This document shows, in pieces, positions 1-64,000 of a DNA stretch of 64,000 nt. Each line of letters starts with the position of its first letter. The stretch's first letter is position 1. The DNA is taken from positions 310,001 through 374,000 of the forward strand of contig JAMFRO010000022.1 in the NCBI GenBank assembly GCA_026224825.1. The letters run 5' to 3'. Source of the DNA: a bacterium (lineage in GTDB: Bacteria > Pseudomonadota > Alphaproteobacteria > Acetobacterales > Acetobacteraceae). Below the pieces are notes generated by a model. It ran no database searches. It was not told where the DNA came from and worked only from the letters and a program-made list of their open reading frames with translations. The translations under genes were made by a program, and so were the position numbers.

Positions 1-650
1 TTTGAATCGCCGCCAACAAAACCATAAAAATGATCAAAGCCTAGGCCTGTGGGCCAGCGGTCGAACGGCCCTGCTGCGGATTCCTCACCGCTGGGCGTAT
101 CATGATCTTTGCCAAACATGGCTGTCGCATATCCGTTGCCGCGAAGGACATCCGCAATTGTGTCGGCATTCTCCGGAATCATTCCGGTATAGCCAGGATA
201 GGGCGAGGAAATATCCGCCAAATCGCCTATACCGACATCGTGCTGGTTGCGCCCGGTGAGCAGTGCCGCACGTGTTGCGGAACAGATCGACGTCGTCTGG
301 AACTCGTTATATTTCAGTCCGTTTGCCGCCAGTCTGTCGAGATTTGGCGTTGGGATTGGCCCACCAAAAGTGCCGCTGGCACCAAACCCAACATCATCGG
401 TTAAGACAACGATGATGTTGGGTGCGCCTTGAGGTGCCTGAACAGGAGCCAACAATGCATAGTCCGGTTGCGAGCCACTCAGAGTCGGCGCGAATTTTCC
501 GCTGAATGGCGGGGGAGGATAAGGCAATGCATTTCCTGCAAGCGGGGCTGAGCCGGCCGAGGGTGCGGGCTTTTGAGCGTGCACAAGCGTCAATGCCGTG
601 GTTGCCAGGAGCAGCGCCCCAAGAGTCGCTGTAACATAAGGTAGCTTCAT
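1..650 (-). CDS. Secreted Cys-type sulfatase (arylsulfatase family), N-terminal part
   Basis: The gene starts at ATG 648-650 on the minus strand, with GGAGA a few bases upstream, and runs off the left edge after 216 codons. Residues 1-25 look like a signal peptide (MKLP, then a hydrophobic stretch ending VHAQ), so export to the periplasm is likely. The sulfatase signature is clear: LTDD near residues 83-86 (metal ligands) and CSATR at residues 123-127 followed by AALLTGR. Cys123 is the residue that an FGE converts to formylglycine. MFGKDH near residue 180 matches the conserved GK region. The family hydrolyses sulfate esters; the substrate cannot be told from this half. An FGE gene lies about 1 kb away across a divergent promoter, which fits a maturation partner. 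Confidence 0.93.
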   Translation of the reverse strand, partial: MKLPYVTATLGALLLATTALTLVHAQKPAPSAGSAPLAGNALPYPPPPFSGKFAPTLSGSQPDYALLAPVQAPQGAPNIIVVLTDDVGFGASGTFGGPIPTPNLDRLAANGLKYNEFQTTSICSATRAALLTGRNQHDVGIGDLADISSPYPGYTGMIPENADTIADVLRGNGYATAMFGKDHDTPSGEESAAGPFDRWPTGLGFDHFYGFVGGDS

Positions 651-721
651 GCGTGTCTCCCTGCGAGCGCGCCCAATCTTGGATGATGGCGCCTCCTGGT
701 TTCATATGGCTTTTGCCAGGA

Positions 722-777
722 AATAAAGCAGTCGCTTTATTAAAGCAAGTGCATTATATTAACGTGGCCGCTTTAAA
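722..777. promoter_or_regulatory. Candidate TetR operator(s) between sulfatase and regulator genes
   Basis: The AT-rich divergent region holds a perfect inverted repeat, AATAAAGC (722-729) and GCTTTATT (734-741), with a 4-bp spacer. The half-site recurs as TAAAGC at 741-746 and GCTTTA at 770-775. Short palindromes of this size placed between divergent genes are typical TetR-family operators. Binding by the adjacent regulator is inferred. Confidence 0.5.
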
Positions 778-922
778 TTGCCGTTGAGATGTCGTATACT
801 GCCGCGGCATGATCTGCGATTATTAGCGATCGCTGTCTGGCATGCGTTTAGGGATATGGGCGCGTCACCGGGAGCCGTTGGCACCTTCGGCGGCAGAATG
901 TGGGCAACCTGGAGGGAACACT

Positions 923-1639
923 TTGAACGAGCGAATGGCATTAAAGCGCGGCGCCACGACCAAGCTTCGGAATACACCCGCTTTCGCCGCGGCCGAAACA
1001 CCTTCGACCAAGGCCCTGCTGATTGACGCCGGCGAAAGATTATTTGGCCATCATGGCTTTGACGGCATCTCTTTGCGAGAGATTGCGGCCGTAGCCGGGC
1101 AAGCCAACAATGCGGTGGTTCATTATCATTTTAAAGACAAACCAGGGTTGATAAGAGCGATTCTCGATGATCGCGTTGTTAGAATCGAGACGATAAGATC
1201 CGAATTATTGACGACGCTTAAAACGAGTCGAAATCCAGATCCAAAAGAAATGCTAAAAATCCTATGGCTTCCTTCGATGAGCATTAAGGGTAGTGATGGA
1301 AGTCATACATTCTGCCGATTTCTGTTGCAGCATATATTGCATCCCGACATGGTGCCACACCCTATTGGCGACGTCATCAACCAACCTAAGGCACGCAAGG
1401 GCAAGGCAAAGGCCGAGTTGCCTTACCTTGTGGAATCTATGGAGATGCTGCGCGAATATTACCACAAAATACCAGAGGAAATATTCTCCAAGCGTCTCTT
1501 GGCTTTGAGTACAATGTTTCTTGCTTCGGTTGTGCAATTTGAGAACACACACTTTATCAAGGCATCCACTGCCACATTAGCTTTTGATACTGATTCAATT
1601 TTGAACATGGGTCTCGCTGCTCTGTCGGCGCCGCCATGA
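923..1639 (+). CDS. TetR/AcrR-family transcriptional regulator
   Basis: The N-terminal part carries a TetR helix-turn-helix: LLIDAGERLFGHHGFDGISL, then REIAAVAGQANNAVVHYHFK. The C-terminal half is an all-alpha ligand domain with no specific match that I recognise. I chose TTG 923 because GGAGGG at 911-916 sits six bases upstream; ATG 935 is the alternative, and the frame is open further upstream. It is divergent from the sulfatase and lies about 60 bp before the FGE, so it probably controls both sides through the palindrome at 722-741. The ligand is unknown. Confidence 0.85.
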   Translation: MNERMALKRGATTKLRNTPAFAAAETPSTKALLIDAGERLFGHHGFDGISLREIAAVAGQANNAVVHYHFKDKPGLIRAILDDRVVRIETIRSELLTTLKTSRNPDPKEMLKILWLPSMSIKGSDGSHTFCRFLLQHILHPDMVPHPIGDVINQPKARKGKAKAELPYLVESMEMLREYYHKIPEEIFSKRLLALSTMFLASVVQFENTHFIKASTATLAFDTDSILNMGLAALSAPP

Positions 1640-1700
1640 AATCAGAGCTGGCCGTAGATTGATCCGCCACATTATAAGCGAGCAGCAAAGGATAGCGGCA

Positions 1701-2669
1701 TTGAACGTGGTAAATGGTGATCATCTGGATGATGTCGAGATGATCGAAGTACCAGGCGGCACATTCATCATGGGCTCCAACGATCATTACGTGGAAGAAG
1801 CTCCCGCGCATCGCGTAAAGGTCGATGATTTTTTAATGGATACTCTGCCGGTAACAAACCGGCGCTTCTCAGCCTTCGTGGCTGCCACGGGCTACACAAC
1901 AGCAGCCGAACTGCCGCCCAACCCCGAGCATTATCCCGGGGCTTTGCCGGAAATGATGTATCCTGGTTCGCTCGTGTTTATCCAGCCAAGGATACCAGCG
2001 ACTCGTGCTGATTGGGGGCAATGGTGGAAGTTTGTCCGTGGTGCCAATTGGCGCCGGCCTTACGGACTGGATAGTGACATCAATGATTTCGGAGATCACC
2101 CTGTTGTTCACATAACTTGGTCCGATGCAGCTGCATTTGCCGAATGGGCGGGCAAGGATTTGCCTACCGAGGCGGAATGGGAGCGGGCCGCACGCGGTGG
2201 CATCGACAGTGCCATTTATGCCTGGGGCAATGATTTGACACCTAGTGGACGCCATATGGCAAACACTTGGCAAGGTGAATTTCCGCATGAGAATTTGCGC
2301 GAGGACGGCTATGCGCGAACATCTCCCGCCGGTGCTTTTCCAGGCAACCCATTTGGCCTCTATGACATGATCGGAAATGTATGGGAGTGGACAAACGATT
2401 GGTATGCCGAACGCCATGAAAGCGACGCAAGCAAAACATGCTGCATACCATCAAATCCACGCGGTGGAGAGCGCGAACGAAGCTTCGATCCCGGCGAACC
2501 AGTCATTAGAATTCCTCGCAAAGTTCTTAAAGGTGGTTCGCATCTCTGTGCACCAAACTATTGCCGCCGCTACCGTCCCGCCGCTCGCTACCCCCAGCCG
2601 ATCGATACGTCGACCAGCCACGTCGGATTTCGATGTGTCAAACGGCACCAACAAACGGCTGAGGGATAG
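1701..2669 (+). CDS. Formylglycine-generating enzyme (SUMF1/FGE family)
   Basis: This FGE-sulfatase domain protein of about 323 residues would oxidise the sulfatase active-site cysteine to formylglycine. Family landmarks are MIEVPGGTFIMGS near the N-terminus, LPTEAEWERAARGG in the middle, FGLYDMIGNVWEWTNDWYAE, and the C-terminal GGSHLCAPNYCRRYRPAAR. The CxxxxC pair in the last motif matches the two catalytic, copper-binding cysteines of true FGEs, so it is likely active and not a generic SUMF1-like protein. TTG 1701 has AAAGGA at 1687-1692 eight bases upstream. In-frame TTG 1659, GTG 1707 and ATG 1740 are alternatives. It is likely co-transcribed with the TetR gene. A paralogue lies at 59283-60260. 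Confidence 0.92.
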   Translation: MNVVNGDHLDDVEMIEVPGGTFIMGSNDHYVEEAPAHRVKVDDFLMDTLPVTNRRFSAFVAATGYTTAAELPPNPEHYPGALPEMMYPGSLVFIQPRIPATRADWGQWWKFVRGANWRRPYGLDSDINDFGDHPVVHITWSDAAAFAEWAGKDLPTEAEWERAARGGIDSAIYAWGNDLTPSGRHMANTWQGEFPHENLREDGYARTSPAGAFPGNPFGLYDMIGNVWEWTNDWYAERHESDASKTCCIPSNPRGGERERSFDPGEPVIRIPRKVLKGGSHLCAPNYCRRYRPAARYPQPIDTSTSHVGFRCVKRHQQTAEG

Positions 2670-2756
2670 CTCCGCTCTTGCTAGTGCCACATTATCGTGA
2701 TCCGCCGAGATGCTTGTTGAAAACCCCACGATGACGCAAACCTCATCGAGGTTGAA

Positions 2757-3083
2757 TCATTCAGTAGCAGACGTCCACGCCCTCTGTGATTCTGATTGTT
2801 GGAGCCCGCTGATGATATCCAGCTTTGGGGCCGGGCACCCGAGATGATGCCCTTGTACTAATTCACAGCCAAATTCCTGAAGCATTTGCAGAGCCTCCAC
2901 CGTTTCAACCCCTTCCGCAACCACCTCGATCCCAAGGGACTGACCTAATTTTAAGATCGTTCGCACTAGAATCTGATCGTTTGATCTGATGTTCGTCCAC
3001 GACCATAATTGGTCAAGATCATGGAAATCGGCTTCCTTCGCGATTAGGTCGGTAGACCGCAAATAAACGCCAGGAAGGAGCAA
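2757..3083 (-). pseudogene. EAL-domain (c-di-GMP phosphodiesterase) C-terminal remnant
   Basis: The minus-strand frame encodes LVRTILKLGQSLGIEVVAEG followed by VETVEALQMLQEFGCELVQG and HHLGCPAP. These are the last helices and strands of an EAL domain (usual form VVAEGVET..G..VQGY..) and only about 55 residues of it. The EAL signature, metal-binding acidic residues and any GGDEF partner are absent upstream. It cannot be an active phosphodiesterase, and I read it as a decayed gene end. No start is supported. Confidence 0.7.
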
Positions 3084-3314
3084 ATGAGGTCGATATCTTT
3101 TTCTCGGGCTCCCTGTAACTTCTCGGTCTCGGAGGTCTAGCAGCTTTTCGCGGCTACGCGGCCAAACCGAGACGTGTAACGGCTTCCAGAATCAAGCGAA
3201 ACGAGGATCTCGGCATGATGCAGTTAGTTCGATAATCGTCCACGAAGGGCAGCCATCGCTCTAAATTGTTCAGTGATTTCAAAGGTATAAAATAAATAAA
3301 GGGCTTTGCGCCGA
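3084..3314 (-). other. Non-genic stretch with a short unrecognised coding remnant
   Basis: No intact gene is visible. On the minus strand a frame ending at 3154 reads SLNNLERWLPFVDDYRTNC then IMPRSSFRLILEAVTRLGLA, which looks like a protein C-terminus. It has no plausible start and I do not recognise the family. The base composition is more AT-rich than the RND gene beside it. Together with the EAL remnant this suggests a deletion or insertion scar between the FGE and the catabolic island. Confidence 0.4.
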
Positions 3315-5723
3315 TCAGGCAGGCGGCTGCTTGAACAGGCGCGGCGGCAGCAGAAAATAAGCCAGGGCCGGCAGGAAAATCATCGCTCCCAGCATGTTCC
3401 AGAGGAACATGAAGGAGAGCAGCACGCCCATATCCGCCTGGAACTTGATTGGCGCGAAAATCCATGTGGCAACGCCGGTTGCCAGGGTGATGCCGGTGAG
3501 AATGACGACGCGGCCGGTGAACAGCAGCGTGGCGTGATAGGCATCTGACAAGGACGCACCCTGGCGCAGGTTTTTGAGCATGATGCTGAGCACATAGAGC
3601 GCGTAATCGACACCTATGCCCACGCCCAGTGCTGTGACCGGCAGCGTGGCGACTTTGACGCCGATGCCGAGCCAGACCATGAGCGTCTGGGCCAGCAGCG
3701 AGGTGATGGTGAGCGGCACGACGGCGCAGATGACGGCGCGCCAGGAGCGGAAGGTGATGAGGCAGAAGATGATGACCACCGCATAGACCAGCACCAGCAT
3801 GTTGCGGTTGGCCTGTTTGATGACGATGTTGGTGGCGGCCTCGATGCCGGCATTACCGCCGGCCAGGGACATTTTGAAATCGGGCCCCTGGTTCTTGGGA
3901 TCATCGATGAAGTTTTGTACTGTGTTGGTGACGGTCTCCAGGGTTTGCGCCTTGTGGTCTGTGAGCGAGATGTAGATGGGCGCGAAGGTGCAACTGAAAT
4001 TGAGCAGCCCGTCCGGCATGATATGCGCCATGGAGCCGAGCAGCCCGTAGGTTGGTTCGAGCCCGTACCATTTTGGCGCACCCTCGCTCTGCAGCATGAA
4101 CATGCTGCTGGCGACACTGCCGGCCGATGTGGTGGAGGCGACGATGGGGAGCTGTTCGAGCTGCCATTGCAGCCGGTCCATGGTGGAGAGCACGTCGAAA
4201 TTGATGCAGCCAGAGACGGGAGTGTCGGTGAGCACGATGAAAGTGTCGCTGCCGGTGGTAAAATTCTTCACGATGAGGGCATTATCGCGATTATATTGTG
4301 AGGCCTGGCGCAGTTCCGGCGCACCTGGCTTGAGGTCGCCGATCTGCAAGCCACGGCCGATATACCAGCCGACGCTGCCGATGGCGGCCATGAAGATGAG
4401 GGCGGCAATGGCATAGTTGCGGGTGGTGAAACGGTCCAGGAAATCCCAGAGCATATGTTTGCGGCGCGGCTCACCGGGGGCGGGCGTGCTGGCGAGCGAG
4501 CGCTGTGCCGCGGATTTGCTGACGCCGGTATAGCTTAGCATCGCGGGCAGCATCATCAGGTTGGTGATGATGAGAATGCCGACACCGATGGAGGCGATGA
4601 GGGCAAGCTGCTGGATGGCGGAGATGCGGATGGTCAGCAGCACGGCAAAACTCGTCATGTCGCAGATGAGGGCGGCGAACCCGGCCAGGAAGAGGCGCCT
4701 GAACGTGTAGCGCGCGGCGACAAGCGGGTGGGTGCCGCGGCCGATATCCTGCATCACCCCGTTCATTTTCTGCGCGCCATGGCTCATGCCTATGGCGAAA
4801 ATGAGGAATGGTACGAGAACGGAATATGGCGTGAGGCCGTAGCCTATGAAGGCGAGGATGCCCATCTGCCAGATGACGGCGGTGAGAGAGGCGAGCACCA
4901 CAAGTGCCGTGCTGCGCACACAGCGCGTGTACCAGAACAGGAAGGCCGAGGCGATGACCAGCGAGACGGCGAAGAAGGTCAATATTTTGTCGATGCCGTT
5001 GATCATGTCACCGACGATCATGGCGAAGCCGGTGATGTGCAGCGTGACGCCTTGGCCGTTGAAGCGCGTTCTGAGCTGATTGAGGTTGCGCGCGAAATCG
5101 CCGTAATCGAGTGGTTCGCCGGTGCGGTAATTTGTTTCCAGGAGCGGGATGGTGAGCATGCTGGAGCGGAAATCGTTGCTGACCAGGCTGCCGATGCGGC
5201 CGGTGCGCAATATGTTCTGGCGCACGAGCTGCAGTTGCTGCGCCGAGCCGTCGTAACTGCCGCCATCGATGACCGGGCCGCCGGCGAAACCGACGGGGGT
5301 GACGGCGACCCAGCGTGTGTTCGGGGTCCAGAGTGAGGTCATGAAGGGCTGGTCGACGCCGGGCAGGAGATAGACGGCGTCGTTGATCTCCTGCAGCACT
5401 TTCAGATAATGCGCATCGATGATCGTGCCCTGGTTGGCGGTGACGGCGATCTGCACGGCATTGGCCTGCGCCTGCAGCGCGTCGTAATGCTGCAGGTAAT
5501 TGCGGATGAAGGGCTGATGCGTCGGGATCGTATCGTTGTAATCGGCATTAACGCGGACTTTTAGCGCGGCCAGCCCGAGGAAGATGGTGACCACGGCGCA
5601 GATGAGCAGGAAGATGGATCTGTTGTTGAACAGGATCTGTTCGAAAATCGAGCCGCTGGCTTTGTCGAAATCATCGACATTCGCGTGCACCGTCATGTCC
5701 TGGTGATTATAATCCAACGCCAT
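3315..5723 (-). CDS. RND-superfamily (MMPL-type) exporter
   Basis: This 802-residue inner-membrane protein has the two-fold RND layout. TM1 is at about residues 36-54, followed by a periplasmic domain, five helices at about 245-400, TM7 near 440, a second periplasmic domain, and a final helix bundle containing LPVTALGVGIGVDYALYVLS. That last motif, with its GxxxD pattern, is typical of RND helices that carry protons. It lies seven bases downstream of the YCF48 gene and ends an operon of amidohydrolase, DUF1302, DUF1329, YCF48 and RND. This set recurs in clusters for degradation of hydrophobic compounds, where it is thought to move substrate or intermediates across the envelope. The cargo here is unknown. 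HpnN (hopanoid transporter) is related but unlikely given the neighbours. Confidence 0.9.
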   Translation of the reverse strand: MALDYNHQDMTVHANVDDFDKASGSIFEQILFNNRSIFLLICAVVTIFLGLAALKVRVNADYNDTIPTHQPFIRNYLQHYDALQAQANAVQIAVTANQGTIIDAHYLKVLQEINDAVYLLPGVDQPFMTSLWTPNTRWVAVTPVGFAGGPVIDGGSYDGSAQQLQLVRQNILRTGRIGSLVSNDFRSSMLTIPLLETNYRTGEPLDYGDFARNLNQLRTRFNGQGVTLHITGFAMIVGDMINGIDKILTFFAVSLVIASAFLFWYTRCVRSTALVVLASLTAVIWQMGILAFIGYGLTPYSVLVPFLIFAIGMSHGAQKMNGVMQDIGRGTHPLVAARYTFRRLFLAGFAALICDMTSFAVLLTIRISAIQQLALIASIGVGILIITNLMMLPAMLSYTGVSKSAAQRSLASTPAPGEPRRKHMLWDFLDRFTTRNYAIAALIFMAAIGSVGWYIGRGLQIGDLKPGAPELRQASQYNRDNALIVKNFTTGSDTFIVLTDTPVSGCINFDVLSTMDRLQWQLEQLPIVASTTSAGSVASSMFMLQSEGAPKWYGLEPTYGLLGSMAHIMPDGLLNFSCTFAPIYISLTDHKAQTLETVTNTVQNFIDDPKNQGPDFKMSLAGGNAGIEAATNIVIKQANRNMLVLVYAVVIIFCLITFRSWRAVICAVVPLTITSLLAQTLMVWLGIGVKVATLPVTALGVGIGVDYALYVLSIMLKNLRQGASLSDAYHATLLFTGRVVILTGITLATGVATWIFAPIKFQADMGVLLSFMFLWNMLGAMIFLPALAYFLLPPRLFKQPPA

Positions 5724-5730
5724 GACCCCT

Positions 5731-6804
5731 CTAGTTGAACATGGCGGCGGGTTCTACCCGCACGCCGCCGGAGCCGACGAAGATGACGTCGCCATTTGTC
5801 GCCTCGGTCACGGCATAGGGCGCCATGCCTTCATTCACCGGCACATTCTGAAAACTCAGCCCATCATCCTTGCTCTCGAACACGCCACCATCTTCGCTGA
5901 CCACCAGTATGTTGCCGGATTTGAGGATTGTGCCGCCGGTGAGGTCGGCATTGGCGGTGATATTGGCCTGAGTCCAGCTTTTACCCTGGTCGGTTGAGCG
6001 GAACACCTCGCCGGCGACGCCGAAGGTGAGCAGGCTGGATTTTTGCGTGGCGAGAATCCCGAACATGGTGCTGGGGTCGGGGCTGGTGAGCATGGTGAAA
6101 TTCTGGCCGTTATCATCCGAGCGGAGTACCACACCCGATTCCCCGGTCAGATAAATTTCGTGGCCCTCACGGGTGGCATCGAAAATGCCGTGGCTGACGG
6201 GATCGCCTACGTGCAGGCTCCAATCCACCCAGTTGCTGCCATCAGTCGTCATCACACTCATGCGGTAGGCACCGAAGATGATGGCGGATTGCGGCCCGAG
6301 CGGCAGGCTGGAGAGAAAGGGTTTGTTGGCGCCGGCATCGGTAAAAATGCCGGAGCGGCGCAGGGCATGCTGGGCGGCATCAGTACCAGGATTTGCCGCG
6401 GCGAAGGCAGAGGCGGAGGTTGCCATCAGTTTTAAGACCTGATCGCCGGTGAGCTGCAACTGCCAGGTTGCACCGCCATCCTGCGTGTAGAGCACCACGC
6501 CCTGCGCGCCGGCGGCCCAGCCGTGCCGCGCATCTGCGAAGCCGATAGCAGAGATGGTTTCGCTGGTTGGCACCTGGGCCTGTTGCCAGTTCTGGCCGGC
6601 ATCGTCCGAATAGATGATGACACCGCGCCCGCCGGAGGCGACGAGCCTGGCGCCTGCATGGGTGACGCTGATGAGCAGGGCCTGGGCGGGGAAGCGCACC
6701 TTCGTGGCCGGGTAGGTGGCCGGGCCGAGCAGGGAGCTCGCCATGGCGGAATGGAGCCCGAGTAACAGGGCCAGCAGGAGAACACGTTGCAAGGCAGGAA
6801 ACAT
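5731..6804 (-). CDS. YCF48/BNR-repeat beta-propeller protein, secreted
   Basis: The protein has about 357 residues with a signal peptide (MFPALQRVLLLALLLGLHSA then MASS). The body has repeated BNR/YCF48 blades of the type SDDAGQNW, TQDGGATW, SDDNGQNF, STDQGKSW and SKDDGLSF, so a beta-propeller in the periplasm or on the outer membrane is expected. ATG 6804 has GGAAG seven bases upstream; the frame is open to 6879 but the signal peptide begins at 6804. In similar clusters this family is encoded between DUF1329 and RND genes and is thought to act with the exporter. No catalytic function is implied by the BNR repeats. Confidence 0.87.
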   Translation of the reverse strand: MFPALQRVLLLALLLGLHSAMASSLLGPATYPATKVRFPAQALLISVTHAGARLVASGGRGVIIYSDDAGQNWQQAQVPTSETISAIGFADARHGWAAGAQGVVLYTQDGGATWQLQLTGDQVLKLMATSASAFAAANPGTDAAQHALRRSGIFTDAGANKPFLSSLPLGPQSAIIFGAYRMSVMTTDGSNWVDWSLHVGDPVSHGIFDATREGHEIYLTGESGVVLRSDDNGQNFTMLTSPDPSTMFGILATQKSSLLTFGVAGEVFRSTDQGKSWTQANITANADLTGGTILKSGNILVVSEDGGVFESKDDGLSFQNVPVNEGMAPYAVTEATNGDVIFVGSGGVRVEPAAMFN

Positions 6805-6875
6805 TTTGAGACTTCCGCTTCCTCTGGAGATGGTCAACGGCCCGCCGGAGTTTGATGCCGGCGGGCCACGCAAGA

Positions 6876-8267
6876 TCAATACGATGCCGCAGCCGCCATC
6901 GATTGCGGTTCGAAGGTGGAATCCGGGATGGGGTCAAAACTCCAGGGCTCGTTGAACGGGGCATCGGCGAAGGAACCGCCGGTGGTGACGTATTGCCCTG
7001 TCTGCAGATTATAGGCAACCGAATCCATGAAGACCGTTCCGGGAAGATTCGGGAAATTGGCGTTGAACCCGTATTGGTGCCGGAGTAAATTACCGCCGCC
7101 GTCCCAGGCATCGGAGAGGGCGCATTGCCATGTGTCCTCGTCGAAATACAGCACGCGCCGGGCCAGCACATTGCGCTTGCCGGGGTGCAGTGTCGCCTCC
7201 ACCACCCAGACGCGGTGCAGCTCCCAGCGGACATATTCGGGATCGAAGAAATTCGCCGTGTGCAAGGCAGCACCTGTGCCCGTAAAAATCTTGTTGTTGT
7301 TATAGGGGATGAGCATCTCCTTCTTTTCCTTGAGCCGGAAATCATACCGGTCCAGCGGGCCACTCATGCCGAAATATTCATCGTAATTGACGATGCCGTC
7401 CGTATAGGAGGTAGGCGTATCATACAGCAGGTTTGGCGTTTTGCGCACGCGGCCCTGGCCGTTGAGCAACTGCCAGCTCTCATCCGGATAGGCGGTGGGG
7501 TTGCCGGATTGACGGCCCACGGCCTGGTCACCCGCCGCCGTGGCGGGGCCGAATTCGGTGAGCTGCACATCGTAGAAATAACCGGCATAGGTCTCCGCCG
7601 TGCCGTTCTCCTGGTAGAAGCCATAGCGGTAATTAAGGCGCGCGGCTTCGGCGAGCACGGGCGTGCCGTTTTCATTCGTGTAGGTGCAAGTTGTGAGTTT
7701 TTGGAATGAGCCGGTCCAGCGTGCCTCGTTATTGTAATTGATCTGATAGCCTGCCGCCAGAGGATCGCTGTCGGGGATGGGGAACGGGTAGCCGCCATAA
7801 GCGCCGTTATAGCCGAGCCGCCAGTCGCCCGATTGCGGCGTTGTGCGGGTGACGTTGGCCGCGATATTGTCGTAGATCCATTGCGGCATCGCCTGGGTTC
7901 TATGCGTGGGAAAGACGTTGATGGAGAATCCTTTGTTCTTGATCAGCGCCTGCAGCCCGTCCGAGAGCAGATCCGCATATTGCGCGAGGTTGGAGGCGTC
8001 TATCTTGTAGAGCAGTGCGTCCGACGCGAAGAAATCCGGCGGCAGGGTTTTGGTCGGATCCCAGTTCACGCCTGGGGGAATCGCATTCAGCCCGCCGGTC
8101 CAGGCGGGAATGGTGCCGGCGGCGTTGCCGGCACGCTCCGAGCCCATCGGGGTCAGTGTCGTCTTCAGCAGTGAGGCGTCCGGCGTATCGGCAAAACCGC
8201 GCTTGCTGGCTGCCATGATGGCAAGGAGGCTCGTGCACGCCAGCAGATTGAAATTGCGTCTTTTCAT
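6876..8267 (-). CDS. DUF1329 protein (LolA/LolB-like lipid-binding fold), exported
   Basis: The protein has about 463 residues with an export signal (MKRRNFNLLACTSLLAIMAA). The mature part carries DUF1329 features: LTPMGSERAGNAAGTIPAWT near the N-terminus and WVVEATLHPGKRNVLARRVL with YFDEDTW near residue 370. The family is related to outer-membrane lipoprotein-sorting proteins and almost always pairs with DUF1302, as here, 17 bp downstream of it. ATG 8267 is preceded by AAAGGA at ten bases; the in-frame TTG 8288 is less likely. A role in handling a lipophilic compound or lipid in the periplasm is inferred from family and context. Confidence 0.88.
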   Translation of the reverse strand: MKRRNFNLLACTSLLAIMAASKRGFADTPDASLLKTTLTPMGSERAGNAAGTIPAWTGGLNAIPPGVNWDPTKTLPPDFFASDALLYKIDASNLAQYADLLSDGLQALIKNKGFSINVFPTHRTQAMPQWIYDNIAANVTRTTPQSGDWRLGYNGAYGGYPFPIPDSDPLAAGYQINYNNEARWTGSFQKLTTCTYTNENGTPVLAEAARLNYRYGFYQENGTAETYAGYFYDVQLTEFGPATAAGDQAVGRQSGNPTAYPDESWQLLNGQGRVRKTPNLLYDTPTSYTDGIVNYDEYFGMSGPLDRYDFRLKEKKEMLIPYNNNKIFTGTGAALHTANFFDPEYVRWELHRVWVVEATLHPGKRNVLARRVLYFDEDTWQCALSDAWDGGGNLLRHQYGFNANFPNLPGTVFMDSVAYNLQTGQYVTTGGSFADAPFNEPWSFDPIPDSTFEPQSMAAAASY

Positions 8268-8284
8268 ATTGCATTTATCCTTTT

Positions 8285-9946
8285 TCAAAATGCGTGCTGC
8301 AGATTGAACATAACGTAGTTGCGGTCCGCGGCCGAGGGTTCACCCACCAGCAAAGGATTAGGCGCACCGATATTATCGTATAGGGTGACCGAGGCAATCC
8401 AGGTGACCTTGTAGGTGGCGGTGATGCCGGCGGTGAAGGCGCCTGTGCCGTGATTTTCCGTCGCATCGACCGATGAGCGGCCGTAGAGGTTATAGGTGAG
8501 GCCTATGGGAAAGCCGAGCTGCAGGTTCGGCAGCACGTCGTAATAGTTCGGCGTGATCACCGCCTCCATGTTCGCGGCGGTCGAGCTGCGGGAGAGGCCG
8601 CCATTGGCGGGGCCGGTGATGAGGTTCTTGTTCTGTGTTACCGTGAGCAGATGGTTGAAGCCGATCTCTCCGGTCAATGTCACACCGCCGGGGTCGAGCG
8701 GTACGCCGTCCGTGACATAGACCGCCGAGGTCTGAGCGGCCCAGGTGTCGCCGACGGGATAATCCGGCGAACCGTTGGCATTGTTGCTGGCCGAGGCATT
8801 GGCACCAGTGACGAGATTCATATGCTGGCGGAACGACACTTCACCGGCGACATTCGCATTGGCAATGGTGGTCGACAGGCCGATGCCCTCGATCCAGATA
8901 TCGCGTGGGTAGACCAGGCGATAATTGTTAAAATTCGGCGAGAGATAGACGGTCGGCGATTTCGAATCATAACGCAACCCATAGAAACCGAGATCGTAAT
9001 CGCCCAGGCTGAGCTGGACGGAGGCGCCGAACTGGCCGTTATTGCCGGGCGTCTTGACGTTATCAATGCGCGGAATGCGATAGCCTGGGGCAAGATACAG
9101 GCTTTGGCCGCCCTTATCCAGAATATCGCCCGAGCTGAAATAGGAGCCGGCACCTTCCAGCAGGTCCGGCAGATATTCGAACTGGTAATAGCCCTGAAGG
9201 GTGACAATGCGGTTCGGCGCGTAGGTGGCCACAACCTGGCCGACGGGTAGGATGATCTGCTGCGTCTCGGCATTCGGGTTGTTATCGGCGGTAATGACAT
9301 CGAACGGCGCCATGCCGGCGGCTATGCCGTTGTTGGAAAGATAGAGGCTCTGGCCCCAGAGTAAGGTCTGGCGGCCGACTTTGAGGGTGAAGGATTGATC
9401 GTCATCCGCACCGAAATGTTGCGTGCCATAGACGAAGGCGTCGAGCAGTTGTGCGTTCAGCCCTTCGATATTGCGCGTTGCACTGGTGTAATCATCGTTC
9501 TTGGCAATGGTGAGGGCATTGTTGGAAGCGGGATCGTTATTCTGGTTGGTGCCGAGATAGGTCGTGTTGACATAGGCATCGCCGGAGAAATGCATGCCGT
9601 AATTGCCGTCCTTGATATCGAGGATCGGTGTGATCTCGAATTCATTCGAGACGAGGCCGTGCGCCAGATTGAGATCGCCGTCATTGCCGTTGGCGTTGAT
9701 ATCCGCGCCGCTGGCGGTGAAACCGGTAGAGAGGCGTTTGGACGGGTTGCCGGTTCTGACGATGCCGGTATAGGCCAAAGTGATGTTGAGGTTGATCTCA
9801 AGATTATTGCCGTTCGCCAGACCGTCGTAGAGATTGAGGGCCTGCGCCCTTTGCGCCGAGCCCACGAACAGAATGCCTGTGAAAATGGCCAGAGCTGTCG
9901 AACTTCTCAACGCCAGCTTACGATTTAATTTGTTTTTTATTGTCAT
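8285..9946 (-). CDS. DUF1302 outer-membrane beta-barrel protein
   Basis: The 553-residue protein has an N-terminal signal peptide (LALRSSTALAIFTGILFVGS then AQRAQA), a body of alternating amphipathic strands rich in Gly, Asn, Tyr and Ser, and the terminal phenylalanine (NLQHAF) typical of proteins inserted by the BAM machinery. SFTLKVGRQTLLWGQSLYLS matches the conserved DUF1302 segment with VGRQ..LWG. The family forms outer-membrane barrels in clusters for degradation of steroids, terpenes and other hydrophobic compounds. It likely provides the outer-membrane passage for the module. It is the second gene of the operon, 29 bp after the amidohydrolase. Confidence 0.88.
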   Translation of the reverse strand: MTIKNKLNRKLALRSSTALAIFTGILFVGSAQRAQALNLYDGLANGNNLEINLNITLAYTGIVRTGNPSKRLSTGFTASGADINANGNDGDLNLAHGLVSNEFEITPILDIKDGNYGMHFSGDAYVNTTYLGTNQNNDPASNNALTIAKNDDYTSATRNIEGLNAQLLDAFVYGTQHFGADDDQSFTLKVGRQTLLWGQSLYLSNNGIAAGMAPFDVITADNNPNAETQQIILPVGQVVATYAPNRIVTLQGYYQFEYLPDLLEGAGSYFSSGDILDKGGQSLYLAPGYRIPRIDNVKTPGNNGQFGASVQLSLGDYDLGFYGLRYDSKSPTVYLSPNFNNYRLVYPRDIWIEGIGLSTTIANANVAGEVSFRQHMNLVTGANASASNNANGSPDYPVGDTWAAQTSAVYVTDGVPLDPGGVTLTGEIGFNHLLTVTQNKNLITGPANGGLSRSSTAANMEAVITPNYYDVLPNLQLGFPIGLTYNLYGRSSVDATENHGTGAFTAGITATYKVTWIASVTLYDNIGAPNPLLVGEPSAADRNYVMFNLQHAF

Positions 9947-9975
9947 ATCGCCCCCTGTTTTTATTTATTTCTGTT

Positions 9976-11121
9976 TCATATCCGGTAGAGATGCCTGGCG
10001 GTATCGCCGAGAATCAAACGCGCCTCCTGCGGTGTGGTCATTTTTACGATGTCGCGCACGGCATCAGCCGTATAACCGAACGTGCCTTCGCCATGCGGGT
10101 AATCCTGCGCCCACATTACCCGGTCCGCGCCGATATCGGCCAGCAGTTGCAGGCCGATACGGTCGGTTTGGAAGGTGGCATACATGTTGGTATGCCAGTA
10201 ATGCGCGGGCGGATGTTTTGGCACGATATCGTAAATTTCGCGATGCGCGCCATAGGTGAGTTCCGCATCCTGCAGCGCGCCTGGCACCCAGTTGATGCCG
10301 CCCTCGGCGAAGACGATCTGCAGATTCGGGTGCCGGTCAAGAATGCCGCCGAAGATGAGGTTGCCGAAAACGCGGCGGAAGGGGGCGGCCTGCACCAGGA
10401 AGAATGTGCCGAATCCGCCGCGTGCGCTGTTGCTGGGCACCTCGCCGATATGGAAGGCGATCGGCAGCCCGGCCTCCGCCGCCACGGACCAGAAACGATC
10501 CATGCCGGGGCCGGCATAGTCGATGGGTTTGCCCGCATTATCTAGGCCGGGGCTCAAAGGCAGCATGAAGCTCTTGAGGCCAAGTTCGACGATCTGCCGT
10601 ACAGCATTTTCCGCCTGGGCCGGATCCCACCAGTTGCTGCAGATGCCTACACCATGGAAATGGCCCGGCCGGCGCCCGGCCAGAACGGCGAGATGATCGT
10701 TATAGATGCGGTAGATGAGCTCCTGCACCTGTTGATCCGGATGGCGGATGAAAGCGAGCAGGCTTTGCGGATAGACGATTTCCTGAGTGACGCCCTCGAT
10801 CTCGAGATGGCGCGCGCGTGTGTCGAGATCAAAGCCTTCACTCAGCACCGCCTTGGTCAGCGCGCCGTCGACATCCACCCCTTCCGGATAGGTCTGCATC
10901 GCACCGGGATAGCCGATGCGCCAATAGCCATCGAGCCAGACGCGCGGCGCGGACTCGCGCAATGAAAGCGGAAACGCCTCGTAGAAAATATCCTCCGTGA
11001 CCTCGATATGATTATCGGCGGAGATGATTTTCAGGCCGGGCGGTAAGTCCGCCTTGGCCAGGTGCTGCGCCGTACGTGCCACGATGAGCCCGGCATCCTT
11101 GATTTTTGCCTCGGCAAGCAT
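9976..11121 (-). CDS. Amidohydrolase-2 family metal-dependent hydrolase
   Basis: This TIM-barrel protein of the ACMSD-like amidohydrolase_2 family has about 381 residues. Visible metal-site elements are ISADNHIEV near residue 38, LPIAFHIGE in the middle and MWAQDYPHGEG near residue 340. Members hydrolyse C-C or C-N bonds or decarboxylate in aromatic and ring-cleavage pathways. ATG 11121 has a purine-rich GGAGAGAG just upstream, better than the in-frame codon at 11133. It heads the operon that continues into DUF1302, DUF1329, YCF48 and RND, so substrate processing and transport appear to be expressed together. It is divergent from the ligase at 11402. Confidence 0.88.
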   Translation of the reverse strand: MLAEAKIKDAGLIVARTAQHLAKADLPPGLKIISADNHIEVTEDIFYEAFPLSLRESAPRVWLDGYWRIGYPGAMQTYPEGVDVDGALTKAVLSEGFDLDTRARHLEIEGVTQEIVYPQSLLAFIRHPDQQVQELIYRIYNDHLAVLAGRRPGHFHGVGICSNWWDPAQAENAVRQIVELGLKSFMLPLSPGLDNAGKPIDYAGPGMDRFWSVAAEAGLPIAFHIGEVPSNSARGGFGTFFLVQAAPFRRVFGNLIFGGILDRHPNLQIVFAEGGINWVPGALQDAELTYGAHREIYDIVPKHPPAHYWHTNMYATFQTDRIGLQLLADIGADRVMWAQDYPHGEGTFGYTADAVRDIVKMTTPQEARLILGDTARHLYRI

Positions 11122-11401
11122 TTCTCTCTCCACGCATGCGCCTTAATCCGGCTGCCGTTTATTTGCCGGTCTTCATAATGCCCCCGCGCGTCTGGTGAAA
11201 AGGCCTTGCGAGAACGGCATGGTTATTTGTCCTAAGGATGGCGAGGCGGTGGACACACCGCAAGGAGAAGATCGCCGCTGCATGCGTAGGCTGGAACAAA
11301 AAGCCCGGCCGTTCCAAACTTCCGGGATGACCGTGGGCAGGCGGGCGGGCATGTCATCATTGCTGCCGGATTTGCAGCCCCGGCCTCAGCCACAGAGAAG
11401 A

Positions 11402-13015
11402 ATGATGTACACAGAGGAACATGCCGCCACCCTGCCCGCCCTGCTGGCACGCGTCGTGGCGGCACACGCGGAACATGATGCCATAGCGACCATGGCCGAG
11501 ACGATCGATTATGCCACGCTCGAGCAGCGCTCTGCCCGATTCGCCCGCGCGCTGCTGGCCGCGGGCGCAGGCAAGGGCACGCGCATCGCACTGCTGGCAC
11601 CGGATGGGATTTTTTGGATCACAGCCTTCCTCGCCGCCTTACGTATCGGCGCGGTCATCACGCTGGTGAGCACCCTTGGCACGCCGCCGGAGCTTGCGCA
11701 TATTCTCCGGCATAGCGATGTGCAATTCCTCATCGCCGCCCGGCGGTTTCTGCGCCATGATTATGGGCAGCATCTCTGCACCGCCTTCCCCGCCCTCGGC
11801 GCCCAGCCCGCGGCTATGTTGCAGTTGGTTGAGGCGCCCCATCTGCGCGCCGTGTGGTTTGACGATCCGTCAGGGCTCGGCTGGGCGGATAGTGTGGATG
11901 CGTTACTGGCGCGGGCAGATGCAATGGATGAGAGGCTGCTGCCTGCCATCGAGGCGCAGGTGACACCGGATGAAGATGCAGTGATTATCTATACTTCCGG
12001 CAGCACGGAACAGCCGAAAGCCGTGGTGCATACGCATTGGACTCTCACACGCCACCCGCCCGCATTGGCACGGCTGTTTCTGGTAAAACCCGATGATCGC
12101 ATGTTGCCGATGCTGCCTTCCTTCTGGCTGGGTGGGCTGGCGATGGCGATGCAGGTGCTGAGCCAGGGCGCAACTTTGGTCTATGCGGCCACGCCGGATA
12201 TGAATGATTTTCTGGCGGCATTGCTGCACTGCCGGGCGAACCGGGTGAATGGCTGGGGCGACGGGCTGACGCGGCTGCGCGCGCTGGCCATGGAAAACGG
12301 CGTCGCCGTGGAGAAGATCATTGGGCTGGGGCCGTTCACCGATGCGCAAGGCGTGCCGATTCCGGCGGCACTGCAGAGCAATATGCTCGGCATGTCGGAA
12401 ACATTCGCGCCGCATAGCGCGGAGCCGATAAATGTGCGGCTGCCGGCGGGAAAGGAAAATGCCTCCGGCCGGCCGGTAAATAATTACGAACGACGCGTGG
12501 TTGATCCGGAAACGGGCGCTGCGGTTCCGCCTGGTACCGTGGGAGAATTGCAGTTACGCGGCGGGGGATTGATGCGCGGGCTGTACAAGAAAATGCGCAG
12601 CGAAGTGTTCACCCCGGATGGGTTCTATCCGACGGGCGATCTCGTGCGCATCGATGAGCATGATTATCTGATTTTTGTTGCGCGCAAGGGGGATATGATC
12701 AAGACGCGCGCCGCCAATGTTTCGCGCCTGGAGGTGGAGGCGGCACTGGCGGCATTCCCGGATGTGGCGCTGGCGGTGGTGGCTGGATTGCCGGACGAGG
12801 CATTCGGCCAGATTGTAGGGGCCGCGGTGGTGCCCGCCGCCGGCCAGACGCTGACAGCCGACGGGCTGCGCCGACGCCTGCGCGAGACGCTTTCAAGCTA
12901 CAAGGTGCCGCGTCGCATCGTCTTCGTAACGGCGGAGGAGATTCCACGCACGGCAACCGGCAAACCAAAATTGCACGAGCTCGCGCAGCTCATCATGAGT
13001 CGTGAGGCCGATTAA
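11402..13015 (+). CDS. AMP-dependent acyl-CoA synthetase/ligase (ANL superfamily)
   Basis: The 537-residue adenylating enzyme has a phosphate-binding loop IIYTSGSTEQPKAVVHTH, a motif around MLGMSET, a YPTGDLVRID hinge region and the C-terminal catalytic-lysine segment IPRTATGKPKLHEL. It should activate a carboxylic acid as acyl-AMP and usually transfer it to CoA. ATG 11402 (or 11405) follows GAGAAG and starts just before the first conserved block (TLPALLARVV); the frame is open to 11195 without domain content. It is the only plus-strand gene of this part of the island, divergent from the amidohydrolase and convergent with the AhpD-like gene, with which its stop overlaps by four bases. The acid substrate is unknown. 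Confidence 0.9.
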   Translation: MMYTEEHAATLPALLARVVAAHAEHDAIATMAETIDYATLEQRSARFARALLAAGAGKGTRIALLAPDGIFWITAFLAALRIGAVITLVSTLGTPPELAHILRHSDVQFLIAARRFLRHDYGQHLCTAFPALGAQPAAMLQLVEAPHLRAVWFDDPSGLGWADSVDALLARADAMDERLLPAIEAQVTPDEDAVIIYTSGSTEQPKAVVHTHWTLTRHPPALARLFLVKPDDRMLPMLPSFWLGGLAMAMQVLSQGATLVYAATPDMNDFLAALLHCRANRVNGWGDGLTRLRALAMENGVAVEKIIGLGPFTDAQGVPIPAALQSNMLGMSETFAPHSAEPINVRLPAGKENASGRPVNNYERRVVDPETGAAVPPGTVGELQLRGGGLMRGLYKKMRSEVFTPDGFYPTGDLVRIDEHDYLIFVARKGDMIKTRAANVSRLEVEAALAAFPDVALAVVAGLPDEAFGQIVGAAVVPAAGQTLTADGLRRRLRETLSSYKVPRRIVFVTAEEIPRTATGKPKLHELAQLIMSREAD

Positions 13016-13575
13016 GTATAAGCACGCAATGTGTTGATGTGTTCGAATGCGCCAGGGGCGGATTCGAGTTCGATGCCGAAGGTTTTTGTCAGCATCGCCA
13101 TGGTGAGGTAGCAGCCGGCGAGGAAGACGACTTCCATAAGCTGTTCCTGGCTGTAGCGCGTGGCGAGAGCGGCCCAGGTCGTGTCGTTTATGAACTGGTC
13201 TCGTTGCAGTTGCGCTGTGGCCTCCAGCACGAGGTGATCAAAATCCGTCAAGCCAGTACCTTCACCTGTGCGGAAGGCAGTGATTTCCGCCTCGGTGAGC
13301 CCGGCGTTGCGGGAGATGGTGAGGTGATGGGTCAGCTCATAGACATCGCCGCATAGTTCCAACATGCGCAGGCAGATGATCTGGCGGTCACGCGGCGGCA
13401 GGCAGGTTTTGGTTACGAGCTCGGCCAGATGCGTGACGAAGCCGCGATACATGCGCGGGCTGTTGATGAGCACGCGGGAGAAGGTGAGATGCTTCCAGTC
13501 ACCGGTGAGCGCCGCCTGTTCAGGGTTAAAATTTTCCACCGGCAAAGGAGGAATGCGGGCCGCGTTGCTGCTCAT
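13012..13575 (-). CDS. Carboxymuconolactone decarboxylase / AhpD-like protein
   Basis: The protein has about 187 residues with the AhpD-like core: MLELCGDVYELTHHLTISRN then AGLTEAEI, and a C-terminal helix pair around EVVFLAGCYLTMAMLTKTFG. The first motif has Cys and His in the order of the CMD active site (C..YE..HH) but not the CxxC pair of AhpD peroxidases, so decarboxylase or an unrelated lyase role is more likely than peroxide reduction. The start at 13575 overlaps the P450 stop as ATGA, a sign of coupled translation. It is the last gene of the 11-gene run. Confidence 0.85.
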   Translation of the reverse strand: MSSNAARIPPLPVENFNPEQAALTGDWKHLTFSRVLINSPRMYRGFVTHLAELVTKTCLPPRDRQIICLRMLELCGDVYELTHHLTISRNAGLTEAEITAFRTGEGTGLTDFDHLVLEATAQLQRDQFINDTTWAALATRYSQEQLMEVVFLAGCYLTMAMLTKTFGIELESAPGAFEHINTLRAYT

Positions 13576-14819
13576 GATGTGGCGTCTCCTGTGGCTTGTT
13601 GCCGCGCGGGGGCGGAAGTGAAAGCGATCGGCAGGCCGCGCATGCCCCAGACGCCGTAAAAAGGGCGCCAGGATGAGGGGCCGGCGCGCCGGGGGGATGT
13701 GATGCGTTGCGCGATGAGATGCAGCCCCTCCTGGATCTGCGCCCTCGCAATGAACTGGCCGAGGCACATATGCATGCCCATGCCGAAGGCCAGATGACTG
13801 GCACGCTTCTCACGCCCCGGGTCAAATTTATCCGGATTTGGAACAAATAACGGATCACGTCCGGCAATGCTGACCGGAAAATAGAGGCCGGTGCCCTCAG
13901 GGATGGTGACGCCGCGATAGGTGACATCCTGCGCCGTGATGCGGGGAATGGTGGCCGGGCTGCAATAGCGCAGCGCTTCCTCCATCACATCCCTGCAAAA
14001 AGCGTAATCCCCGGCGCAGCGCGCATAAAATTCCGGACGATCGAGCAGCAGATCCATGATGATGGTGAGCATGTTTTTCGATGTGTCGAAGCCGGCAACG
14101 AAGAGGAAGACCAGGAGGTCGTATAACTCCCGCAAGCTTAACCCGCCGTTGTTCACCGCCTCCAGAAGGTCATCGAGCAGATCGCGCTGCGGGCGCAGGC
14201 GCGTGCCGGCCTGGCGTGCGGCCACAAGCTCTTGGGCGAAGCCGTCTATATGCTCGAAGCCGCGCTGCAAAGCAGGTACATGGTCGCGCTGCATGCTGGC
14301 GGAGAGGCCGAGCGCTTCCAGCGAGGCGCGCAGAGACGGGATGGCGCTGGGCGGCGCGCCGATCATGGTGCACATGACGGTGATGGGAAAATATGAGGCG
14401 AATTCCTCGAAATCGAAAGTTTCCGCCGGCACCCATTCATCGAGTAGCTCGGAAATAACGCGGCGCATGAGGGCACGATTCTCATTGGCCTGGCGCGGCG
14501 TGAATTTGGGGGCCAGGACATTGCGCAAACGTAAGTGCCGTTCCTGCTGCGCCGTCAGCAGATGCCGTTCCGTCCAGTCGCCCCAAGGGGTGTTTTTCGC
14601 CCCCATGATGTCGACAATGCCGCCGTAAGCCGATTGCAGTGCGCCATCCTGGCGGAGCAGGTCCTGGATGGCTTTATACTGGTGCACCACATAGCCGAAG
14701 GCGCCTTTCGCCAGCCAGGGATGCACGCTGCGCGCCCGTTCCAAATATGGGTACGGATCGCGCGCAAAATCAGGATCCTCCATCGGCAGATACGGCAGAT
14801 CGAGCTCTTGCAGTTTCAT
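13572..14819 (-). CDS. Cytochrome P450 (soluble, bacterial type)
   Basis: The 415-residue P450 has the I-helix AGFDTSK (oxygen-binding AGxDT), the K-helix EEALR (ExxR), and the heme loop FGMGMHMCLGQFIAR with the cysteine thiolate ligand. There is no membrane anchor, so it is a cytoplasmic enzyme that needs ferredoxin or a similar donor. No such donor is encoded in the window. The start overlaps the upstream SDR stop (ATGA) and its end overlaps the AhpD-like start in the same way. It would hydroxylate or oxidise the pathway substrate; the regiochemistry cannot be inferred. Confidence 0.94.
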   Translation of the reverse strand: MKLQELDLPYLPMEDPDFARDPYPYLERARSVHPWLAKGAFGYVVHQYKAIQDLLRQDGALQSAYGGIVDIMGAKNTPWGDWTERHLLTAQQERHLRLRNVLAPKFTPRQANENRALMRRVISELLDEWVPAETFDFEEFASYFPITVMCTMIGAPPSAIPSLRASLEALGLSASMQRDHVPALQRGFEHIDGFAQELVAARQAGTRLRPQRDLLDDLLEAVNNGGLSLRELYDLLVFLFVAGFDTSKNMLTIIMDLLLDRPEFYARCAGDYAFCRDVMEEALRYCSPATIPRITAQDVTYRGVTIPEGTGLYFPVSIAGRDPLFVPNPDKFDPGREKRASHLAFGMGMHMCLGQFIARAQIQEGLHLIAQRITSPRRAGPSSWRPFYGVWGMRGLPIAFTSAPARQQATGDATS

Positions 14820-15559
14820 CGCGCTGTCCACGCGCCGTCGACAGCGATGGCCTGCCCGCTGATGAAAGCGGCCTGCTCCTCGCACAGAAAGAGCACGGTG
14901 GCGGCGATCTCCTCCGGCAGGCCCAGCCGGCCCGCGGGGCTGCTCTCCAGCAGACTCCTCAACAGCTCCTCGTCGAGCCCCTGGTTCATCGGCGTATCGA
15001 TGGTACCTGGGCAGATGGCGTTGACGCGGATTTTTTCACGCGCATATTCCAGAGCCGCCGCTTTTGTAAGGCCGATGACGCCATGCTTGGCCGCGCAATA
15101 GGCCGCAAAAGTAGGTGCGCCGCGCAAACCAGCGACGGAGGAGCAATTGACGATGGAACCGCCACCGGATTTTAGCATATGCGGAATCTCGTGGCGGAGG
15201 CAATGGAATGTGCCGGTGAGGTCGATCTGCAGCACGCGCTGCCAGTTCTCCAGCGTGCAATCGGCCGTCATGCGCCCATGCTCACCATCTATGCCGGCAG
15301 CGTTGAAGGCGGCATCGAGCCTTCCATATTTTTCCACACCTTGCGCGATGGCGTCTTTAACGGAAGCATCATTCGCCACGTCGCACGGAACGAACAGGCA
15401 ATCGCCTTGTTCACGCAAAAGCGCTTCCACCTTGCGGCCGCCTGCCTCATCGCGGTCGGCGAGGATGGTGGCGTAGCCCTTGGCCACGAAGGCCTCCGCG
15501 GCGGCACGGCCGAGGCCGGATGCTGCCCCTGTGACGAAGGCTACTTTACGCTGGGTCAC
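14816..15559 (-). CDS. Short-chain dehydrogenase/reductase (SDR)
   Basis: This classical SDR has about 247 residues, with the nucleotide-binding VTGAASGLGRAAAEAF, the NAAG element, a catalytic Ser in IVNCSSVAGLRG, the Tyr-Lys pair in AAYCAAKHGVIGL and the C-terminal substrate loop. An aspartate in ILADRDEAG after strand 2 suggests preference for NAD. I chose GTG 15559 because AAAGGA sits six bases upstream; an upstream ATG at 15610 would overlap the PhyH gene and adds 17 residues without domain content. It probably oxidises a hydroxyl made by one of the oxygenases. Confidence 0.92.
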   Translation of the reverse strand: MTQRKVAFVTGAASGLGRAAAEAFVAKGYATILADRDEAGGRKVEALLREQGDCLFVPCDVANDASVKDAIAQGVEKYGRLDAAFNAAGIDGEHGRMTADCTLENWQRVLQIDLTGTFHCLRHEIPHMLKSGGGSIVNCSSVAGLRGAPTFAAYCAAKHGVIGLTKAAALEYAREKIRVNAICPGTIDTPMNQGLDEELLRSLLESSPAGRLGLPEEIAATVLFLCEEQAAFISGQAIAVDGAWTAR

Positions 15560-15581
15560 GAAGAATCCTTTCTGTAATGGA

Positions 15582-16403
15582 TCATGTGGCGATGATGGGA
15601 AAACGCTCATCGCTGAACGGCTGGTAAGCAGTCATGCCGGTGGGGTCGAAAGCTTCCGGCGGGGCGCCGTTCCATACCGCATCCGCCGGTTGCGGCAGTA
15701 TCAAATAAGCCCAGCGTGGCCGGTCCAGAAAATTTTTGCCAGCACCATGCACGGTGAGATGGCTATGCACGGTAATATCGCCGAGTTCGTAATGGATTTG
15801 CGGGCTCTCCTCGCAATCGCGCAATTCAGGGAAGACATCGCGTATGTCGCGGCCGCCATAACTGGTGTAATTGCCGAGCACGCCGAGACGGTGGGATTTG
15901 TTGAGGAAGGACATGGTGCCGGCTTGCGGGCCATATTCCTCAAGCGGTATCCAGAAGGTCATGCCGCCGGTGCGGTCCACGGCAAAGGTTATATAGTCCT
16001 GGTGAAAACTGGTCGGGCCATTGCCTAGGTTTTTCGTCTTCTTGGCGGCCGGGAGTTTGGGGGCGAAAAAATCGGTGTAATAGCGCACCGAAACATCCGC
16101 CTTGCGCGCCAGGAGATGTTTGGCGTTCCGGCCGATTTTTTCAATGAGGCCCCGCATGGCCTGGTTGGCGAGGCCACCCGCGGCCTGGGCGTTGAAATAG
16201 GGCTGCTCGATGCCGTAGCTCGGGTTGCTGTCGCCATCCTCGCCCATGATGCCTGTGGCTTTGGCGAGCAGATGCGTGAGCATGGCGGGATCGACGAATT
16301 TTTTGAGCTGGACCCATCCATATTCATGATAATGCGCGACCTCGTCGCCCGTGACCATCCGGCAAGGATAGGTTTCCGTGTTGCTGCCAAGTGCCGTATC
16401 CAT
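15582..16403 (-). CDS. Phytanoyl-CoA dioxygenase (PhyH) family Fe(II)/2-oxoglutarate oxygenase
   Basis: The 273-residue non-heme iron dioxygenase has an HxD motif in SFHQDYITF, a distal His in HSHLTVHGAGKN and an Arg for 2-oxoglutarate in DRPRWAY. The rest follows the PhyH double-stranded beta-helix (TFWIPLEEYGPQAGTMSF). The family hydroxylates fatty acyl groups, terpenoids and other small molecules. It sits six bases after the Rieske gene and 22 before the SDR start, so it is the third oxygenase type in this operon. Confidence 0.9.
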   Translation of the reverse strand: MDTALGSNTETYPCRMVTGDEVAHYHEYGWVQLKKFVDPAMLTHLLAKATGIMGEDGDSNPSYGIEQPYFNAQAAGGLANQAMRGLIEKIGRNAKHLLARKADVSVRYYTDFFAPKLPAAKKTKNLGNGPTSFHQDYITFAVDRTGGMTFWIPLEEYGPQAGTMSFLNKSHRLGVLGNYTSYGGRDIRDVFPELRDCEESPQIHYELGDITVHSHLTVHGAGKNFLDRPRWAYLILPQPADAVWNGAPPEAFDPTGMTAYQPFSDERFPIIAT

Positions 16404-16408
16404 GTCCC

Positions 16409-17647
16409 CTACCCTGCCTGTTCGCGGTCATAGAGTGCCAGAATATCCGTCACCGCCTTATGCTGGTGGCGCAAGGCAAGTTCATGATCGTGATAATGAA
16501 ATTGCTTGATCTGCCCCGTATCCAGCGCGCGCTGAATTCGCTCCAGCGTGCTCAAATCCTCCATCACCACATCGCGGAATTCAACCATGGTGTTTTCCTG
16601 GCCGAAGCGCTGTGCCGCGTTCTGCGCCGGGCGCACGAAAACGCGCTGCTGGTAAAGGCAGCGGTTGGCGGCAAGCGGCCAGACCTGGTGTGCGGTGTAC
16701 ATATGCGCCGAGAGAGTGAAGGAGAGCGCTGGGAAGAAGGTGATGAGATCCACCGTCCACCAGGGCGAACGCGTTGGGTTGATGCCTTTCGGGAATTCAT
16801 ATTCGAGGTCCTGCTGCACCACATTCTGTGCCGCCTGCGCATGAACATAGGCGAGTTTCTGCACGGGCTTCGGCTCCGCCAGCACGCTGTAATGCGAATT
16901 GGTGCGGTGCGGGCCTTTCAGCTCAACACCGAGCAGGCGGCCATGCGGATTGCCGGACGCCGTCATGGTCGGCGCCGCTGAGTTGGGATGCAGGACGGGG
17001 ATGTGATAAACCTCGGAAGGCGAATCGACCGCAAGCTTCCAGTTGCAGCCTATTTCCGTTTCAAACTGATAGCTTTGCGTGCAGGCGCCCCAGGGGTAAC
17101 CTGCGGTGTCCACCCCCTGCTCGCCTAAAAACTCTGTCAGCGTCTGATAAGGTTCATCAACCGGGGAGACAAAGATAAAACCTTCCCAGATGTCCATGGG
17201 AATTTTCTTCAGGCCAAGCCTGCTCTTATCGGCGCCGAAAAACCCTTCCTCATCGCGCATGCCGGCAAGTCTGCCCCGCAGGTCGAACGACCAGCCATGG
17301 AAGCGGCAGGTAAAGAGGCCATTGCAATGGCCGGAAGCGCGATGTTCCACGAGATTACCGCGATGCGTGCAGACATTATGGAACGCGTTGACAGTGCCGT
17401 CGCGGTCCCGGCAGACCAGTATGGCCTGGCGGAAACTCGGCAGTTCATAGGTAAAGAAATCACCGGGTTTTTGCACCTGCTCAACGCGGCCGATCATATA
17501 CCAACTGCGTTTGAAGATGGCCTCCATCTCTTTCGCGAAGATTGCGGGATCGTGATAGATTGCCGTATCCACCGGGCCGGTGCCAATCTCCGGATATTTG
17601 GCGGTGAGGCCGATGCCGGGAACAGGCGGGTTGCTGATCTTGTTCAT
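16409..17647 (-). CDS. Rieske ring-hydroxylating oxygenase, alpha subunit
   Basis: The 412-residue protein has an N-terminal Rieske [2Fe-2S] domain, with NVCTHRGNLVEH for the first Cys-His pair and FTCRFHGWSFDLRG for the second. The C-terminal catalytic domain has mononuclear iron ligands in SEVYHIPVLHP. No beta subunit, ferredoxin or reductase gene follows, so it resembles the alpha-only class and borrows electron carriers. ATG 17647 is favoured; the frame extends to 17722 without domain content. It would hydroxylate or demethylate the substrate. Confidence 0.93.
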   Translation of the reverse strand: MNKISNPPVPGIGLTAKYPEIGTGPVDTAIYHDPAIFAKEMEAIFKRSWYMIGRVEQVQKPGDFFTYELPSFRQAILVCRDRDGTVNAFHNVCTHRGNLVEHRASGHCNGLFTCRFHGWSFDLRGRLAGMRDEEGFFGADKSRLGLKKIPMDIWEGFIFVSPVDEPYQTLTEFLGEQGVDTAGYPWGACTQSYQFETEIGCNWKLAVDSPSEVYHIPVLHPNSAAPTMTASGNPHGRLLGVELKGPHRTNSHYSVLAEPKPVQKLAYVHAQAAQNVVQQDLEYEFPKGINPTRSPWWTVDLITFFPALSFTLSAHMYTAHQVWPLAANRCLYQQRVFVRPAQNAAQRFGQENTMVEFRDVVMEDLSTLERIQRALDTGQIKQFHYHDHELALRHQHKAVTDILALYDREQAG

Positions 17648-17657
17648 GGTGTTTGCC

Positions 17658-18005
17658 TCAGGCCTGTGCAATGTTATCGGGAATCTGGCGCAGATAATGG
17701 ATGCGCTGAACCGGAAAACCATCCGTCACCTGCGGACCGTTATACCATTCCACAGCCGGTGCGATTTCCGCCAAAGCCAGCATCAGTTTCAACAGCCGCT
17801 CGCCTTCCGGCGGCAGCGCGCCGAGTGGATATTGCCGCAGATAGGCCAATGCGGCCTCGCCTTGCGGCAGCATCGCGTCATAGAAACCTCTTATCTCCTC
17901 GATGCTGCTGCCTTGGCGCCTGGTCATGCGCGCCACGGCATCCGGCAGCACCCAGCCATCCGCAAATTTCTCCAATGTTTCAAAACCTGCTGGCAAATTC
18001 TGCAT
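17658..18005 (-). CDS. Conserved-looking small protein in the oxygenase operon, unrecognised
   Basis: A 115-residue, mostly helical, acidic protein with no signal peptide, membrane segment or cofactor motif. It has FYDAMLPQGEAALAYLRQYP near the middle and a Trp- and Tyr-containing end (AVEWYNGPQVTDGFPVQRIH). I do not recognise a family. It is 10 bp upstream of the Rieske gene in the same run with equally tight spacing, so it is likely a real gene. Its position suggests an accessory or subunit role for the Rieske oxygenase, which is only a guess. Upstream in-frame ATGs exist, but 18005 avoids overlap with the VOC gene. Confidence 0.7.
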   Translation of the reverse strand: MQNLPAGFETLEKFADGWVLPDAVARMTRRQGSSIEEIRGFYDAMLPQGEAALAYLRQYPLGALPPEGERLLKLMLALAEIAPAVEWYNGPQVTDGFPVQRIHYLRQIPDNIAQA

Positions 18006-18015
18006 CACTGCCTCC

Positions 18016-18549
18016 TCAGCCCAGAGTCCGGATGGGATCACGCCCATCCCAACCCTGCGCAGCATTGCGAAACTGCGCGAACACATGGGCGGCGACGGGA
18101 TTGGCGGTGATCAGCTCGACCATGAAGCCAAGTGTTTTCACCGTGTCGATATAGCAGGTTTTTGATCCCATCATGAGGCCTTCGAAAACCACCTCATCCC
18201 CGCCTTCCGTATAGGCTGCCCGCTCGGCTGCATAATCCTCGCAATAGAGCCCGGCATGATGGAAGCCGAGCTGGCCTTTCGGCACCAGCTCCCCCCACAG
18301 ACCGGTGCCGTCCCCGGTCTGTTCCACCAGCTCCAACTGCATATCGCCAAACTGGCCGATGGCGGCGCGGCAGGGGGCGATGTCCGACTGCCGGCCGCGA
18401 TAGAGAGCGTCATCGAAATGCAGGGATTCGAAAACGAAAAACGGCCCTGCCCCAGAGGCTTTCACCCAATGCGCGATGGCGGCTTCAAGCTGCGGGACAA
18501 CCCAGCAAAGCTGCATGAAATTCCTGTTGCGTTGTGCCGGCAGCATCAT
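18016..18549 (-). CDS. VOC-family (glyoxalase/dioxygenase fold) protein
   Basis: The 177-residue protein has paired beta-alpha-beta units of the vicinal oxygen chelate fold: FMQLCWVVPQLEAAIAHWV, then MQLELVEQTGDG, LGFHHAGLYCEDY and TLGFMVELI. Putative metal ligands are Glu in LELVEQ, His in FHHAG and Glu in MVELI. The first ligand position, usually His, appears replaced near QLCWVV, so the metal site may be altered. The start overlaps the preceding amidohydrolase stop (ATGATG over TGA). Isomerase, epimerase or ring-cleavage activity would fit; the exact reaction is unknown. Confidence 0.82.
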   Translation of the reverse strand: MMLPAQRNRNFMQLCWVVPQLEAAIAHWVKASGAGPFFVFESLHFDDALYRGRQSDIAPCRAAIGQFGDMQLELVEQTGDGTGLWGELVPKGQLGFHHAGLYCEDYAAERAAYTEGGDEVVFEGLMMGSKTCYIDTVKTLGFMVELITANPVAAHVFAQFRNAAQGWDGRDPIRTLG

Positions 18550-19829
18550 GCGGCGATTCTCCCCGTTTTTGTGGCAGGCTGATCCAGGCGGTTGATGACG
18601 AACGCGCCATCGCGGATGACGGCTTTAAGTGCCTCCTGCGGGCGTGCCAAAAGCGAGAGATCGGCACAGGGATCGCCATCGATGATAATAAGATCGGCCA
18701 GCGCGCCGGGGGCAATCACGCCCAAACGATCCTCGCCATCCAGCAGCGCGGCACCGGCGTTTTTCGTGCCCCAACTCAGCACCTCTTCCGGTGAGAGGCC
18801 TTCAATCGCGCCGTAATAAGCGAACTCTCTTCCGTAGCGGCCGACCTGATGATCGAGTGGATCATCCGGCAGCACCTCGCGGAACACGCCGCTATAATCA
18901 TCGCCTGGCAGAATCCTAACCCCCGCTTTCTGCGCCAGGGGTAAATATTTGCGGACATTGTCGTAGAGTTCCTGCGTGCCAGGCTCCGCCCAACCAAGCT
19001 CCAGCAGGCATTTAGGGTAGACGAGGCTCGGCACCCAGAATGTACCAGCCTTGGCCATGGCCTCTATCACCTCCTCATCCACCTCGTCGCCATGGTCGAT
19101 GATGTCCACGCCGAGGCCGATGCATTCCATGATCATTGCCTTATCCGCCACATGCGCCCGCACTTTAGCCCCCCGCCCGTGGGCTGCCTGCACGATGGCG
19201 GTGATTTCATCACGCTCCATATTGCGGATGAATGTGCTGGGGAAACCATGGCCACGGCTGGCGAAGATTTTGATGGTCTGCGCACCGCGGCGGATAAATT
19301 CGCGCACCATCTTGCGCAACTCCTCCGGCCCATCGCCGAACACATCCGTGCCCGGCGTCTGCATGCGCCGCCACCATTTCTTGCTGTCGTTAAGGTCCGC
19401 CGTGGTGCCGAGATGCGGGCTGCAAGCGCGGATGCGCGGGCCGGGGTTGATGCCTTCGGCGATGGCAAGTTTCAACTGCGCATCGATATCATGGCCGCAG
19501 GCCGCACCTATATAACCTGTAAAACCGCTTTCCAGCAGAATACCCGCATTGCGGATGGCGATGGCCATGAGCACGCCGGGGGGCAGTTCCTTGCCCAAGG
19601 GATCTCCCGCCAGCCCCTGGGCCAAAGTGAATTTATAGAAATCGGCATGAAAATGACAGGTGATGAGACCGGGCATGAGGGTCATGCCGTTCAGATCGAT
19701 CGCCCCTTCCGGCACCGGTATTTCCGGCCCGGTGATGGCGGCGATGCGCGGACCATCCAATGTCACTGTGCCGCGCCCAGGGCGCATGGTGGCACCGTCG
19801 AAAATCCGGGCATTGGTAAAACTCAACAT
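18546..19829 (-). CDS. Amidohydrolase family protein (imidazolonepropionase/prolidase-like)
   Basis: The 427-residue TIM-barrel metallohydrolase has the small N- and C-terminal beta-sandwich parts. Metal ligands are visible as TCHFHAD (HxH), the Lys in TIKIFASRGHG, His in VRAHVAD, His in DIIDHGDE and Asp in LPGDDYSG. The end (GVIAPGALADLIIIDGDP) is typical of the dihydroorotase-like group. It is expected to hydrolyse an amide, lactam or lactone in the cytoplasm. It belongs to a different amidohydrolase subfamily from the one at 9976-11121. Confidence 0.9.
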   Translation of the reverse strand: MLSFTNARIFDGATMRPGRGTVTLDGPRIAAITGPEIPVPEGAIDLNGMTLMPGLITCHFHADFYKFTLAQGLAGDPLGKELPPGVLMAIAIRNAGILLESGFTGYIGAACGHDIDAQLKLAIAEGINPGPRIRACSPHLGTTADLNDSKKWWRRMQTPGTDVFGDGPEELRKMVREFIRRGAQTIKIFASRGHGFPSTFIRNMERDEITAIVQAAHGRGAKVRAHVADKAMIMECIGLGVDIIDHGDEVDEEVIEAMAKAGTFWVPSLVYPKCLLELGWAEPGTQELYDNVRKYLPLAQKAGVRILPGDDYSGVFREVLPDDPLDHQVGRYGREFAYYGAIEGLSPEEVLSWGTKNAGAALLDGEDRLGVIAPGALADLIIIDGDPCADLSLLARPQEALKAVIRDGAFVINRLDQPATKTGRIAA

Positions 19830-19872
19830 GTGAAAATCTCTAGCATCCGCTTATCCTGAATGCGCCGGCAGG

Positions 19873-20205
19873 TTAGAACACCGGCTTTTCCTGTCCCAAT
19901 CTTTCTGCAAAACCGACCAGAGCGGGCCAGATGTCTGTCCTGATGGAAAGCAGCGCTTCCTCGGCACGGTCGAGTTCGCCATCGCGGTTGCGCCAATTGT
20001 GATAGGCGCGGTAATCCGCTTCTTCATCCCAATGCTCGACGATGAGGAGGCGGTTGAGCTCGGCCTGGTGGCGCACCACGCGGATGGAGTGAAAACCGCC
20101 GAATTTTATCGTCTCCTCGAACATGGCGGGAATAGAGGCGATGACCGCTTCCGCCAGCTCTGGCTTGATGAGCATGTCGATGGTGACGATGACCCCCTGC
20201 CCCAT
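19873..20205 (-). CDS. Antibiotic-biosynthesis-monooxygenase (ABM) domain protein
   Basis: The 110-residue ferredoxin-like alpha/beta protein has the ABM pattern VIVTIDMLIKPELAEAVIAS, FGGFHSIRVVRHQAELNRLL then IVEHWDEEADYRAYHNWRNR. Such dimeric proteins catalyse cofactor-free oxygenation or ring modification, or bind heme. ATG 20205 overlaps the P450 stop as TGATG, and GTG 20208 is also possible. Close coupling to P450-2 suggests that the two act together. Confidence 0.85.
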   Translation of the reverse strand: MGQGVIVTIDMLIKPELAEAVIASIPAMFEETIKFGGFHSIRVVRHQAELNRLLIVEHWDEEADYRAYHNWRNRDGELDRAEEALLSIRTDIWPALVGFAERLGQEKPVF

Positions 20206-21467
20206 CACGCGGTCCGCCGTTTGAAGGTGAGCGGCAGGCGTTCCAGCGTGTGCGTTGCCAAAGTGGGCATATAGGTGAGCTGCTCCACCGGCACGGCCAG
20301 GCGCAAATCATCCAGCCGGCGGATGATTTCGCGCGCCGCGACACGGATTTCCATGCGCGCCAGCGAGGCCCCGACACAGCGATGAATGCCCGCACCGAAG
20401 GTGAGGCTGGCGCCGAGATTGGACCGCTCCAGCTCCAGCACAGCACCTTGCGGAAATTTCGCCTCGTCATAATTGGCGGCGGCGAAGAGGATGCAGATCT
20501 GCGACATGGCGGGGATAGACACGCCGCCCAACTCCACATCGCGCATGGCAGTGCGGTACAGCCCATGCACCGGCGGGCGCAGGCGCAGTATCTCCTCGAC
20601 GAAGCGGGCCATGATGCGCTCGTCATCGAGCTGCGCATACAGGCTGGCGGCGAGCGCCGGGTCGGTTGCCAGCACCAATATGATATTGGCGATGGCGGCG
20701 GCCGTCGTATCGTTGCCGGCAATGAGAAAGCCGCGCACCGTGGAAATCTGCTCGGCAAATGTGAGGGCTGGCGCGTCATCCCCAGCCACACGGGCGTGGA
20801 TCAGGTCCGAAACCAGATCCTCGCGCGGCTCCGCCTCGCGCTCGCGGATGCGGGCGATGACATATTGCTGCAGCTCGCACATGATGCGCGCATTCTCCAG
20901 CATCTCTTCGCGTGTCTGCATGCGGCCGATCTGCGCCAGGACGGCCTTGGTCCAGAGTGCGATTTTTTCAGCGCCGACCTCGTCGAAGTCAAAGCCCATC
21001 TGCTCGCAGATGATTTTGGCCGTGAGCGGGGCGGCGATGTCCAGCATGCCGTCGGCATATCCGCGCGCCGCCAGGGGCTCGATGAGGCCAGCGGCGATCT
21101 CGGCGATGCGCAGCTCCAGCGATTTGACGCGGTGTGCTGTAAAAGCCTGCTCGGTGAGCCGGCGCAGGCGGGAATGCGCCGGCGGGTCGATGGCAAGGTC
21201 GCGGATGAAACCGCCGCCGTCGCGGTTCATGATCTCGGCGAATTCCTCAACATGGCCATTGGCGTAACGGTCCTGGTAACCATGTTCCAGCGAATAGGTT
21301 TCCGGGTCGCGCAGGATTGTCTGAGAATTCTCATAGCGGCTTACGAGATAGAGATCCAGGCCGGTATCGTAATAAACAGGGCGTTGCTCGCGCAGCGCCT
21401 CGTAGAAAGGATACGGGTTGTGGCGGATCAGCGGATCGAGCCGCGTTTCGTTACCATTCAGTTGCAT
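20205..21467 (-). CDS. Cytochrome P450 (second of the island)
   Basis: The 420-residue soluble P450 has AGNDTT in the I-helix, the ExxR motif in EEILRLRPP, and the heme loop FGAGIHRCVGASLAR with the Cys ligand. It resembles CYP types for terpenoid or steroid substrates only in general form. ATG 21467 lies one base beyond the preceding SDR stop, with a purine-rich GGAGGGG upstream. It differs clearly from the P450 at 13572-14819, so the operon supports two separate oxidations. Confidence 0.94.
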   Translation of the reverse strand: MQLNGNETRLDPLIRHNPYPFYEALREQRPVYYDTGLDLYLVSRYENSQTILRDPETYSLEHGYQDRYANGHVEEFAEIMNRDGGGFIRDLAIDPPAHSRLRRLTEQAFTAHRVKSLELRIAEIAAGLIEPLAARGYADGMLDIAAPLTAKIICEQMGFDFDEVGAEKIALWTKAVLAQIGRMQTREEMLENARIMCELQQYVIARIREREAEPREDLVSDLIHARVAGDDAPALTFAEQISTVRGFLIAGNDTTAAAIANIILVLATDPALAASLYAQLDDERIMARFVEEILRLRPPVHGLYRTAMRDVELGGVSIPAMSQICILFAAANYDEAKFPQGAVLELERSNLGASLTFGAGIHRCVGASLARMEIRVAAREIIRRLDDLRLAVPVEQLTYMPTLATHTLERLPLTFKRRTA

Positions 21468-21468
21468 A

Positions 21469-22440
21469 TCACCCCTCCCCCACATAGGGACGCATTTTCC
21501 AGCCAGATGTATCGAGATCGGCAATGCCGACCGGCTCGGCCCCCTCCTCACTCATGATTTCGCTCCAGTGCCGCGCCACGGTTTCAATCGTGAGCTGAGC
21601 ATCCGTAAAACCCTGGGTACGGCTGATAAAACTGCGCTGCACCTGGCCGCCGACGGAATCGATACATTCGCCCGTGACCGGGCAGGTTTCATGGCAGAGA
21701 AACGCGAGCGCCGGAGAAGACAGTTCCGCCGGCAGGTGTTCGCGCGAATATTGCAGCAAAGGCGAATCCTGCTCCAGCAAAGCAGCAGCCAGGCGGGTAA
21801 AAGCACCAGGGCTGACGGCATTGACCTTGATGCCAAGCGGCTTGCCTTCCGCCGCCAGAGCACGGGTGAGAGACCAGAGCCCGCCCTTACTTGTTGCGTA
21901 GGCGGCCTGGTCTGCAAACCCCGTCATGGCGCTGGAGGTGGTGTTGACGATGCGGCCATATTGGCGTTGCTTCATATGCGGCCAGGCGGCGCGGCACATG
22001 TAATAGGCCCCCATGAGATTGACCTCGATATGCCGGCGGAAATCATGCGACGTCATCACATCGAGCGGCGCAGCTTGTGAGATGGCGGCGTTGTTAACGA
22101 GAATATCGAGCCTGCCGAAATGATCGATAGCGGTACGGACGAGCGCTGCCGCCCCGGCTTCGCACGCCACATCGCTGCTGTCCGCCACCGCGATGCCGCC
22201 GGTGGCACGGATTTCGGCCGCCACAGCGGCGGCCGAGACACTGCCGAGATAGCCAGGAATGCCGGATGGTCCGATGTCGTTGATGACCAGACTGGCCCCG
22301 CGCGCCGCCAGCAGCATGGCATGCGCCCGTCCGAGACCGGGATTTCCCCCTGCCCCCGTGATGATGGCCACCTGCCCATCGAACCGCAGAAGATCCGGCG
22401 CGCTACCGGCCCGGCAATACTCCGGATCCGAAACATCCAT
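21469..22440 (-). CDS. Short-chain dehydrogenase/reductase (MFE-2/17beta-HSD4-like type)
   Basis: The SDR has about 323 residues. It has an extended N-terminal dinucleotide motif VAIITGAGGNPGLGRAHAML, an NNAAI element, a catalytic Ser in IVNTTSSAMTGF and the pair AAYATSKGGLWSL. The glycine-rich loop with an insertion and a long C-terminal tail resemble the 3-hydroxyacyl-CoA dehydrogenase domain of peroxisomal multifunctional enzymes. ATG 22440 has GAGGAG upstream, better than in-frame TTG 22455. It is the first enzyme gene of the 11-gene run. Activity on a CoA ester or a sterol-like alcohol is inferred. Confidence 0.9.
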   Translation of the reverse strand: MDVSDPEYCRAGSAPDLLRFDGQVAIITGAGGNPGLGRAHAMLLAARGASLVINDIGPSGIPGYLGSVSAAAVAAEIRATGGIAVADSSDVACEAGAAALVRTAIDHFGRLDILVNNAAISQAAPLDVMTSHDFRRHIEVNLMGAYYMCRAAWPHMKQRQYGRIVNTTSSAMTGFADQAAYATSKGGLWSLTRALAAEGKPLGIKVNAVSPGAFTRLAAALLEQDSPLLQYSREHLPAELSSPALAFLCHETCPVTGECIDSVGGQVQRSFISRTQGFTDAQLTIETVARHWSEIMSEEGAEPVGIADLDTSGWKMRPYVGEG

Positions 22441-22565
22441 AGCAGCGCTCCTCAACTCTGTTTTGAGCGAAGCTACACAGGCCGGTGCCTCGCATAAACC
22501 CTCCGCCGGTCAGGCCGTGCCGCAATGCGAGAACAGTTGGCGCCGTCGTTCCAGGCTTTCTCCCG

Positions 22566-23279
22566 TCAGGCGCCGCCATCCCCCCGGCGCGCAGGTGTTA
22601 CGATCGCTTCCGCCATGATGTTCATATAGACGGAATGAAGGCGCTGCCTGAGTTGCTCAACGGGGGAAGAAAAATCCGTCCATTCCACGAAGATGGCCCC
22701 CATGAAGAGCATGAAATTCTCCGCCATATAACGCGTATCGGCCTTGGCATGGATGATGCCAGATTTCTGCTGCTGTAGCAGGAAACTGTGCAGCATCTTG
22801 GTCTGCCGGTTACGAAAATCGTAGAAAATAGAACGCGAATCTGAAAAATACATCTTGCATACATTGCGGCAGAATTCAGGGCGCGCCTCGATGGATTTCA
22901 CCTCGCGGTCGATCATCGCCAGAGCTGCCAGCGGATCGGCGGGGTTGGGGATGGCGGTGAGGCAGACATATTGTGAATATTCTGTAACCGCTTCGGTAAT
23001 GGCGAGATCACGCGGGCCGAGGAGATTATAGATGGTCTGTACCGCATGGCCGGAATTTTCCGCGATGCGGCGAACAGTGATGGCATCATGCCCCTCATCG
23101 GCCAGCAGGCTGCGAATCGATGCCAGAATCGTGGAGCGCCGGCTGCGCTGATTCTGGCCGAACGCCTCGGTCCTGGCCAGCCCGCCCACAGGCCGGTGCA
23201 AGGGCTGGGCCGGATCAAACACAACCGCCGGCGCTGCCGCGATGGGGGTTTTGACCATCATGACGTTTGCAGTCACCAT
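22566..23279 (-). CDS. TetR-family regulator of the oxygenase operon
   Basis: The TetR protein has about 237 residues. The N-terminal DNA-binding domain begins near residue 43 (RSRRSTILASIRSLLADEG) and has the helix-turn-helix IAENSGHAVQTIYNLLGPRD. The ligand-binding half has no recognised signature. The gene heads the minus-strand run and is divergent from the crotonase gene. A strong inverted repeat at 23391-23419 lies between them, the expected place for autoregulation. ATG 23279 is preceded by GGTGAGGAG. Confidence 0.87.
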   Translation of the reverse strand: MVTANVMMVKTPIAAAPAVVFDPAQPLHRPVGGLARTEAFGQNQRSRRSTILASIRSLLADEGHDAITVRRIAENSGHAVQTIYNLLGPRDLAITEAVTEYSQYVCLTAIPNPADPLAALAMIDREVKSIEARPEFCRNVCKMYFSDSRSIFYDFRNRQTKMLHSFLLQQQKSGIIHAKADTRYMAENFMLFMGAIFVEWTDFSSPVEQLRQRLHSVYMNIMAEAIVTPARRGDGGA

Positions 23280-23390
23280 CAAACTCTACTCCTCACCTTG
23301 ATTTTATTATGTTTTTTGGTCTTTCGCGCGCTGAGGGCCGCAGCCAAGCATTGGCTAACGATACTTAACACGTCATGCGTGTGATGGCAG

Positions 23391-23419
23391 CCTGGAACAT
23401 CACCTGATTCTGTTCCAGG
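23391..23419. promoter_or_regulatory. Perfect inverted repeat, candidate operator between TetR and crotonase genes
   Basis: CCTGGAACA at 23391-23399 is repeated as TGTTCCAGG at 23411-23419 with an 11-bp spacer. A related half-site, TGTCCAGG, occurs close downstream. The element sits about 110 bp before the TetR start and 70 bp before the crotonase start, so one bound dimer could control both operons. Binding is inferred. Confidence 0.6.
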
Positions 23420-23490
23420 ATATTCATTGGTCATGTCCAGGCTAAAAACCTAAGCCTCGCCCAATACCGGCGGAACATGAGGGACAAGGT

Positions 23491-24459
23491 ATGACAGCAA
23501 GCAGCACCAGCCGGCCAGACGCGGAGGAGATTGTCCTTTACGAAAAGGATCCCGCCACCAAAATCGCCACCATCACTCTCAACCGGCCGGAAGCCCTCAA
23601 CGCCCCCACCATCGCGGCCCGGCAGCGTTTCGCGGATCTGGTGCTGCGCGCCAACGTGGATGACGACGTCCGGGTGCTCATCATACGCGGCGTGGGTGAG
23701 CATTTCGGCAGCGGCGCCGATCTGCCGGAAATGGCGGGCATGTTCACCGATGATCCGGACTATTCCGTACTGCCGGAATTCAAGATCGGCGAGGACGAGG
23801 GTGTAAAATACCCACCACGCGGGTCGTACCGCTATCTCGCTGGTGTCACCAACCTCTATGCCAATTCGAATTTCGGCCTGCGCAGCCTGCAGGATTTCAA
23901 AAAGATCAGCATCGTCGAGACAAAAGGCTATTGCTATGGCTGGCATTTCTACCAGGCCGCGGATGCGGATCTGGTAATATCCGCCGATGACACGTTGTTC
24001 GGCCATTCCGCCTTCCGCTATGTCGGCTGGGCCGCGCGCATGTGGCAATGGGCGCAGATGATGGGCTTGCGCAAATTCCAGGAGATGGTGTTCACCGGCC
24101 GGCCCTTCACCGCGCAGGATATGGCCGCATGCAATTTCGTGAACAGCGTGGTGCCGCGCGTAAAACTCGAGGCGGAGACGATGAAATATGCTCTGGCCTG
24201 TGCCCGCCGGCCCACCGATACGATCGTGATGCAGAAGACATTCTTCGAAATCTTCAAGCAGAACCAAGGTGAATATATGGGCAGCATCCTGGCCGGCTGG
24301 CTGGAAGGCATGCTGCCCATGGTACAGCCCGATGGCGATGAGCTGAATGTGGATGCCGCCACCTTCGAGAAAGGCCTGGCTGCCGCGGTGAAGGATAATG
24401 ACAATCAGTATCCGCCGGACTGGCGGCTGAGCATGAAAGGACGGCGGCGGAATTCGTGA
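23491..24459 (+). CDS. Enoyl-CoA hydratase/isomerase (crotonase) family protein, atypical active site
   Basis: The 322-residue crotonase-fold protein has NRPEALNAP near residue 31 and an oxyanion-hole loop EHFGSGADLPEM. Aligned by eye to rat enoyl-CoA hydratase, the second loop reads GYCYGWHFYQAADADLVISA and FGHSAFRYVG, so neither catalytic glutamate (E144, E164) is present. Hydration of a double bond is therefore doubtful; isomerase, decarboxylase, hydrolase or C-C cleavage roles found elsewhere in the superfamily are more plausible. AAGGT lies directly before ATG. It is alone on the plus strand and faces the TetR-headed operon. Confidence 0.85.
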   Translation: MTASSTSRPDAEEIVLYEKDPATKIATITLNRPEALNAPTIAARQRFADLVLRANVDDDVRVLIIRGVGEHFGSGADLPEMAGMFTDDPDYSVLPEFKIGEDEGVKYPPRGSYRYLAGVTNLYANSNFGLRSLQDFKKISIVETKGYCYGWHFYQAADADLVISADDTLFGHSAFRYVGWAARMWQWAQMMGLRKFQEMVFTGRPFTAQDMAACNFVNSVVPRVKLEAETMKYALACARRPTDTIVMQKTFFEIFKQNQGEYMGSILAGWLEGMLPMVQPDGDELNVDAATFEKGLAAAVKDNDNQYPPDWRLSMKGRRRNS

Positions 24460-24472
24460 AACCATTCCGGTT

Positions 24473-24901
24473 TTATCCGGCCGCCTTGCGCTGTGCCTCC
24501 ACGCCCGCGAGCAAAGGCAGAATCCTGTCATCGGCAAGAATGGTGCAGTAATATTCATTGACCAGCTTGATCAACCCGTTTTCCAGGGTGAAGACCATGC
24601 AGTACTGGTTGCAATAATCATTGCCGTTCGCCAGCGTCGCATTTCCCTCAAACTCAACCACCACACGGTCACCTTCGGCCGTGACCGTCAGAAATTCCGG
24701 CTGCAGACCGGTCGGGATCGCGTCCTTGAACGTCGCTGTCGTCGCGATGATAAGCTCATAAGGGCGCGGTCCCGATAATTTGCCAAACCCCTTGGCGACA
24801 GTCAGCGCATCCTGCGCCAGGCATGTCTTCGCGGTTTCAGCATCGCCATCGCTGAAAGCCTTGATGAATGTGATGACGACTCCCTTATTCTGCTCGCTCA
24901 T
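24473..24901 (-). CDS. SnoaL-like (NTF2-fold) protein
   Basis: The 142-residue protein has the NTF2/SnoaL pattern: an N-terminal helix pair (GVVITFIKAFSDGDAETAKT), CLAQDALTV, and C-terminal strands (YCNQYCMVFTLENGLIKLVN followed by EYYCT). The start at 24901 has GGAAGG upstream. It is the third gene after the flavoprotein and SRPBCC genes. Proteins of this fold act as isomerases, cyclases or hydrolases; ketosteroid isomerase shares the fold, but its catalytic residues cannot be assigned here with confidence. Confidence 0.8.
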   Translation of the reverse strand: MSEQNKGVVITFIKAFSDGDAETAKTCLAQDALTVAKGFGKLSGPRPYELIIATTATFKDAIPTGLQPEFLTVTAEGDRVVVEFEGNATLANGNDYCNQYCMVFTLENGLIKLVNEYYCTILADDRILPLLAGVEAQRKAAG

Positions 24902-24984
24902 GATCAGCCTTCCCCTTACCCTGTTGCGCCAGCACCGCGCCCAAACACCCGGCGCAGCCACTCCATAAACCGAATACGGAACGA

Positions 24985-25452
24985 TTATGGCGGCGCATCC
25001 GTAGCCCCGCCGCCAAGCTGCTCCACCTCACCCTTGAACTGTTCGGCAAACCCTCGTGCGAATTTCGGCAGCAGCGGCCGCCCCATGGCCTCCCACATCG
25101 GTGCCATCGGCCCCGTGCCTTCCACCTGTACCGCGAGGCTGATCCGCGTCTGCGCCGGCCCCAGAGCGACCGCGCGATAGCTCCCGCGCCCTTGCACCGG
25201 GTCTCCTTCGAGCGCGAAGGTAAAATCGGCGTCTTCAGGCCCAGCCCAACGGCCAACATGCACGGCAACTTTAACCGTGCGAATGAGCGCGCCGACACCA
25301 ATCTTCAAGGTCCAGCGGGAATGATCGGCATCGGCAATGTCACAGTGCTGAAACCCCGGCATGAGTTTAGCCCAGGCATTTATATCCTTGGCGAAAATCC
25401 AGACCTGCTCGATCGGCGCTTCGATGATGATTGACTGTTCCGTATCGATCAC
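24985..25452 (-). CDS. SRPBCC/CoxG-like ligand-binding protein
   Basis: The 155-residue START/SRPBCC-type protein opens with SIIIEAPIEQVWIFAKDINA, the standard first strand and helix of the fold, followed by GVGALIRTVKVAVHV and a C-terminal helix. It has a hydrophobic cavity in related proteins and may bind or convert a lipophilic intermediate. Its ATG overlaps the flavoprotein stop by four bases, so the two are translationally coupled. Confidence 0.82.
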   Translation of the reverse strand: MIDTEQSIIIEAPIEQVWIFAKDINAWAKLMPGFQHCDIADADHSRWTLKIGVGALIRTVKVAVHVGRWAGPEDADFTFALEGDPVQGRGSYRAVALGPAQTRISLAVQVEGTGPMAPMWEAMGRPLLPKFARGFAEQFKGEVEQLGGGATDAPP

Positions 25453-27152
25453 GCCACGGTGCCTTGCCCGGCAAGTGCCGTGTCAAGCAAATCACTCGGG
25501 CAACCGGCCGCATGCCGCCCCGCGAGATAGCCATGCGTCATGCCACGCGCGTTGGAGAGGCCGCTCTGCATCATCGCCCCGGTGTCAAACCGGACCATGG
25601 AGTTGCCGGCGACATAGAGCCCCTCAATCGGTCTGTCGTCCCAGCCCATAACGCGGCAATGATGATCGGCCACGAGCCCCGCACCGTTGATCCCGCCGCC
25701 CCCCATCCGCTGCAACGCGATGGCGTAGAACGGTCCCTCGCGCAGCGTGCCAAGATTGGGGTTGGGCTTGTGCTTTATATCACCGGTCATGGCAGCACCC
25801 CATGGGAAGGTACCACGCTGAAAATCCGGATCCACGCCCGCTTCGGCATAGTCATTGAACACGCCGACAGTCTGTTCCAGCCCATCAGGGTCCACACCAA
25901 TCCTGGCCGCGAGCTCTTTCAAGCTGCCGGAAATGACCGCAAACCCTTCAGGAAGATCCTGGCCCGGCATAGCGCCACCGCAAGGGTATTTTGTCCGCGC
26001 CTGATGATCGAACACCATCCAGCATGGAAAATTCGGATGCGTCTGCGTCGCGCCGTCAATATGATCGACTGCGTAATAGACCGAGCGGTAAAACGCCTCA
26101 TTGGCAAAGCGTTTTCCAGCGCGGTTCACCACAATCGTATGCGGCAGGCCGAGGAAGGGCAGAGAGCCGCGCCAGAGCGGCGTGCCATTGTCATGCTCCT
26201 CGCCTGGCATGTGAATGCCCAAATTCGCCGGGTCCGGCACACGGGCGATCCTGGCGCCCAGCGGCCCGGCCAGGCGGAAATGCGCGCCATCAACCGTGCC
26301 GAACACCATCGATACGGGGTCGAGGAGATTGCTCAAGGTTTTGGCGAGATCCTTATTGCGCTCATAGCCGCTGACGGCGATCACGACGCCGCGTTTGGCC
26401 TTGATGAACAACGCCTTGCCCTCACGCGTGGCGCGCACGCCGACCACCCGTGTCCCGTCGCAGATCAGCTCATCGGCGCTGGTGTCCGTAAAAAGCTGCA
26501 CGCCACGGTCCAACGCGCCTTTGACGAAATAGGCCGCCAGCCCAGGCCCGAGGCAACGCAGATCCTTGGTGATGCGCTCGGCCAGCAATTCGTAATTCCA
26601 GGCCAAAATATTGGCGAGGCCGCCGCCGTGGAAAATATCCTCATGCGTGAACCCGGCCGGCAGATGCGGGGTCAGGCGGGTTTTGTGCTGGAACGCGCCG
26701 AGCGTCTCGGCGGCAAAGGGCACGGGTTCAAGATAACGCCCTTCGGCGACGCTGTTATTGTTGTGAGGATAGTAATAATCAGGGAAATTCCGGATCACCT
26801 GCAGCTTCAGCCCAATCCTGTCTTCGAAATATTTGAGCGCCACCGGACCATGGATCGCTTGATTCAGCATGGCGCGATCCTCGCCATACCCCATGGAAAG
26901 CGACTGCACATAAAGCCGCCCGCTTTCCGGCGAGTCCTCAAGGCCAAGCCCGGAAGCGAGATGGTTTCCGGGAATCCAGACCTCGCCCATCGAATAGGCC
27001 GTCACACCGCCGAGTTCGCTGGAGCGCTCAATCACAATGGCCGATAGCCCGTGATCCTGCGCGGCGATGGCAGCGGCCAGGCCGCCTGCCCCCGAGCCGA
27101 TCGAGACAAGATCAACCTCCATATCCCATTTTTCAGGCTGGTTCTCGAGCAT
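25449..27152 (-). CDS. FAD-dependent dehydrogenase, 3-ketosteroid dehydrogenase/fumarate reductase-like
   Basis: The 567-residue flavoprotein has an N-terminal dinucleotide loop DLVSIGSGAGGLAAAIAAQD then HGLSAIVIERSSELGG, and a C-terminal FAD motif RPIEGLYVAGNSM followed by GLSNARGMTHGYLAGRHAAG. The layout matches the FAD_binding_2 group that includes KstD and fumarate reductases. The conserved Tyr-rich TYPGxG loop of true KstD is replaced by RFDTGAMMQSG, so canonical delta1-dehydrogenation is not assured. The start at 27152 has GGAAGAGG upstream. It heads an operon with SRPBCC and SnoaL genes, and a TetR gene lies just upstream. Confidence 0.88.
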   Translation of the reverse strand: MLENQPEKWDMEVDLVSIGSGAGGLAAAIAAQDHGLSAIVIERSSELGGVTAYSMGEVWIPGNHLASGLGLEDSPESGRLYVQSLSMGYGEDRAMLNQAIHGPVALKYFEDRIGLKLQVIRNFPDYYYPHNNNSVAEGRYLEPVPFAAETLGAFQHKTRLTPHLPAGFTHEDIFHGGGLANILAWNYELLAERITKDLRCLGPGLAAYFVKGALDRGVQLFTDTSADELICDGTRVVGVRATREGKALFIKAKRGVVIAVSGYERNKDLAKTLSNLLDPVSMVFGTVDGAHFRLAGPLGARIARVPDPANLGIHMPGEEHDNGTPLWRGSLPFLGLPHTIVVNRAGKRFANEAFYRSVYYAVDHIDGATQTHPNFPCWMVFDHQARTKYPCGGAMPGQDLPEGFAVISGSLKELAARIGVDPDGLEQTVGVFNDYAEAGVDPDFQRGTFPWGAAMTGDIKHKPNPNLGTLREGPFYAIALQRMGGGGINGAGLVADHHCRVMGWDDRPIEGLYVAGNSMVRFDTGAMMQSGLSNARGMTHGYLAGRHAAGCPSDLLDTALAGQGTVA

Positions 27153-27247
27153 CGCCTCTTCCCTTGCGTTCGTTATTTTTCCGCGCACCAGCTTGACCAT
27201 CCAGATGGCGCCGCACGTGCCCCTGCCCCGGATCCGGGCCAAAGGAG

Positions 27248-27277
27248 CTATTATTGATACTTCCTAGTTCTATTATT
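27248..27277. promoter_or_regulatory. AT-rich direct repeat upstream of the flavoprotein operon
   Basis: CTATTATT occurs at 27248-27255 and again at 27270-27277, exactly 22 bp (about two helical turns) apart, in the 170-bp gap between the TetR stop and the flavoprotein start. Two regularly spaced copies suggest a regulator or activator site, but no protein can be assigned. Confidence 0.3.
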
Positions 27278-27322
27278 CAAACCAGACCCAAGTCAACACG
27301 CCAACACTCGCCCCCTTGAGTG

Positions 27323-27970
27323 TCACCAATCTTCCCGGCCGGACAAAATTGCCCGCACAGCCTCATCGGCAAACCGGCGGATCGCCATTTTGCCGATGAC
27401 CTCATTGGTCAGCATGACATTCACGTACCAGCCACGCAGCATGAAGATGAACGCGGTGGCGATGCCGACGGGGTCTCTGCATGCTACGCCATCCCGCACG
27501 GCGCATTCGGCGATGAATGCGGCAATCTGCCGAATCCCAACTTCCGTGCGCTGCGCGGCTGCCGCCCCGAGTTCAGGGAAGCGGTGAGATTCGCTATAAA
27601 TCAATCGATTGACCTGAAGCAATTCGCCTTCAAAGCTCAATTCGAGAGTCCGCACCGCATAGGCGCGCAACCCCTCTTCAAGCTTCACCTCGGCGCCGCC
27701 AGGGTGCAGCACCGTTCCCGCCGACAGACCTTCGCTCTGCTGTGAGATAATCGCCTGGAACAGTTCGGCTTTCGAGGCATAGCGGGAATAGAGGGTGGTT
27801 TTCGATATCCGTAGCGCTTTGATGATCTGCGCGAGCGTCGTCCCGCCATAGCCATGGCGCAGGAACGCCGCGAGGGCACCGTCGAGCAGTTCGCTGTCGA
27901 TCAGCTCGATCTTGTCGCTACGCGGCCGCCCCACCGGGCGCTGCTCTTTACGCTTTAATTCTGCGTCCAT
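27323..27970 (-). CDS. TetR-family regulator next to the flavoprotein operon
   Basis: The TetR protein has about 215 residues. Its basic start (RKEQRPVGRPRSDK) leads to a classical HTH: LAAFLRHGYGGTTLAQIIKA, then RISKTTLYSRYASKAELFQA. The C-terminal domain contains AFIFMLRGWYVNV. ATG 27970 is used; an in-frame upstream codon at 28021 has no support. It is encoded on the same strand as the flavoprotein, ending 170 bp before it, so it is a candidate regulator of that operon. Confidence 0.85.
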   Translation of the reverse strand: MDAELKRKEQRPVGRPRSDKIELIDSELLDGALAAFLRHGYGGTTLAQIIKALRISKTTLYSRYASKAELFQAIISQQSEGLSAGTVLHPGGAEVKLEEGLRAYAVRTLELSFEGELLQVNRLIYSESHRFPELGAAAAQRTEVGIRQIAAFIAECAVRDGVACRDPVGIATAFIFMLRGWYVNVMLTNEVIGKMAIRRFADEAVRAILSGREDW

Positions 27971-28137
27971 CACGCCCCTGAAATCCGGCCCGCAGGCAAT
28001 TGCAAGCGGACTTCGCCCCATAACTACCGCTGCGGCGCCCCTCCGTCACAGTCTATCTGGCATAAATAAAACCCCATGGCAGCAAAAATAATTCGGCTAA
28101 GTACTATAAAGCGGAGACCGCGCCGGCGACACGTGCA

Positions 28138-28446
28138 TCATTCAGCCGGCTTGCGCAGCCGCCGGAGCAGAATGTCCCGGAACATCAGAAAATCGCAGAT
28201 CAGGCTGAACACCGGCTGTTCAAACGTCGCCGGCCGGTTCTTCTCGAAGAGCAAATGCCCGCTCCAGGCAAAGCCGTATCCGGCTAGCGGCACCGCCAGC
28301 AGCAGCCAGAAATCCGCGGTGAGAACAGCAGCCACAACAAGGGCTATGACACTGCCGGTGCCGAGCACATGCAGGCGCCGGCAAGCCGGGTTGGCATGCT
28401 GCGTCAGGTAAAAAGGGTAAAATTCCGCAAGCGTCGCATAGCGCAT
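28138..28446 (-). CDS. DUF962 / Mpo1-like membrane protein
   Basis: The 102-residue protein matches the YGL010w/Mpo1 (DUF962) pattern: FYPFYLTQHANPACRRLHVL near residues 10-29, two hydrophobic segments (VIALVVAAVLTADFWLLLAV), then WSGHLLFEKNRPATF. The conserved His residues resemble the metal-binding residues of the yeast 2-hydroxy fatty acid dioxygenase Mpo1. Its role in bacteria is not established. The frame extends further upstream, but the family begins near 28446. It is divergent from the TPR protein gene. Confidence 0.8.
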   Translation of the reverse strand: MRYATLAEFYPFYLTQHANPACRRLHVLGTGSVIALVVAAVLTADFWLLLAVPLAGYGFAWSGHLLFEKNRPATFEQPVFSLICDFLMFRDILLRRLRKPAE

Positions 28447-28527
28447 GTCACGCGTCCAATTCTGGCCCCGTGTTGTCACTTTTACACCATTTATGGCATG
28501 CTGAAGAGCATATTCGAATTGGAACAA

Positions 28528-29937
28528 ATGACGGACGTCAGCACGCCATCGCACCATAATGCGGCCCCGGCCTTGCCTAAGGCGCAAGCCACCCGCGCAC
28601 GGCTACAAAACTGGGCCGGATATGCCGCAACGGCATGGAAGACGGCGTCCATCCTCATCCTCGGCCTGGTGCTGGCGGTCTACGCGCTGAATGTCATCTT
28701 TCTCGACCAGAATCTGAACCTGGCCCTGATCACCGTGCCCGACTCCCTGCACGGTGCCGGGTTTACCAGCGAAGTTGCCACCCAGCGCATGGAGGATGCC
28801 ATCAACGGCATCGAGGACCAGGCCAACACCACACGCAGCGCCGCTGCCGCCATTTCCGACCAGGACCGGCTCAACGTCACCATCCCCGGCGTCGGCATCA
28901 CCTTCCAGGGCCTGACCGCGACTCTGCGTTATTTCTTCCACACCTCCGCGCGCCAGATCACCGGCGAATTCGTTGAATCCAACAACCAGCTCTCCCTGCA
29001 ACTGCGCCTCAACGGCCGCACCATCTTTTATAAAACCGTGGCCGGCGATAACCCCGATGCCGCCAATTCACTGATCTATGACGGCGAGCAAGGTGGCGCC
29101 TTCCAGATCGTGCAGGCCACCCAGCCGTATATCGCGGCCTCGGCGCTCGATAGCTGGGGCGAGGACGGGCTGGCAGCGCTTGCCGCGGATAACATCCTCA
29201 ATGCCAGAACGCTCAGCCCCTCCGATCTCGCCTATAGCTATAATCTGCGCGGGCTCATCACCTATAAAGCCGCCCTCATCAGCGGCGACACAGCACTCAT
29301 CTCCGCCGCCATGGCGGATTTTTCCCGCGCGCCGGGCATCGCCATCGCCCATGACAATCTCGGCAATCTCTACGATATTCCGAACACAGCCTGGCGCAAC
29401 CAGGACAAATCCGTGGCGGAGTTCAACGCCGCACTGAACATCACACCGCAGGATGCACGCGCCTATGACGGGCTGGGCAATGTCTACCGCGAGGAGGCCG
29501 ATGCACAAAACCCCAGTAGCATGCAGGCCTATTTCAACACCGCCATCAGCGATTACACCGCGGCACTGCGCTGGGATCCGAAAAATCCATCGTCTTTTTC
29601 CGGGCTCGATAAAATCTACGCAGACCCGCTCTACCAGGGCAAAAACCTGGGCCTGGCGGCGCAGGACAAGGCCAGAACCATCTATCTCGGCATCACGGGC
29701 ATGACCACCAAGGCTGATATGTTCGAGAGATTCGCCGGCTACGCCTTCAGCCCCGCGCGCAAGGGCTTCTGGCTGGGCAAGGCCTGTAACCAACTAACCT
29801 GGGCACAGGCGGTGAGCAGCCAGGCCGATAATGCCGGCCTGCCCGGCATGGAATTGACGCAAGCAGCGCTGGCGGCCCGTATCGCCACCGTGAATGCGCA
29901 ACTAGCCGGGCAATCCGCCTGCCCTGCGGTGAAATAG
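28528..29937 (+). CDS. Membrane-anchored TPR-like protein
   Basis: The protein has about 469 residues with one transmembrane helix near residues 39-59 (SILILGLVLAVYALNVIFLD) and a large domain expected outside the cytoplasmic membrane. The C-terminal half has tetratricopeptide-like units around GIAIAHDNLGNLYDIPNTAW, ITPQDARAYDGLGNVYREEA and SDYTAALRWDPKNPSSFSGL. The middle part is not recognised. ATG 28528 has a weak purine stretch; ATG 28498 is the alternative. A scaffold or envelope-complex role is possible; no partner is encoded nearby. Confidence 0.8.
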   Translation: MTDVSTPSHHNAAPALPKAQATRARLQNWAGYAATAWKTASILILGLVLAVYALNVIFLDQNLNLALITVPDSLHGAGFTSEVATQRMEDAINGIEDQANTTRSAAAAISDQDRLNVTIPGVGITFQGLTATLRYFFHTSARQITGEFVESNNQLSLQLRLNGRTIFYKTVAGDNPDAANSLIYDGEQGGAFQIVQATQPYIAASALDSWGEDGLAALAADNILNARTLSPSDLAYSYNLRGLITYKAALISGDTALISAAMADFSRAPGIAIAHDNLGNLYDIPNTAWRNQDKSVAEFNAALNITPQDARAYDGLGNVYREEADAQNPSSMQAYFNTAISDYTAALRWDPKNPSSFSGLDKIYADPLYQGKNLGLAAQDKARTIYLGITGMTTKADMFERFAGYAFSPARKGFWLGKACNQLTWAQAVSSQADNAGLPGMELTQAALAARIATVNAQLAGQSACPAVK

Positions 29938-29941
29938 GCAG

Positions 29942-30595
29942 CTACACGCCAAACGCTTTGCGCAGGAACACGGCACCGGCGTTGAGGATGGTGTTGTCGA
30001 TACCATGTTCCAGGCCGGGGACATACACCGCCTCCACCGGAACATTTTGTTTCCGCAACACCGCCTCGGCATCCCGGCTGCGGAAAACCGGCACAACCGG
30101 GTCCGCCTCGCCATGCGCCAGCAGTACCGGCGCATGGTTTTTCATCTCCGCCTGCAAGGTTTCAGGCTCGATCAGCCCGCCGGAAAACGCCAATATCGCG
30201 CGCGGCGCCTCGGCACGGCGCAAGCCGGTGAACAAAACCGTCATCGCCCCCTGGCTGAACCCCATCAGCGCATAAGCCGTGGGTGGCAGCGCATATTTGG
30301 CGAGCTGCTCATCGATAAACCCATCCAGCGCCACCGCCGCCCGGCGCACACGCTCCCCGAATTTGCTAAGGTCCAGATCGCCGATCGCAAACCATTGCCG
30401 CCCCACCGGCGCCATATCGAACGGCTCCGGCCCATGCGGAGACACAAACACCGCATCCGGCAGCATTTGCCCCCAGACAGGCGCCAGATCGATAAGATCC
30501 CGCCCATCCGCCCCAACCCCGTGGCAAAGAACCACCAACTGCTTCGGCGCCCCCTTGGACGCCGGCCCCCAACTGGGCCCTGTTAAATGCGGCAA
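29942..30595 (-). CDS. Carboxylesterase/phospholipase-type alpha/beta hydrolase
   Basis: The 217-residue hydrolase of the abhydrolase_2 (YpfH/acyl-protein thioesterase-like) type has oxyanion-side VVLCHGVGADGRDLIDLAP, nucleophile Ser in LMGFSQGAMTVL, Asp in AHGEADPVVP and His in PGLEHGID. No signal peptide, so it is cytoplasmic. The start is TTG 30595: AGGAGG lies five bases upstream and no in-frame ATG fits. It would hydrolyse a small carboxylic ester. Confidence 0.9.
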   Translation of the reverse strand: MPHLTGPSWGPASKGAPKQLVVLCHGVGADGRDLIDLAPVWGQMLPDAVFVSPHGPEPFDMAPVGRQWFAIGDLDLSKFGERVRRAAVALDGFIDEQLAKYALPPTAYALMGFSQGAMTVLFTGLRRAEAPRAILAFSGGLIEPETLQAEMKNHAPVLLAHGEADPVVPVFRSRDAEAVLRKQNVPVEAVYVPGLEHGIDNTILNAGAVFLRKAFGV

Positions 30596-30690
30596 ACCAT
30601 CCTCCTACGGTGAACACTGCGCTTGGCAAAACGCAGCCCGTTCGATAATCGTGCTTGTAACATAGTCAATCATCTAAAGGGCACCACTGC

Positions 30691-32232
30691 TTGAGCCAAA
30701 ACATCACGCACAGAGCCCCATCCATGACGGATAGTTCCGCTTCCGGGTACCGTACGGGTGATCTCTGGAATGCCAGCGGGCTCATCTACCAGTCGCTGCA
30801 GGACATTCCCGGCAAAGCCGTATGGTCGCCGCTTCCCGCCGCCACGGCCCTGCCCTGCGACGCAGTCCCAGGCGCGGTCGCGGCTTACGGCATGCAACGC
30901 CTGACGTCATCCTACGCGAAAGATGCCTGCATCGACGTCATGCGGGCCTCGGACAAAACCACGCTGACGATCGGCTTCCTAAACAGCGGTCTGTTGGATA
31001 CACCAAGGCTCGACGCCTTCCTGGCCGGCACCTCCGGGCAGATCACGAGATGGTACGACCAGAGCGGCAATGGCAACGACGCCATACAGCCCGCATTTCA
31101 GGAAGCCCCTTCCGTGACTCCGCTTGGTACCATAGGCAACAGCCGCAGCGTGGTGTTTGACAATGTCGGACAGGGCTTCGTCCCCAAACGTGGAATGGTG
31201 ATCCCAGACAACGTCGCCATCGACTACCGCAACCATTCCGTCATATGCCTCTCCCGTTTCCGCAACACCGCAAGCAGCGGCTCCCCGCTTGAATTTACCG
31301 ACGGCCAAGGGCTTACAAAACTCTATTATGGCTGGCACGCCGTGGGCTGCAGCACCTATGTCGGCAGAACCGGCACGCATCTCGGCAACTCGCGCGGTGC
31401 CGCAATGTCGAGCACAGCTTTCGTATCCGGCTACACCTCCGGCGCCCCGGCATCGAGTTGCTTTGTCGAGGAATTCTCATTTCCAATCGCCACACCGCAT
31501 CACAATATCTCTAAGGGCGGGTTTCTGGGACGCAAGACAGACAAGCCCAGCGGCTTTTTTGATATCGGAGCACTCATCATTTACGGCTCAGCGCTGAATG
31601 CCTCCGAATGCCACCTCTCACGCGCCGCCTTGCATCGTGCCTTTGCAACCTATCCCCAGATTCGGGATGTATGGATGGCCACAGGAGACAGCCAGACCGA
31701 TGGGCTCGGCTCCACCCTGATGCAGAATTATGTCCGCCAGGCCATTCCCATTCTGGACAAGCCCATGAACGTCTATACCGTCGGGCTAATCGGCCAGACC
31801 GTCGCCCAGGTGGCCAGCAATTTTCGGCATAACGCTTTGCATCGCTATAATCCGCATGCCAAGAATAATATCCTCACAATCTTGGCCGGCACGAATAATT
31901 CGGCAAACAGCGTGCCGGCAGAGGTCTATGCCGAACTGTCAGATTATGTCAGAGCCGCCCAGCAGGTGGGCTTCAAGGTCGGGATAGCGACAATGCTGCC
32001 CATGTCGAAAGACGGCGTCTGGAAAGAGTTCCAACCGGCGTATAATGCATTGATCAGAAACAATGCAGCGGGCGCCGAGGCCATCATTGATATTGCTTCC
32101 GATCCCATCATGGGAGACGCTAAAAACACATCCGATAAAACACTTTTCACCGACGGGCTGCATCTGACGAACCTTGGGAACAGCTATCTTGCCTCCTACT
32201 TCGCGGAAGCCATCAACAGCATGCTGATATGA
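30691..32232 (+). CDS. Two-domain protein: arabinofuranosidase-B-like lectin fold plus SGNH/GDSL hydrolase
   Basis: The 513-residue protein joins two domains. Residues about 50-310 follow the ArabFuran-catal/concanavalin-like pattern (VAAYGMQRLTSSYAKDACID, then RASDKTTLTIGF and ITRWYDQSGNGNDAIQPAFQ). Residues about 325-510 are an SGNH hydrolase with GDSQTDGLG (nucleophile Ser), GTNN (block III) and TDGLHLTNLG (Asp-His pair). There is no signal peptide. TTG 30691 follows AAAGGG at nine bases; ATG 30724 is the alternative. Related lectin parts occur in tail-fibre-like and polysaccharide-acting proteins, so deacetylation of a surface glycan is a reasonable guess. Confidence 0.8.
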   Translation: MSQNITHRAPSMTDSSASGYRTGDLWNASGLIYQSLQDIPGKAVWSPLPAATALPCDAVPGAVAAYGMQRLTSSYAKDACIDVMRASDKTTLTIGFLNSGLLDTPRLDAFLAGTSGQITRWYDQSGNGNDAIQPAFQEAPSVTPLGTIGNSRSVVFDNVGQGFVPKRGMVIPDNVAIDYRNHSVICLSRFRNTASSGSPLEFTDGQGLTKLYYGWHAVGCSTYVGRTGTHLGNSRGAAMSSTAFVSGYTSGAPASSCFVEEFSFPIATPHHNISKGGFLGRKTDKPSGFFDIGALIIYGSALNASECHLSRAALHRAFATYPQIRDVWMATGDSQTDGLGSTLMQNYVRQAIPILDKPMNVYTVGLIGQTVAQVASNFRHNALHRYNPHAKNNILTILAGTNNSANSVPAEVYAELSDYVRAAQQVGFKVGIATMLPMSKDGVWKEFQPAYNALIRNNAAGAEAIIDIASDPIMGDAKNTSDKTLFTDGLHLTNLGNSYLASYFAEAINSMLI

Positions 32233-32239
32233 CGAACTC

Positions 32240-32575
32240 CCCCCGCCCCGCCGCTTCTCAATCTCCAGCAGATGCGCCGCCAACGTCTGGAATTGCGCAT
32301 CCCAATATTTGGCATAACGGTTGATCCAGCCCGCCGCCTCGGCAATGGGCCCTGCATTCAGCCGGCAGCGGCTTGATGCGCCCGGTGCGCGTCTGCACCA
32401 CCAGCCCGGCACTCACCAGCACCTGGATATGCCGCGAGCCCGCCTGCAGCGAAATCCCATAGCCCGAAGCCAGCTTCGAGACGAGCATGTCCGCGCCATC
32501 CAGCCGCTCCAGTACCGATCGGCGCACAGTATCGGCTAAGGTCGAGGCCGAACCGCTTTCAAACCCTCGCCGCCC
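32240..32575 (-). pseudogene. ArsR-family regulator, frameshifted and without start codon
   Basis: One minus-strand frame gives TLADTVRRSVLERLDGADML, SLQAGSRHIQVLVSAGLVVQ and TRTGRIKPL, the winged helix of an ArsR regulator. The family's next segment, RCRLNAGPIAEAAGWINRYA then KYWDAQFQTLAAHLLEIEKR, continues in a different frame, so there is a frameshift near 32370. Upstream the frame opens after a TAA with no ATG, GTG or TTG before the homology. The end runs without its own stop towards the SGNH gene. It is most likely a pseudogene; a sequencing error could explain the frameshift but not the missing start. Confidence 0.75.
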
Positions 32576-32623
32576 CTGTTATGCCTCGCCGCGCCGGGCC
32601 ATCCGGCGCTCACGGAGGCGCAA

Positions 32624-33580
32624 ATGCTGAGGATCTTTGCCTGGGATAACGGCAAACTGGCCTGTCTGGAGCCGGAGCAGGCAGCCCATGCGCCCTGGTT
32701 CGACCTGGAGAACGGCACCCCCGAGGAGGTCGCCTTCGTCACCCGCCACACCGGCCTGGCCCTGCCCGGCCATGCCGACCTCACCGAGATCGAGACCTCC
32801 TCACGCCTGGCCACGGACGGCCCGGTGCTGACCATGTCCATGCCCATCGTCACCCGTAATGCAGATGGCCTGCAAGCCGGTGTCTGCGGCTTCGTGCTCT
32901 GCCCGGATGCGCTGGTCACCCTGCGCTTCACCACCAGTGCCGTGTTCCAGCAATTCCCCAGCCAGCCGCATGCCATCGCCGAGCCCGTGTCCGCCTTCAT
33001 CTTCGTGGCCCTGCTGGAGGCCATCGTGGACCGCCAGGCGGACGCTCTGGAGGCCCTGCGCGCCGAGCTCGATCATTTGTCACATAAAATTTTTCATCAC
33101 CGCATGGCCGGCAAAGCCCGGGCCACGGAGTTGGAGCTGCAAGCCATCATGATCACGCTCGGCCGCAGCTACGACACCATCTCCTTCCTGCGTGACAGCC
33201 AGCTCGGCGTCGCCCGCATCGCCCCCTACGCCGCCACCGCCACCAATTGGTTCCCAAAGACCGCGCGCCACCGCCTGGAATCGGTGCAGAAGGACGTCTC
33301 CTCGCTGAACGAATATTCCACGCATCTAACGGACAAGGTGCAATTCCTCCAGGATTCCACCCTGGGCCTCATCAACATCGCCCAGAACGCGCTCATCAAA
33401 GTCCTCACCATCGTCTCCATCGCCGGCATCCCACCCACGCTCATCGCCGGCATCTATGGCATGAACTTCCACAACATTCCGGAACTGAACTGGACCTACG
33501 GCTACGCCTACGCCTGGGCCTTCATGATCTTCTCGGCAGTTGCGCCGCTGCTCTGGTTCCGCAAAAAAGGCTGGCTATGA
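32624..33580 (+). CDS. CorA-family divalent metal ion transporter
   Basis: The 318-residue protein has a large cytoplasmic N-terminal domain, a long helix region (QADALEALRAELDHLSHKIF) and two C-terminal membrane helices separated by the signature GIYGMNFHNIPEL. The GMN motif marks the pore loop of CorA Mg2+/Co2+/Ni2+ channels. Its last codons overlap the sufE start. The start at 32624 fits the domain. Confidence 0.92.
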   Translation: MLRIFAWDNGKLACLEPEQAAHAPWFDLENGTPEEVAFVTRHTGLALPGHADLTEIETSSRLATDGPVLTMSMPIVTRNADGLQAGVCGFVLCPDALVTLRFTTSAVFQQFPSQPHAIAEPVSAFIFVALLEAIVDRQADALEALRAELDHLSHKIFHHRMAGKARATELELQAIMITLGRSYDTISFLRDSQLGVARIAPYAATATNWFPKTARHRLESVQKDVSSLNEYSTHLTDKVQFLQDSTLGLINIAQNALIKVLTIVSIAGIPPTLIAGIYGMNFHNIPELNWTYGYAYAWAFMIFSAVAPLLWFRKKGWL

Positions 33581-34014
33581 CTGAATTTTTTCTCCCCGGC
33601 GAAGCTACCCCAGACGAAGCCATCGCCGCCATCGGCGAAGACCTGGAGCTGTTCGACGATTGGATGGACCGCTACGAATTCATCATCGAATTGGGGCGCA
33701 AACTCCCCCCCTACCCCACCGCATGGCAGGACGAAGCGCACCGCGTGCAAGGCTGCCAAAGCCAGGTATGGCTGGCCGCGCATAAAGACGGCGAAAAACT
33801 CTTCTTCACCGGCGCCTCGGATGCCGCCATCGTCTCAGGCCTGGTAGCCCTCGTCCTGCGCGTCTATTCCGGCCGCACCCGCGCGGAGATTCTGCAAACC
33901 CCGGCTAAATTCCTACATGATCTGGGCCTGATCGGCGCCCTCTCCACCAACCGCGGCAACGGCGTCGCCTCTATGGTGGAGCGCATCCAGCAAATCGCAC
34001 AGCACACTGCGTAA
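33577..34014 (+). CDS. sufE: SufE-like cysteine-desulfurase sulfur acceptor
   Basis: The 145-residue SufE protein has an N-terminal DLELFDDWMDRYEFIIELGR, the conserved active-site Cys in HRVQGCQSQVWL and a C-terminal helix with NRGNGVASMVERIQQIA. It accepts sulfur from a SufS/IscS-type desulfurase for Fe-S cluster assembly. No suf operon is in the window. Its ATG overlaps the corA stop as ATGA, so the two are cotranscribed. Confidence 0.92.
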   Translation: MTEFFLPGEATPDEAIAAIGEDLELFDDWMDRYEFIIELGRKLPPYPTAWQDEAHRVQGCQSQVWLAAHKDGEKLFFTGASDAAIVSGLVALVLRVYSGRTRAEILQTPAKFLHDLGLIGALSTNRGNGVASMVERIQQIAQHTA

Positions 34015-34040
34015 AACGCGTTATGGTGAGTCGAGTGGTG

Positions 34041-34074
34041 CGGTCTGGCGAGCACCGGAAGCGCAGCCAGACCG
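34041..34074. terminator. Hairpin between convergent sufE and parC, possible bidirectional terminator
   Basis: CGGTCTGGC (34041-34049) pairs with GCCAGACCG (34066-34074), nine bases each, with a 16-nt loop. It lies in the 85-bp gap between the convergent sufE and parC ends. There is no clear T-tract, so termination strength is uncertain. Confidence 0.4.
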
Positions 34075-34099
34075 TGCCAATCGACCACCAGAACGTGTT

Positions 34100-36316
34100 T
34101 TACTCACCAAACTTATTGCCGCGCGGGAAACCATTGGGCGGCAGCCGCCCAGCAGTAGCCCGTGCCCCCTGCCAATCCGTCAGTTTCGTTTCCGTCCGCG
34201 TCTTCTCGCCAATGCGCCAGGTCAGCCCATCAGCTTTCGCAAACACCTTCACATCCGCCATGCCGCCATCCTTATATTTCTGCAACTGCACCCCGGCGCC
34301 GCGCGGCATTTCCGGCAACTGGTCCAGCGGAAACACCAGCAATTTCCGGTTCTGCCCGATGACCGCGACATAATCGCCATTCACCGGCACGCAGGCCGCC
34401 CATTCCTCACCGGGTTTCAGCACCAAAATCGTCTTGCCCGCCCGCCGCTCGGAGGTCAGCTCCACCCCAGGCAATAAAAAGCCCCGGCCGGAGGAAGACG
34501 CCACCAGATATTTCTGCGCCGCATCCGCAACGAACAGCCGCAGCACCCCATCCTCATTGGTAAGCTCCACCAGCAGCCGTATCGCCAGCCCATCACCCCG
34601 CCCGCGCGGAATATCGGAGCCCTTCAGCGTATACACCCGCCCATTGGTCGCCAGCAGCGCGATCTTATCGGTGGACTCACAGCGCAGCAGATGCGCGAGT
34701 TTATCCCCCTCCTTGAACTTCAGCTCCGCCCCTTCCGCCAGATGCCCCTTCTGCGCCCGTATCCACCCCTTCTCGGACAGAATCACGGTAATCGCCTCAC
34801 GCTCCACCAGCGCCTCGGCCACAATCTCCAGCACCGGTGCCGCGGCCGAAATCTTCGTCCGCCGCAACCCCAGCGGCCCCTTGCCGAATTTTTCCCGAAC
34901 CTCGGTAATCTCCTCGCCGATTTTCACCCAGCGCTTGCTGTCATCCTTAAGCAGCCCCTGCAGCCCCTTCTGCTCCGCCGAGAGCTTCTTATGCTCATTG
35001 CGGATCTCCATCTCTTCCAGCTTGCGCAACGCCCGCAGCCGCATATTGAGAATCGCCTCGGCCTGCACATCCGTCAGCTCAAACACCTTAATCAACTGCG
35101 CCTTCGGCTCATCCTCAAACCGGATAATCCGAATCACCTCATCAAGATTCAAGAAAACCTTGATATACCCATCAAGAATCTCAAGCCTCCTGGCAATCGC
35201 ATCCAGCCGGTATTGCGAGCGCCGCACCAGCACCTCGTGGCGATGGTCCAGCCAGGCGCGCAAAATCCCCTTCAGCCCCATCACCTTCGGCGTGCGCCCA
35301 TCCAGCACATTCATATTCATGGAAAAACGAGACTCAAGCTGCGTCGCCCGGAACAGCGAGGCCATCAGCATCTCAGGGTCCACCGTGCGCGCCTTGGGCT
35401 CCAGCACCAGCCGTATCGTCTCGGCACTCTCATCGCGCACATCCGCCAGCAGCGGCAATTTCTTATCGCCCAGCAACAGCGCAATCTGCTCCACCAGCCG
35501 GGATTTCTGCACTTGATACGGGATCTCTGTAACAACAATCACCCAGGTGCCGTGCTTCTGCTCCTCGCGCACCCATTTCGCCCGCGTGCGCAAACTGCCG
35601 CGCCCGGTCTCATAGGCCGCGCATATCGTCGCCTCATCCTCCACAAGCTCCCCGCCCGTGGGAAAATCCGGCCCGCGCATATGCACCAGCAACTGCGCCG
35701 TCGTCGCTTCAGGATGCGCAATCAAATGTTGCGCCGCCGCACAAACCTCCCCCACATTATGCGGCGGAATCGAGGTCGCCATACCCACCGCAATCCCCGC
35801 CGCCCCATTGGCCAGCAGGTTCGGAAACGCCCCCGGCAGCACCATCGGCTCGTTTTCCTCGCCATCATAGGTGGCGCGGAAATCCACCGCATTCTCATCG
35901 ATGCCGCGCAGCAAAAACTCCGCAACCTCGGTCAGCCGCGATTCCGTATAGCGCATCGCCGCGGCATTATCCCCGTCGATATTGCCGAAATTCCCCTGCC
36001 CCTCGATAAGAGGAAAGCGCGACGAAAACTCCTGCGCCAACCGCACCAGCGCCTCATAGATCGAGCTATCCCCATGCGGATGGAACTTACCCATCACATC
36101 GCCCACCACGCGCGCGCATTTCTTAAACCCCGAGCGCGGGTCGAGCTTCAACTGATGCATCGCGTAAATCAGCCGCCGGTGCACCGGCTTCAGCCCATCA
36201 CGCACATCCGGCAGCGAGCGCGACATGATGGTGGAGAGCGCATAGGCCAGATACCGCTCGGACAAGGCGCTGCCCAGTGCCAGATCCTCGATCTGCCCGC
36301 CCATATCTATCGGCAT
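34100..36316 (-). CDS. parC: DNA topoisomerase IV subunit A (ParC)
   Basis: The 738-residue type IIA topoisomerase subunit has the helix-turn-helix and quinolone region ([20 protein letters not shown]), the catalytic tyrosine in [12 protein letters not shown], the coiled-coil gate ([20 protein letters not shown]) and C-terminal beta-pinwheel repeats. The length and C-terminus fit ParC better than GyrA. The positions equivalent to E. coli Ser80 and Glu84 are Ser and Glu, the sensitive forms. It acts with ParE, not present here, in decatenation. It is the last gene of a minus-strand group with recO upstream. Confidence 0.95.
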
Positions 36317-36330
36317 AGCGACTCCCCCAA

Positions 36331-37035
36331 CTACAATTCGGAGAGCGTCTCATAAAGCTGCACCCGCGCCGGGGGAAGAGGACGATGCCGCGCCCCAAAC
36401 GCGCGTTCAAGGAAATGTCCACTCAGCCGCAGCGCGGCCAGGCAGTCGGCCGGGCTGGCCTCCACCTCCTCAACCAGAAACGCCGGCAGCGGCAACAGCC
36501 GGTCCACCCATTCCCCCGCTTGAGAAAACGTCACCGCCTTGCCCGTGCGCGGCGACACATAGGCCAGCCGGTCATTGCCGCCACCACCTGAGAGGTCCAG
36601 CCCAAACCCCAGTTCCGTCAGCAGCACCACCTCCCAGCGGCACAGCTCCGGCAGCGCAAACCCCGCAATATCAATCCCGGCCAACAGCCGCAGCAGCCCG
36701 GCAAAACTCAGCGGCGCCGCCTCGCGCTCCGGCAGCGCCCCCGCCGCCAAGGCACAAGCGGCATTCAAAATGGCCAGATTTTCCGGCGCCCCCATGGCCA
36801 GCGCCGCCACAGGCCGCACCAGCTCACCCGTCAGCGCACCCAACTGGCTCTCAACCCGCGCCACCCAGCGCGCGGCCAGAATATTACCCCGCTGCCAGAT
36901 GGCCGCCTGCCGGCGTGAGGCCCCGCCCTTGGCCATGCCCCGCCACAGCCCCTGTTCCGTCAGCACCGTCGCCAGCGCATCGCCCTCGCGATGCCCTATT
37001 GTTTCCAGCACAATGGCCGGCCCTTCCCACTCCAT
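36331..37035 (-). CDS. recO: DNA repair protein RecO
   Basis: The 234-residue RecO has an N-terminal OB-fold ([20 protein letters not shown] then [17 protein letters not shown]), helical middle ([17 protein letters not shown]) and a C-terminal helical part. It binds single-stranded DNA and helps RecR load RecA. It lies 14 bp before parC and 3 bp after the methyltransferase gene, so these genes form one transcription unit. Confidence 0.92.
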
Positions 37036-37038
37036 GCG

Positions 37039-38229
37039 CTAGATGAGGGAAGCAGAGATGATCTCGGCCCAGGCCCCCGCATTGGATGCCCCCAGCGAAG
37101 CCATTTCCGTGGTGAACACAATTTCGCAGCGCCCCTGATGCAAGCGCAAAGGCAGCACCAGCCCGCGCGGCCTGGTATCATGCAGGATATGGCTGCCCGT
37201 CGCCAGCACCGTGCCGGATTCGGTTATAATCTTCACCGTGAACTGCACCGCCGCCGCCTGCTCCCTGGTCACCCGGAGCGACACCTGCAACTCCTCATGG
37301 TCGCGTATTTCCACAGACAAAGTCAGCCGCGCCGGTGCCGTACCCGGCGGGTTGGGGTGCAGCCGCACCCCGCCGCCCGGCAGATGAAAAAACCCATCCT
37401 CGTCCACGTTTTCCGTCTTAAACAACCGCGCCGGCCCATCCGCCGCCAGCACCGCCACGGGCTTGGGCACAGGCGGCAGGCGCTGCTGGCCGCGCCGGTA
37501 CAGCAGCACGTAATCGCCGGAAATAACGGTGATGAACTGCGCCAGCGGATAACAACGCGCCATCTCCGCCGGCAGCGGCTTGCCCCCGGTCTCCACCGCG
37601 ATCAACCGCAGCCCCGCAGGCAGCGGCTGGCCCAGAATCAACGCCGAGGCGGCATCGGGCGTGATGATCAGCGTATCGGCATCGCTAAAGCGGTGAAAGC
37701 CGAGCAATTGCATCAACTTGCGCGTCTTTATGGTCCCGGCCGTATGCGCCATCAGCGCCGGATGCCCATGCGCCCCCACCCGGTCAAAATACCCGTATTG
37801 CCCTTCCTCTACCCCCACCGCCGTGGCCACATAGGTGATATTGTCATAGGACAAAGTGTTGAGCAGTGCCGTGCGCTGCAGCCCCGGATCAGCCTCGGTG
37901 GCCAGAATTTCCGCCCCCGGATACTCACTGGCCAAAGCCACAGCACGATACCCAGCCCCGGCCCCAATCTCCACAATCCGCCGCGGCTCATGCGCGCATT
38001 TCAGCCCTCTGGCGGCCGGGTCGAGCATGGCAATGGCCCGCTCCACATCCCCCGTACCGGCCCGCACCCACAGCGGATGCACCCGCTCCTCCACCATAAT
38101 GGCGGCAAGCCCCGTCAGCCCGCGCGTCTCCTCGCGCAACCGCACCGCGCTGGCAGCACTAGGGACATGCCCCCCCATCTCGATGAAGTCGCGGCGCGAG
38201 GCAGCGTCGCCGGGCACATCGCCCTTCAT
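37039..38229 (-). CDS. SAM-dependent methyltransferase-like protein with C-terminal extension
   Basis: The 396-residue protein has a Rossmann SAM-binding region with RIVEIGAGAGYRAVALASEY and an acidic strand end (EILATEADP). The methyltransferase part spans about residues 75-250, with FHRFSDADTLIITPDAASAL similar to FkbM or PRMT-like proteins. The remaining C-terminal part (VRLHPNPPGTAPARLTLSVE onwards) is beta-rich and unrecognised. It overlaps the upstream M20 peptidase stop by four bases and is followed after three bases by recO. Its substrate is unknown. Confidence 0.78.
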   Translation of the reverse strand: MKGDVPGDAASRRDFIEMGGHVPSAASAVRLREETRGLTGLAAIMVEERVHPLWVRAGTGDVERAIAMLDPAARGLKCAHEPRRIVEIGAGAGYRAVALASEYPGAEILATEADPGLQRTALLNTLSYDNITYVATAVGVEEGQYGYFDRVGAHGHPALMAHTAGTIKTRKLMQLLGFHRFSDADTLIITPDAASALILGQPLPAGLRLIAVETGGKPLPAEMARCYPLAQFITVISGDYVLLYRRGQQRLPPVPKPVAVLAADGPARLFKTENVDEDGFFHLPGGGVRLHPNPPGTAPARLTLSVEIRDHEELQVSLRVTREQAAAVQFTVKIITESGTVLATGSHILHDTRPRGLVLPLRLHQGRCEIVFTTEMASLGASNAGAWAEIISASLI

Positions 38230-39356
38230 AGGAGCGCCGCCTTCGCCGTCGCCGCAAGATACCGCGCCGCAACCGGCAGCAGCGCGTCATTATAATCATA
38301 GCCAGGGTTATGCAGCGAGGCCGAAGCGCCATTGCCAATCCACGCATAGGCCCCAGGGATCTCCCGCAGAAACCGCCCGAAATCCTCCGCCGCCATGGTC
38401 GGCGGCAGATCGCGCCGCACCTCGAGCCCGGCCGCGCGCGCCGCCGCCTCGGCCAGCGCCACGGCCGGGGCATGGTTCACCGTCGCCGCCAAAGTGCTGA
38501 AAATCTCCAACTCCGCGGTCAGGTTATGCGCCGCGGCGATATGCGTTGAGAGATCGCGCAAACGCGCCTGCAATAATGTCATGGTGGTCTCGGACAAGGC
38601 CCGCATCGTGCCGGAGGCGCTGGCGGAGTCAGCTATCTGGTTACGCGCCTCACCCGCCGAGAGCGTGCAGGTAGATATAACCCCGGCCTCCAGCGGATCG
38701 GCATTGCGCGCGATGATGGTGTTCAGCGCGATGATCAGATGCGCCAGCCCCTGCACCGGGTCCGCCGTGAGATGCGGCATGGCGGCGTGTCCCGCCCGTC
38801 CGCGCAAGGTCACGGCAAAATTCGCCGCCGCCGCCATCACCGGCCCGTCATGCAGCGCCACGGTGCCGAGCGGCAGGCCCGGCCAGTTATGATAGCCAAA
38901 TATCCACTCCATCGGGAAACGCGCCAGCAGCCCGTCATCCAGCATCGCCTCCGCCCCGCCAAAACCTTCCTCGGCCGGCTGAAACACCAGATTGATCGTC
39001 CCCCGCCAATCCGGATCATCGCGCAGGAGTTGTGCCGCCCCCAGCAAAGAGGCCGTATGCCCGTCATGCCCGCAGGCATGCATCACCCCGGTATGGCGCG
39101 AGGCGTAAGGTGCGGCCGTCGTCTCATGGATCGGCAGCGCATCCATATCGGCCCGCAAGCCTATGCGCCGCCCGCCCCCACGCACCAGTTGCGCCACAAC
39201 CCCATGCCCGCCGATGCCCGCGGTATAGGCAATGCCCAGCACATCGAGCTGTTCACACACATAGGCCGCCGTGCCCGTCTCCTGGCAGGAGAGTTCCGGA
39301 TAAGAGTGCAAATGGTGCCGCCACGCTGTCATACGGGCGGCTAGATCAAACGACAT
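38226..39356 (-). CDS. M20-family amidohydrolase (hippurate hydrolase / N-acyl-amino-acid hydrolase type)
   Basis: The 376-residue metallohydrolase has RADMDALPIHE (first metal region), MHACGHDGHTASLLG with Cys-His ligands, the catalytic Glu in QPAEEGFGGA and TMAAEDFGRFLREIPGAYAW near the end, the last metal ligands. The dimerisation domain is between. It hydrolyses an N-acyl amino acid or hippurate-like amide in the cytosol. ATG 39356 is chosen; 33 extra codons upstream carry no domain. It heads the group that runs through the methyltransferase, recO and parC. Confidence 0.92.
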   Translation of the reverse strand: MSFDLAARMTAWRHHLHSYPELSCQETGTAAYVCEQLDVLGIAYTAGIGGHGVVAQLVRGGGRRIGLRADMDALPIHETTAAPYASRHTGVMHACGHDGHTASLLGAAQLLRDDPDWRGTINLVFQPAEEGFGGAEAMLDDGLLARFPMEWIFGYHNWPGLPLGTVALHDGPVMAAAANFAVTLRGRAGHAAMPHLTADPVQGLAHLIIALNTIIARNADPLEAGVISTCTLSAGEARNQIADSASASGTMRALSETTMTLLQARLRDLSTHIAAAHNLTAELEIFSTLAATVNHAPAVALAEAAARAAGLEVRRDLPPTMAAEDFGRFLREIPGAYAWIGNGASASLHNPGYDYNDALLPVAARYLAATAKAALL

Positions 39357-39672
39357 ATTCTGCCCCCTAGATTCCAGCAGGATAGTAGGAAATGTCCGGA
39401 CGTTTTGTCGATATGGAACAAGGTCTGAAAGCGCAGCAGACGGCATGTTCAGCACACAGAATTACGTATAATCAATAAATTACACTATCGATTTAGCAGA
39501 CTGACGGGCTCAGCCACGCTTTAACAATACATCTGCTGCAAGCCCGCGTCTCCGGCTGCTGCATCGCAATATATTACGCGACGGAAAGATAACGAATCTT
39601 AAATATAAGACGATTACTTGCAAGAAATAAACATAATTATTACCGAATTTTAATGTAACATCTTCGCGTGAG
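39357..39672. other. AT-rich intergenic region, no gene seen
   Basis: About 315 bp with much lower GC than its surroundings, particularly 39455-39660. A short dyad TCTTA-AATA-TAAGA lies near 39600. No open frame, RNA gene or transposase part is apparent. It probably holds the promoter of the M20-led operon at its left side and may include a horizontally acquired or decayed sequence. Confidence 0.5.
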
Positions 39673-39861
39673 CTAAGCCGCCCGCTCTCCGCCATCATCG
39701 GCCCGGCGCATATAAAACACCGCGCCGTGCAAACCGGCCGGCAGCATAACCGTAAACCCAGCCGGCACCGAACCCACATGGGTATCGCCGTGCAAAAGCT
39801 CAAGGGTCACCGGCAACTCTGGGTTGGATAAATCCAGCGCCTGCGCCACCAGCGGTACCAT
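39673..39861 (-). CDS. Small hypothetical open frame or gene remnant
   Basis: A 62-residue frame beginning MVPLVAQALDLSNPELPVTL and ending in a charged tail. It has no signal peptide, and no family was recognised. Its GC content contrasts with the AT-rich DNA next to it, so it may be the end of a lost gene. No good ribosome binding site is present. Confidence 0.3.
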   Translation of the reverse strand: MVPLVAQALDLSNPELPVTLELLHGDTHVGSVPAGFTVMLPAGLHGAVFYMRRADDGGERAA

Positions 39862-39917
39862 CGGCCTGGGCGATCTTCGCCTGCGCCACGATCATTACAA
39901 CGCGGTCGGAAGTTAAT

Positions 39918-40625
39918 TCAGGCGGATTCCGCCATCGCCAGATAATTAACGGCCAGATCGCGGCTGATATGGAAATTACGGATGCGCGGTGAGAAGGACA
40001 GCCCCGCCGTATCGGTCAGTTTCAGCCCCGCCGTCCGGCAATACCGCCCCAGCTCAGCCGGCTGGATAAATTTCTTCCATTCATGCGTCCCCATGGGCAG
40101 CAGGCGCAGGATGTACTCAGCACCCAGCTTGGCCACCATATAGGAGGCAGGTGTGCGGTTCAGCGTGGAGAGAAACAGCAACCCGCCCGGCGCCAGCAGG
40201 CTGGCCAGCGTGGCCAGAAACGCCACCGGGTCCGCCACATGCTCGATCACCTCCAGCGCCGTGATCACCGGAAACTTTTGCTCCTCCGCCACCAGCGTCT
40301 CCGCCGTGCCGTTGCGGTACTCCAGCGGCAAATGCTGCCCCTCCGCATGGGTGCTGGCGGCGACGATCACATCCGCCCCCGCATCCAGCCCCAGCACGTT
40401 GTAGCCCTTTTTAGCCAAAGCCTCGCTCAGCAACCCAGCACCGCAGCCCACATCCAACACCCGCGTCCCGGGGCCAAACCGCCGCGCAATCCGCTCCGCC
40501 ACCCATTCGGCGCGCGGCCCATTCATCATGTGCAGCGGCCGCATCGGCCCCGTTTCATCCCACCAGCGCCCCGCCAAAGCGTTGAACTGCGCGATTTCCG
40601 CATCGATGACCGAATGTGACTGCAT
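39918..40625 (-). CDS. ubiG: Ubiquinone biosynthesis O-methyltransferase UbiG
   Basis: The 235-residue class I methyltransferase begins with the UbiG N-terminus (IAQFNALAGRWWDETGPMRP) and has SAM motif VLDVGCGAGLLSEALAKKGY, then ITALEVIEHVADP and the C-terminal HEWKKFIQPAELGRY. It carries out both O-methylations of ubiquinone synthesis (2-polyprenyl-6-hydroxyphenol and the final step). It is divergent from lysC. Confidence 0.95.
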   Translation of the reverse strand: MQSHSVIDAEIAQFNALAGRWWDETGPMRPLHMMNGPRAEWVAERIARRFGPGTRVLDVGCGAGLLSEALAKKGYNVLGLDAGADVIVAASTHAEGQHLPLEYRNGTAETLVAEEQKFPVITALEVIEHVADPVAFLATLASLLAPGGLLFLSTLNRTPASYMVAKLGAEYILRLLPMGTHEWKKFIQPAELGRYCRTAGLKLTDTAGLSFSPRIRNFHISRDLAVNYLAMAESA

Positions 40626-40706
40626 TGCCGAATTTTTGCTCCGCCGCTATGTGACGCCCCACCCCGCGTATCACAGGGGACAGTTTTCCACGAGGGTTAG
40701 AGTATA

Positions 40707-41918
40707 GTGCGTATCGTGATGAAATTCGGCGGCACCTCGGTGGCCGACCTCGACCGGATTAAAAACGTGGCGAGGCGTGTCAAAGCCGAGGTCGATGCCG
40801 GTAACGAGGTCGCCGTGGTGGTCTCGGCCATGTCCGGCATCACCAACCAGCTCGTCGGCTGGTGCCAGGAGCTTTCCCCGCTGTTCGACGCCCGCGAATA
40901 TGACGCCGTGGTCGCCACAGGCGAGCAGGTCACCGCCGGGCTCACCGCCATCGCGCTGCAAACCCTGGGCATCGAGGCGCGCAGTTGGCAGGGCTGGCAA
41001 ATCGCCGTCGAGACCGACGGCCAGCACAGCAAAGCCCGCATCCAGAGCATCGAGGCCGAAGAGCTACTCGCCCGCATGGCCACCGGCCAGGTCGCCGTGA
41101 TGGCCGGTTTCCAGGGCATCGGCCCGGATAACCGCGTCACCACATTGGGCCGCGGCGGCTCGGACACGTCCGCGGTTGCTCTCGCGGCCGCCCTCAAAGC
41201 CGACCGCTGCGATATTTATACGGATGTGGATGGGATTTACACAACCGATCCGCGAATCGTCCCTGGCGCGCGTAAGCTGAATAAGATTACCTACGAGGAG
41301 ATGCTGGAGCTGGCCTCTGTGGGCGCGAAAGTGCTGCAGACGCGCTCGGTCGAGCTGGCGATGAAGGAGCGCGTGCGGGTGCAGGTGCTCTCGAGCTTTA
41401 CGGACGCACCCGGGACTTTGGTTGTTGATGAGGATGAGGTTGTGGAACAGGAAATCGTGGCGGGGATCGCCTATTCGCGTGATGAAGCAAAGGTCACCGT
41501 GCGCCAGGTGCCGGACCGGCCCGGCATCGCCGCCGCCGTGTTCGGGCCGCTCGCCGACGCACATGTCAACGTGGATATGATCGTCCAGAATGTCTCCGCC
41601 GACGGCACCACGGACATGACCTTCACCGTGGGAAAAACCGATTTCCTACGCGCCCAGGCCGTGCTGGAAGAGGCCCGCAAGGACATCGGCTATGCCGAGA
41701 TCACCGCCGACCAGGATGTGGCCAAAATCTCCGTCGTCGGCGTGGGTATGCGCAGCCATGCCGGTGTGGCTGGAACAATGTTCAAAACCCTCGCCGAGGA
41801 AGGCATCAACATCCAGGTCATCTCCACCTCCGAGATCAAGGTGAGCGTGCTGATAGCAGCCAAATACACCGAATTGGCGGTGCGGGCTTTGCACACGGCG
41901 TACCGTCTCGATGCTTGA
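40707..41918 (+). CDS. lysC: Aspartate kinase LysC
   Basis: The 403-residue aspartokinase has the substrate loop MKFGGTSVADLDRI, catalytic residues in TTLGRGGSDTSAVALAAALK, and two C-terminal ACT domains (TVRQVPDRPGIAAAVFG and KISVVGVGMRSHAGVAGTMF) for feedback control by lysine or threonine. It catalyses the first step of lysine, threonine and methionine synthesis. GTG 40707 gives the N-terminus MRIVMKFGG usual in alphaproteobacteria. Its last codons overlap the next gene by eight bases. Confidence 0.95.
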   Translation: MRIVMKFGGTSVADLDRIKNVARRVKAEVDAGNEVAVVVSAMSGITNQLVGWCQELSPLFDAREYDAVVATGEQVTAGLTAIALQTLGIEARSWQGWQIAVETDGQHSKARIQSIEAEELLARMATGQVAVMAGFQGIGPDNRVTTLGRGGSDTSAVALAAALKADRCDIYTDVDGIYTTDPRIVPGARKLNKITYEEMLELASVGAKVLQTRSVELAMKERVRVQVLSSFTDAPGTLVVDEDEVVEQEIVAGIAYSRDEAKVTVRQVPDRPGIAAAVFGPLADAHVNVDMIVQNVSADGTTDMTFTVGKTDFLRAQAVLEEARKDIGYAEITADQDVAKISVVGVGMRSHAGVAGTMFKTLAEEGINIQVISTSEIKVSVLIAAKYTELAVRALHTAYRLDA

Positions 41919-43122
41919 TACCCCGCCGGACAACGCTCTTCAGATGCTCATAGCCGCCGGTAAGGAACGTGGGTTTGTCACCTTTGCCGAGGTGGTGGCA
42001 GCACTCCCGACCAGCCGCTTCAGCTCGGAAGAGATCGAACAGGCTCTTTTGGCGCTGGATCAAGCCGGCATTGCCATTGTCGAGAAGGCAATTGACGCGC
42101 GCGAAAAGGCCGAAGTCACTTTCCAGGCCCTGACCGCGCGGGGTAGAAAATTCCTCGGCACCGAACACGCCATCCTGGCCGGTGCCATGAGCTGGGTGTC
42201 CGAGCGCCATCTCGTCTCCGCCATCTCCAACGCCGGCGGGTTCGGCGTCATCGCCTGTGGCGCCATGCCGCCGGAACTGCTGGAGAAGGAAATCGCCGCG
42301 ACCAAGGCGCTGACGGATAAGCCTTTCGGCGTGAACCTGATCACCATGCACCCGGCGCTCGAAGAGCTGATCCAGGTCTGCGTGCGGGCGAAAGTCGGCC
42401 ATGTCGTGTTCGCGGGCGGCATCCCCTCGCAAGCGAACATCCGCGCGGCAAAAGAGGGCGGCGCGAAAATCATCGCCTTCGCCCCTGCCCTCGTGCTGGC
42501 CAAAAAGCTTATCAAATCCGGTGCCGATGCGCTGGTCATCGAGGGCTCGGAAGCCGGCGGCCATATCGGCCCGGTCTCCCTCACAGTGCTGAGCCAGGAA
42601 ATCCTGCCCTATGTCACCGATGTCCCCGTCTTCGTCGCCGGCGGCCTCGGCCGTGGCGAGGCCGTGCTGGGCTACCTGGAAATGGGCGCCGCCGGTGCCC
42701 AGCTCGGCACGTTGTTCGCTGCCTCTACCGAGAGCATCGCGCATGAAAACTTCAAGAAATCCTTCGTCCGCGCCAACGCCCGCGATGCCGTGCCGTCCGT
42801 GCAGATCGACGAGCGTTTCCCCGTCATCCCCGTACGCGGCCTCGTGAACGAAGGCACCAAGCGCTTCATGCGCCACCAGGCCGAGGTGCTGAAAAAATTC
42901 CAGGATGGCGAGCTGGACAAAACCGCCGCACAGCTCGAAATCGAGCATTTCTGGGCCGGGGCTTTGCGCCGCGCCGTCATCGATGGCGATGTGGAGAGCG
43001 GCTCGGTCATGGCCGGCCAATCGGTCGGCATGGTGACGGCGGTCCTCCCCGTCGCCGACATCCTGGCCGCCATCCGGTCTCAGGCTATCTCAGCCTTGGC
43101 GGCGCGTGCAGAGCGGGGCTGA
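41911..43122 (+). CDS. Nitronate monooxygenase-like flavoprotein with N-terminal sigma-70 region 1.1-like domain
   Basis: The 403-residue protein is a fusion. Residues about 72-400 are an NMO/2-nitropropane dioxygenase TIM barrel: RKFLGTEHAILAGAMSWVSE, ISNAGGFGVIACG, DALVIEGSEAGGHIG and VFVAGGLGRGEAVLGYLEMG for FMN binding. Residues 8-62 (LQMLIAAGKERGFVTFAEVV and SSEEIEQALLALDQAGIAIV) closely resemble region 1.1 of RpoD, which has GKE.GY.T..E...LP and S..IED...... GI. ATG 41911 overlaps the lysC stop by eight bases, so the extension is in the natural reading frame. The barrel alone would need a start near codon 70. Oxidation of alkyl nitronates is the family reaction; the N-terminal role is unknown. 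Confidence 0.85.
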   Translation: MLDTPPDNALQMLIAAGKERGFVTFAEVVAALPTSRFSSEEIEQALLALDQAGIAIVEKAIDAREKAEVTFQALTARGRKFLGTEHAILAGAMSWVSERHLVSAISNAGGFGVIACGAMPPELLEKEIAATKALTDKPFGVNLITMHPALEELIQVCVRAKVGHVVFAGGIPSQANIRAAKEGGAKIIAFAPALVLAKKLIKSGADALVIEGSEAGGHIGPVSLTVLSQEILPYVTDVPVFVAGGLGRGEAVLGYLEMGAAGAQLGTLFAASTESIAHENFKKSFVRANARDAVPSVQIDERFPVIPVRGLVNEGTKRFMRHQAEVLKKFQDGELDKTAAQLEIEHFWAGALRRAVIDGDVESGSVMAGQSVGMVTAVLPVADILAAIRSQAISALAARAERG

Positions 43123-45373
43123 AACCCCGCCCAAGAGGCGCAAACGCAAGCCGAAATTCGGCGACACACGGCAGCTCTTTGCCTTGCTCCGGGAGCATCT
43201 GGCCTCCGGCGCCGCTTCCCTGGCCGATATCGCCCGGCTGGTATCCGACGGGCTGCTGGCCGATGCCGCCGTAATCTACGTGGCCCGGCCAGGCGAGCTG
43301 CTGGAGCTGGCCGCCACCCAGGGGCTGAATGTCAACGCCGTCGGCCATACCCGCTTGCGGGCGGGCGAGGGCATCATCGGCATGGTCGCCGCCTCGGGCG
43401 ACATTCTCAACCTGGCCGACGCGCAGAACCATCCGCGCTATGTGTACCGCGCCGAGATCGGCGAAGAGGCCATGGCCTCGATGCTGGCCGTACCGGTCAA
43501 ACGAGCCGGGCGCACGCTCGGCGTCATCGCCGTGATGTCGCGCGAGGCAAGGGTGTATTCGCCCATGGAGGTGGAAGCCCTGGCCACCGTCTCCATGCTG
43601 CTGGCCGAGATTCTGGCCAAAGCCGGCGCCACGGATATGGGCGAGGAAGGTTTCTCCGACACTCTGCCCCGGCGCTACGCCGGCCATGTCCTCTCCGCCG
43701 GCATCGCCCGTGGCCAAATCCTGCCCTATGGCGCGCCCCCGCCCATCGGCCGGCTGCTCACCGACGACCCGGATGCCGAGATAAAACGGCTGAACGTAGC
43801 GGTGGACGCCGCCAACAAAGGGCTGGATAAACTCTTCTCAGCCAACATGCCCGGCGGCGCCACCTCGCGCGACGTGCTGGAAGCCTACCGCATGGTCACG
43901 CAAAGCTCCGGCTGGCTGACGCAGATCCGCGAGGCCATCGAGGACGGTCTCACCGCCGAAACCGCCGTGGACAAGGTGGCGCGCAATTTGCGCGAACGCA
44001 TGCGCCGCATCGCCGACCCGTACCTGCGCGAGCGCCTGGCCGATATCGAGGACATGGTCGGGAGGCTGATGGTCGCCCTGGGGGGCATGGCTCCCAAACC
44101 GGAACGGGCAGACGGCTACATCCTCCTCGTCCGCCGCCTAGGCCCGGCTGATCTATTGGATTGGCACGCGCGCGGCATCGCCGGCGTCGCCATCGAGGAA
44201 GCCAGTGCCTCCGGCCATGCCGCGATTCTGGCCCGCGCCCTGGGGATTCCGGCGCTACAGGTGGACCGTGGTGCGGTGGAAACCGCACAAGAGGGCGACC
44301 CCGCCATTCTGGACGCCGAAGGCGCGACGCTGATCCTGCGCCCCGAGCCCGCCGTGACGGAGGTGTATGACCGCGCCCTGGAAGCCCGCACCATGCGCGC
44401 GGTGGCTTTGGCCGCCTATCGCGACCGCCCCACCATCACCAAGGACGGCACGGAAATCCAGTTGATGCTCAATGTCGGCCTGGCTCTGGAGCTGGACCAG
44501 TTGGAGCGCACCGGGGCGGACGGTATCGGCCTGTACCGCACTGAAATTGCCGCATTGGCGGCAGGCGGCATCCCGGATGTCGCGGGCCAGGCGGCGGAAT
44601 ACGGCCGCGTGCTGGACCGCGCCAACGGCAAGAAGGTGCAATTCCGCACGCTCGACCTCGGCGCCGACAAACTCCTCCCCGGCGAGGCCGGCGCCGGCGA
44701 GGAAAACCCCGCCATGGGCTGGCGCTCCTTGCGCGTCGGCCTGGACCGCCCGGCAATATTACGCCGCCAACTCCGCGCGCTGCTGCTGGGCGCACAAGGG
44801 CGCAAACTCTCCATCATGTTCCCCATGGTCGCCACGGTGGAGGAATTCCGCGCCGCGCGCGATCTGCTGGAGGCCGAGACCGCGCGCATCCGCCCCGCCC
44901 CCGAGGAACTCGAAGTCGGCACCATGCTGGAAGTCCCGGCACTGCTGTTCCAGCTCCCTGGGCTGCTGGCCGAAGCGGATTTCATCTCCGTCGGCACCAA
45001 CGACCTCATGCAATTCCTCTTCGCCGCCGACCGTGGCACGCCGGAGCTGGTGGACCGCTACGACACCCTCTCCGCCCCCGTGCTGGAACTGCTGGAGAAG
45101 CTCGTCACCGCGTGCCAAGAGGCGGGCGTGGCCCTCTCCGTGTGCGGCGAGGCCGCCGGCCGGCCGCTGGATGCGCTGGCCTTCGCGGCGCTGGGCATTG
45201 TCTGCCTCTCCATGTCCGGCAATGCGATTCTGCCCGTAAAAGCCGTGCTGGTGGAGGCGGATTTGAACGCTCTGCGCCCGGTATTGCGCGAATTGCGCCG
45301 CGCCGGAGCCGCGGGGGGCAGCATACGCGAGCCGCTGGCCGCCTGGGCGCGCGAGCATAATTTGGCGGTTTGA
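43106..45373 (+). CDS. ptsP: Nitrogen-PTS phosphoenolpyruvate-protein phosphotransferase PtsP (EI-Ntr)
   Basis: The 755-residue protein has an N-terminal GAF domain (about 30-170), the PEP-utiliser swivelling part with phosphohistidine in SASGHAAILARALGIPALQV, and the C-terminal barrel with GADGIGLYRTE, RTLDLGADKLLPG, GTMLEVPALLFQLPG, ISVGTNDLMQFLFAADR and CGEAAGRP. It phosphorylates NPr from PEP and links nitrogen or amino acid status to regulation. The GTG start at 43106 overlaps the previous stop by 17 bases. It is in a row with lysC and the NMO-like gene. Confidence 0.95.
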   Translation: MQSGAETPPKRRKRKPKFGDTRQLFALLREHLASGAASLADIARLVSDGLLADAAVIYVARPGELLELAATQGLNVNAVGHTRLRAGEGIIGMVAASGDILNLADAQNHPRYVYRAEIGEEAMASMLAVPVKRAGRTLGVIAVMSREARVYSPMEVEALATVSMLLAEILAKAGATDMGEEGFSDTLPRRYAGHVLSAGIARGQILPYGAPPPIGRLLTDDPDAEIKRLNVAVDAANKGLDKLFSANMPGGATSRDVLEAYRMVTQSSGWLTQIREAIEDGLTAETAVDKVARNLRERMRRIADPYLRERLADIEDMVGRLMVALGGMAPKPERADGYILLVRRLGPADLLDWHARGIAGVAIEEASASGHAAILARALGIPALQVDRGAVETAQEGDPAILDAEGATLILRPEPAVTEVYDRALEARTMRAVALAAYRDRPTITKDGTEIQLMLNVGLALELDQLERTGADGIGLYRTEIAALAAGGIPDVAGQAAEYGRVLDRANGKKVQFRTLDLGADKLLPGEAGAGEENPAMGWRSLRVGLDRPAILRRQLRALLLGAQGRKLSIMFPMVATVEEFRAARDLLEAETARIRPAPEELEVGTMLEVPALLFQLPGLLAEADFISVGTNDLMQFLFAADRGTPELVDRYDTLSAPVLELLEKLVTACQEAGVALSVCGEAAGRPLDALAFAALGIVCLSMSGNAILPVKAVLVEADLNALRPVLRELRRAGAAGGSIREPLAAWAREHNLAV

Positions 45374-45400
45374 GCAGCACCAGTATAAAGATACAGTCAG

Positions 45401-46435
45401 ATGCCGGATGAGTTAAACGGGACCGATGTGATGGAAGATGGGCTAGGATCGGGAACGCAATCCGTGGGGGCTGGCCTGCGCGACGTACGCGAGCGGCTGG
45501 GCTGGAAACTGCCGGACGTGGCCGATAATCTGCGAATCCGCCCGGAATTTCTGGAGGCCATCGAGGCCGGAAACCTGGCAGCACTGCCGGGGCCTGCCTA
45601 CCGTGCCGGTTTCGTGCGCAGCTATGCCCGCAGCCTGGGGCTGGACGCGGACGAGATTCTGCGCCGCTTCCGCGCCGAGGGCGGCCTGCCCGACACCGCC
45701 AAAACGGAAACACGCTTCATCACCACCGTACCGGACAGCGGCGTGCCCAAAGGGGCTGCAGTGGCGGTGGGCATTCTGCTCCTCCTGGCCGGCTATGCGC
45801 TGTGGTACCATTATTCCGGCACACAGCGGCGCCTGGCCGAGGAAGTGCCCGCCGTACCAGCCCAGCTCGCCCCGCTGGCGATACCGCCGAAAATAGACGT
45901 GGCGCCCGTAACCCCCGCCCCGGTGCCAGCAACCGCTCCTGCACCGGCCACTCAGGGGCCGCCACCACCGCCGCCCATTCCCGGGGGCGTTCCGCTCGCG
46001 GCCATCCCCGCCACACCGGCGCCAGGAGCGGGTCTGGTCATCAGCGCCACGCAGGATGCCTGGATCGAGGTGCATGACCCCGCCGGCAACATCCTCTTCA
46101 GCAAGGTGCTGCACCCGGGCGAAAGCTGGCCGGTGCCGCAGGAGAGCGGGCTGACGCTGACCACCGGCAATGCCGGCGGCACGGTGGTTACCAATAACGG
46201 CGTGGCCGGTGCACCGCTGGGCGCGCCCAGCGCGGTGCTGCACAACTACCAGCTCACCCCGGCTGCTGCTGCGCCGGTGGCGGCAACCACGCCCGCCCCT
46301 GTTGCAACCCCTAGCCCTGCCCCGGCACCGCACCCAGATGTAACAAGTAGCCCGCATCCCCCCGCCATCAGCGGCACGACATCCGCCGCCGCCGGTGGTA
46401 AAAAGACTCAAGCCGCACCCAGCGGCACGCCATGA
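45401..46435 (+). CDS. RodZ-like protein: N-terminal HTH, one membrane helix, C-terminal DUF4115
   Basis: The 344-residue protein has a cytoplasmic Xre-type HTH (about 24-90; [20 protein letters not shown], then [20 protein letters not shown]), a transmembrane helix near 118-137, a Pro-Ala linker, a DUF4115 beta domain ([20 protein letters not shown]) and a Pro-Ala tail. The arrangement matches RodZ, which binds MreB and shapes the cell. A Pro/Ala-rich tail is unusual in length. It is located 10 bp before ispG, a common neighbour pair. Confidence 0.9.
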
Positions 46436-46445
46436 GGACCAGCAC

Positions 46446-47570
46446 ATGAATTATCGCGAATACCAGCAGATCACCCGCCGCAAATCGCGCCAGATCAGCG
46501 TCGGCAATGTGAAAGTCGGCGGCGATGCACCCATCACGGTGCAGACCATGACCAACACGCTGACGCATGACATAGACGGCACGGTAGCGCAGATTCACCG
46601 CGCCGAAGCGGTCGGTGTGGACATCGTACGCGTGAGCTGCCCGGATGAGGAAAGCACCGCCGCACTCAAACACATCATCAAACAGGTGAATGTGCCGATC
46701 GTGGCCGACATTCATTTCCACTACAAACGCGGTATTGAAGCGGCGCTGGCCGGTGCTGCATGTCTGCGCATCAACCCCGGCAATATCGGCAGCCCGGAGC
46801 GTATACGCGAGGTGGTGAAGGCCGCGCGCGACAATAATTGCTCCATGCGCATCGGCGTCAATGCCGGCAGCCTAGAGAAACATCTGCTGGAAAAATACGG
46901 CGAGCCCAACCCCGATGCGCTGGTGGAATCCGCCCTGGAACACGCCAAGATCCTGCAGGACCACGACTTCCACGAGTTCAAAATTTCCGTGAAAGCCTCG
47001 GACGTGTTCATGGCCGTCGCCGCCTACCAGCAGCTCGCCGAGCAATGCGACCACCCGCTGCACGTCGGCATCACCGAGGCGGGCTCCAAACGCGCCGGCA
47101 CGGTCAAATCCTCCATCGGCCTGGGCTCGCTGCTCTGGGCGGGCATTGGCGATACCATGCGCGTCTCCCTCTCCGCCGAGCCGGAAGAAGAAGTGCTGGT
47201 CGGCTGGGATATTCTCAAATCGCTCGGCATCCGCCATCGCGGCGTACGCATCATCTCCTGCCCGTCCTGCGCCCGCCAGGGTTTCAACGTCATCAAAACG
47301 GTCGAGACTCTGGAAGAACGCCTGGCGCATATCCAGGCGCCGATCACCCTCTCCATCATCGGCTGCGTCGTCAACGGCCCCGGCGAGGCGCTGATGACCG
47401 ATCTCGGCCTCACCGGCGGCGGCAGCGGGCGGCACATGATCTACGCCTCCGGCAAGACCGACCACACGATTTCCAGCGAGGAAATGGTCGAGCATCTGGT
47501 GGAACTGGTAGAGACCAAGGCGGCACAGATTGAGGCCGCGAAGGCCGCGGAAAAAATCGCGGCTGAGTAG
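46446..47570 (+). CDS. ispG: 4-hydroxy-3-methylbut-2-enyl diphosphate synthase IspG (GcpE)
   Basis: The 374-residue protein has an N-terminal TIM barrel ([20 protein letters not shown], then [10 protein letters not shown]) and a C-terminal Fe-S domain with Cys in [11 protein letters not shown] and in [12 protein letters not shown], three ligands of the [4Fe-4S] cluster. It reduces MEcPP in the MEP isoprenoid pathway. ATG 46446 with GAGGA upstream is used; 17 upstream codons overlap RodZ. A strong terminator follows. Confidence 0.95.
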
Positions 47571-47595
47571 CGGCACTTTAGGGTTTTTGACTCCT

Positions 47596-47628
47596 TCCGG
47601 AGCGGGATCCCGCTCCGGATTTTTATTT
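47596..47628 (+). terminator. Rho-independent terminator after ispG
   Basis: Positions 47596-47619 form a perfect 24-nt palindrome (TCCGGAGCGGGA and its complement) followed by TTTTTATTT. It ends the ispG transcript 26 bp after the stop and 12 bp before hisS, so hisS needs its own promoter or read-through. Confidence 0.85.
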
Positions 47629-47640
47629 GGTGACGAGGCA

Positions 47641-48864
47641 ATGGCAAATATTCTGCAACCCGTACGCGGCACACGTGATCTCATTGGCGACGACGCGGCG
47701 CGGCATTTTCACGTGGTGGAAACCGCGCGGCGCATCACCGCTTTGTACGGCTTCGCCGAATGGCAGACACCGATTTTTGAAGACACCAAGGTTTTCTCCC
47801 GCACTTTGGGCGAGACGTCCGACGTCGTGACCAAGGAGATGTACACATTCGATGATCGCGGCGGGGATTCCATCACCTTGCGCCCCGAAGGCACAGCAGG
47901 CGTATGCCGCGCGCTGATCACCGGCGGCCTCACCCAAACCCTGCCGCAAAAAGTCTTCTACACCGGCCCAATGTTCCGCTACGAGCGCCCGCAGAAAGGC
48001 CGCTACCGGCAGTTCCATCAAATAGGCATAGAACTGCTCGGCCCCGCAACAGCTTTGGCCGATGCCGAGGTAATTGCGGCAGGCTGGCAGATTCTCCGCG
48101 CCCTCGGCATTGCGGAAACGGTTGAGCTGCAAGTGAATACGCTGGGCGATGCCGAATCGCGCACCGCGTACCGGGAAAAACTCGTCGCCTATTTCTCGCA
48201 ATATGCCGCAGAACTCTCCGAAGACAGCAAACTCCGCCTGGAGAAAAACCCGCTGCGCATTTTGGACTCCAAAGATGAAGGCGATAAAAAACTCGTCGAA
48301 GGCGCGCCGCAGATGCAGGCTTCCCTTACCGATGAAGCGCGCGCCTTCTTCGACTCACTCCAAAACCACCTCAACCGGTTCGGCGTGCCCTTCATCCACA
48401 ACCCAACCATCGTGCGCGGGCTGGATTACTATAACCACACCGCCTTCGAATTCGTGACCACGGCGCTGGGCGCGCAAGGCACGGTACTGGCTGGCGGGCG
48501 CTATGATGGGCTCGTGGAACAGATGGGCGGACCTTCCGTGCCCGGCGTCGGCTGGGCGGCGGGAATCGAGCGCCTCTCGATGCTCATTACCGCACCACCC
48601 ACGGCCGCTGTGCCCGTGACGGTGATCCCCATGAATAGTGATTCTGAAGCCCAGGCCCTGGAGATTTTGAAACTCCTCCGCGCACAAAACATCGCAGCCG
48701 AGATCGGCTATTCCGGCAACGCCAAAAAACGCCTGGAACGCGCCAATAAATCCGGCGCCGCTTTTGTCGTGCTGGTGGGCGAGGACATCAAACTGAAAAA
48801 CCTCGAAACCGGCGAGCAGCAGGATGTGACGGCGGAAAACCTGCCGGGATTGCTGCGCGCATGA
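47641..48864 (+). CDS. hisS: Histidyl-tRNA synthetase
   Basis: The 407-residue class II synthetase has [17 protein letters not shown] at the N-terminus, motif 2 with [20 protein letters not shown], the histidine-specific [11 protein letters not shown] region and motif 3 with [12 protein letters not shown], then an anticodon-binding domain. ATG 47641 has GAGG upstream; the frame is open further back, across the terminator. Its end is followed by a long inverted repeat and prfA. Confidence 0.95.
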
Positions 48865-48879
48865 GCAACCACCAACAAT

Positions 48880-48962
48880 CGTCATTGCGAGCGCAGCGAA
48901 GCAATCCATCTTTCTCACAACCGGCACACAAGATGGATTGCCGCGCTGCGCTCGCAATGACG
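48880..48962. repeat. Long inverted repeat (REP/MITE-like palindrome) between hisS and prfA
   Basis: Arms of 33 nt (48880-48912 and 48930-48962) match at 31 positions, with a 17-nt loop. The left arm begins CGTCATTGCGAGCGCAGCG. Elements with this CATTGCGAGCG...GCAATCC core are dispersed palindromic repeats in many proteobacterial genomes, so this is most likely a mobile-type short repeat. It may also serve as a transcription attenuator. Copy number cannot be tested here. Confidence 0.8.
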
Positions 48963-48976
48963 TCAGGGGATGCGGC

Positions 48977-50038
48977 ATGAGCGGTAGCCTCGACCACAAA
49001 CTCGACCGCATCCTTTCCCGTGCGGAAGAACTGCGCTTCATCCTCTCCGGCCAGCTCTCAGGCGAGGCCTTCGTCAAAGCCTCGAAGGAGCTGGCGGAGC
49101 TGACGCCTATCGAGGAGCGGGTGAACCAACTCCGGACCGCCGAAAAAGCGCAAAGCGAGGCCGAAATCATGATGGCCGATCCTGAAATGAAGGAGCTGGC
49201 CGAGGCCGAATACCACGAGCTGAAACAGCAGATCCCAGCACTGGAAATGGCCATCCGCCTATCGCTCCTGCCCAAGGACGAAGCCGATGACCGCGCCGGC
49301 ATTCTGGAAATCCGCCCCGCCGCCGGTGGCGATGAGGCCGGGCTGTTCGCCGCTGAATTATTCTCCGCCTATCAAAAATACGCGGCCCTGCAGGGTTGGC
49401 GTTGGGAGCTGCTGGAATATAACGAGAGCGAACTTGGCGGGTTGAAGGAAGGCATTGCCGAGATCACCGGAAAATCCGTCTTCGCGCGGCTGAAATTCGA
49501 ATCCGGTGTGCACCGCGTGCAGCGCGTGCCGGCCACGGAAACGCAAGGGCGCATCCATACCTCCACCATCACCGTGGCCGTGCTGCCGGAGGCGGAAGAG
49601 GTGGATGTGGACATCAACGAGGGCGATCTGCGCATCGACGTGTACCGTGCCTCCGGCGCCGGCGGGCAGCATGTGAACAAGACCGAATCCGCCGTGCGCA
49701 TCACGCATCTCCCCACCGGCATCGTGGTGGCCATGCAGGAAGAGCGTAGCCAGCACAAAAACAAAGCCAAGGCCATGAAGATCCTGCGCTCGCGCATGTA
49801 CGACCAGCAGCGCGCCAACGTGGACGCCACCCGCGCCGCCGACCGCAAAGGCCAGGTCGGCACCGGCGACCGCTCGGAACGCATCCGTACCTATAACTTC
49901 CCGCAAGGGCGCGTCACCGACCACCGCATCAACCTCACCCTGCATAAGATCGACCGGGTGATGCTGGGCGAGATGGACGACATCATCGAGGCGCTGATCG
50001 CCGAGGACCAGGCGGCCCGGCTGGCATCCGAAAATTGA
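48977..50038 (+). CDS. prfA: Peptide chain release factor 1
   Basis: The 353-residue RF-1 has the coiled N-terminal domain, the tripeptide anticodon region ([20 protein letters not shown] with PxT) and the catalytic loop [19 protein letters not shown] with GGQ. It terminates at UAA and UAG. ATG 48977 follows AGGGG. It is preceded by the hairpin repeat and overlaps prmC by four bases. Confidence 0.95.
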
Positions 50039-50859
50039 TCCCGACCGCCGCGGCGCTGACCGAAATCACGGCCAGGCTCAAGGCGGCGGGTATCGAGGAG
50101 CCACGGCGCGAGGCCAGGCTGATCCTGGCAGCGGCACTCGGCACCAACGCAGCCGGGCTGATGGCCCGCGATGAGGTGGATGAAGCCGCTTACGCGCCGC
50201 TGCTCGTCCGCCGGGAGGCCCGCGAGCCTTTGGCCTATATAACAGGCGGCAAGGAGTTCTGGGGCCTCGAATTCGCAGTCACCCCCGCCACCCTCATCCC
50301 CCGGCCAGACACGGAAACCCTCATCGAGGCCGTGCTGGAGTCGGGGCTGCAACCGCGCAACGTGCTGGACCTCGGCACCGGCACAGGCTGCCTACTCCTC
50401 GCCGTACTGCACGAATTTCGCGCCGCCTTCGGAGTCGGGGTAGATATCAACCCCGCCGCCGCCGCTCTGGCCCGCCGCAATGCCCAATCCCTTGGCCTCG
50501 CCACCCGCGCCGCCTTCCTCGCCGGCAGTTGGGCCGAGTCGCTCTCCCAAAAATTTGATCTGGTGCTCTCCAACCCGCCCTATATCGAGCACAGCCACCT
50601 CGCCACGCTCATGCCAGAGGTGCAGCACTTTGAGCCCGGCACCGCTCTGGACGGCGGGGCGGATGGTTTAGCCGCCTACCGCGCCATTATCGCCGATTTA
50701 CCACGGATTCTGGCGCCAAATGGCCTGGCGGTGCTTGAACTGGGCGCCGGACAGGCCATATCAGTGGCAGCTTTAGCGGCGGCGGCGGGGTTTTCCTGCA
50801 CCCTGCGGCCAGATCTGGCCGGAATCGAAAGGGCGGCCTGCCTAAGATTCTGCAAATAG
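50035..50859 (+). CDS. prmC: Release-factor glutamine methyltransferase PrmC (HemK)
   Basis: The 274-residue methyltransferase has SAM motif [17 protein letters not shown] and the substrate motif [20 protein letters not shown]. It methylates the GGQ glutamine of RF-1 and RF-2, so it acts on the product of the gene before it. TTG 50035 overlaps the prfA stop (TTGA), an unusual but well placed start. Confidence 0.94.
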
Positions 50860-51007
50860 GTTATTGGCAGACTGGCATTATGCAGCTAAGCACAATTGAG
50901 CGCGGGCTTTTATGCCTCGAGTCTCCGGCGAAAAATCGGAGCCAATCTGGGTGGTGTGTTTAACACCGTGCCGCGCAAGTCATCAGATTGAGGATAGACA
51001 CGAGCAC

Positions 51008-51940
51008 ATGAATATGAAGCGTATGCGTGGCCGCAACCACCGCCCGAACAACGGTGGTGGCGGAGGCGGTGGCGGTTTTTCTCGCAACCAGCAAAACGGC
51101 ATCCCCCTGAACCGGAACCATGTTTTCGACAGCTCAGGACCGGAAATGCGGGTGCGCGGGACAGCGCAGCAACTTTTCGAAAAATACACGCAAATGGCCC
51201 GCGATGCCGCCTCCTCAGGCGACCGCGTGCTTGGCGAATCCTATTACCAGCATGCGGAACATTATTTCCGCATCATCAGCGCCATAAACCAGGCGCAAGG
51301 CCTCCCCAACCCGCCGCTGAACGGCCAGCCGGGCTACGTGCAGGCAGGCGAGGGTGAAGGCGAGCAGCCGCAGCAGCAGCCCCAACAACAGCCTCAGCAG
51401 CAGCCCCGGCAGGATAACCAGAACCGCCAGGAATACCGCCAGGACCGGCCCGAGCGCCAAGAAAACAGGGATCAAAACCGGGATAATAACCGGCAGGACA
51501 ACCGCGAGAACCGCAACGACGGCAACCGCCAGGACCGCCCGCGCTTCGAACAGCGCCCGCGCCCGGAATTCCAGCAGCGCGACCAGCAACGCGAGCGTGG
51601 CGACCGCCCCTACCGCCAGCCGCAGCCGCCCATCGCCGAAGCCCCGATCGACATCAGCTCCGCCCTCGAGGCCGAACTGACCGCCGCCGTGGCCACATCG
51701 CCCGGCCTGAGCGAGCAGCCCCAGATCAAACATGAGGTCAGGCATGAGGTCAAACAAGCAATCCAGCACGAACTGCTGATCCCGACGCCGGCCCCGGCAC
51801 CCGCCCCAGCACCGGCTCCGGAACCGCGCGCCATTCCCATCAGTACCGAAGCCCCGCCGGCCGCCGAAGAACCCGCCGCCCCCGTCCGCCGCCCCCGCGG
51901 CCGGCCGAAACTGGTCAAGGCCGAGATACCGTCCGAATAA
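51008..51940 (+). CDS. DUF4167 protein, N-terminal domain with Gln/Asn/Arg-rich and Pro/Ala-rich tail
   Basis: The protein has about 310 residues. It has a basic Gly-rich start (RMRGRNHRPNN then eight Gly), the DUF4167 domain (FDSSGPEMRVRGTAQQLFEK then YTQMARDAASSGDRVLGESY) at about 30-105, a long low-complexity QPQQ/NRQD segment, an IKHEVRHEVKQAIQHE helix, and a Pro-Ala linker ending in an RRPRGRPK AT-hook-like motif. The domain is found in alphaproteobacteria next to prfA/prmC. Basic low-complexity parts suggest RNA or ribosome binding; this is inferred. The start at 51008 skips an upstream frame. Confidence 0.87.
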   Translation: MNMKRMRGRNHRPNNGGGGGGGGFSRNQQNGIPLNRNHVFDSSGPEMRVRGTAQQLFEKYTQMARDAASSGDRVLGESYYQHAEHYFRIISAINQAQGLPNPPLNGQPGYVQAGEGEGEQPQQQPQQQPQQQPRQDNQNRQEYRQDRPERQENRDQNRDNNRQDNRENRNDGNRQDRPRFEQRPRPEFQQRDQQRERGDRPYRQPQPPIAEAPIDISSALEAELTAAVATSPGLSEQPQIKHEVRHEVKQAIQHELLIPTPAPAPAPAPAPEPRAIPISTEAPPAAEEPAAPVRRPRGRPKLVKAEIPSE

Positions 51941-51954
51941 TCGGGGTGTTGTAA

Positions 51955-52165
51955 GGGAAAAAGGCGGGGGGCTTTGCCCCCTCGACCCCCACTGGGCCTG
52001 AGGCCCAGCCCCCGCTACTTAAGAAATAAAAAGAGGCCTGCCTCCGAGGTGTTTCAAACACCAGAGTGGCAGGCCTCTTTTTATTTCTTCAACTAATGGG
52101 GGTCTGGGGCCTCAGGCCCCAGCGGGGTCCAGGGGCGGAGCCCCTGGCCTTTTTCCTTACATCCC
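51955..52165. repeat. Nested palindromic repeat element between DUF4167 and infC
   Basis: The outer parts are imperfect mirror copies about 58 nt long: left GGCGGGGGGCTTTGCCCCCT region and right AGGGGCGGAGCCCCTGGCCT region, each continuing into a CTGGGCCTGAGG-type palindrome. Between them lies the perfect hairpin 52021-52089. GC-rich palindromes with a CAGGGGC...GCCCCTG core are common between Acetobacteraceae genes. I read it as a dispersed repeat that also serves as a bidirectional terminator. Confidence 0.65.
52021..52089. terminator. Bidirectional Rho-independent terminator, 22-bp perfect stem
   Basis: AAGAAATAAAAAGAGGCCTG at 52021-52040 continued by CC pairs with the complement at 52068-52089. 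The stem is flanked by A and T tracts on both sides, so it works for both the DUF4167 and infC transcripts. The loop contains a second dyad, GGTGTTT-C-AAACACC, at 52048-52062. Confidence 0.85.
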
Positions 52166-52180
52166 CCGTCTATCCGGCCG

Positions 52181-52720
52181 TTATTTCGGCGACAGGACCA
52201 TGACCATCTGGCGGTTTTCCATTTTGGGCATCTGTTCGACTTTGGTGTCGGTTTCCATGTCGCCACGGATACGTTCGAGCACTTTCACGCCGAGTTCCTG
52301 GTGGGCCATTTCGCGGCCGCGGAAGCGCAGTGTAACTTTCACCTTGTCACCGTCCTCGATGAACGACTTCATTTGGCGCAGTTTCACATTATAGTCGTTT
52401 TCGTCGATATTGGGGCGGACTTTCACCTCCTTGATTTCGACGATCTTCTGCTTCTTGCGGGCCTCGTTACGTTTTTTCTGCTGTTCGTATTTGAACTTGC
52501 CGTAATCGAGGATTTTCGCCACCGGCGGTTCGGCGTTGGGGCTTATCTCGACGAGGTCGAGTCCCACGGCGTAAGCACGGGCGATGGCGTCGCGGGTGCT
52601 GAGCACCCCCACCATTTCACCATCCTGGTCGATGAGCCGCACCTGCGGAATTCTGATTTCTTCGTTGACCCGGGGTCCTTCGCGCGATGGCGGGGCGGGT
52701 GGCGCTGGCGGTCTGGCTAT
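52181..52720 (-). CDS. infC: Translation initiation factor IF-3, probable ATA start
   Basis: The 179-residue IF-3 has the N-terminal signature [20 protein letters not shown], the lysine-rich linker and the C-terminal domain [18 protein letters not shown]. No in-frame ATG, GTG or TTG lies between the ribosome binding site AGGAG (52729-52733) and the conserved start of the protein. The codon eight bases after AGGAG is ATA, giving (M)[22 protein letters not shown]-3 genes are known to use rare start codons (AUU in E. coli) for autoregulation. ATA is the best fit here. Confidence 0.93.
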
Positions 52721-52897
52721 AGTGAAGTCTCCTGTTACGGTTCTGGTACTTCGCTTAGGGCAAAGTGGTGAAGAAAAGCAATCCACAACGGCGCCTGGGC
52801 AGCAATTCATAGCGCCGGGGGTGTAAATGGTGTTAGGCTACCCACGTTGCAACTATGGAGCCTCCCCGGCGGATTGACCCGGCCAGGCTTAGCCACC

Positions 52898-52929
52898 GCG
52901 GATAAAGCGGCGGAGCGGATAAAGCGGCG
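52898..52929. repeat. Tandem 15-bp direct repeats upstream of the DUF2189 gene
   Basis: GCGGATAAAGCGGCG occurs at 52898-52912 and again at 52915-52929, a 17-bp period, in the divergent region between infC and the DUF2189 gene. Such repeats may be a regulator site or a simple duplication; no binder can be named. Confidence 0.55.
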
Positions 52930-52997
52930 AACCGGCGAGCCCGGCTAAAATTGGCTCAAAACAACCGGTCCGGCGCCCTTTTGAGGGGAAACAGGCC

Positions 52998-53894
52998 ATG
53001 CATATCGGCAATCCGGTTACCTGGGTATTTTCGCAACTCGGCGCCACGGAGGCCATCGGCAGTACGCCGGTGCAAGAGTATTTCACCACCACCGACTCCG
53101 GCGTGCCGGCATTGCGGCGCATAGGCGGCCGGCAGGTATGGGCAGCCCTCAAGCGCGGCTGGGACGATACGGGCAAGGGCCGGGCGGATCTGGTGATCCT
53201 GTGGCTCATCTACCCGGTCATGGCGCTGTACCTCGCGGCGGCGGATTACTACGGCCAGCTCGTGCTGCTGCTGCTGCCGGTGGCCTCGGGCTTCGCCCTG
53301 GTGGGGCCGCTGTTCGCCGTGGGCATGTATGAGATGAGCCGGCGGCGCGAGCTGACCGGCGAGCTGCATTGGATGGACGGTTTTGCCGTGCTGCGTTCAC
53401 CCTCCATCGGCGCCATTACCGGGCTGGGTCTGGGGCTCATCGCTCTATTCGGCGCCTGGCTGGTGGTGGCGACGGGCATTGCCGAGCTTTGCCTGGGGAG
53501 CGTCCCCACGGGCTTAAGCTTTTTCACCATAGCCTTCACCACCGCCCCCGGCTGGGCAATGCTGGGTCTCGGCACGGTGGCGGGTGCCGTGTTCGCGGTG
53601 CTGGTGCTGGTCATCTCCAGCGTCTCCTTCCCACTCCTGCTGGACCGGCCCGTCACGCTGGGCACCGCCATCCGCACCTCGGTGCAGGCGGTACGGCTCA
53701 ACCCCGGCGCGATGGCGCTATGGGGCGTAGTGGTAGCGCTAGGGCTGGTGCTGGGCAGCATCCCCGTCTTCGCCGGCCTCATCGTGGTACTACCGATACT
53801 GGGGCACGGCACCTGGCACCTGTACCGGGCGATGGTACCACGGGTGCTGAACGACGCCCCGCTGATTGTTGAGCAAACCGAAACAATAACGTAG
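52998..53894 (+). CDS. DUF2189 integral membrane protein
   Basis: The 298-residue protein has about six membrane helices: LVILWLIYPVMALYLAAA, LVLLLLPVASGFALVGPLFA, IGAITGLGLGLIALFGAWLV, WAMLGLGTVAGAVFAVLVLV and MALWGVVVALGLVLGSIPVF followed by AGLIVVLPILGHGTWHLYRA. GPLFAVGMYEMSRRRE matches the DUF2189 core. No catalytic motif is known. The next membrane protein follows 48 bp after a hairpin. Confidence 0.87.
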   Translation: MHIGNPVTWVFSQLGATEAIGSTPVQEYFTTTDSGVPALRRIGGRQVWAALKRGWDDTGKGRADLVILWLIYPVMALYLAAADYYGQLVLLLLPVASGFALVGPLFAVGMYEMSRRRELTGELHWMDGFAVLRSPSIGAITGLGLGLIALFGAWLVVATGIAELCLGSVPTGLSFFTIAFTTAPGWAMLGLGTVAGAVFAVLVLVISSVSFPLLLDRPVTLGTAIRTSVQAVRLNPGAMALWGVVVALGLVLGSIPVFAGLIVVLPILGHGTWHLYRAMVPRVLNDAPLIVEQTETIT

Positions 53895-53903
53895 CCTACC
53901 CTC

Positions 53904-53931
53904 AGCCCCGTGCGATGCAACGCACGGGGCT
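53904..53931 (+). other. Hairpin between two membrane protein genes
   Basis: AGCCCCGTGCG (53904-53914) pairs perfectly with CGCACGGGGCT (53921-53931), leaving a 6-nt loop. GGGAGG of the next gene lies two bases later. No T-tract follows, so it looks more like an mRNA processing, attenuation or stability element than a terminator. Confidence 0.6.
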
Positions 53932-53942
53932 CGGGAGGTTAC

Positions 53943-54695
53943 ATGGGGTTCTGGGGGATTATCGGCGCCGGCTGGCGCGGGGCGTTTGGCGCGGTCAAGC
54001 AAAACAAGCTGCTCTTCGCAGGATCGGTAGTGGCTCAGGCTTTAGTGCAGGGCTTCGCTTATCTCGTGGCGCCACTGCATTATGTCCAACGTCTCTCACC
54101 TCATATGCATATGCATATGTATCTCGCCGGATCTCATACATATCTGTTCGTTAGAGGCGTCGCCGTAAACCTCCCAGAATTCGCCGTCATGGCACCGTTG
54201 ATGATTGCAGTACATCGTTTCATCCTCGTGCACGACAAACGAAGCGTCTGGTGCAATTGGCACCGGATAGGCTTGTTCGCCACAGTGCTCGCCAGCATAC
54301 ATTTTTTTATTATAGAGGCTCCCACCTACATCGGCCAACTATACAAACCTGCAGGCATAGCAACCATCCTGAGTTGCTGGGCACTCGGCAGGCTTGTGCT
54401 TACCTACCCCGCAATCGCTTTGGATATTCCTGCTCCGTGGCGTGAAAGCTGGAATCGCACACGTAAGAATTGGTGGTTTATCGCAGGCGTCATGGCCTTC
54501 GGTTCGCTGCCAATCTATTTTGTTATTTTTCTCTCTTTTATGCCCGTGTATGATTCCACACCGGCGGCAGCCACGCATAAAGCCATAACATTCGTCTTGA
54601 GCGGCTTGTTAACCACGCCAATCTGGGTTGCCGTAATAGCCGCCCTCGCCTCCGAACTCTTCCGCAAATTTGGAGGCGTACCCGTGCGGGCCTAA
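53943..54695 (+). CDS. Polytopic membrane protein, unrecognised
   Basis: The 250-residue protein has five or six hydrophobic segments, such as LLFAGSVVAQALVQGFAYLV, FAVMAPLMIAVHRFILV, IGLFATVLASIHFFIIEAPT and GVMAFGSLPIYFVIFLSF. A short histidine/methionine repeat (SPHMHMHMYLAG) precedes the second helix, a possible metal contact. The GC content is lower than in the flanking genes, especially 54080-54600, which suggests recent gain. GGGAGG lies before ATG 53943. It ends by overlapping the convergent hydrolase gene. Confidence 0.75.
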   Translation: MGFWGIIGAGWRGAFGAVKQNKLLFAGSVVAQALVQGFAYLVAPLHYVQRLSPHMHMHMYLAGSHTYLFVRGVAVNLPEFAVMAPLMIAVHRFILVHDKRSVWCNWHRIGLFATVLASIHFFIIEAPTYIGQLYKPAGIATILSCWALGRLVLTYPAIALDIPAPWRESWNRTRKNWWFIAGVMAFGSLPIYFVIFLSFMPVYDSTPAAATHKAITFVLSGLLTTPIWVAVIAALASELFRKFGGVPVRA

Positions 54696-55450
54696 CGCTG
54701 GGCCTCAAGAAAATCGTCAATATGCGCGGCACAAACCTCCGGCGCCTCCATATGCAGCATATGCCCCGCACCCTCGATATCAATGCGCCGTACCGTCCCA
54801 GCACTCGCCTCGATAATATCCGCCATCAGCCGCAGCTCCTCCACATCCAGCGCCCCTGTCAGCAGCAGCGTGGGCGGTTGCAACGCGTGCAGCCGCTCGA
54901 TGTCCGGCATCACCAAAGCATGGTGATCGCGCAGCCATTGCCGGCCGGAGAAAGCCTCAATCTCACGACGAAGCTCCGCACCCGCCGGTAAATTGCGCGT
55001 CGTCTCAAACAACGGATGCCGCCACCACAGCTCTTTCGCCTCATCCATCCGCCCCACGCGCGCCAACGCGGTAATTTCCGCCCATTGCACCCGCCATGGT
55101 TCGGACCATTCCCAACCGGACATTTGCGGGCTGATCAAAATAAGGCTGCGCACCATCTCGGGATAATCCAGCGCAAAACTCAACGCCACGCCGCCACCCA
55201 TGGAAACACCGATGAGATCGCAACGCGCGATGGATCTGGCCCACAGCAACGCCGCGAGATCGCCAACATGCGTGAAAACCTCTTCGGACTCCGCAAGCGA
55301 GCGGCCGAAATCCCGCAAATCATAGCGCAGCAAACGCCGGCCTGGACGCAACAGCGGCCACAGCCGGTCCCAGGAACCAGCATCCCCGCCGAAGCCATGC
55401 ACGAACACAGCACACGGCCCCTGCCCTTGCTCCTCGGCGTGGAGCTGCAC
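54692..55450 (-). CDS. Alpha/beta hydrolase fold protein
   Basis: The 252-residue alpha/beta hydrolase has the oxyanion region AVFVHGFGGDAGSWDRLWPL, nucleophile Ser in LIGVSMGGGVAL, an acid residue in LTGALDVEE and catalytic His in GAGHMLHMEAPE. It is close to 3-oxoadipate enol-lactonase- and BioH-like members. Its substrate is not determined. It is five bases after the DUF1993 gene's end region on the same strand, so the order suggests separate transcripts with close spacing. Confidence 0.88.
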   Translation of the reverse strand: MQLHAEEQGQGPCAVFVHGFGGDAGSWDRLWPLLRPGRRLLRYDLRDFGRSLAESEEVFTHVGDLAALLWARSIARCDLIGVSMGGGVALSFALDYPEMVRSLILISPQMSGWEWSEPWRVQWAEITALARVGRMDEAKELWWRHPLFETTRNLPAGAELRREIEAFSGRQWLRDHHALVMPDIERLHALQPPTLLLTGALDVEELRLMADIIEASAGTVRRIDIEGAGHMLHMEAPEVCAAHIDDFLEAQR

Positions 55451-55454
55451 GCCT

Positions 55455-55973
55455 TCAGCCCTCGCGCATGAACCCGGCGAGATGGGCGAGGTAATCCTTC
55501 TTGCCGATGGCCAGGCCGTTATGGCGCAGAATATCGTAGGAGGTAACGTAATGAAAATAGAAATTCGGCAGCAGCCAGCGGTGCACGAAGTTTAGCCCAT
55601 CAATATCCAACACCATCGGCGGCTGCAGCGGCATCACGATGCGCCGCTCATCCGCACCCGCGAAATCCGCCGTGCTGAGTTTGCTTAGCTTGCCCAATGT
55701 CTCCGCCACAATCGCCTGCAGCCCAGCCAGATCGGCCTCCTGAATCGCGGGGCGCCCCGCCACCTCCTGGCCCTGCAGCCGCGCCGTGCCGGCGGTGGCG
55801 TGGAAGCAGACAAGCTGCACCTGGGTGGACAGCGGGAACATATCCGGCGCCAGGCGCTTAGCCGGCAGGCTGGCCGCATCCTCGCGCGCCGCCGCCAGTG
55901 CCAAAATCGCATTCAGGCTGTTCAGCGCACCGATGAAACTCCCAACACTGGCGGTATAAATTGCATCCGACAT
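55455..55973 (-). CDS. DUF1993 (DinB-like helical bundle) protein
   Basis: The 172-residue protein has the DUF1993 pattern: MSDAIYTASVGSFIGALNSL then NAILALAA, a segment with AKRLAPDMFPLSTQVQLVCF and the C-terminal LLPNFYFHYVTSYDILRHNG. The family is related to DinB-type four-helix bundles and may bind metal, but has no defined reaction. ATG 55973 is used; the frame extends upstream without domain content. Confidence 0.87.
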   Translation of the reverse strand: MSDAIYTASVGSFIGALNSLNAILALAAAREDAASLPAKRLAPDMFPLSTQVQLVCFHATAGTARLQGQEVAGRPAIQEADLAGLQAIVAETLGKLSKLSTADFAGADERRIVMPLQPPMVLDIDGLNFVHRWLLPNFYFHYVTSYDILRHNGLAIGKKDYLAHLAGFMREG

Positions 55974-56042
55974 TTTCGTTCCCCTATTTATTGGCTGGCC
56001 GGCAAGATTGCACAGACCCCGCCGCCGCACCAGTATGGGCGC

Positions 56043-56522
56043 ATGATACGTTTGGCGGAACCGCGTGATACCGAGAGCATCTGGGCCATTCTGGCACCGG
56101 TATTCGCGGCCGGAGATACCTATGCCGTACCGCGCGACATCACCCGCGCGTCCGCCCTTGCCTATTGGCTGGCGCCCGGCAAAACCACTTACGTGGCCGA
56201 GCTGGAAGGGCGGATCGCCGGCACATATTACTTACGCGCCAACCAGGCCGGTCCCGGCGCCCACGTAACCAATTGCGGCTATATCTCCGCCCCCTGGGCG
56301 CAGGGCCGCGGGCTGGCACGGGCCATGTGCGCGCATTCACTGCAGGCCGCACGAGGCGCCGGATTCCGCGCGATGCAGTTCAACCTGGTGGTGAGCACCA
56401 ACACGCGCGCGGTACGCCTATGGCAGGATATGGGCTTTGCCATCGTCGGCACCATACCAAGCGCCTTCGCCCACCCCACCCAAGGCGATGTGGCGGCGCA
56501 TGTGATGTGGCGTTTGCTTTGA
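56043..56522 (+). CDS. GNAT-family N-acetyltransferase
   Basis: The 159-residue acetyltransferase has the GNAT core: VAELEGRIAGTYYLRANQAG, the acetyl-CoA loop WAQGRGLARAMCAHSLQAAR (Q/RxxGxG/A-like) and VVSTNTRAVRLWQDMGFAIV at the end. The acceptor is unknown. ATG 56043 is the first in-frame start that fits. Two further small genes follow in the same direction. Confidence 0.9.
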   Translation: MIRLAEPRDTESIWAILAPVFAAGDTYAVPRDITRASALAYWLAPGKTTYVAELEGRIAGTYYLRANQAGPGAHVTNCGYISAPWAQGRGLARAMCAHSLQAARGAGFRAMQFNLVVSTNTRAVRLWQDMGFAIVGTIPSAFAHPTQGDVAAHVMWRLL

Positions 56523-56564
56523 CAGCCCCGGCATGAAAGACTTCACCAAAATGGGGGAGCAAAC

Positions 56565-57005
56565 ATGAACGACGCCGAAGCCCTGGCCCGCGCCGCGATA
56601 CAGAAAACCCTGGCCGCCTGCACCCAGGCCGGCGATGCCCGCAAGGCCGATGCCTATGCCAATTGCTTTACCGAAAACGGCGCCCTCATCCTGGCCGAAA
56701 CCTATGCCAGCCGCGCCGCCATCCACAGCTTCATGACCGCCCCCTCCGTCATCCCCCGGCCGCAATCCCCGGCCCCCGGCTTCGTCAGTCACCACCTCAC
56801 CACCTGCCGCATCGAGCTGACATCGGAACGCACGGCGGTGGTAAAAACCTACTGGCTGGTGATCAGCGCCGCGGGCGTGGACCATAGCGGCTATTACGAT
56901 GATAAATTCGAGAAGGTCGGCGAGGACTGGCTGATCGCCTCCCGCAAGCCGCGTACGCTGTGGGTGAGCCCGGCGAGCGTGCTGGTTGCCGGGGCTAAGA
57001 ACTGA
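56565..57005 (+). CDS. SnoaL-like (NTF2-fold) protein
   Basis: The 146-residue protein opens with an alpha-helix pair (LARAAIQKTLAACTQAGDAR then KADAYANCFTENGALI) and ends with a beta-sheet segment around SGYYDDKFEKVGEDWLIASR. This is the SnoaL_4 type of the NTF2 fold, often found in ring-isomerase, cyclase or dehydratase proteins. No catalytic residue can be assigned. GGGGG lies a few bases before ATG. Confidence 0.83.
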   Translation: MNDAEALARAAIQKTLAACTQAGDARKADAYANCFTENGALILAETYASRAAIHSFMTAPSVIPRPQSPAPGFVSHHLTTCRIELTSERTAVVKTYWLVISAAGVDHSGYYDDKFEKVGEDWLIASRKPRTLWVSPASVLVAGAKN

Positions 57006-57024
57006 GCTGCAGGGAGACAATCAA

Positions 57025-57399
57025 ATGACGCGCGTATTATACATCGGCCAAAAACCTGAAACCGTGGATTTTTCCGATCCCGCCGTACCACCGGGCATGA
57101 GTGCCGAGAAGATTAACGCCGGCATCGCGCTCTCCATGGGCCAGATGAAAGAACGCGGCTGGGACGTCGATCTGCTCCTGATTACGCCCGACGCAACAGC
57201 AGGCGTGCGCGTGGAGGCGCAATTGGCAAATGCGGCCTATGATTGCGCCGTGATCGGCGGCGGCATCCGCCTGCCACCCAAAAGCCTCACGCTGTTCGAG
57301 ACCGTTATCAATGCCATTCACAAATCCGCACCCAGCACGGCGATCGCCTTCAACACCACGCCGCAGGACACGGCCGACGCCGTGGCCCGCTGCGTTTAG
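57025..57399 (+). CDS. Conserved-looking small Rossmann-like protein, unrecognised
   Basis: The 124-residue protein has VLYIGQKPETVDFSDPAVPP, GWDVDLLLITPDATAGV and CAVIGGGIRLPPKSLTLFET, an alternating alpha/beta pattern suggesting a flavodoxin- or response-regulator-like sheet. I do not recognise the family. ATG 57025 with AGGGAGA upstream is used. It is 19 bp after the SnoaL-like gene, so both are probably one transcript. Confidence 0.7.
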   Translation: MTRVLYIGQKPETVDFSDPAVPPGMSAEKINAGIALSMGQMKERGWDVDLLLITPDATAGVRVEAQLANAAYDCAVIGGGIRLPPKSLTLFETVINAIHKSAPSTAIAFNTTPQDTADAVARCV

Positions 57400-57408
57400 C
57401 CGGAATAT

Positions 57409-57762
57409 CTAACGCGCGAAAACTTGCCCATAACGCTCCGGCTTAAACCCCACGACCAGCGCGCCGGCAATATCCAGCACCGGCCGCTTGATCATCGACG
57501 GCTGCTCCACCATCAGCGCAATCGCCTTCGCCGCATCGAAGTCGATCTTCCTGTCGTCAGGCAGTTTCTTGAACGTCGTGCCGGCGCGGTTGAGCAGCAC
57601 CTCCCACCCAATTTTCTGCACCCAGCCTTCCAGCACGGACCGCTCGATGCCAGACGCTTTGTAATCGTGAAACGCATACTCGATCTTATGCGCATCCAAC
57701 CAGTCCCGCGCCTTTTTCATCGTGTCGCAATTCTTGATGCCGTGGATTGTGACGCTTGCCAT
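57409..57762 (-). CDS. ArsC/Spx-family thioredoxin-fold protein (YffB type)
   Basis: The 117-residue protein has the YffB N-terminus VTIHGIKNCDTMKKARDWLD with a single Cys in place of the CxxC, and the ArsC-family segment SMIKRPVLDIAGALVVGFKP. Members lack proven arsenate reductase function; a glutathione-linked thiol role is suggested. ATG 57762 is used; five extra codons upstream are unsupported. Confidence 0.88.
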   Translation of the reverse strand: MASVTIHGIKNCDTMKKARDWLDAHKIEYAFHDYKASGIERSVLEGWVQKIGWEVLLNRAGTTFKKLPDDRKIDFDAAKAIALMVEQPSMIKRPVLDIAGALVVGFKPERYGQVFAR

Positions 57763-57814
57763 GCTGCTCGTTCCCATCTGCTAAGTGTCTGTCCTGGAAC
57801 ATCTTGAATCTATA

Positions 57815-58245
57815 GAGTCACTTGTGATTCAGATGCTTCTGACCCGATTCGCAGGAGCAGGCAATGTGGACGAACGAAAATTGCATTTCTTATGAACGCC
57901 GTGATTTGCGGTATCCGAGTGATCTCACGGATGCAGAATGGGCTCTGGTTGAGCCATTGATCCGGCCGGCCAAGCGCGGCCGCAACAAGCGCAGGGTGGA
58001 TGTCCGTGAGATTGTGAATGGCCTGATGTACATATTGAGCACTGGTTGCCAGTGGCCCGCACTTCCCAAAGATCTACCGCCCAAGAGCACAGTTAACGGT
58101 TACTTCCTTCGCTGGACCGAGGATCGGACGCTCGATCGGCTGCATCATGCACTCTATGTTCGGTGCCGGGAATTGGCCGAACGAGAGGCCAGCCCGACCG
58201 CCGCCATCATCGACAGCCAGAGTGTAAAGAGCGCTGAAAAAGGGG
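57815..58245 (+). mobile_element. Truncated IS5/IS1031-type insertion sequence
   Basis: Only the left part of the element remains. A possible terminal repeat begins at GAGTCACTTGTGATTC (57815-57830), and the transposase starts at 57864. The element breaks inside the transposase near 58245, after which remnants of VWA genes follow on the other strand. The left boundary is approximate because the matching right end is missing. Confidence 0.65.
57864..58245 (+). pseudogene. IS5-type transposase, N-terminal part only
   Basis: The N-terminal DUF4096-type DNA-binding part is clear: RYPSDLTDAEWALVEPLIRP, LMYILSTGCQWPALPKDLPP and STVNGYFLRWTEDRTLDRLH. The first DDE residue is present in AAIIDSQSVKSAEKGG. 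After this the frame leaves the family (GARDQLGPARA...) and the rest of the DDE domain is gone. The fragment is therefore not able to transpose itself. Confidence 0.88.
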
Positions 58246-58488
58246 GGGCGAGGGACCAGCTTGGGCCGGCGAGGGCGATGGTGCCGAGGAGCCAGGCGGC
58301 GAGGAGTTCATCCACGGGGCGGATGCGGGTGGTGGTGCGGCCGGGGATGATGAAATGCGGCAGGAGCGCGGGGGCGATGATCTGACGCCAGGGGGCATTA
58401 TGTCCTGACGCTGGCGCAGGTCCCACCAGAGGGCGAGAGCCGGGGCCAATAGCAGCAGCCAGGCGGGGCGGAGGAAATGGAAAATCAT
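58246..58488 (-). pseudogene. Bat-like membrane protein, N-terminal remnant with frameshift
   Basis: The frame starts MIFHFLRPAWLLLLAPALAL then WWDLRQRQD, typical of the first helix of BatB-type VWA proteins. The next family segment, NAPWRQIIAPALLPHFIIPG with VDELLAAWLLGTIALAGPSW, is in a different frame, so a one-base frameshift lies near 58400. The gene ends at the IS fragment. Its ATG overlaps the preceding VWA stop as ATGA, so it was once translationally coupled. Confidence 0.75.
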
Positions 58489-58777
58489 GCGGGCACTGGT
58501 TTGTGGCTGGTGCGGCGGCGGAGCAGGCCGGCGGCTTGGGCGGCCATGTTGAGGAGCAGGAGGGCGGCGAGCGGATAGTCGTAGAGGTCGGTGCAGGGGC
58601 AGGCTGAGAGGGTTTGGACTTTATGGGTCTCGATCTCGTCCAGGCGGGTATAAATCTGGTTGAGCTGGTTGTAGTCCATGGCGCGGTGGAAACCGCCGCC
58701 GGTGGCTTGAGCAATGTCCTGGAGGGTAGGTTCATCGATCGCGTCTTCGCCCACCGCATGCGGGTCGCCGATGGCTA
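58485..58777 (-). pseudogene. VWA (BatA-like) protein, C-terminal remnant
   Basis: The frame begins at the junction with AIGDPHAVGEDAIDEPTLQD, then IAQATGGGFHRAMDYNQLNQ and a final membrane helix (YPLAALLLLNMAAQAAGLL). This is the last part of a von Willebrand factor A domain plus C-terminal anchor. The N-terminal VWA part with the MIDAS metal site is missing. It abuts the stop of the sulfatase fragment directly. Confidence 0.75.
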
Positions 58778-59242
58778 GTCGTTATCCATGTTGATATTCG
58801 AGGTCATGTTCTGCATGATCTGGTCAACGGAGAAACTCGCCGCTTTCTGGCGTGGCGGGTAGTCCTTGAAGGTGGCGATGAATTTTGCCGTTCGAATCTG
58901 TGCTTCCGCAGCCATGTATTCATGAGAGGGGTACCAATCCCAATAAGTGTTCGAATCAGTATCGGCTCGCTCGAACGGATCAGTACGAAAATAAAACAAT
59001 TTTGGAACGCGTAGCCTGGTCAATGGTTCGGCCCAGACTTCCAGCGTGCCTTGGCTGCGTTGTTCCTCGAACACGGTTTTCCAGTTGCCGAAACGCAGAG
59101 ACATCAGATCGCCATCGTCGGAAAAATAGAAGAACTCGTCACGCGCGCTGGGGCCAGTGCCGGTGAGCAAGGAGAGTTGGTTGTAACCATCGAGATGGAT
59201 TTTATGGGTCATATCGCCGATCGTGTAGCCGGTGAGAAGCTT
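58775..59242 (-). pseudogene. Sulfatase, C-terminal fragment
   Basis: About 155 residues match the end of arylsulfatases: KIHLDGYNQLSLLTG, RDEFFYFSDDGDLMSLRFGN, WKTVFEEQRSQGTLEVWAEP, LTRLRVPKLFYFRTDPFERA and YPPRQKAASFSVDQIM. The N-terminal half with the CxAxR active site is absent. FGE ends only 40 bp upstream on the same strand. The fragment has no start codon or binding site at its left end. It is the remains of a sulfatase once encoded after the FGE. Confidence 0.85.
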
Positions 59243-59282
59243 GTGGTGACGTCCATAGTCACTGCTCCTGTTGAAGTTCAAG

Positions 59283-60260
59283 TCACGTCGTGGGGATCCT
59301 TGTGATGCAGCGGAAACCGATATGGCTGGTGCCGCTATCGACCATTTGTGCGTGGCGCGCGGCGGGGCGGTAGCGGCGGCAGTAATTGGGGGCGCAGAGA
59401 AAGGAGCCGCCTTTGACGACCTTGCGCGGGATGGCGACACCCGGCTGGTGTGGATCGAGGCTTTGCTCGCGGTTTTCATTGCGCGGATTTGTGGGGATGC
59501 AGCAGGGTTTGGCGGCGGCATTCGGATGGCGGTCGGCGTACCAGTCGGAGGTCCATTCCCAGACGTTGCCCGCCATGTCGAACAGGCCGTAGCCATTGGC
59601 GGGGAAGGCGCCGGCGGGGGATGTGCCGGCGTAGCCGTCGAGGCAGAGATTTTGGGTGGGGAAATTGCCTTGCCAGCTATTGGCCATGTGGCTGCCGGCG
59701 GGGGTGAATTCATCGCCCCAGGTGAATTCCGCACCTTCCAGCCCGCCGCGGGCGGCGAACTCCCATTCGGCTTCAGTGGGCAGGGCTTTGCCGGCCCAGG
59801 CGGCGTAGGCCTCAGCGTCCTCATAGGCGATGTGCACGGCGGGGTGGTCCAGCCTTGTGGCGATTGAGCTGGTTTTGCCCTCCGGGTGGCGCCAGTTGGC
59901 GCCGGGTTTCCAAGCCCACCATTGGCGGAAATCGTTGGTGGTGACGGCGTGCCTGGGTGGGGTAAAAACCATGGAGCCGGGGGCGAGCTGGGCTTGGGTG
60001 AGGCCTGGGAAGACGGTTTTGTCCAGCGGGCGTTCGGCCAGGGTTTTGTGCTTTGTTGCGGCAACAAAGGTGGCGAACTGGCGGTTGGTGACCAGGCGGC
60101 GGTCCATGAAAAACCCATCGACGCTGACGCGATGCGCCGGGGCTTCCTCCGGATAGTGATGGTCGGAGCCCATTGTGTAGGTGCCGCCTGGGATCCAGAC
60201 ACTGCCGCCCGGGGTTTCGGTTGCCTCAGCCTCCGGCTTCATTCTTTCTGCAACAGGCAC
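59283..60260 (-). CDS. Formylglycine-generating enzyme (SUMF1/FGE family), second copy
   Basis: The 325-residue FGE has VWIPGGTYTMGSDHHYPEEA, LPTEAEWEFAARGG, FDMAGNVWEWTSDWYADRHP and GGSFLCAPNYCRRYRPAARH with both catalytic Cys (about residues 289 and 294). It aligns over its full length with the enzyme at 1701-2669. It should still be active although the sulfatase next to it is broken. The start GTG 60260 has CGGAGG eight bases upstream; ATG 60242 is the alternative. An inverted repeat and tandem repeats lie just upstream. Confidence 0.92.
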   Translation of the reverse strand: MPVAERMKPEAEATETPGGSVWIPGGTYTMGSDHHYPEEAPAHRVSVDGFFMDRRLVTNRQFATFVAATKHKTLAERPLDKTVFPGLTQAQLAPGSMVFTPPRHAVTTNDFRQWWAWKPGANWRHPEGKTSSIATRLDHPAVHIAYEDAEAYAAWAGKALPTEAEWEFAARGGLEGAEFTWGDEFTPAGSHMANSWQGNFPTQNLCLDGYAGTSPAGAFPANGYGLFDMAGNVWEWTSDWYADRHPNAAAKPCCIPTNPRNENREQSLDPHQPGVAIPRKVVKGGSFLCAPNYCRRYRPAARHAQMVDSGTSHIGFRCITRIPTT

Positions 60261-60297
60261 GCCATAGGCCTCCGGTACCGCGTTATGGGCAATGTTC

Positions 60298-60320
60298 TTG
60301 CCGTACTGACGTTACGGCAA
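60298..60320. promoter_or_regulatory. Inverted repeat upstream of the second FGE, candidate operator
   Basis: TTGCCGTA (60298-60305) pairs with TACGGCAA (60313-60320), eight bases each with a 7-bp spacer, 38 bp from the GTG start. It is a plausible repressor site; the cognate regulator is not adjacent, which may reflect decay of this locus. Confidence 0.45.
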
Positions 60321-60343
60321 GCGTCCATTTGACATGCGATGGC

Positions 60344-60369
60344 ATTGCTTAAGTATATTGCTTAAGTAT
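60344..60369. repeat. Perfect 13-bp tandem repeat
   Basis: ATTGCTTAAGTAT is repeated exactly twice, head to tail, at 60344-60356 and 60357-60369. Each copy includes CTTAAG. It lies about 84 bp upstream of the FGE start in an AT-rich promoter region. It could be a regulatory site or a duplication scar. Confidence 0.6.
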
Positions 60370-60545
60370 TACGTAAGAGATGCTAACTATATCAGCAGTT
60401 TGTGCGCCGGAAATTAATATTCGGACATCTTTATTCAGCATTGAAATAATATACTGGCTTACAATCATCTTGCCGCCGTTTTCAATCAACTTGGTGGACG
60501 GGCGGGCCGGGCTGTCGTAGGGCGTGGGCCAAGTTGTGAACATGA

Positions 60546-61505
60546 ATGGATGTATTGATTTTGAAGCCTGATGCCCTGCCCGTCCTCGCCACCCATAGCG
60601 GTAAATTCCATTGCGACGAGGTGTTCGCTTATGCGGTGCTGCGCCTGGCCCTGGGGCTGGGGGCGCCTGGGGCCGACCATGTGCTGCTGCGCACACGCAA
60701 GGCGGAACTGATCGAGAGCGCTGATATCGTTTGGGATGTCGGCGGGGAATTCGACGCCGCGAAAGGCCGGTTTGATCATCATCAGCGCGGAGCGCCGGTG
60801 CGGGAGGATGGCACGCCGTGGTCCTCGGCCGGGCTGGTGTGGCAGGTTTATGGCGAGCGGGCCGTGGCGGCGCTGCTGCCGGGTTCGGAAAGGTTTGCGG
60901 CGGCGATTGCGGCTGAGCTGGATAAAAGCGTGGTGCTGCGGATCGATGAGCAGGACAATGGGGTTTCCGCGGATGGGCCGGTGAAGAAGGACAGCCTCGG
61001 GCTCGGCCGGCTGGTGGAGGATTGCAACCCGGCCTGGGATGACCCGGCCGCCAATGGGCCGACGGCCGGGGATGCCGCGTTTCTGGAGGCGGCACGGCTG
61101 GTAGGCGATGTGCTGGCACGGCGCGTGGAGGGCATGCGGGCCAAGCATGAGGCGGCGAGCATTGTGCTGGCGGCCTACGAAGCATCTGCCGATAAGCGGA
61201 TTCTGGTGCTGGAGCGCGGCATGCCGTGGAAGAATGTGATTTTCAGCCATGATCTGCCGGTGCTGTTCGCCATCTCCCCGGCTTCCAACGGGAATTGGAT
61301 GCTCGACACTGTGCCGCCGGAACCGGGCTCGTTCGAACATCGCCTTTCGCTGCCGGAGGGCTGGGCCGGACTGCAGAATGCGGAGCTCGCGGCCGCGAGC
61401 GGGGTGGAGGATGCGGTGTTTGTGCATCTGCGCCGGTTTGTGGGGGCGGCGAAGACGCGGGATGGCGCCCTGGCCATGGCGAAGCTGGCGCTGGAGGCCG
61501 CATAA
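60546..61505 (+). CDS. MYG1 / UPF0160-family protein
   Basis: The 319-residue protein carries the MYG1 hallmarks: LATHSGKFHCDEVFAYAVLR near residue 14 (DHH-like metal motif) and FDHHQRGAPVREDG, then CNPAWDD and the C-terminal LPEGWAGL. Eukaryotic MYG1 is a 3'-5' RNA exonuclease; the bacterial role is not established. ATG 60546 is used. The next gene overlaps by four bases or starts a few codons later. Confidence 0.9.
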   Translation: MDVLILKPDALPVLATHSGKFHCDEVFAYAVLRLALGLGAPGADHVLLRTRKAELIESADIVWDVGGEFDAAKGRFDHHQRGAPVREDGTPWSSAGLVWQVYGERAVAALLPGSERFAAAIAAELDKSVVLRIDEQDNGVSADGPVKKDSLGLGRLVEDCNPAWDDPAANGPTAGDAAFLEAARLVGDVLARRVEGMRAKHEAASIVLAAYEASADKRILVLERGMPWKNVIFSHDLPVLFAISPASNGNWMLDTVPPEPGSFEHRLSLPEGWAGLQNAELAAASGVEDAVFVHLRRFVGAAKTRDGALAMAKLALEAA

Positions 61506-62902
61506 AGCCGCAATCCGCCAGGCTCTGGGGGGGCGCGATTGCGCTGTTGGGCGTTTGCGCGGTCGCGGTGGCGTGGTTTCCGCTGTTGAGCATCACGAGC
61601 CTGCCGGCCAGGAGTTATAACGAAGGCTGGAATGCCTACCGGCAGTGGATGACGGTTGCAGGCGTACCGCTTTATGGTGCGCCGTCTGGGCTGTGGACGA
61701 CGAATTATCCGTTTCTGTCCTTTCATCTCATCGGGCTGATTGGCGGGGCCAGGGATAAGATGGTGCTGGCGGGGCGGGCTGTGTGCTTCGCCTCGCTGGT
61801 GGTGGCGGCATTGCTCGCAGGCCGAATCGTGCGCAAAATTGCCGGCGGATGGGCGGGCGCGGTTTATGCGGCGCTGCTGCTGTTTGCGGGACTGGGCGCG
61901 TTCTATGGCACCGGGCGGGCGGTGGATGATCCGGAAATGCTGGGTGTGGCGTTTGCGATGCTGGGGCTGTTTGCCTATCTGCGCGCGGCGCGGCTTTCAG
62001 CGGTTGCCTTTGCGGCGGCGGCTTTTGCGTTGAGCCTGTTCACCAAGCAGGATCTGCTGGTGTTTCCGTTGAGTGTTGCGCTGCACCTGCTGATGACGCG
62101 CAACTGGCGGGGATTTGCTGTGTTTGCGGGAGCCGGGGTGGTGGTGGCGGGCGGGCTGCTGGCATTGTCGTATCATCTCGACGGGGTGTATTTTTTGGCC
62201 GATCTGTTCCGGCCGCGGGCCTATGCGTTGCGGAATTTATCGACGGAGACGTTGCATTATCTGCTGCATTTTGCCGTGCCGCTGGTGATTGCCGTGGCGG
62301 TTTTGCGGCGCGCGGAGGGATTGCCGTATCGCGGTCTTCTCATTATCCTGCTGCTTTGTTCCAATGCCGTTGCTGTTTGCTTTTCCGGCGGTGATGGTGT
62401 TGCGTCCAATATTTTTTATCCGGCGTTGATTGCCGATGTGCTGGCCTGCGTGTGTGGCCTGTGCTGGCTGGAACGCGAGGGCAGGTATTTTGCCGCAGCC
62501 CTCGTTGTAACGACGCTGGCGGTGGCGCTGATTGTGCCGTTTCAGCTTTATGCCGATGTGCGGGCGCAACAGCTTCTGCCTGCGGCAACGGTGCAGGTGC
62601 TCCAGGCGGTTGCCTTGCTGCGGGACGCGCAGGGGCCGGCGATCTGCGAGGATCTGCTTATTTGTTACGAGTCCGGCAAGCCGATGGATTATGATCCGTA
62701 TTATGTGGGGGACCAGATTCTGATAGGCCGGATAAGGGAAGATGACGTGCTGGCGATGCTGGCGGCCCAGCATTATGCGGTGATACAGACGGCTGGAAGG
62801 CCTGAGGGGCGGTTTACGCCGGCGGTGGTGCGCATGATGCTGGCGCGCTACCGGCAGGTGATGGGCGGCGCTGATTATTCCGTTTTCGTGCCGCGCGCGT
62901 GA
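61502..62902 (+). CDS. Polytopic membrane protein, GT-C/PMT-like glycosyltransferase candidate
   Basis: The frame encodes about 466 residues with around ten membrane helices, for example AIALLGVCAVAVAWFPLLSI, VYAALLLFAGLGAFYGTGRA and GFAVFAGAGVVVAGGLLALS. The segment RAVDDPEMLGVAFAMLGLFA and loops rich in aromatic residues recall GT-C enzymes such as ArnT/PMT, but I see no decisive motif. No ATG or GTG fits the beginning. GGAGG precedes ATA 61502 by four bases; TTG 61547 is the other choice and would cut into the first helix. The C-terminal part (RFTPAVVRMMLARYRQV) is soluble. Confidence 0.65.
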   Translation: MKPQSARLWGGAIALLGVCAVAVAWFPLLSITSLPARSYNEGWNAYRQWMTVAGVPLYGAPSGLWTTNYPFLSFHLIGLIGGARDKMVLAGRAVCFASLVVAALLAGRIVRKIAGGWAGAVYAALLLFAGLGAFYGTGRAVDDPEMLGVAFAMLGLFAYLRAARLSAVAFAAAAFALSLFTKQDLLVFPLSVALHLLMTRNWRGFAVFAGAGVVVAGGLLALSYHLDGVYFLADLFRPRAYALRNLSTETLHYLLHFAVPLVIAVAVLRRAEGLPYRGLLIILLLCSNAVAVCFSGGDGVASNIFYPALIADVLACVCGLCWLEREGRYFAAALVVTTLAVALIVPFQLYADVRAQQLLPAATVQVLQAVALLRDAQGPAICEDLLICYESGKPMDYDPYYVGDQILIGRIREDDVLAMLAAQHYAVIQTAGRPEGRFTPAVVRMMLARYRQVMGGADYSVFVPRA

Positions 62903-62904
62903 GG

Positions 62905-64000
62905 TTAAGGCTCCACTGCGGATAGAGGTGGGGCGATGTCTTCCAGGGATTTTTGTTCCGCATCAACACCAAGCCACGCGGCGATGAGGGCCGCTATGAT
63001 CATCAGTACGCCGGCGAAGATGTAGCCGGCGCAGATGGCGCGCGGACTTCCGCTGCCGATGAGATGGGCGAAAAGCAGCGGGGCGAGTACGCCGCCGGCG
63101 GCTGTGCCGATAGCGTAGAAGAAGGCGATGGCCGTGGCGCGTATTTCCAGGGGAAAAACCTCGCTGGCAGTGAGGTAGGCGGCACTGGCGCCGGCGGAGG
63201 CTACGAAGAAAATGGCGGACCAGGCGCAGGTTTGCGTGGTTGCGGTGAAGACGCCGTGCAGGAATAGATAGCCCGTGCCGGCCAGCAGCAGGCCGGAGAG
63301 GCCGTAGGTGACGGTGAGCATGATGCGGCGGCCGATGGTGTCGAAGAGCGGGCCGAGGAGCACCGGGCCGCAGAAATTGCCGGCGGCGAGCGGGAGCAGG
63401 TACAGACCGGCGCGGCCAGGGGAGACATGGTAGAAGCGGGTGAGCATAAGCGCGTAGGTGAAGAACAGCGCGTTGTATAAAAATGCCTGGGCGGCCATGA
63501 GCACGAAGACGAGCACGGTGCGGCTGCGGTATTTTTGGAATAATATTGGTAATATAAGGGAGAAGCCAAAACTCTCGCGGGGTTGCAGGGTTAGTTTTTT
63601 AGCCTGCCCCCCCTGCCCTCCGGCGCGGGTTTCGATGTGCTGCATCGCCACCTCGGCCGCTTTGGGGTGCCCGTGGGTGACCAGCCAGCGCGGGCTCTCG
63701 GGGATGAAATTGCGTAAGGTGAGAACAATGCTGCCGAGAATGGCGCCCAGGGCAAAGCCTAAGCGCCAGCCGAGGTTGACCGACAATATGGCGGGGTTGA
63801 GGAGCAGGATCGTGGCACCGGCACCCAAAGCCGCACCCAGCCAGTAGGTGCCGTTGACCGCGAGGCTGATGCGGCCGCGCAGGCGGGCCGGCATCAGCTC
63901 GTCCACCGCGGAATTGACCGCCGCGTATTCGCCGCCGATGCCAATGCCGGTGAGCAGGCGGAAGGCACCGAGGGACCAGGCGTTCCAGGCGAAGGCGCTG
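62905..64000 (-). CDS. MFS transporter (sugar/metabolite:H+ symporter type), C-terminal part
   Basis: The frame runs off the right edge, leaving 365 codons up to the stop at 62905. It has the conserved MFS loop RLLTGIGIGGEYAAVNSAVD then ELMPARLRGR near the present start, about nine further membrane segments, and FDTIGRRIMLTVTYG in the second half, as in the SP/MHS families. A C-terminal soluble tail ends at AVEP. The substrate is unknown. It faces the membrane protein gene with a two-base gap. Confidence 0.9.
   Translation of the reverse strand, partial: SAFAWNAWSLGAFRLLTGIGIGGEYAAVNSAVDELMPARLRGRISLAVNGTYWLGAALGAGATILLLNPAILSVNLGWRLGFALGAILGSIVLTLRNFIPESPRWLVTHGHPKAAEVAMQHIETRAGGQGGQAKKLTLQPRESFGFSLILPILFQKYRSRTVLVFVLMAAQAFLYNALFFTYALMLTRFYHVSPGRAGLYLLPLAAGNFCGPVLLGPLFDTIGRRIMLTVTYGLSGLLLAGTGYLFLHGVFTATTQTCAWSAIFFVASAGASAAYLTASEVFPLEIRATAIAFFYAIGTAAGGVLAPLLFAHLIGSGSPRAICAGYIFAGVLMIIAALIAAWLGVDAEQKSLEDIAPPLSAVEP

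Follow-up and report, generated by a model that had tools for sequence, protein, structure and literature searches.

A single gene located between lysC and a ptsP-type gene in an Acetobacteraceae genome encodes a protein in which an RpoD-like sigma-70 region 1.1 is joined to a FabK/NMO-type flavin oxidoreductase. The fusion looks both real and recent, and the added domain is probably folded and tolerated as a passenger by an enzyme that still works, without having been selected for any role in transcription. The stretch of DNA analysed here (64,000 nucleotides; hereafter the window) contains the following features at this locus.

40707..41918, + strand: lysC, encoding aspartate kinase, its 3' end overlapping the start of the fusion gene (NCBIfam NF005154, 620 bits, cut-off 376)
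41911..43122, + strand: fusion gene, ATG start, 403 residues; region 1.1 plus putative FabK/NMO-type FMN oxidoreductase (sequence, Pfam)
41911..41918, + strand: ATG of the fusion gene, sharing bases with the lysC stop (ATGCTTGA); the insert-free sister lineage has an identical octamer there
41932..42108, + strand: sigma-70 region 1.1, residues 8-66 (PF03979, E 2.3e-14); the inserted segment spans approximately residues 3-66
42109..42150, + strand: residues 67-80, last part of the enzyme's ancestral leader; alignment with the sister at the DNA level resumes here
42151..43119, + strand: FMN barrel of the FabK/NMO superfamily, residues 81-403 (PF03060, 2e-50; FabK 7l00, E 1.3e-58; Foldseek FabK, 2.3e-30)
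42550..42564, + strand: EAGGH motif, residues 214-218; H218 is invariant in a 52-row alignment and the motif aligns with the FabK GGH
43106..45373, + strand: PtsP-type phosphoenolpyruvate-protein phosphotransferase gene, whose start overlaps the fusion gene's 3' end (NF008283, 406 bits, cut-off 583; TIGR01417, 330 bits, cut-off 341.7; both below cut-off)

The two halves of the protein

The initial annotation had likened the first 62 or so residues of the protein to RpoD region 1.1, and profile searches bear this out. Using hmmscan against Pfam, Sigma70_r1_1 was identified at residues 8-66 with 53.6 bits (cut-off 22.5), covering profile positions 5-63 of 81, and with an E-value of 1.1e-15 when the first 80 residues were searched alone. 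The same 80 residues were also matched by the NCBIfam RpoD model PRK05658 (E 5.4e-9). PDB sequences matching the first 72 residues at E-values up to 1 were RpoD or SigA in 22 of 23 cases, the remaining and weakest row (E 0.55) being an unrelated protein. Of the 18 columns with at least 90% conservation among 33 RpoD region 1.1 sequences, the domain in the window retains 14, and it matches the consensus at only 4 of the 20 variable columns, a pattern that, judging from the alignment, is as expected for a real, diverged homolog.

The net charge of residues 8-58 (-4) is similar to that of 13 RpoD copies from the family (-3 to -4), but the acidic tail that follows region 1.1 in RpoD is missing from the fusion. 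Segments of about 70 residues including this tail have a net charge of -9 to -11 in eight RpoD copies, versus -6 for the first 72 residues of the window protein. No further sigma domain was detected in the fusion protein with Pfam at E-values up to 10, indicating that regions 1.2-4.2 are absent. The N-terminus of the fusion hence shares with RpoD/SigA region 1.1 (PF03979) its sequence family, most of its conserved residues, its predicted helix-strand order and its N-terminal position, but is followed by a flavin enzyme instead of the remaining sigma regions.

Structure predictions were obtained for the isolated domain and for the whole protein. The model of residues 1-80 (mean pLDDT 68.7), based on an alignment that included 11 viral-contig sequences (nine RpoD and two from long non-sigma ORFs), presents the order of helices and strands expected for region 1.1 (H6-20, E22-24, H25-31, H39-51, E55-57). 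Foldseek searches with this model returned sigma-factor chains in the first 11 of 50 listed rows, among them the isolated sigma1.1 domains 5mww and 2k6x, as well as 8to1_L and 8tom_L, for which chain identity was inferred, all with weak E-values (0.03-1.4). The full-length model (52 rows; mean pLDDT 86.8) shows pLDDT values of 42-81 in its first six ten-residue blocks, and a single long helix (residues 39-82) running through the end of the domain rather than the region 1.1 wing; the other rows in its alignment were trimmed and none of them covers the N-terminus. The fold comparison, weak by itself, agrees with region 1.1, and it is the sequence evidence that carries the assignment.

The rest of the protein is covered by the Pfam NMO profile (PF03060), with 172.5 bits against a cut-off of 28. 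The nearest solved relatives of this barrel by sequence are FabK enoyl-ACP reductases (7l00, 202 bits), with a T. maritima protein, deposited as a putative nitroalkane dioxygenase, also among the best, whereas PDB entries named nitronate monooxygenase reach 88 bits or less (88 and 69 bits for 6e2a and 4q4k). In Foldseek searches with the full-length model, ranks 1-15 were occupied by FabK entries and T. maritima 3bo9, followed by the NADH:quinone reductase PA1024. The GGH motif has a catalytic role in FabK, and the segment EGSEAGGHIG of the window protein carries this motif, with H218 invariant in the 52 aligned sequences and aligned with the matching FabK GGH.

The barrel thus has in FabK enoyl-ACP reductase II (TIGR03151; 7l00, 5gvh, 2z6i) its closest solved relative in sequence and fold, but it scores 241 bits against the FabK equivalog TIGR03151, below the cut-off of 453.1, and the window protein bears an additional fused domain. 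Since it lies nearest to FabK and yet falls under the FabK cut-off, we designate it a putative FabK/NMO-type FMN oxidoreductase of unproven substrate. The description of this half as a nitronate monooxygenase-type flavoprotein therefore stands in part: the FMN barrel belongs to the Pfam NMO family, but it is closer to FabK than to entries named nitronate monooxygenase, and by activity the enzyme is only a putative member of that group. The same holds for its orthologs next to lysC, which map to Pfam NMO and are closer to FabK in sequence and fold, yet score under the FabK model cut-off.

Comparison with the closest relative of the window, a sister lineage lacking the insert, yielded dN and dS values of 0.035 and 0.569 for the NMO gene (Nei-Gojobori; dN/dS about 0.06) and of 0.029 and 0.607 for lysC (Nei-Gojobori). 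With another method, the NMO values were 0.028 (dN) and 1.08 (dS). The low dN relative to dS indicates that the enzyme is still constrained.

Distribution and origin of the insertion

The fusion gene lies in its natural frame, as had been proposed, with its ATG inside the last codons of lysC, the stop of which occupies positions 41916-41918. The flanking genes also agree with the initial annotation: the upstream neighbor is confirmed as an aspartate kinase, and the downstream one is of PtsP type, with scores below the cut-offs of its models. In the sister (L001/G124), the same ATGCTTGA overlap with lysC is followed by a short leader before the alignment resumes. Translation should start at the ancestral ATG overlapping lysC. 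That the N-terminal stretch is untranslated, or that the barrel alone is made from an internal start, appears highly improbable. There are in-frame alternatives at residues 12 (ATG), 28 and 29 (GTG) and 47 (TTG), but a sequence scan found no in-frame ATG, GTG or TTG at residues 48-92, which leaves no candidate start near codon 70, the alternative contemplated in the initial annotation. Moreover, the residue-1 ATG is common to window and sister, and an internal start would leave part of region 1.1 attached anyway.

The same gene adjoins lysC widely across the Acetobacteraceae. The ortholog set analyzed here combined the 80 top-ranking loci out of 536 confirmed in the family with 30 loci from genomes of the genus, the window's own included. 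These 110 loci correspond to 94 distinct sequences, again with the window's own. Region 1.1 is absent from all 93 other distinct sequences. When a region 1.1 HMM derived from 18 RpoD copies was run over the three frames of 400 upstream bases, the window returned an E-value of 1.2e-18 and the best of the other 93 an E-value of 0.62. All 38 genomes of the genus presented a match to the protein, with a strong ortholog in 33 of them (own genome included); four lack a strong ortholog (G106, G107, G110 and G111) and one contains only part of it (G112), their estimated completeness being 73-90%. The alignment begins at residue 1 in the window's own genome alone and between residues 48 and 135 in the others, and the fusion is hence present in 1 of the 38 genomes and known from one assembly.

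The DNA of lysC aligns upstream of the gene in 108 of the 110 loci (the exceptions being L063 and L117), which, together with the lack of the domain in the other sequences examined, points to an old gene order and a new domain. The sister is 95% identical to the window protein from residue 66 on and has no region 1.1. Orthologs differ in how long the leader ahead of the barrel is and in its sequence, and this identifies it as a permissive site. Given that all 93 orthologs, including the 95% identical sister, lack the domain, the alignments identify region 1.1 as an insertion particular to one lineage, placed in frame within the variable leader at the N-terminus, and not as a conserved link between metabolism and transcription. 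If gained once, the insertion is younger than the split between window and sister. A conserved fusion in the family is ruled out for the examined set (0 of 93; best 80 of 536 loci plus genus genomes). The survey of Acetobacteraceae orthologs suggested in the initial annotation was therefore negative in the loci examined, and the link between metabolism and transcription that it had put forward finds no support as a conserved arrangement; a repurposed domain, the other reading it offered, or a passenger domain fits better.

A singleton fusion with no donor in its own genome could also arise through an assembly or binning artefact joining a stray RpoD fragment to the gene, and the insert does present a lower GC3 (0.66, versus 0.80 in lysC and 0.82 in the barrel), although 12% of 74 nearby 64-codon pieces are equally low. 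We consider such an artefact very unlikely, because the locus lies inside a 446-kb contig, the insert is in frame at both ends and begins at the ancestral start, and it has no close match to any sampled RpoD.

Searches for a donor encompassed 397 family, 299 order, 385 class and 398 phylum genomes (overlapping sets), the phylum search using a stricter limit of 1e-9 that was passed by 19 of the 398 genomes, and found none. In these protein searches the window scored 138 bits and, among the matches listed (sorted by E-value), no other exceeded 48.3 bits. The runners-up were mostly RpoD-sized frames, and those translated were sigma factors. Among the matches listed, the window domain is about 45-55% identical to the best-scoring sampled region 1.1 copies. 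A Pfam survey covering 133 class genomes gave matches in 119, and the window frame of 421 aa was alone in its size, all other frames having at least 587 aa except for five short ones (110-358 aa); the one inspected among these (G520, L167) is an RpoD cut by a contig end. No plasmid donor emerged from 74 records, all below 60% identity; among the 40 listed, the named rows are rpoD or sigma factors and many are unannotated. The nine phage records retrieved are likewise below 60% identity and carry sigma factor or RNA polymerase names or are unannotated, and none of 35 stretches obtained by searching viral contigs with the single domain sequence was confirmed.

A recent copy of the rpoD gene in the same genome was rejected as the source: the two agree at 28 of 57 aligned residues and at 53% of nucleotides, and use the same codon at just 10 of those 28 residues, while the dS of the sister split is about 0.57. 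A search of the same genome for a second DNA copy of the domain returned, otherwise, only matches under 30 bases. An origin from the free region 1.1 ORFs described below is not favored either: the best of them scores 42.1 bits when compared with the window domain, which places it ahead of the diverged second sigma factors and behind 16 RpoD copies (43.3-49.0 bits). A tree of 58 short domains placed the window on a long branch near the second sigma factors of the family, and was given no weight. Around the junctions, the only candidate insertion scar is a direct repeat of 7 bases close to the left one, and no intermediate form was found in the relatives examined.

Passenger domain or functional region 1.1

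The explanation that best accommodates these results is that a conserved FabK/NMO-type flavin oxidoreductase would have gained an RpoD-like region 1.1, in frame, within its variable N-terminal leader. The insertion would have taken place in one lineage of a genus inferred to be Acidocella, after its split from the nearest sampled relative. Translation from the ancestral ATG would then yield a region 1.1 domain of about 60 residues tethered to an intact flavin enzyme, with the domain presumably folding and the enzyme presumably keeping its ancestral activity. The restriction to a single lineage and the permissive insertion site make a folded passenger the economical reading. As a counterpoint, the 14 of 18 near-invariant columns and the RpoD-like charge could mean that the sequence has been under selection as a region 1.1.

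Retention of the domain for an effect on the enzyme (assembly, stability or solubility), or for a partner other than RNA polymerase, is an unlikely alternative. In the full-length model the domain runs directly into the barrel's leader helix, with modest confidence there, but all 93 other distinct sequences manage without it.

A functional region 1.1 is a further possibility, in which the acidic face of the domain would dock either on free RpoD or inside the RNA polymerase DNA channel, and the flavin enzyme would be held at the polymerase, or modulate it, according to redox or acyl-ACP state; taken as a whole, we regard this as unlikely. Little of the domain is missing, and it has retained most conserved residues as well as the core charge, but region 1.1 is known to act in cis within sigma, the fusion has been seen in one lineage only, the acidic tail of RpoD is missing, and there is no known sensor link. 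According to a review, sigma1.1 compacts free sigma and, in the holoenzyme, occupies the RNA polymerase channel as a negatively charged mimic of DNA (PMC4598750). A transplanted copy could in principle do likewise in trans. The same review provides in PhyR a precedent for a sigma-like domain on a non-sigma (receiver) protein, with the difference that PhyR has sigma2/sigma4-like parts and a known anti-sigma partner (PMC4598750). That a flavin enzyme of acyl or redox metabolism has captured a DNA-mimicking domain from the main sigma factor and directly visits RNA polymerase, operating as a one-component switch in one Acidocella lineage, would be an improbable outcome. The tolerated passenger hence stands as the preferred reading.

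Region 1.1 outside sigma factors

Region 1.1 is usually treated as a part working inside the primary sigma factor. In a few other genera of the family, several loci (L122, L193, L195, L196, L202 and L205-L209) present single or tandem copies of region 1.1 without recognizable sigma regions. These are possible free region 1.1 proteins, some of them perhaps fragments, and they resemble the fusion in that they carry region 1.1 apart from a sigma factor and come from the same bacterial family, but they are small stand-alone or tandem ORFs. Several family genomes also encode a second sigma factor of the RpoD-like kind whose region 1.1 has diverged (L121, L123, L124, L125, L126, L194, L197-L201 and L203). 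In addition, two viral contigs show region 1.1 in the middle of a long ORF, at L241:2983-3216 (ORF 781-5001, 1407 aa; Pfam E 1.4e-14) and L243:2983-3216 (ORF 787-5556, 1590 aa; Pfam E 1.1e-6). Both ORFs have a weak match to a virion structural protein family; that of L241 also matches weakly a virion RNA polymerase family, and that of L243 contains a HATPase domain. As leads only, the free ORFs and the two viral-contig proteins hint that region 1.1 is portable, and it is plausible that it moves more than usually assumed.

The literature search returned no report of a nitronate monooxygenase with a sigma factor region 1.1, of a region 1.1 fusion architecture or of an Acidocella nitronate monooxygenase. 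The fusion is real, unusual and without precedent in the literature searched. It shows how a permissive N-terminus can accept a folded domain, and the coexistence of an enzyme-borne region 1.1 and a close relative without the domain constitutes a natural control for asking whether region 1.1 can act in trans. Should the protein bind RNA polymerase, it would represent a new kind of connection between an enzyme and the polymerase; otherwise it would stand as a tidy illustration of how a domain can be gained neutrally.
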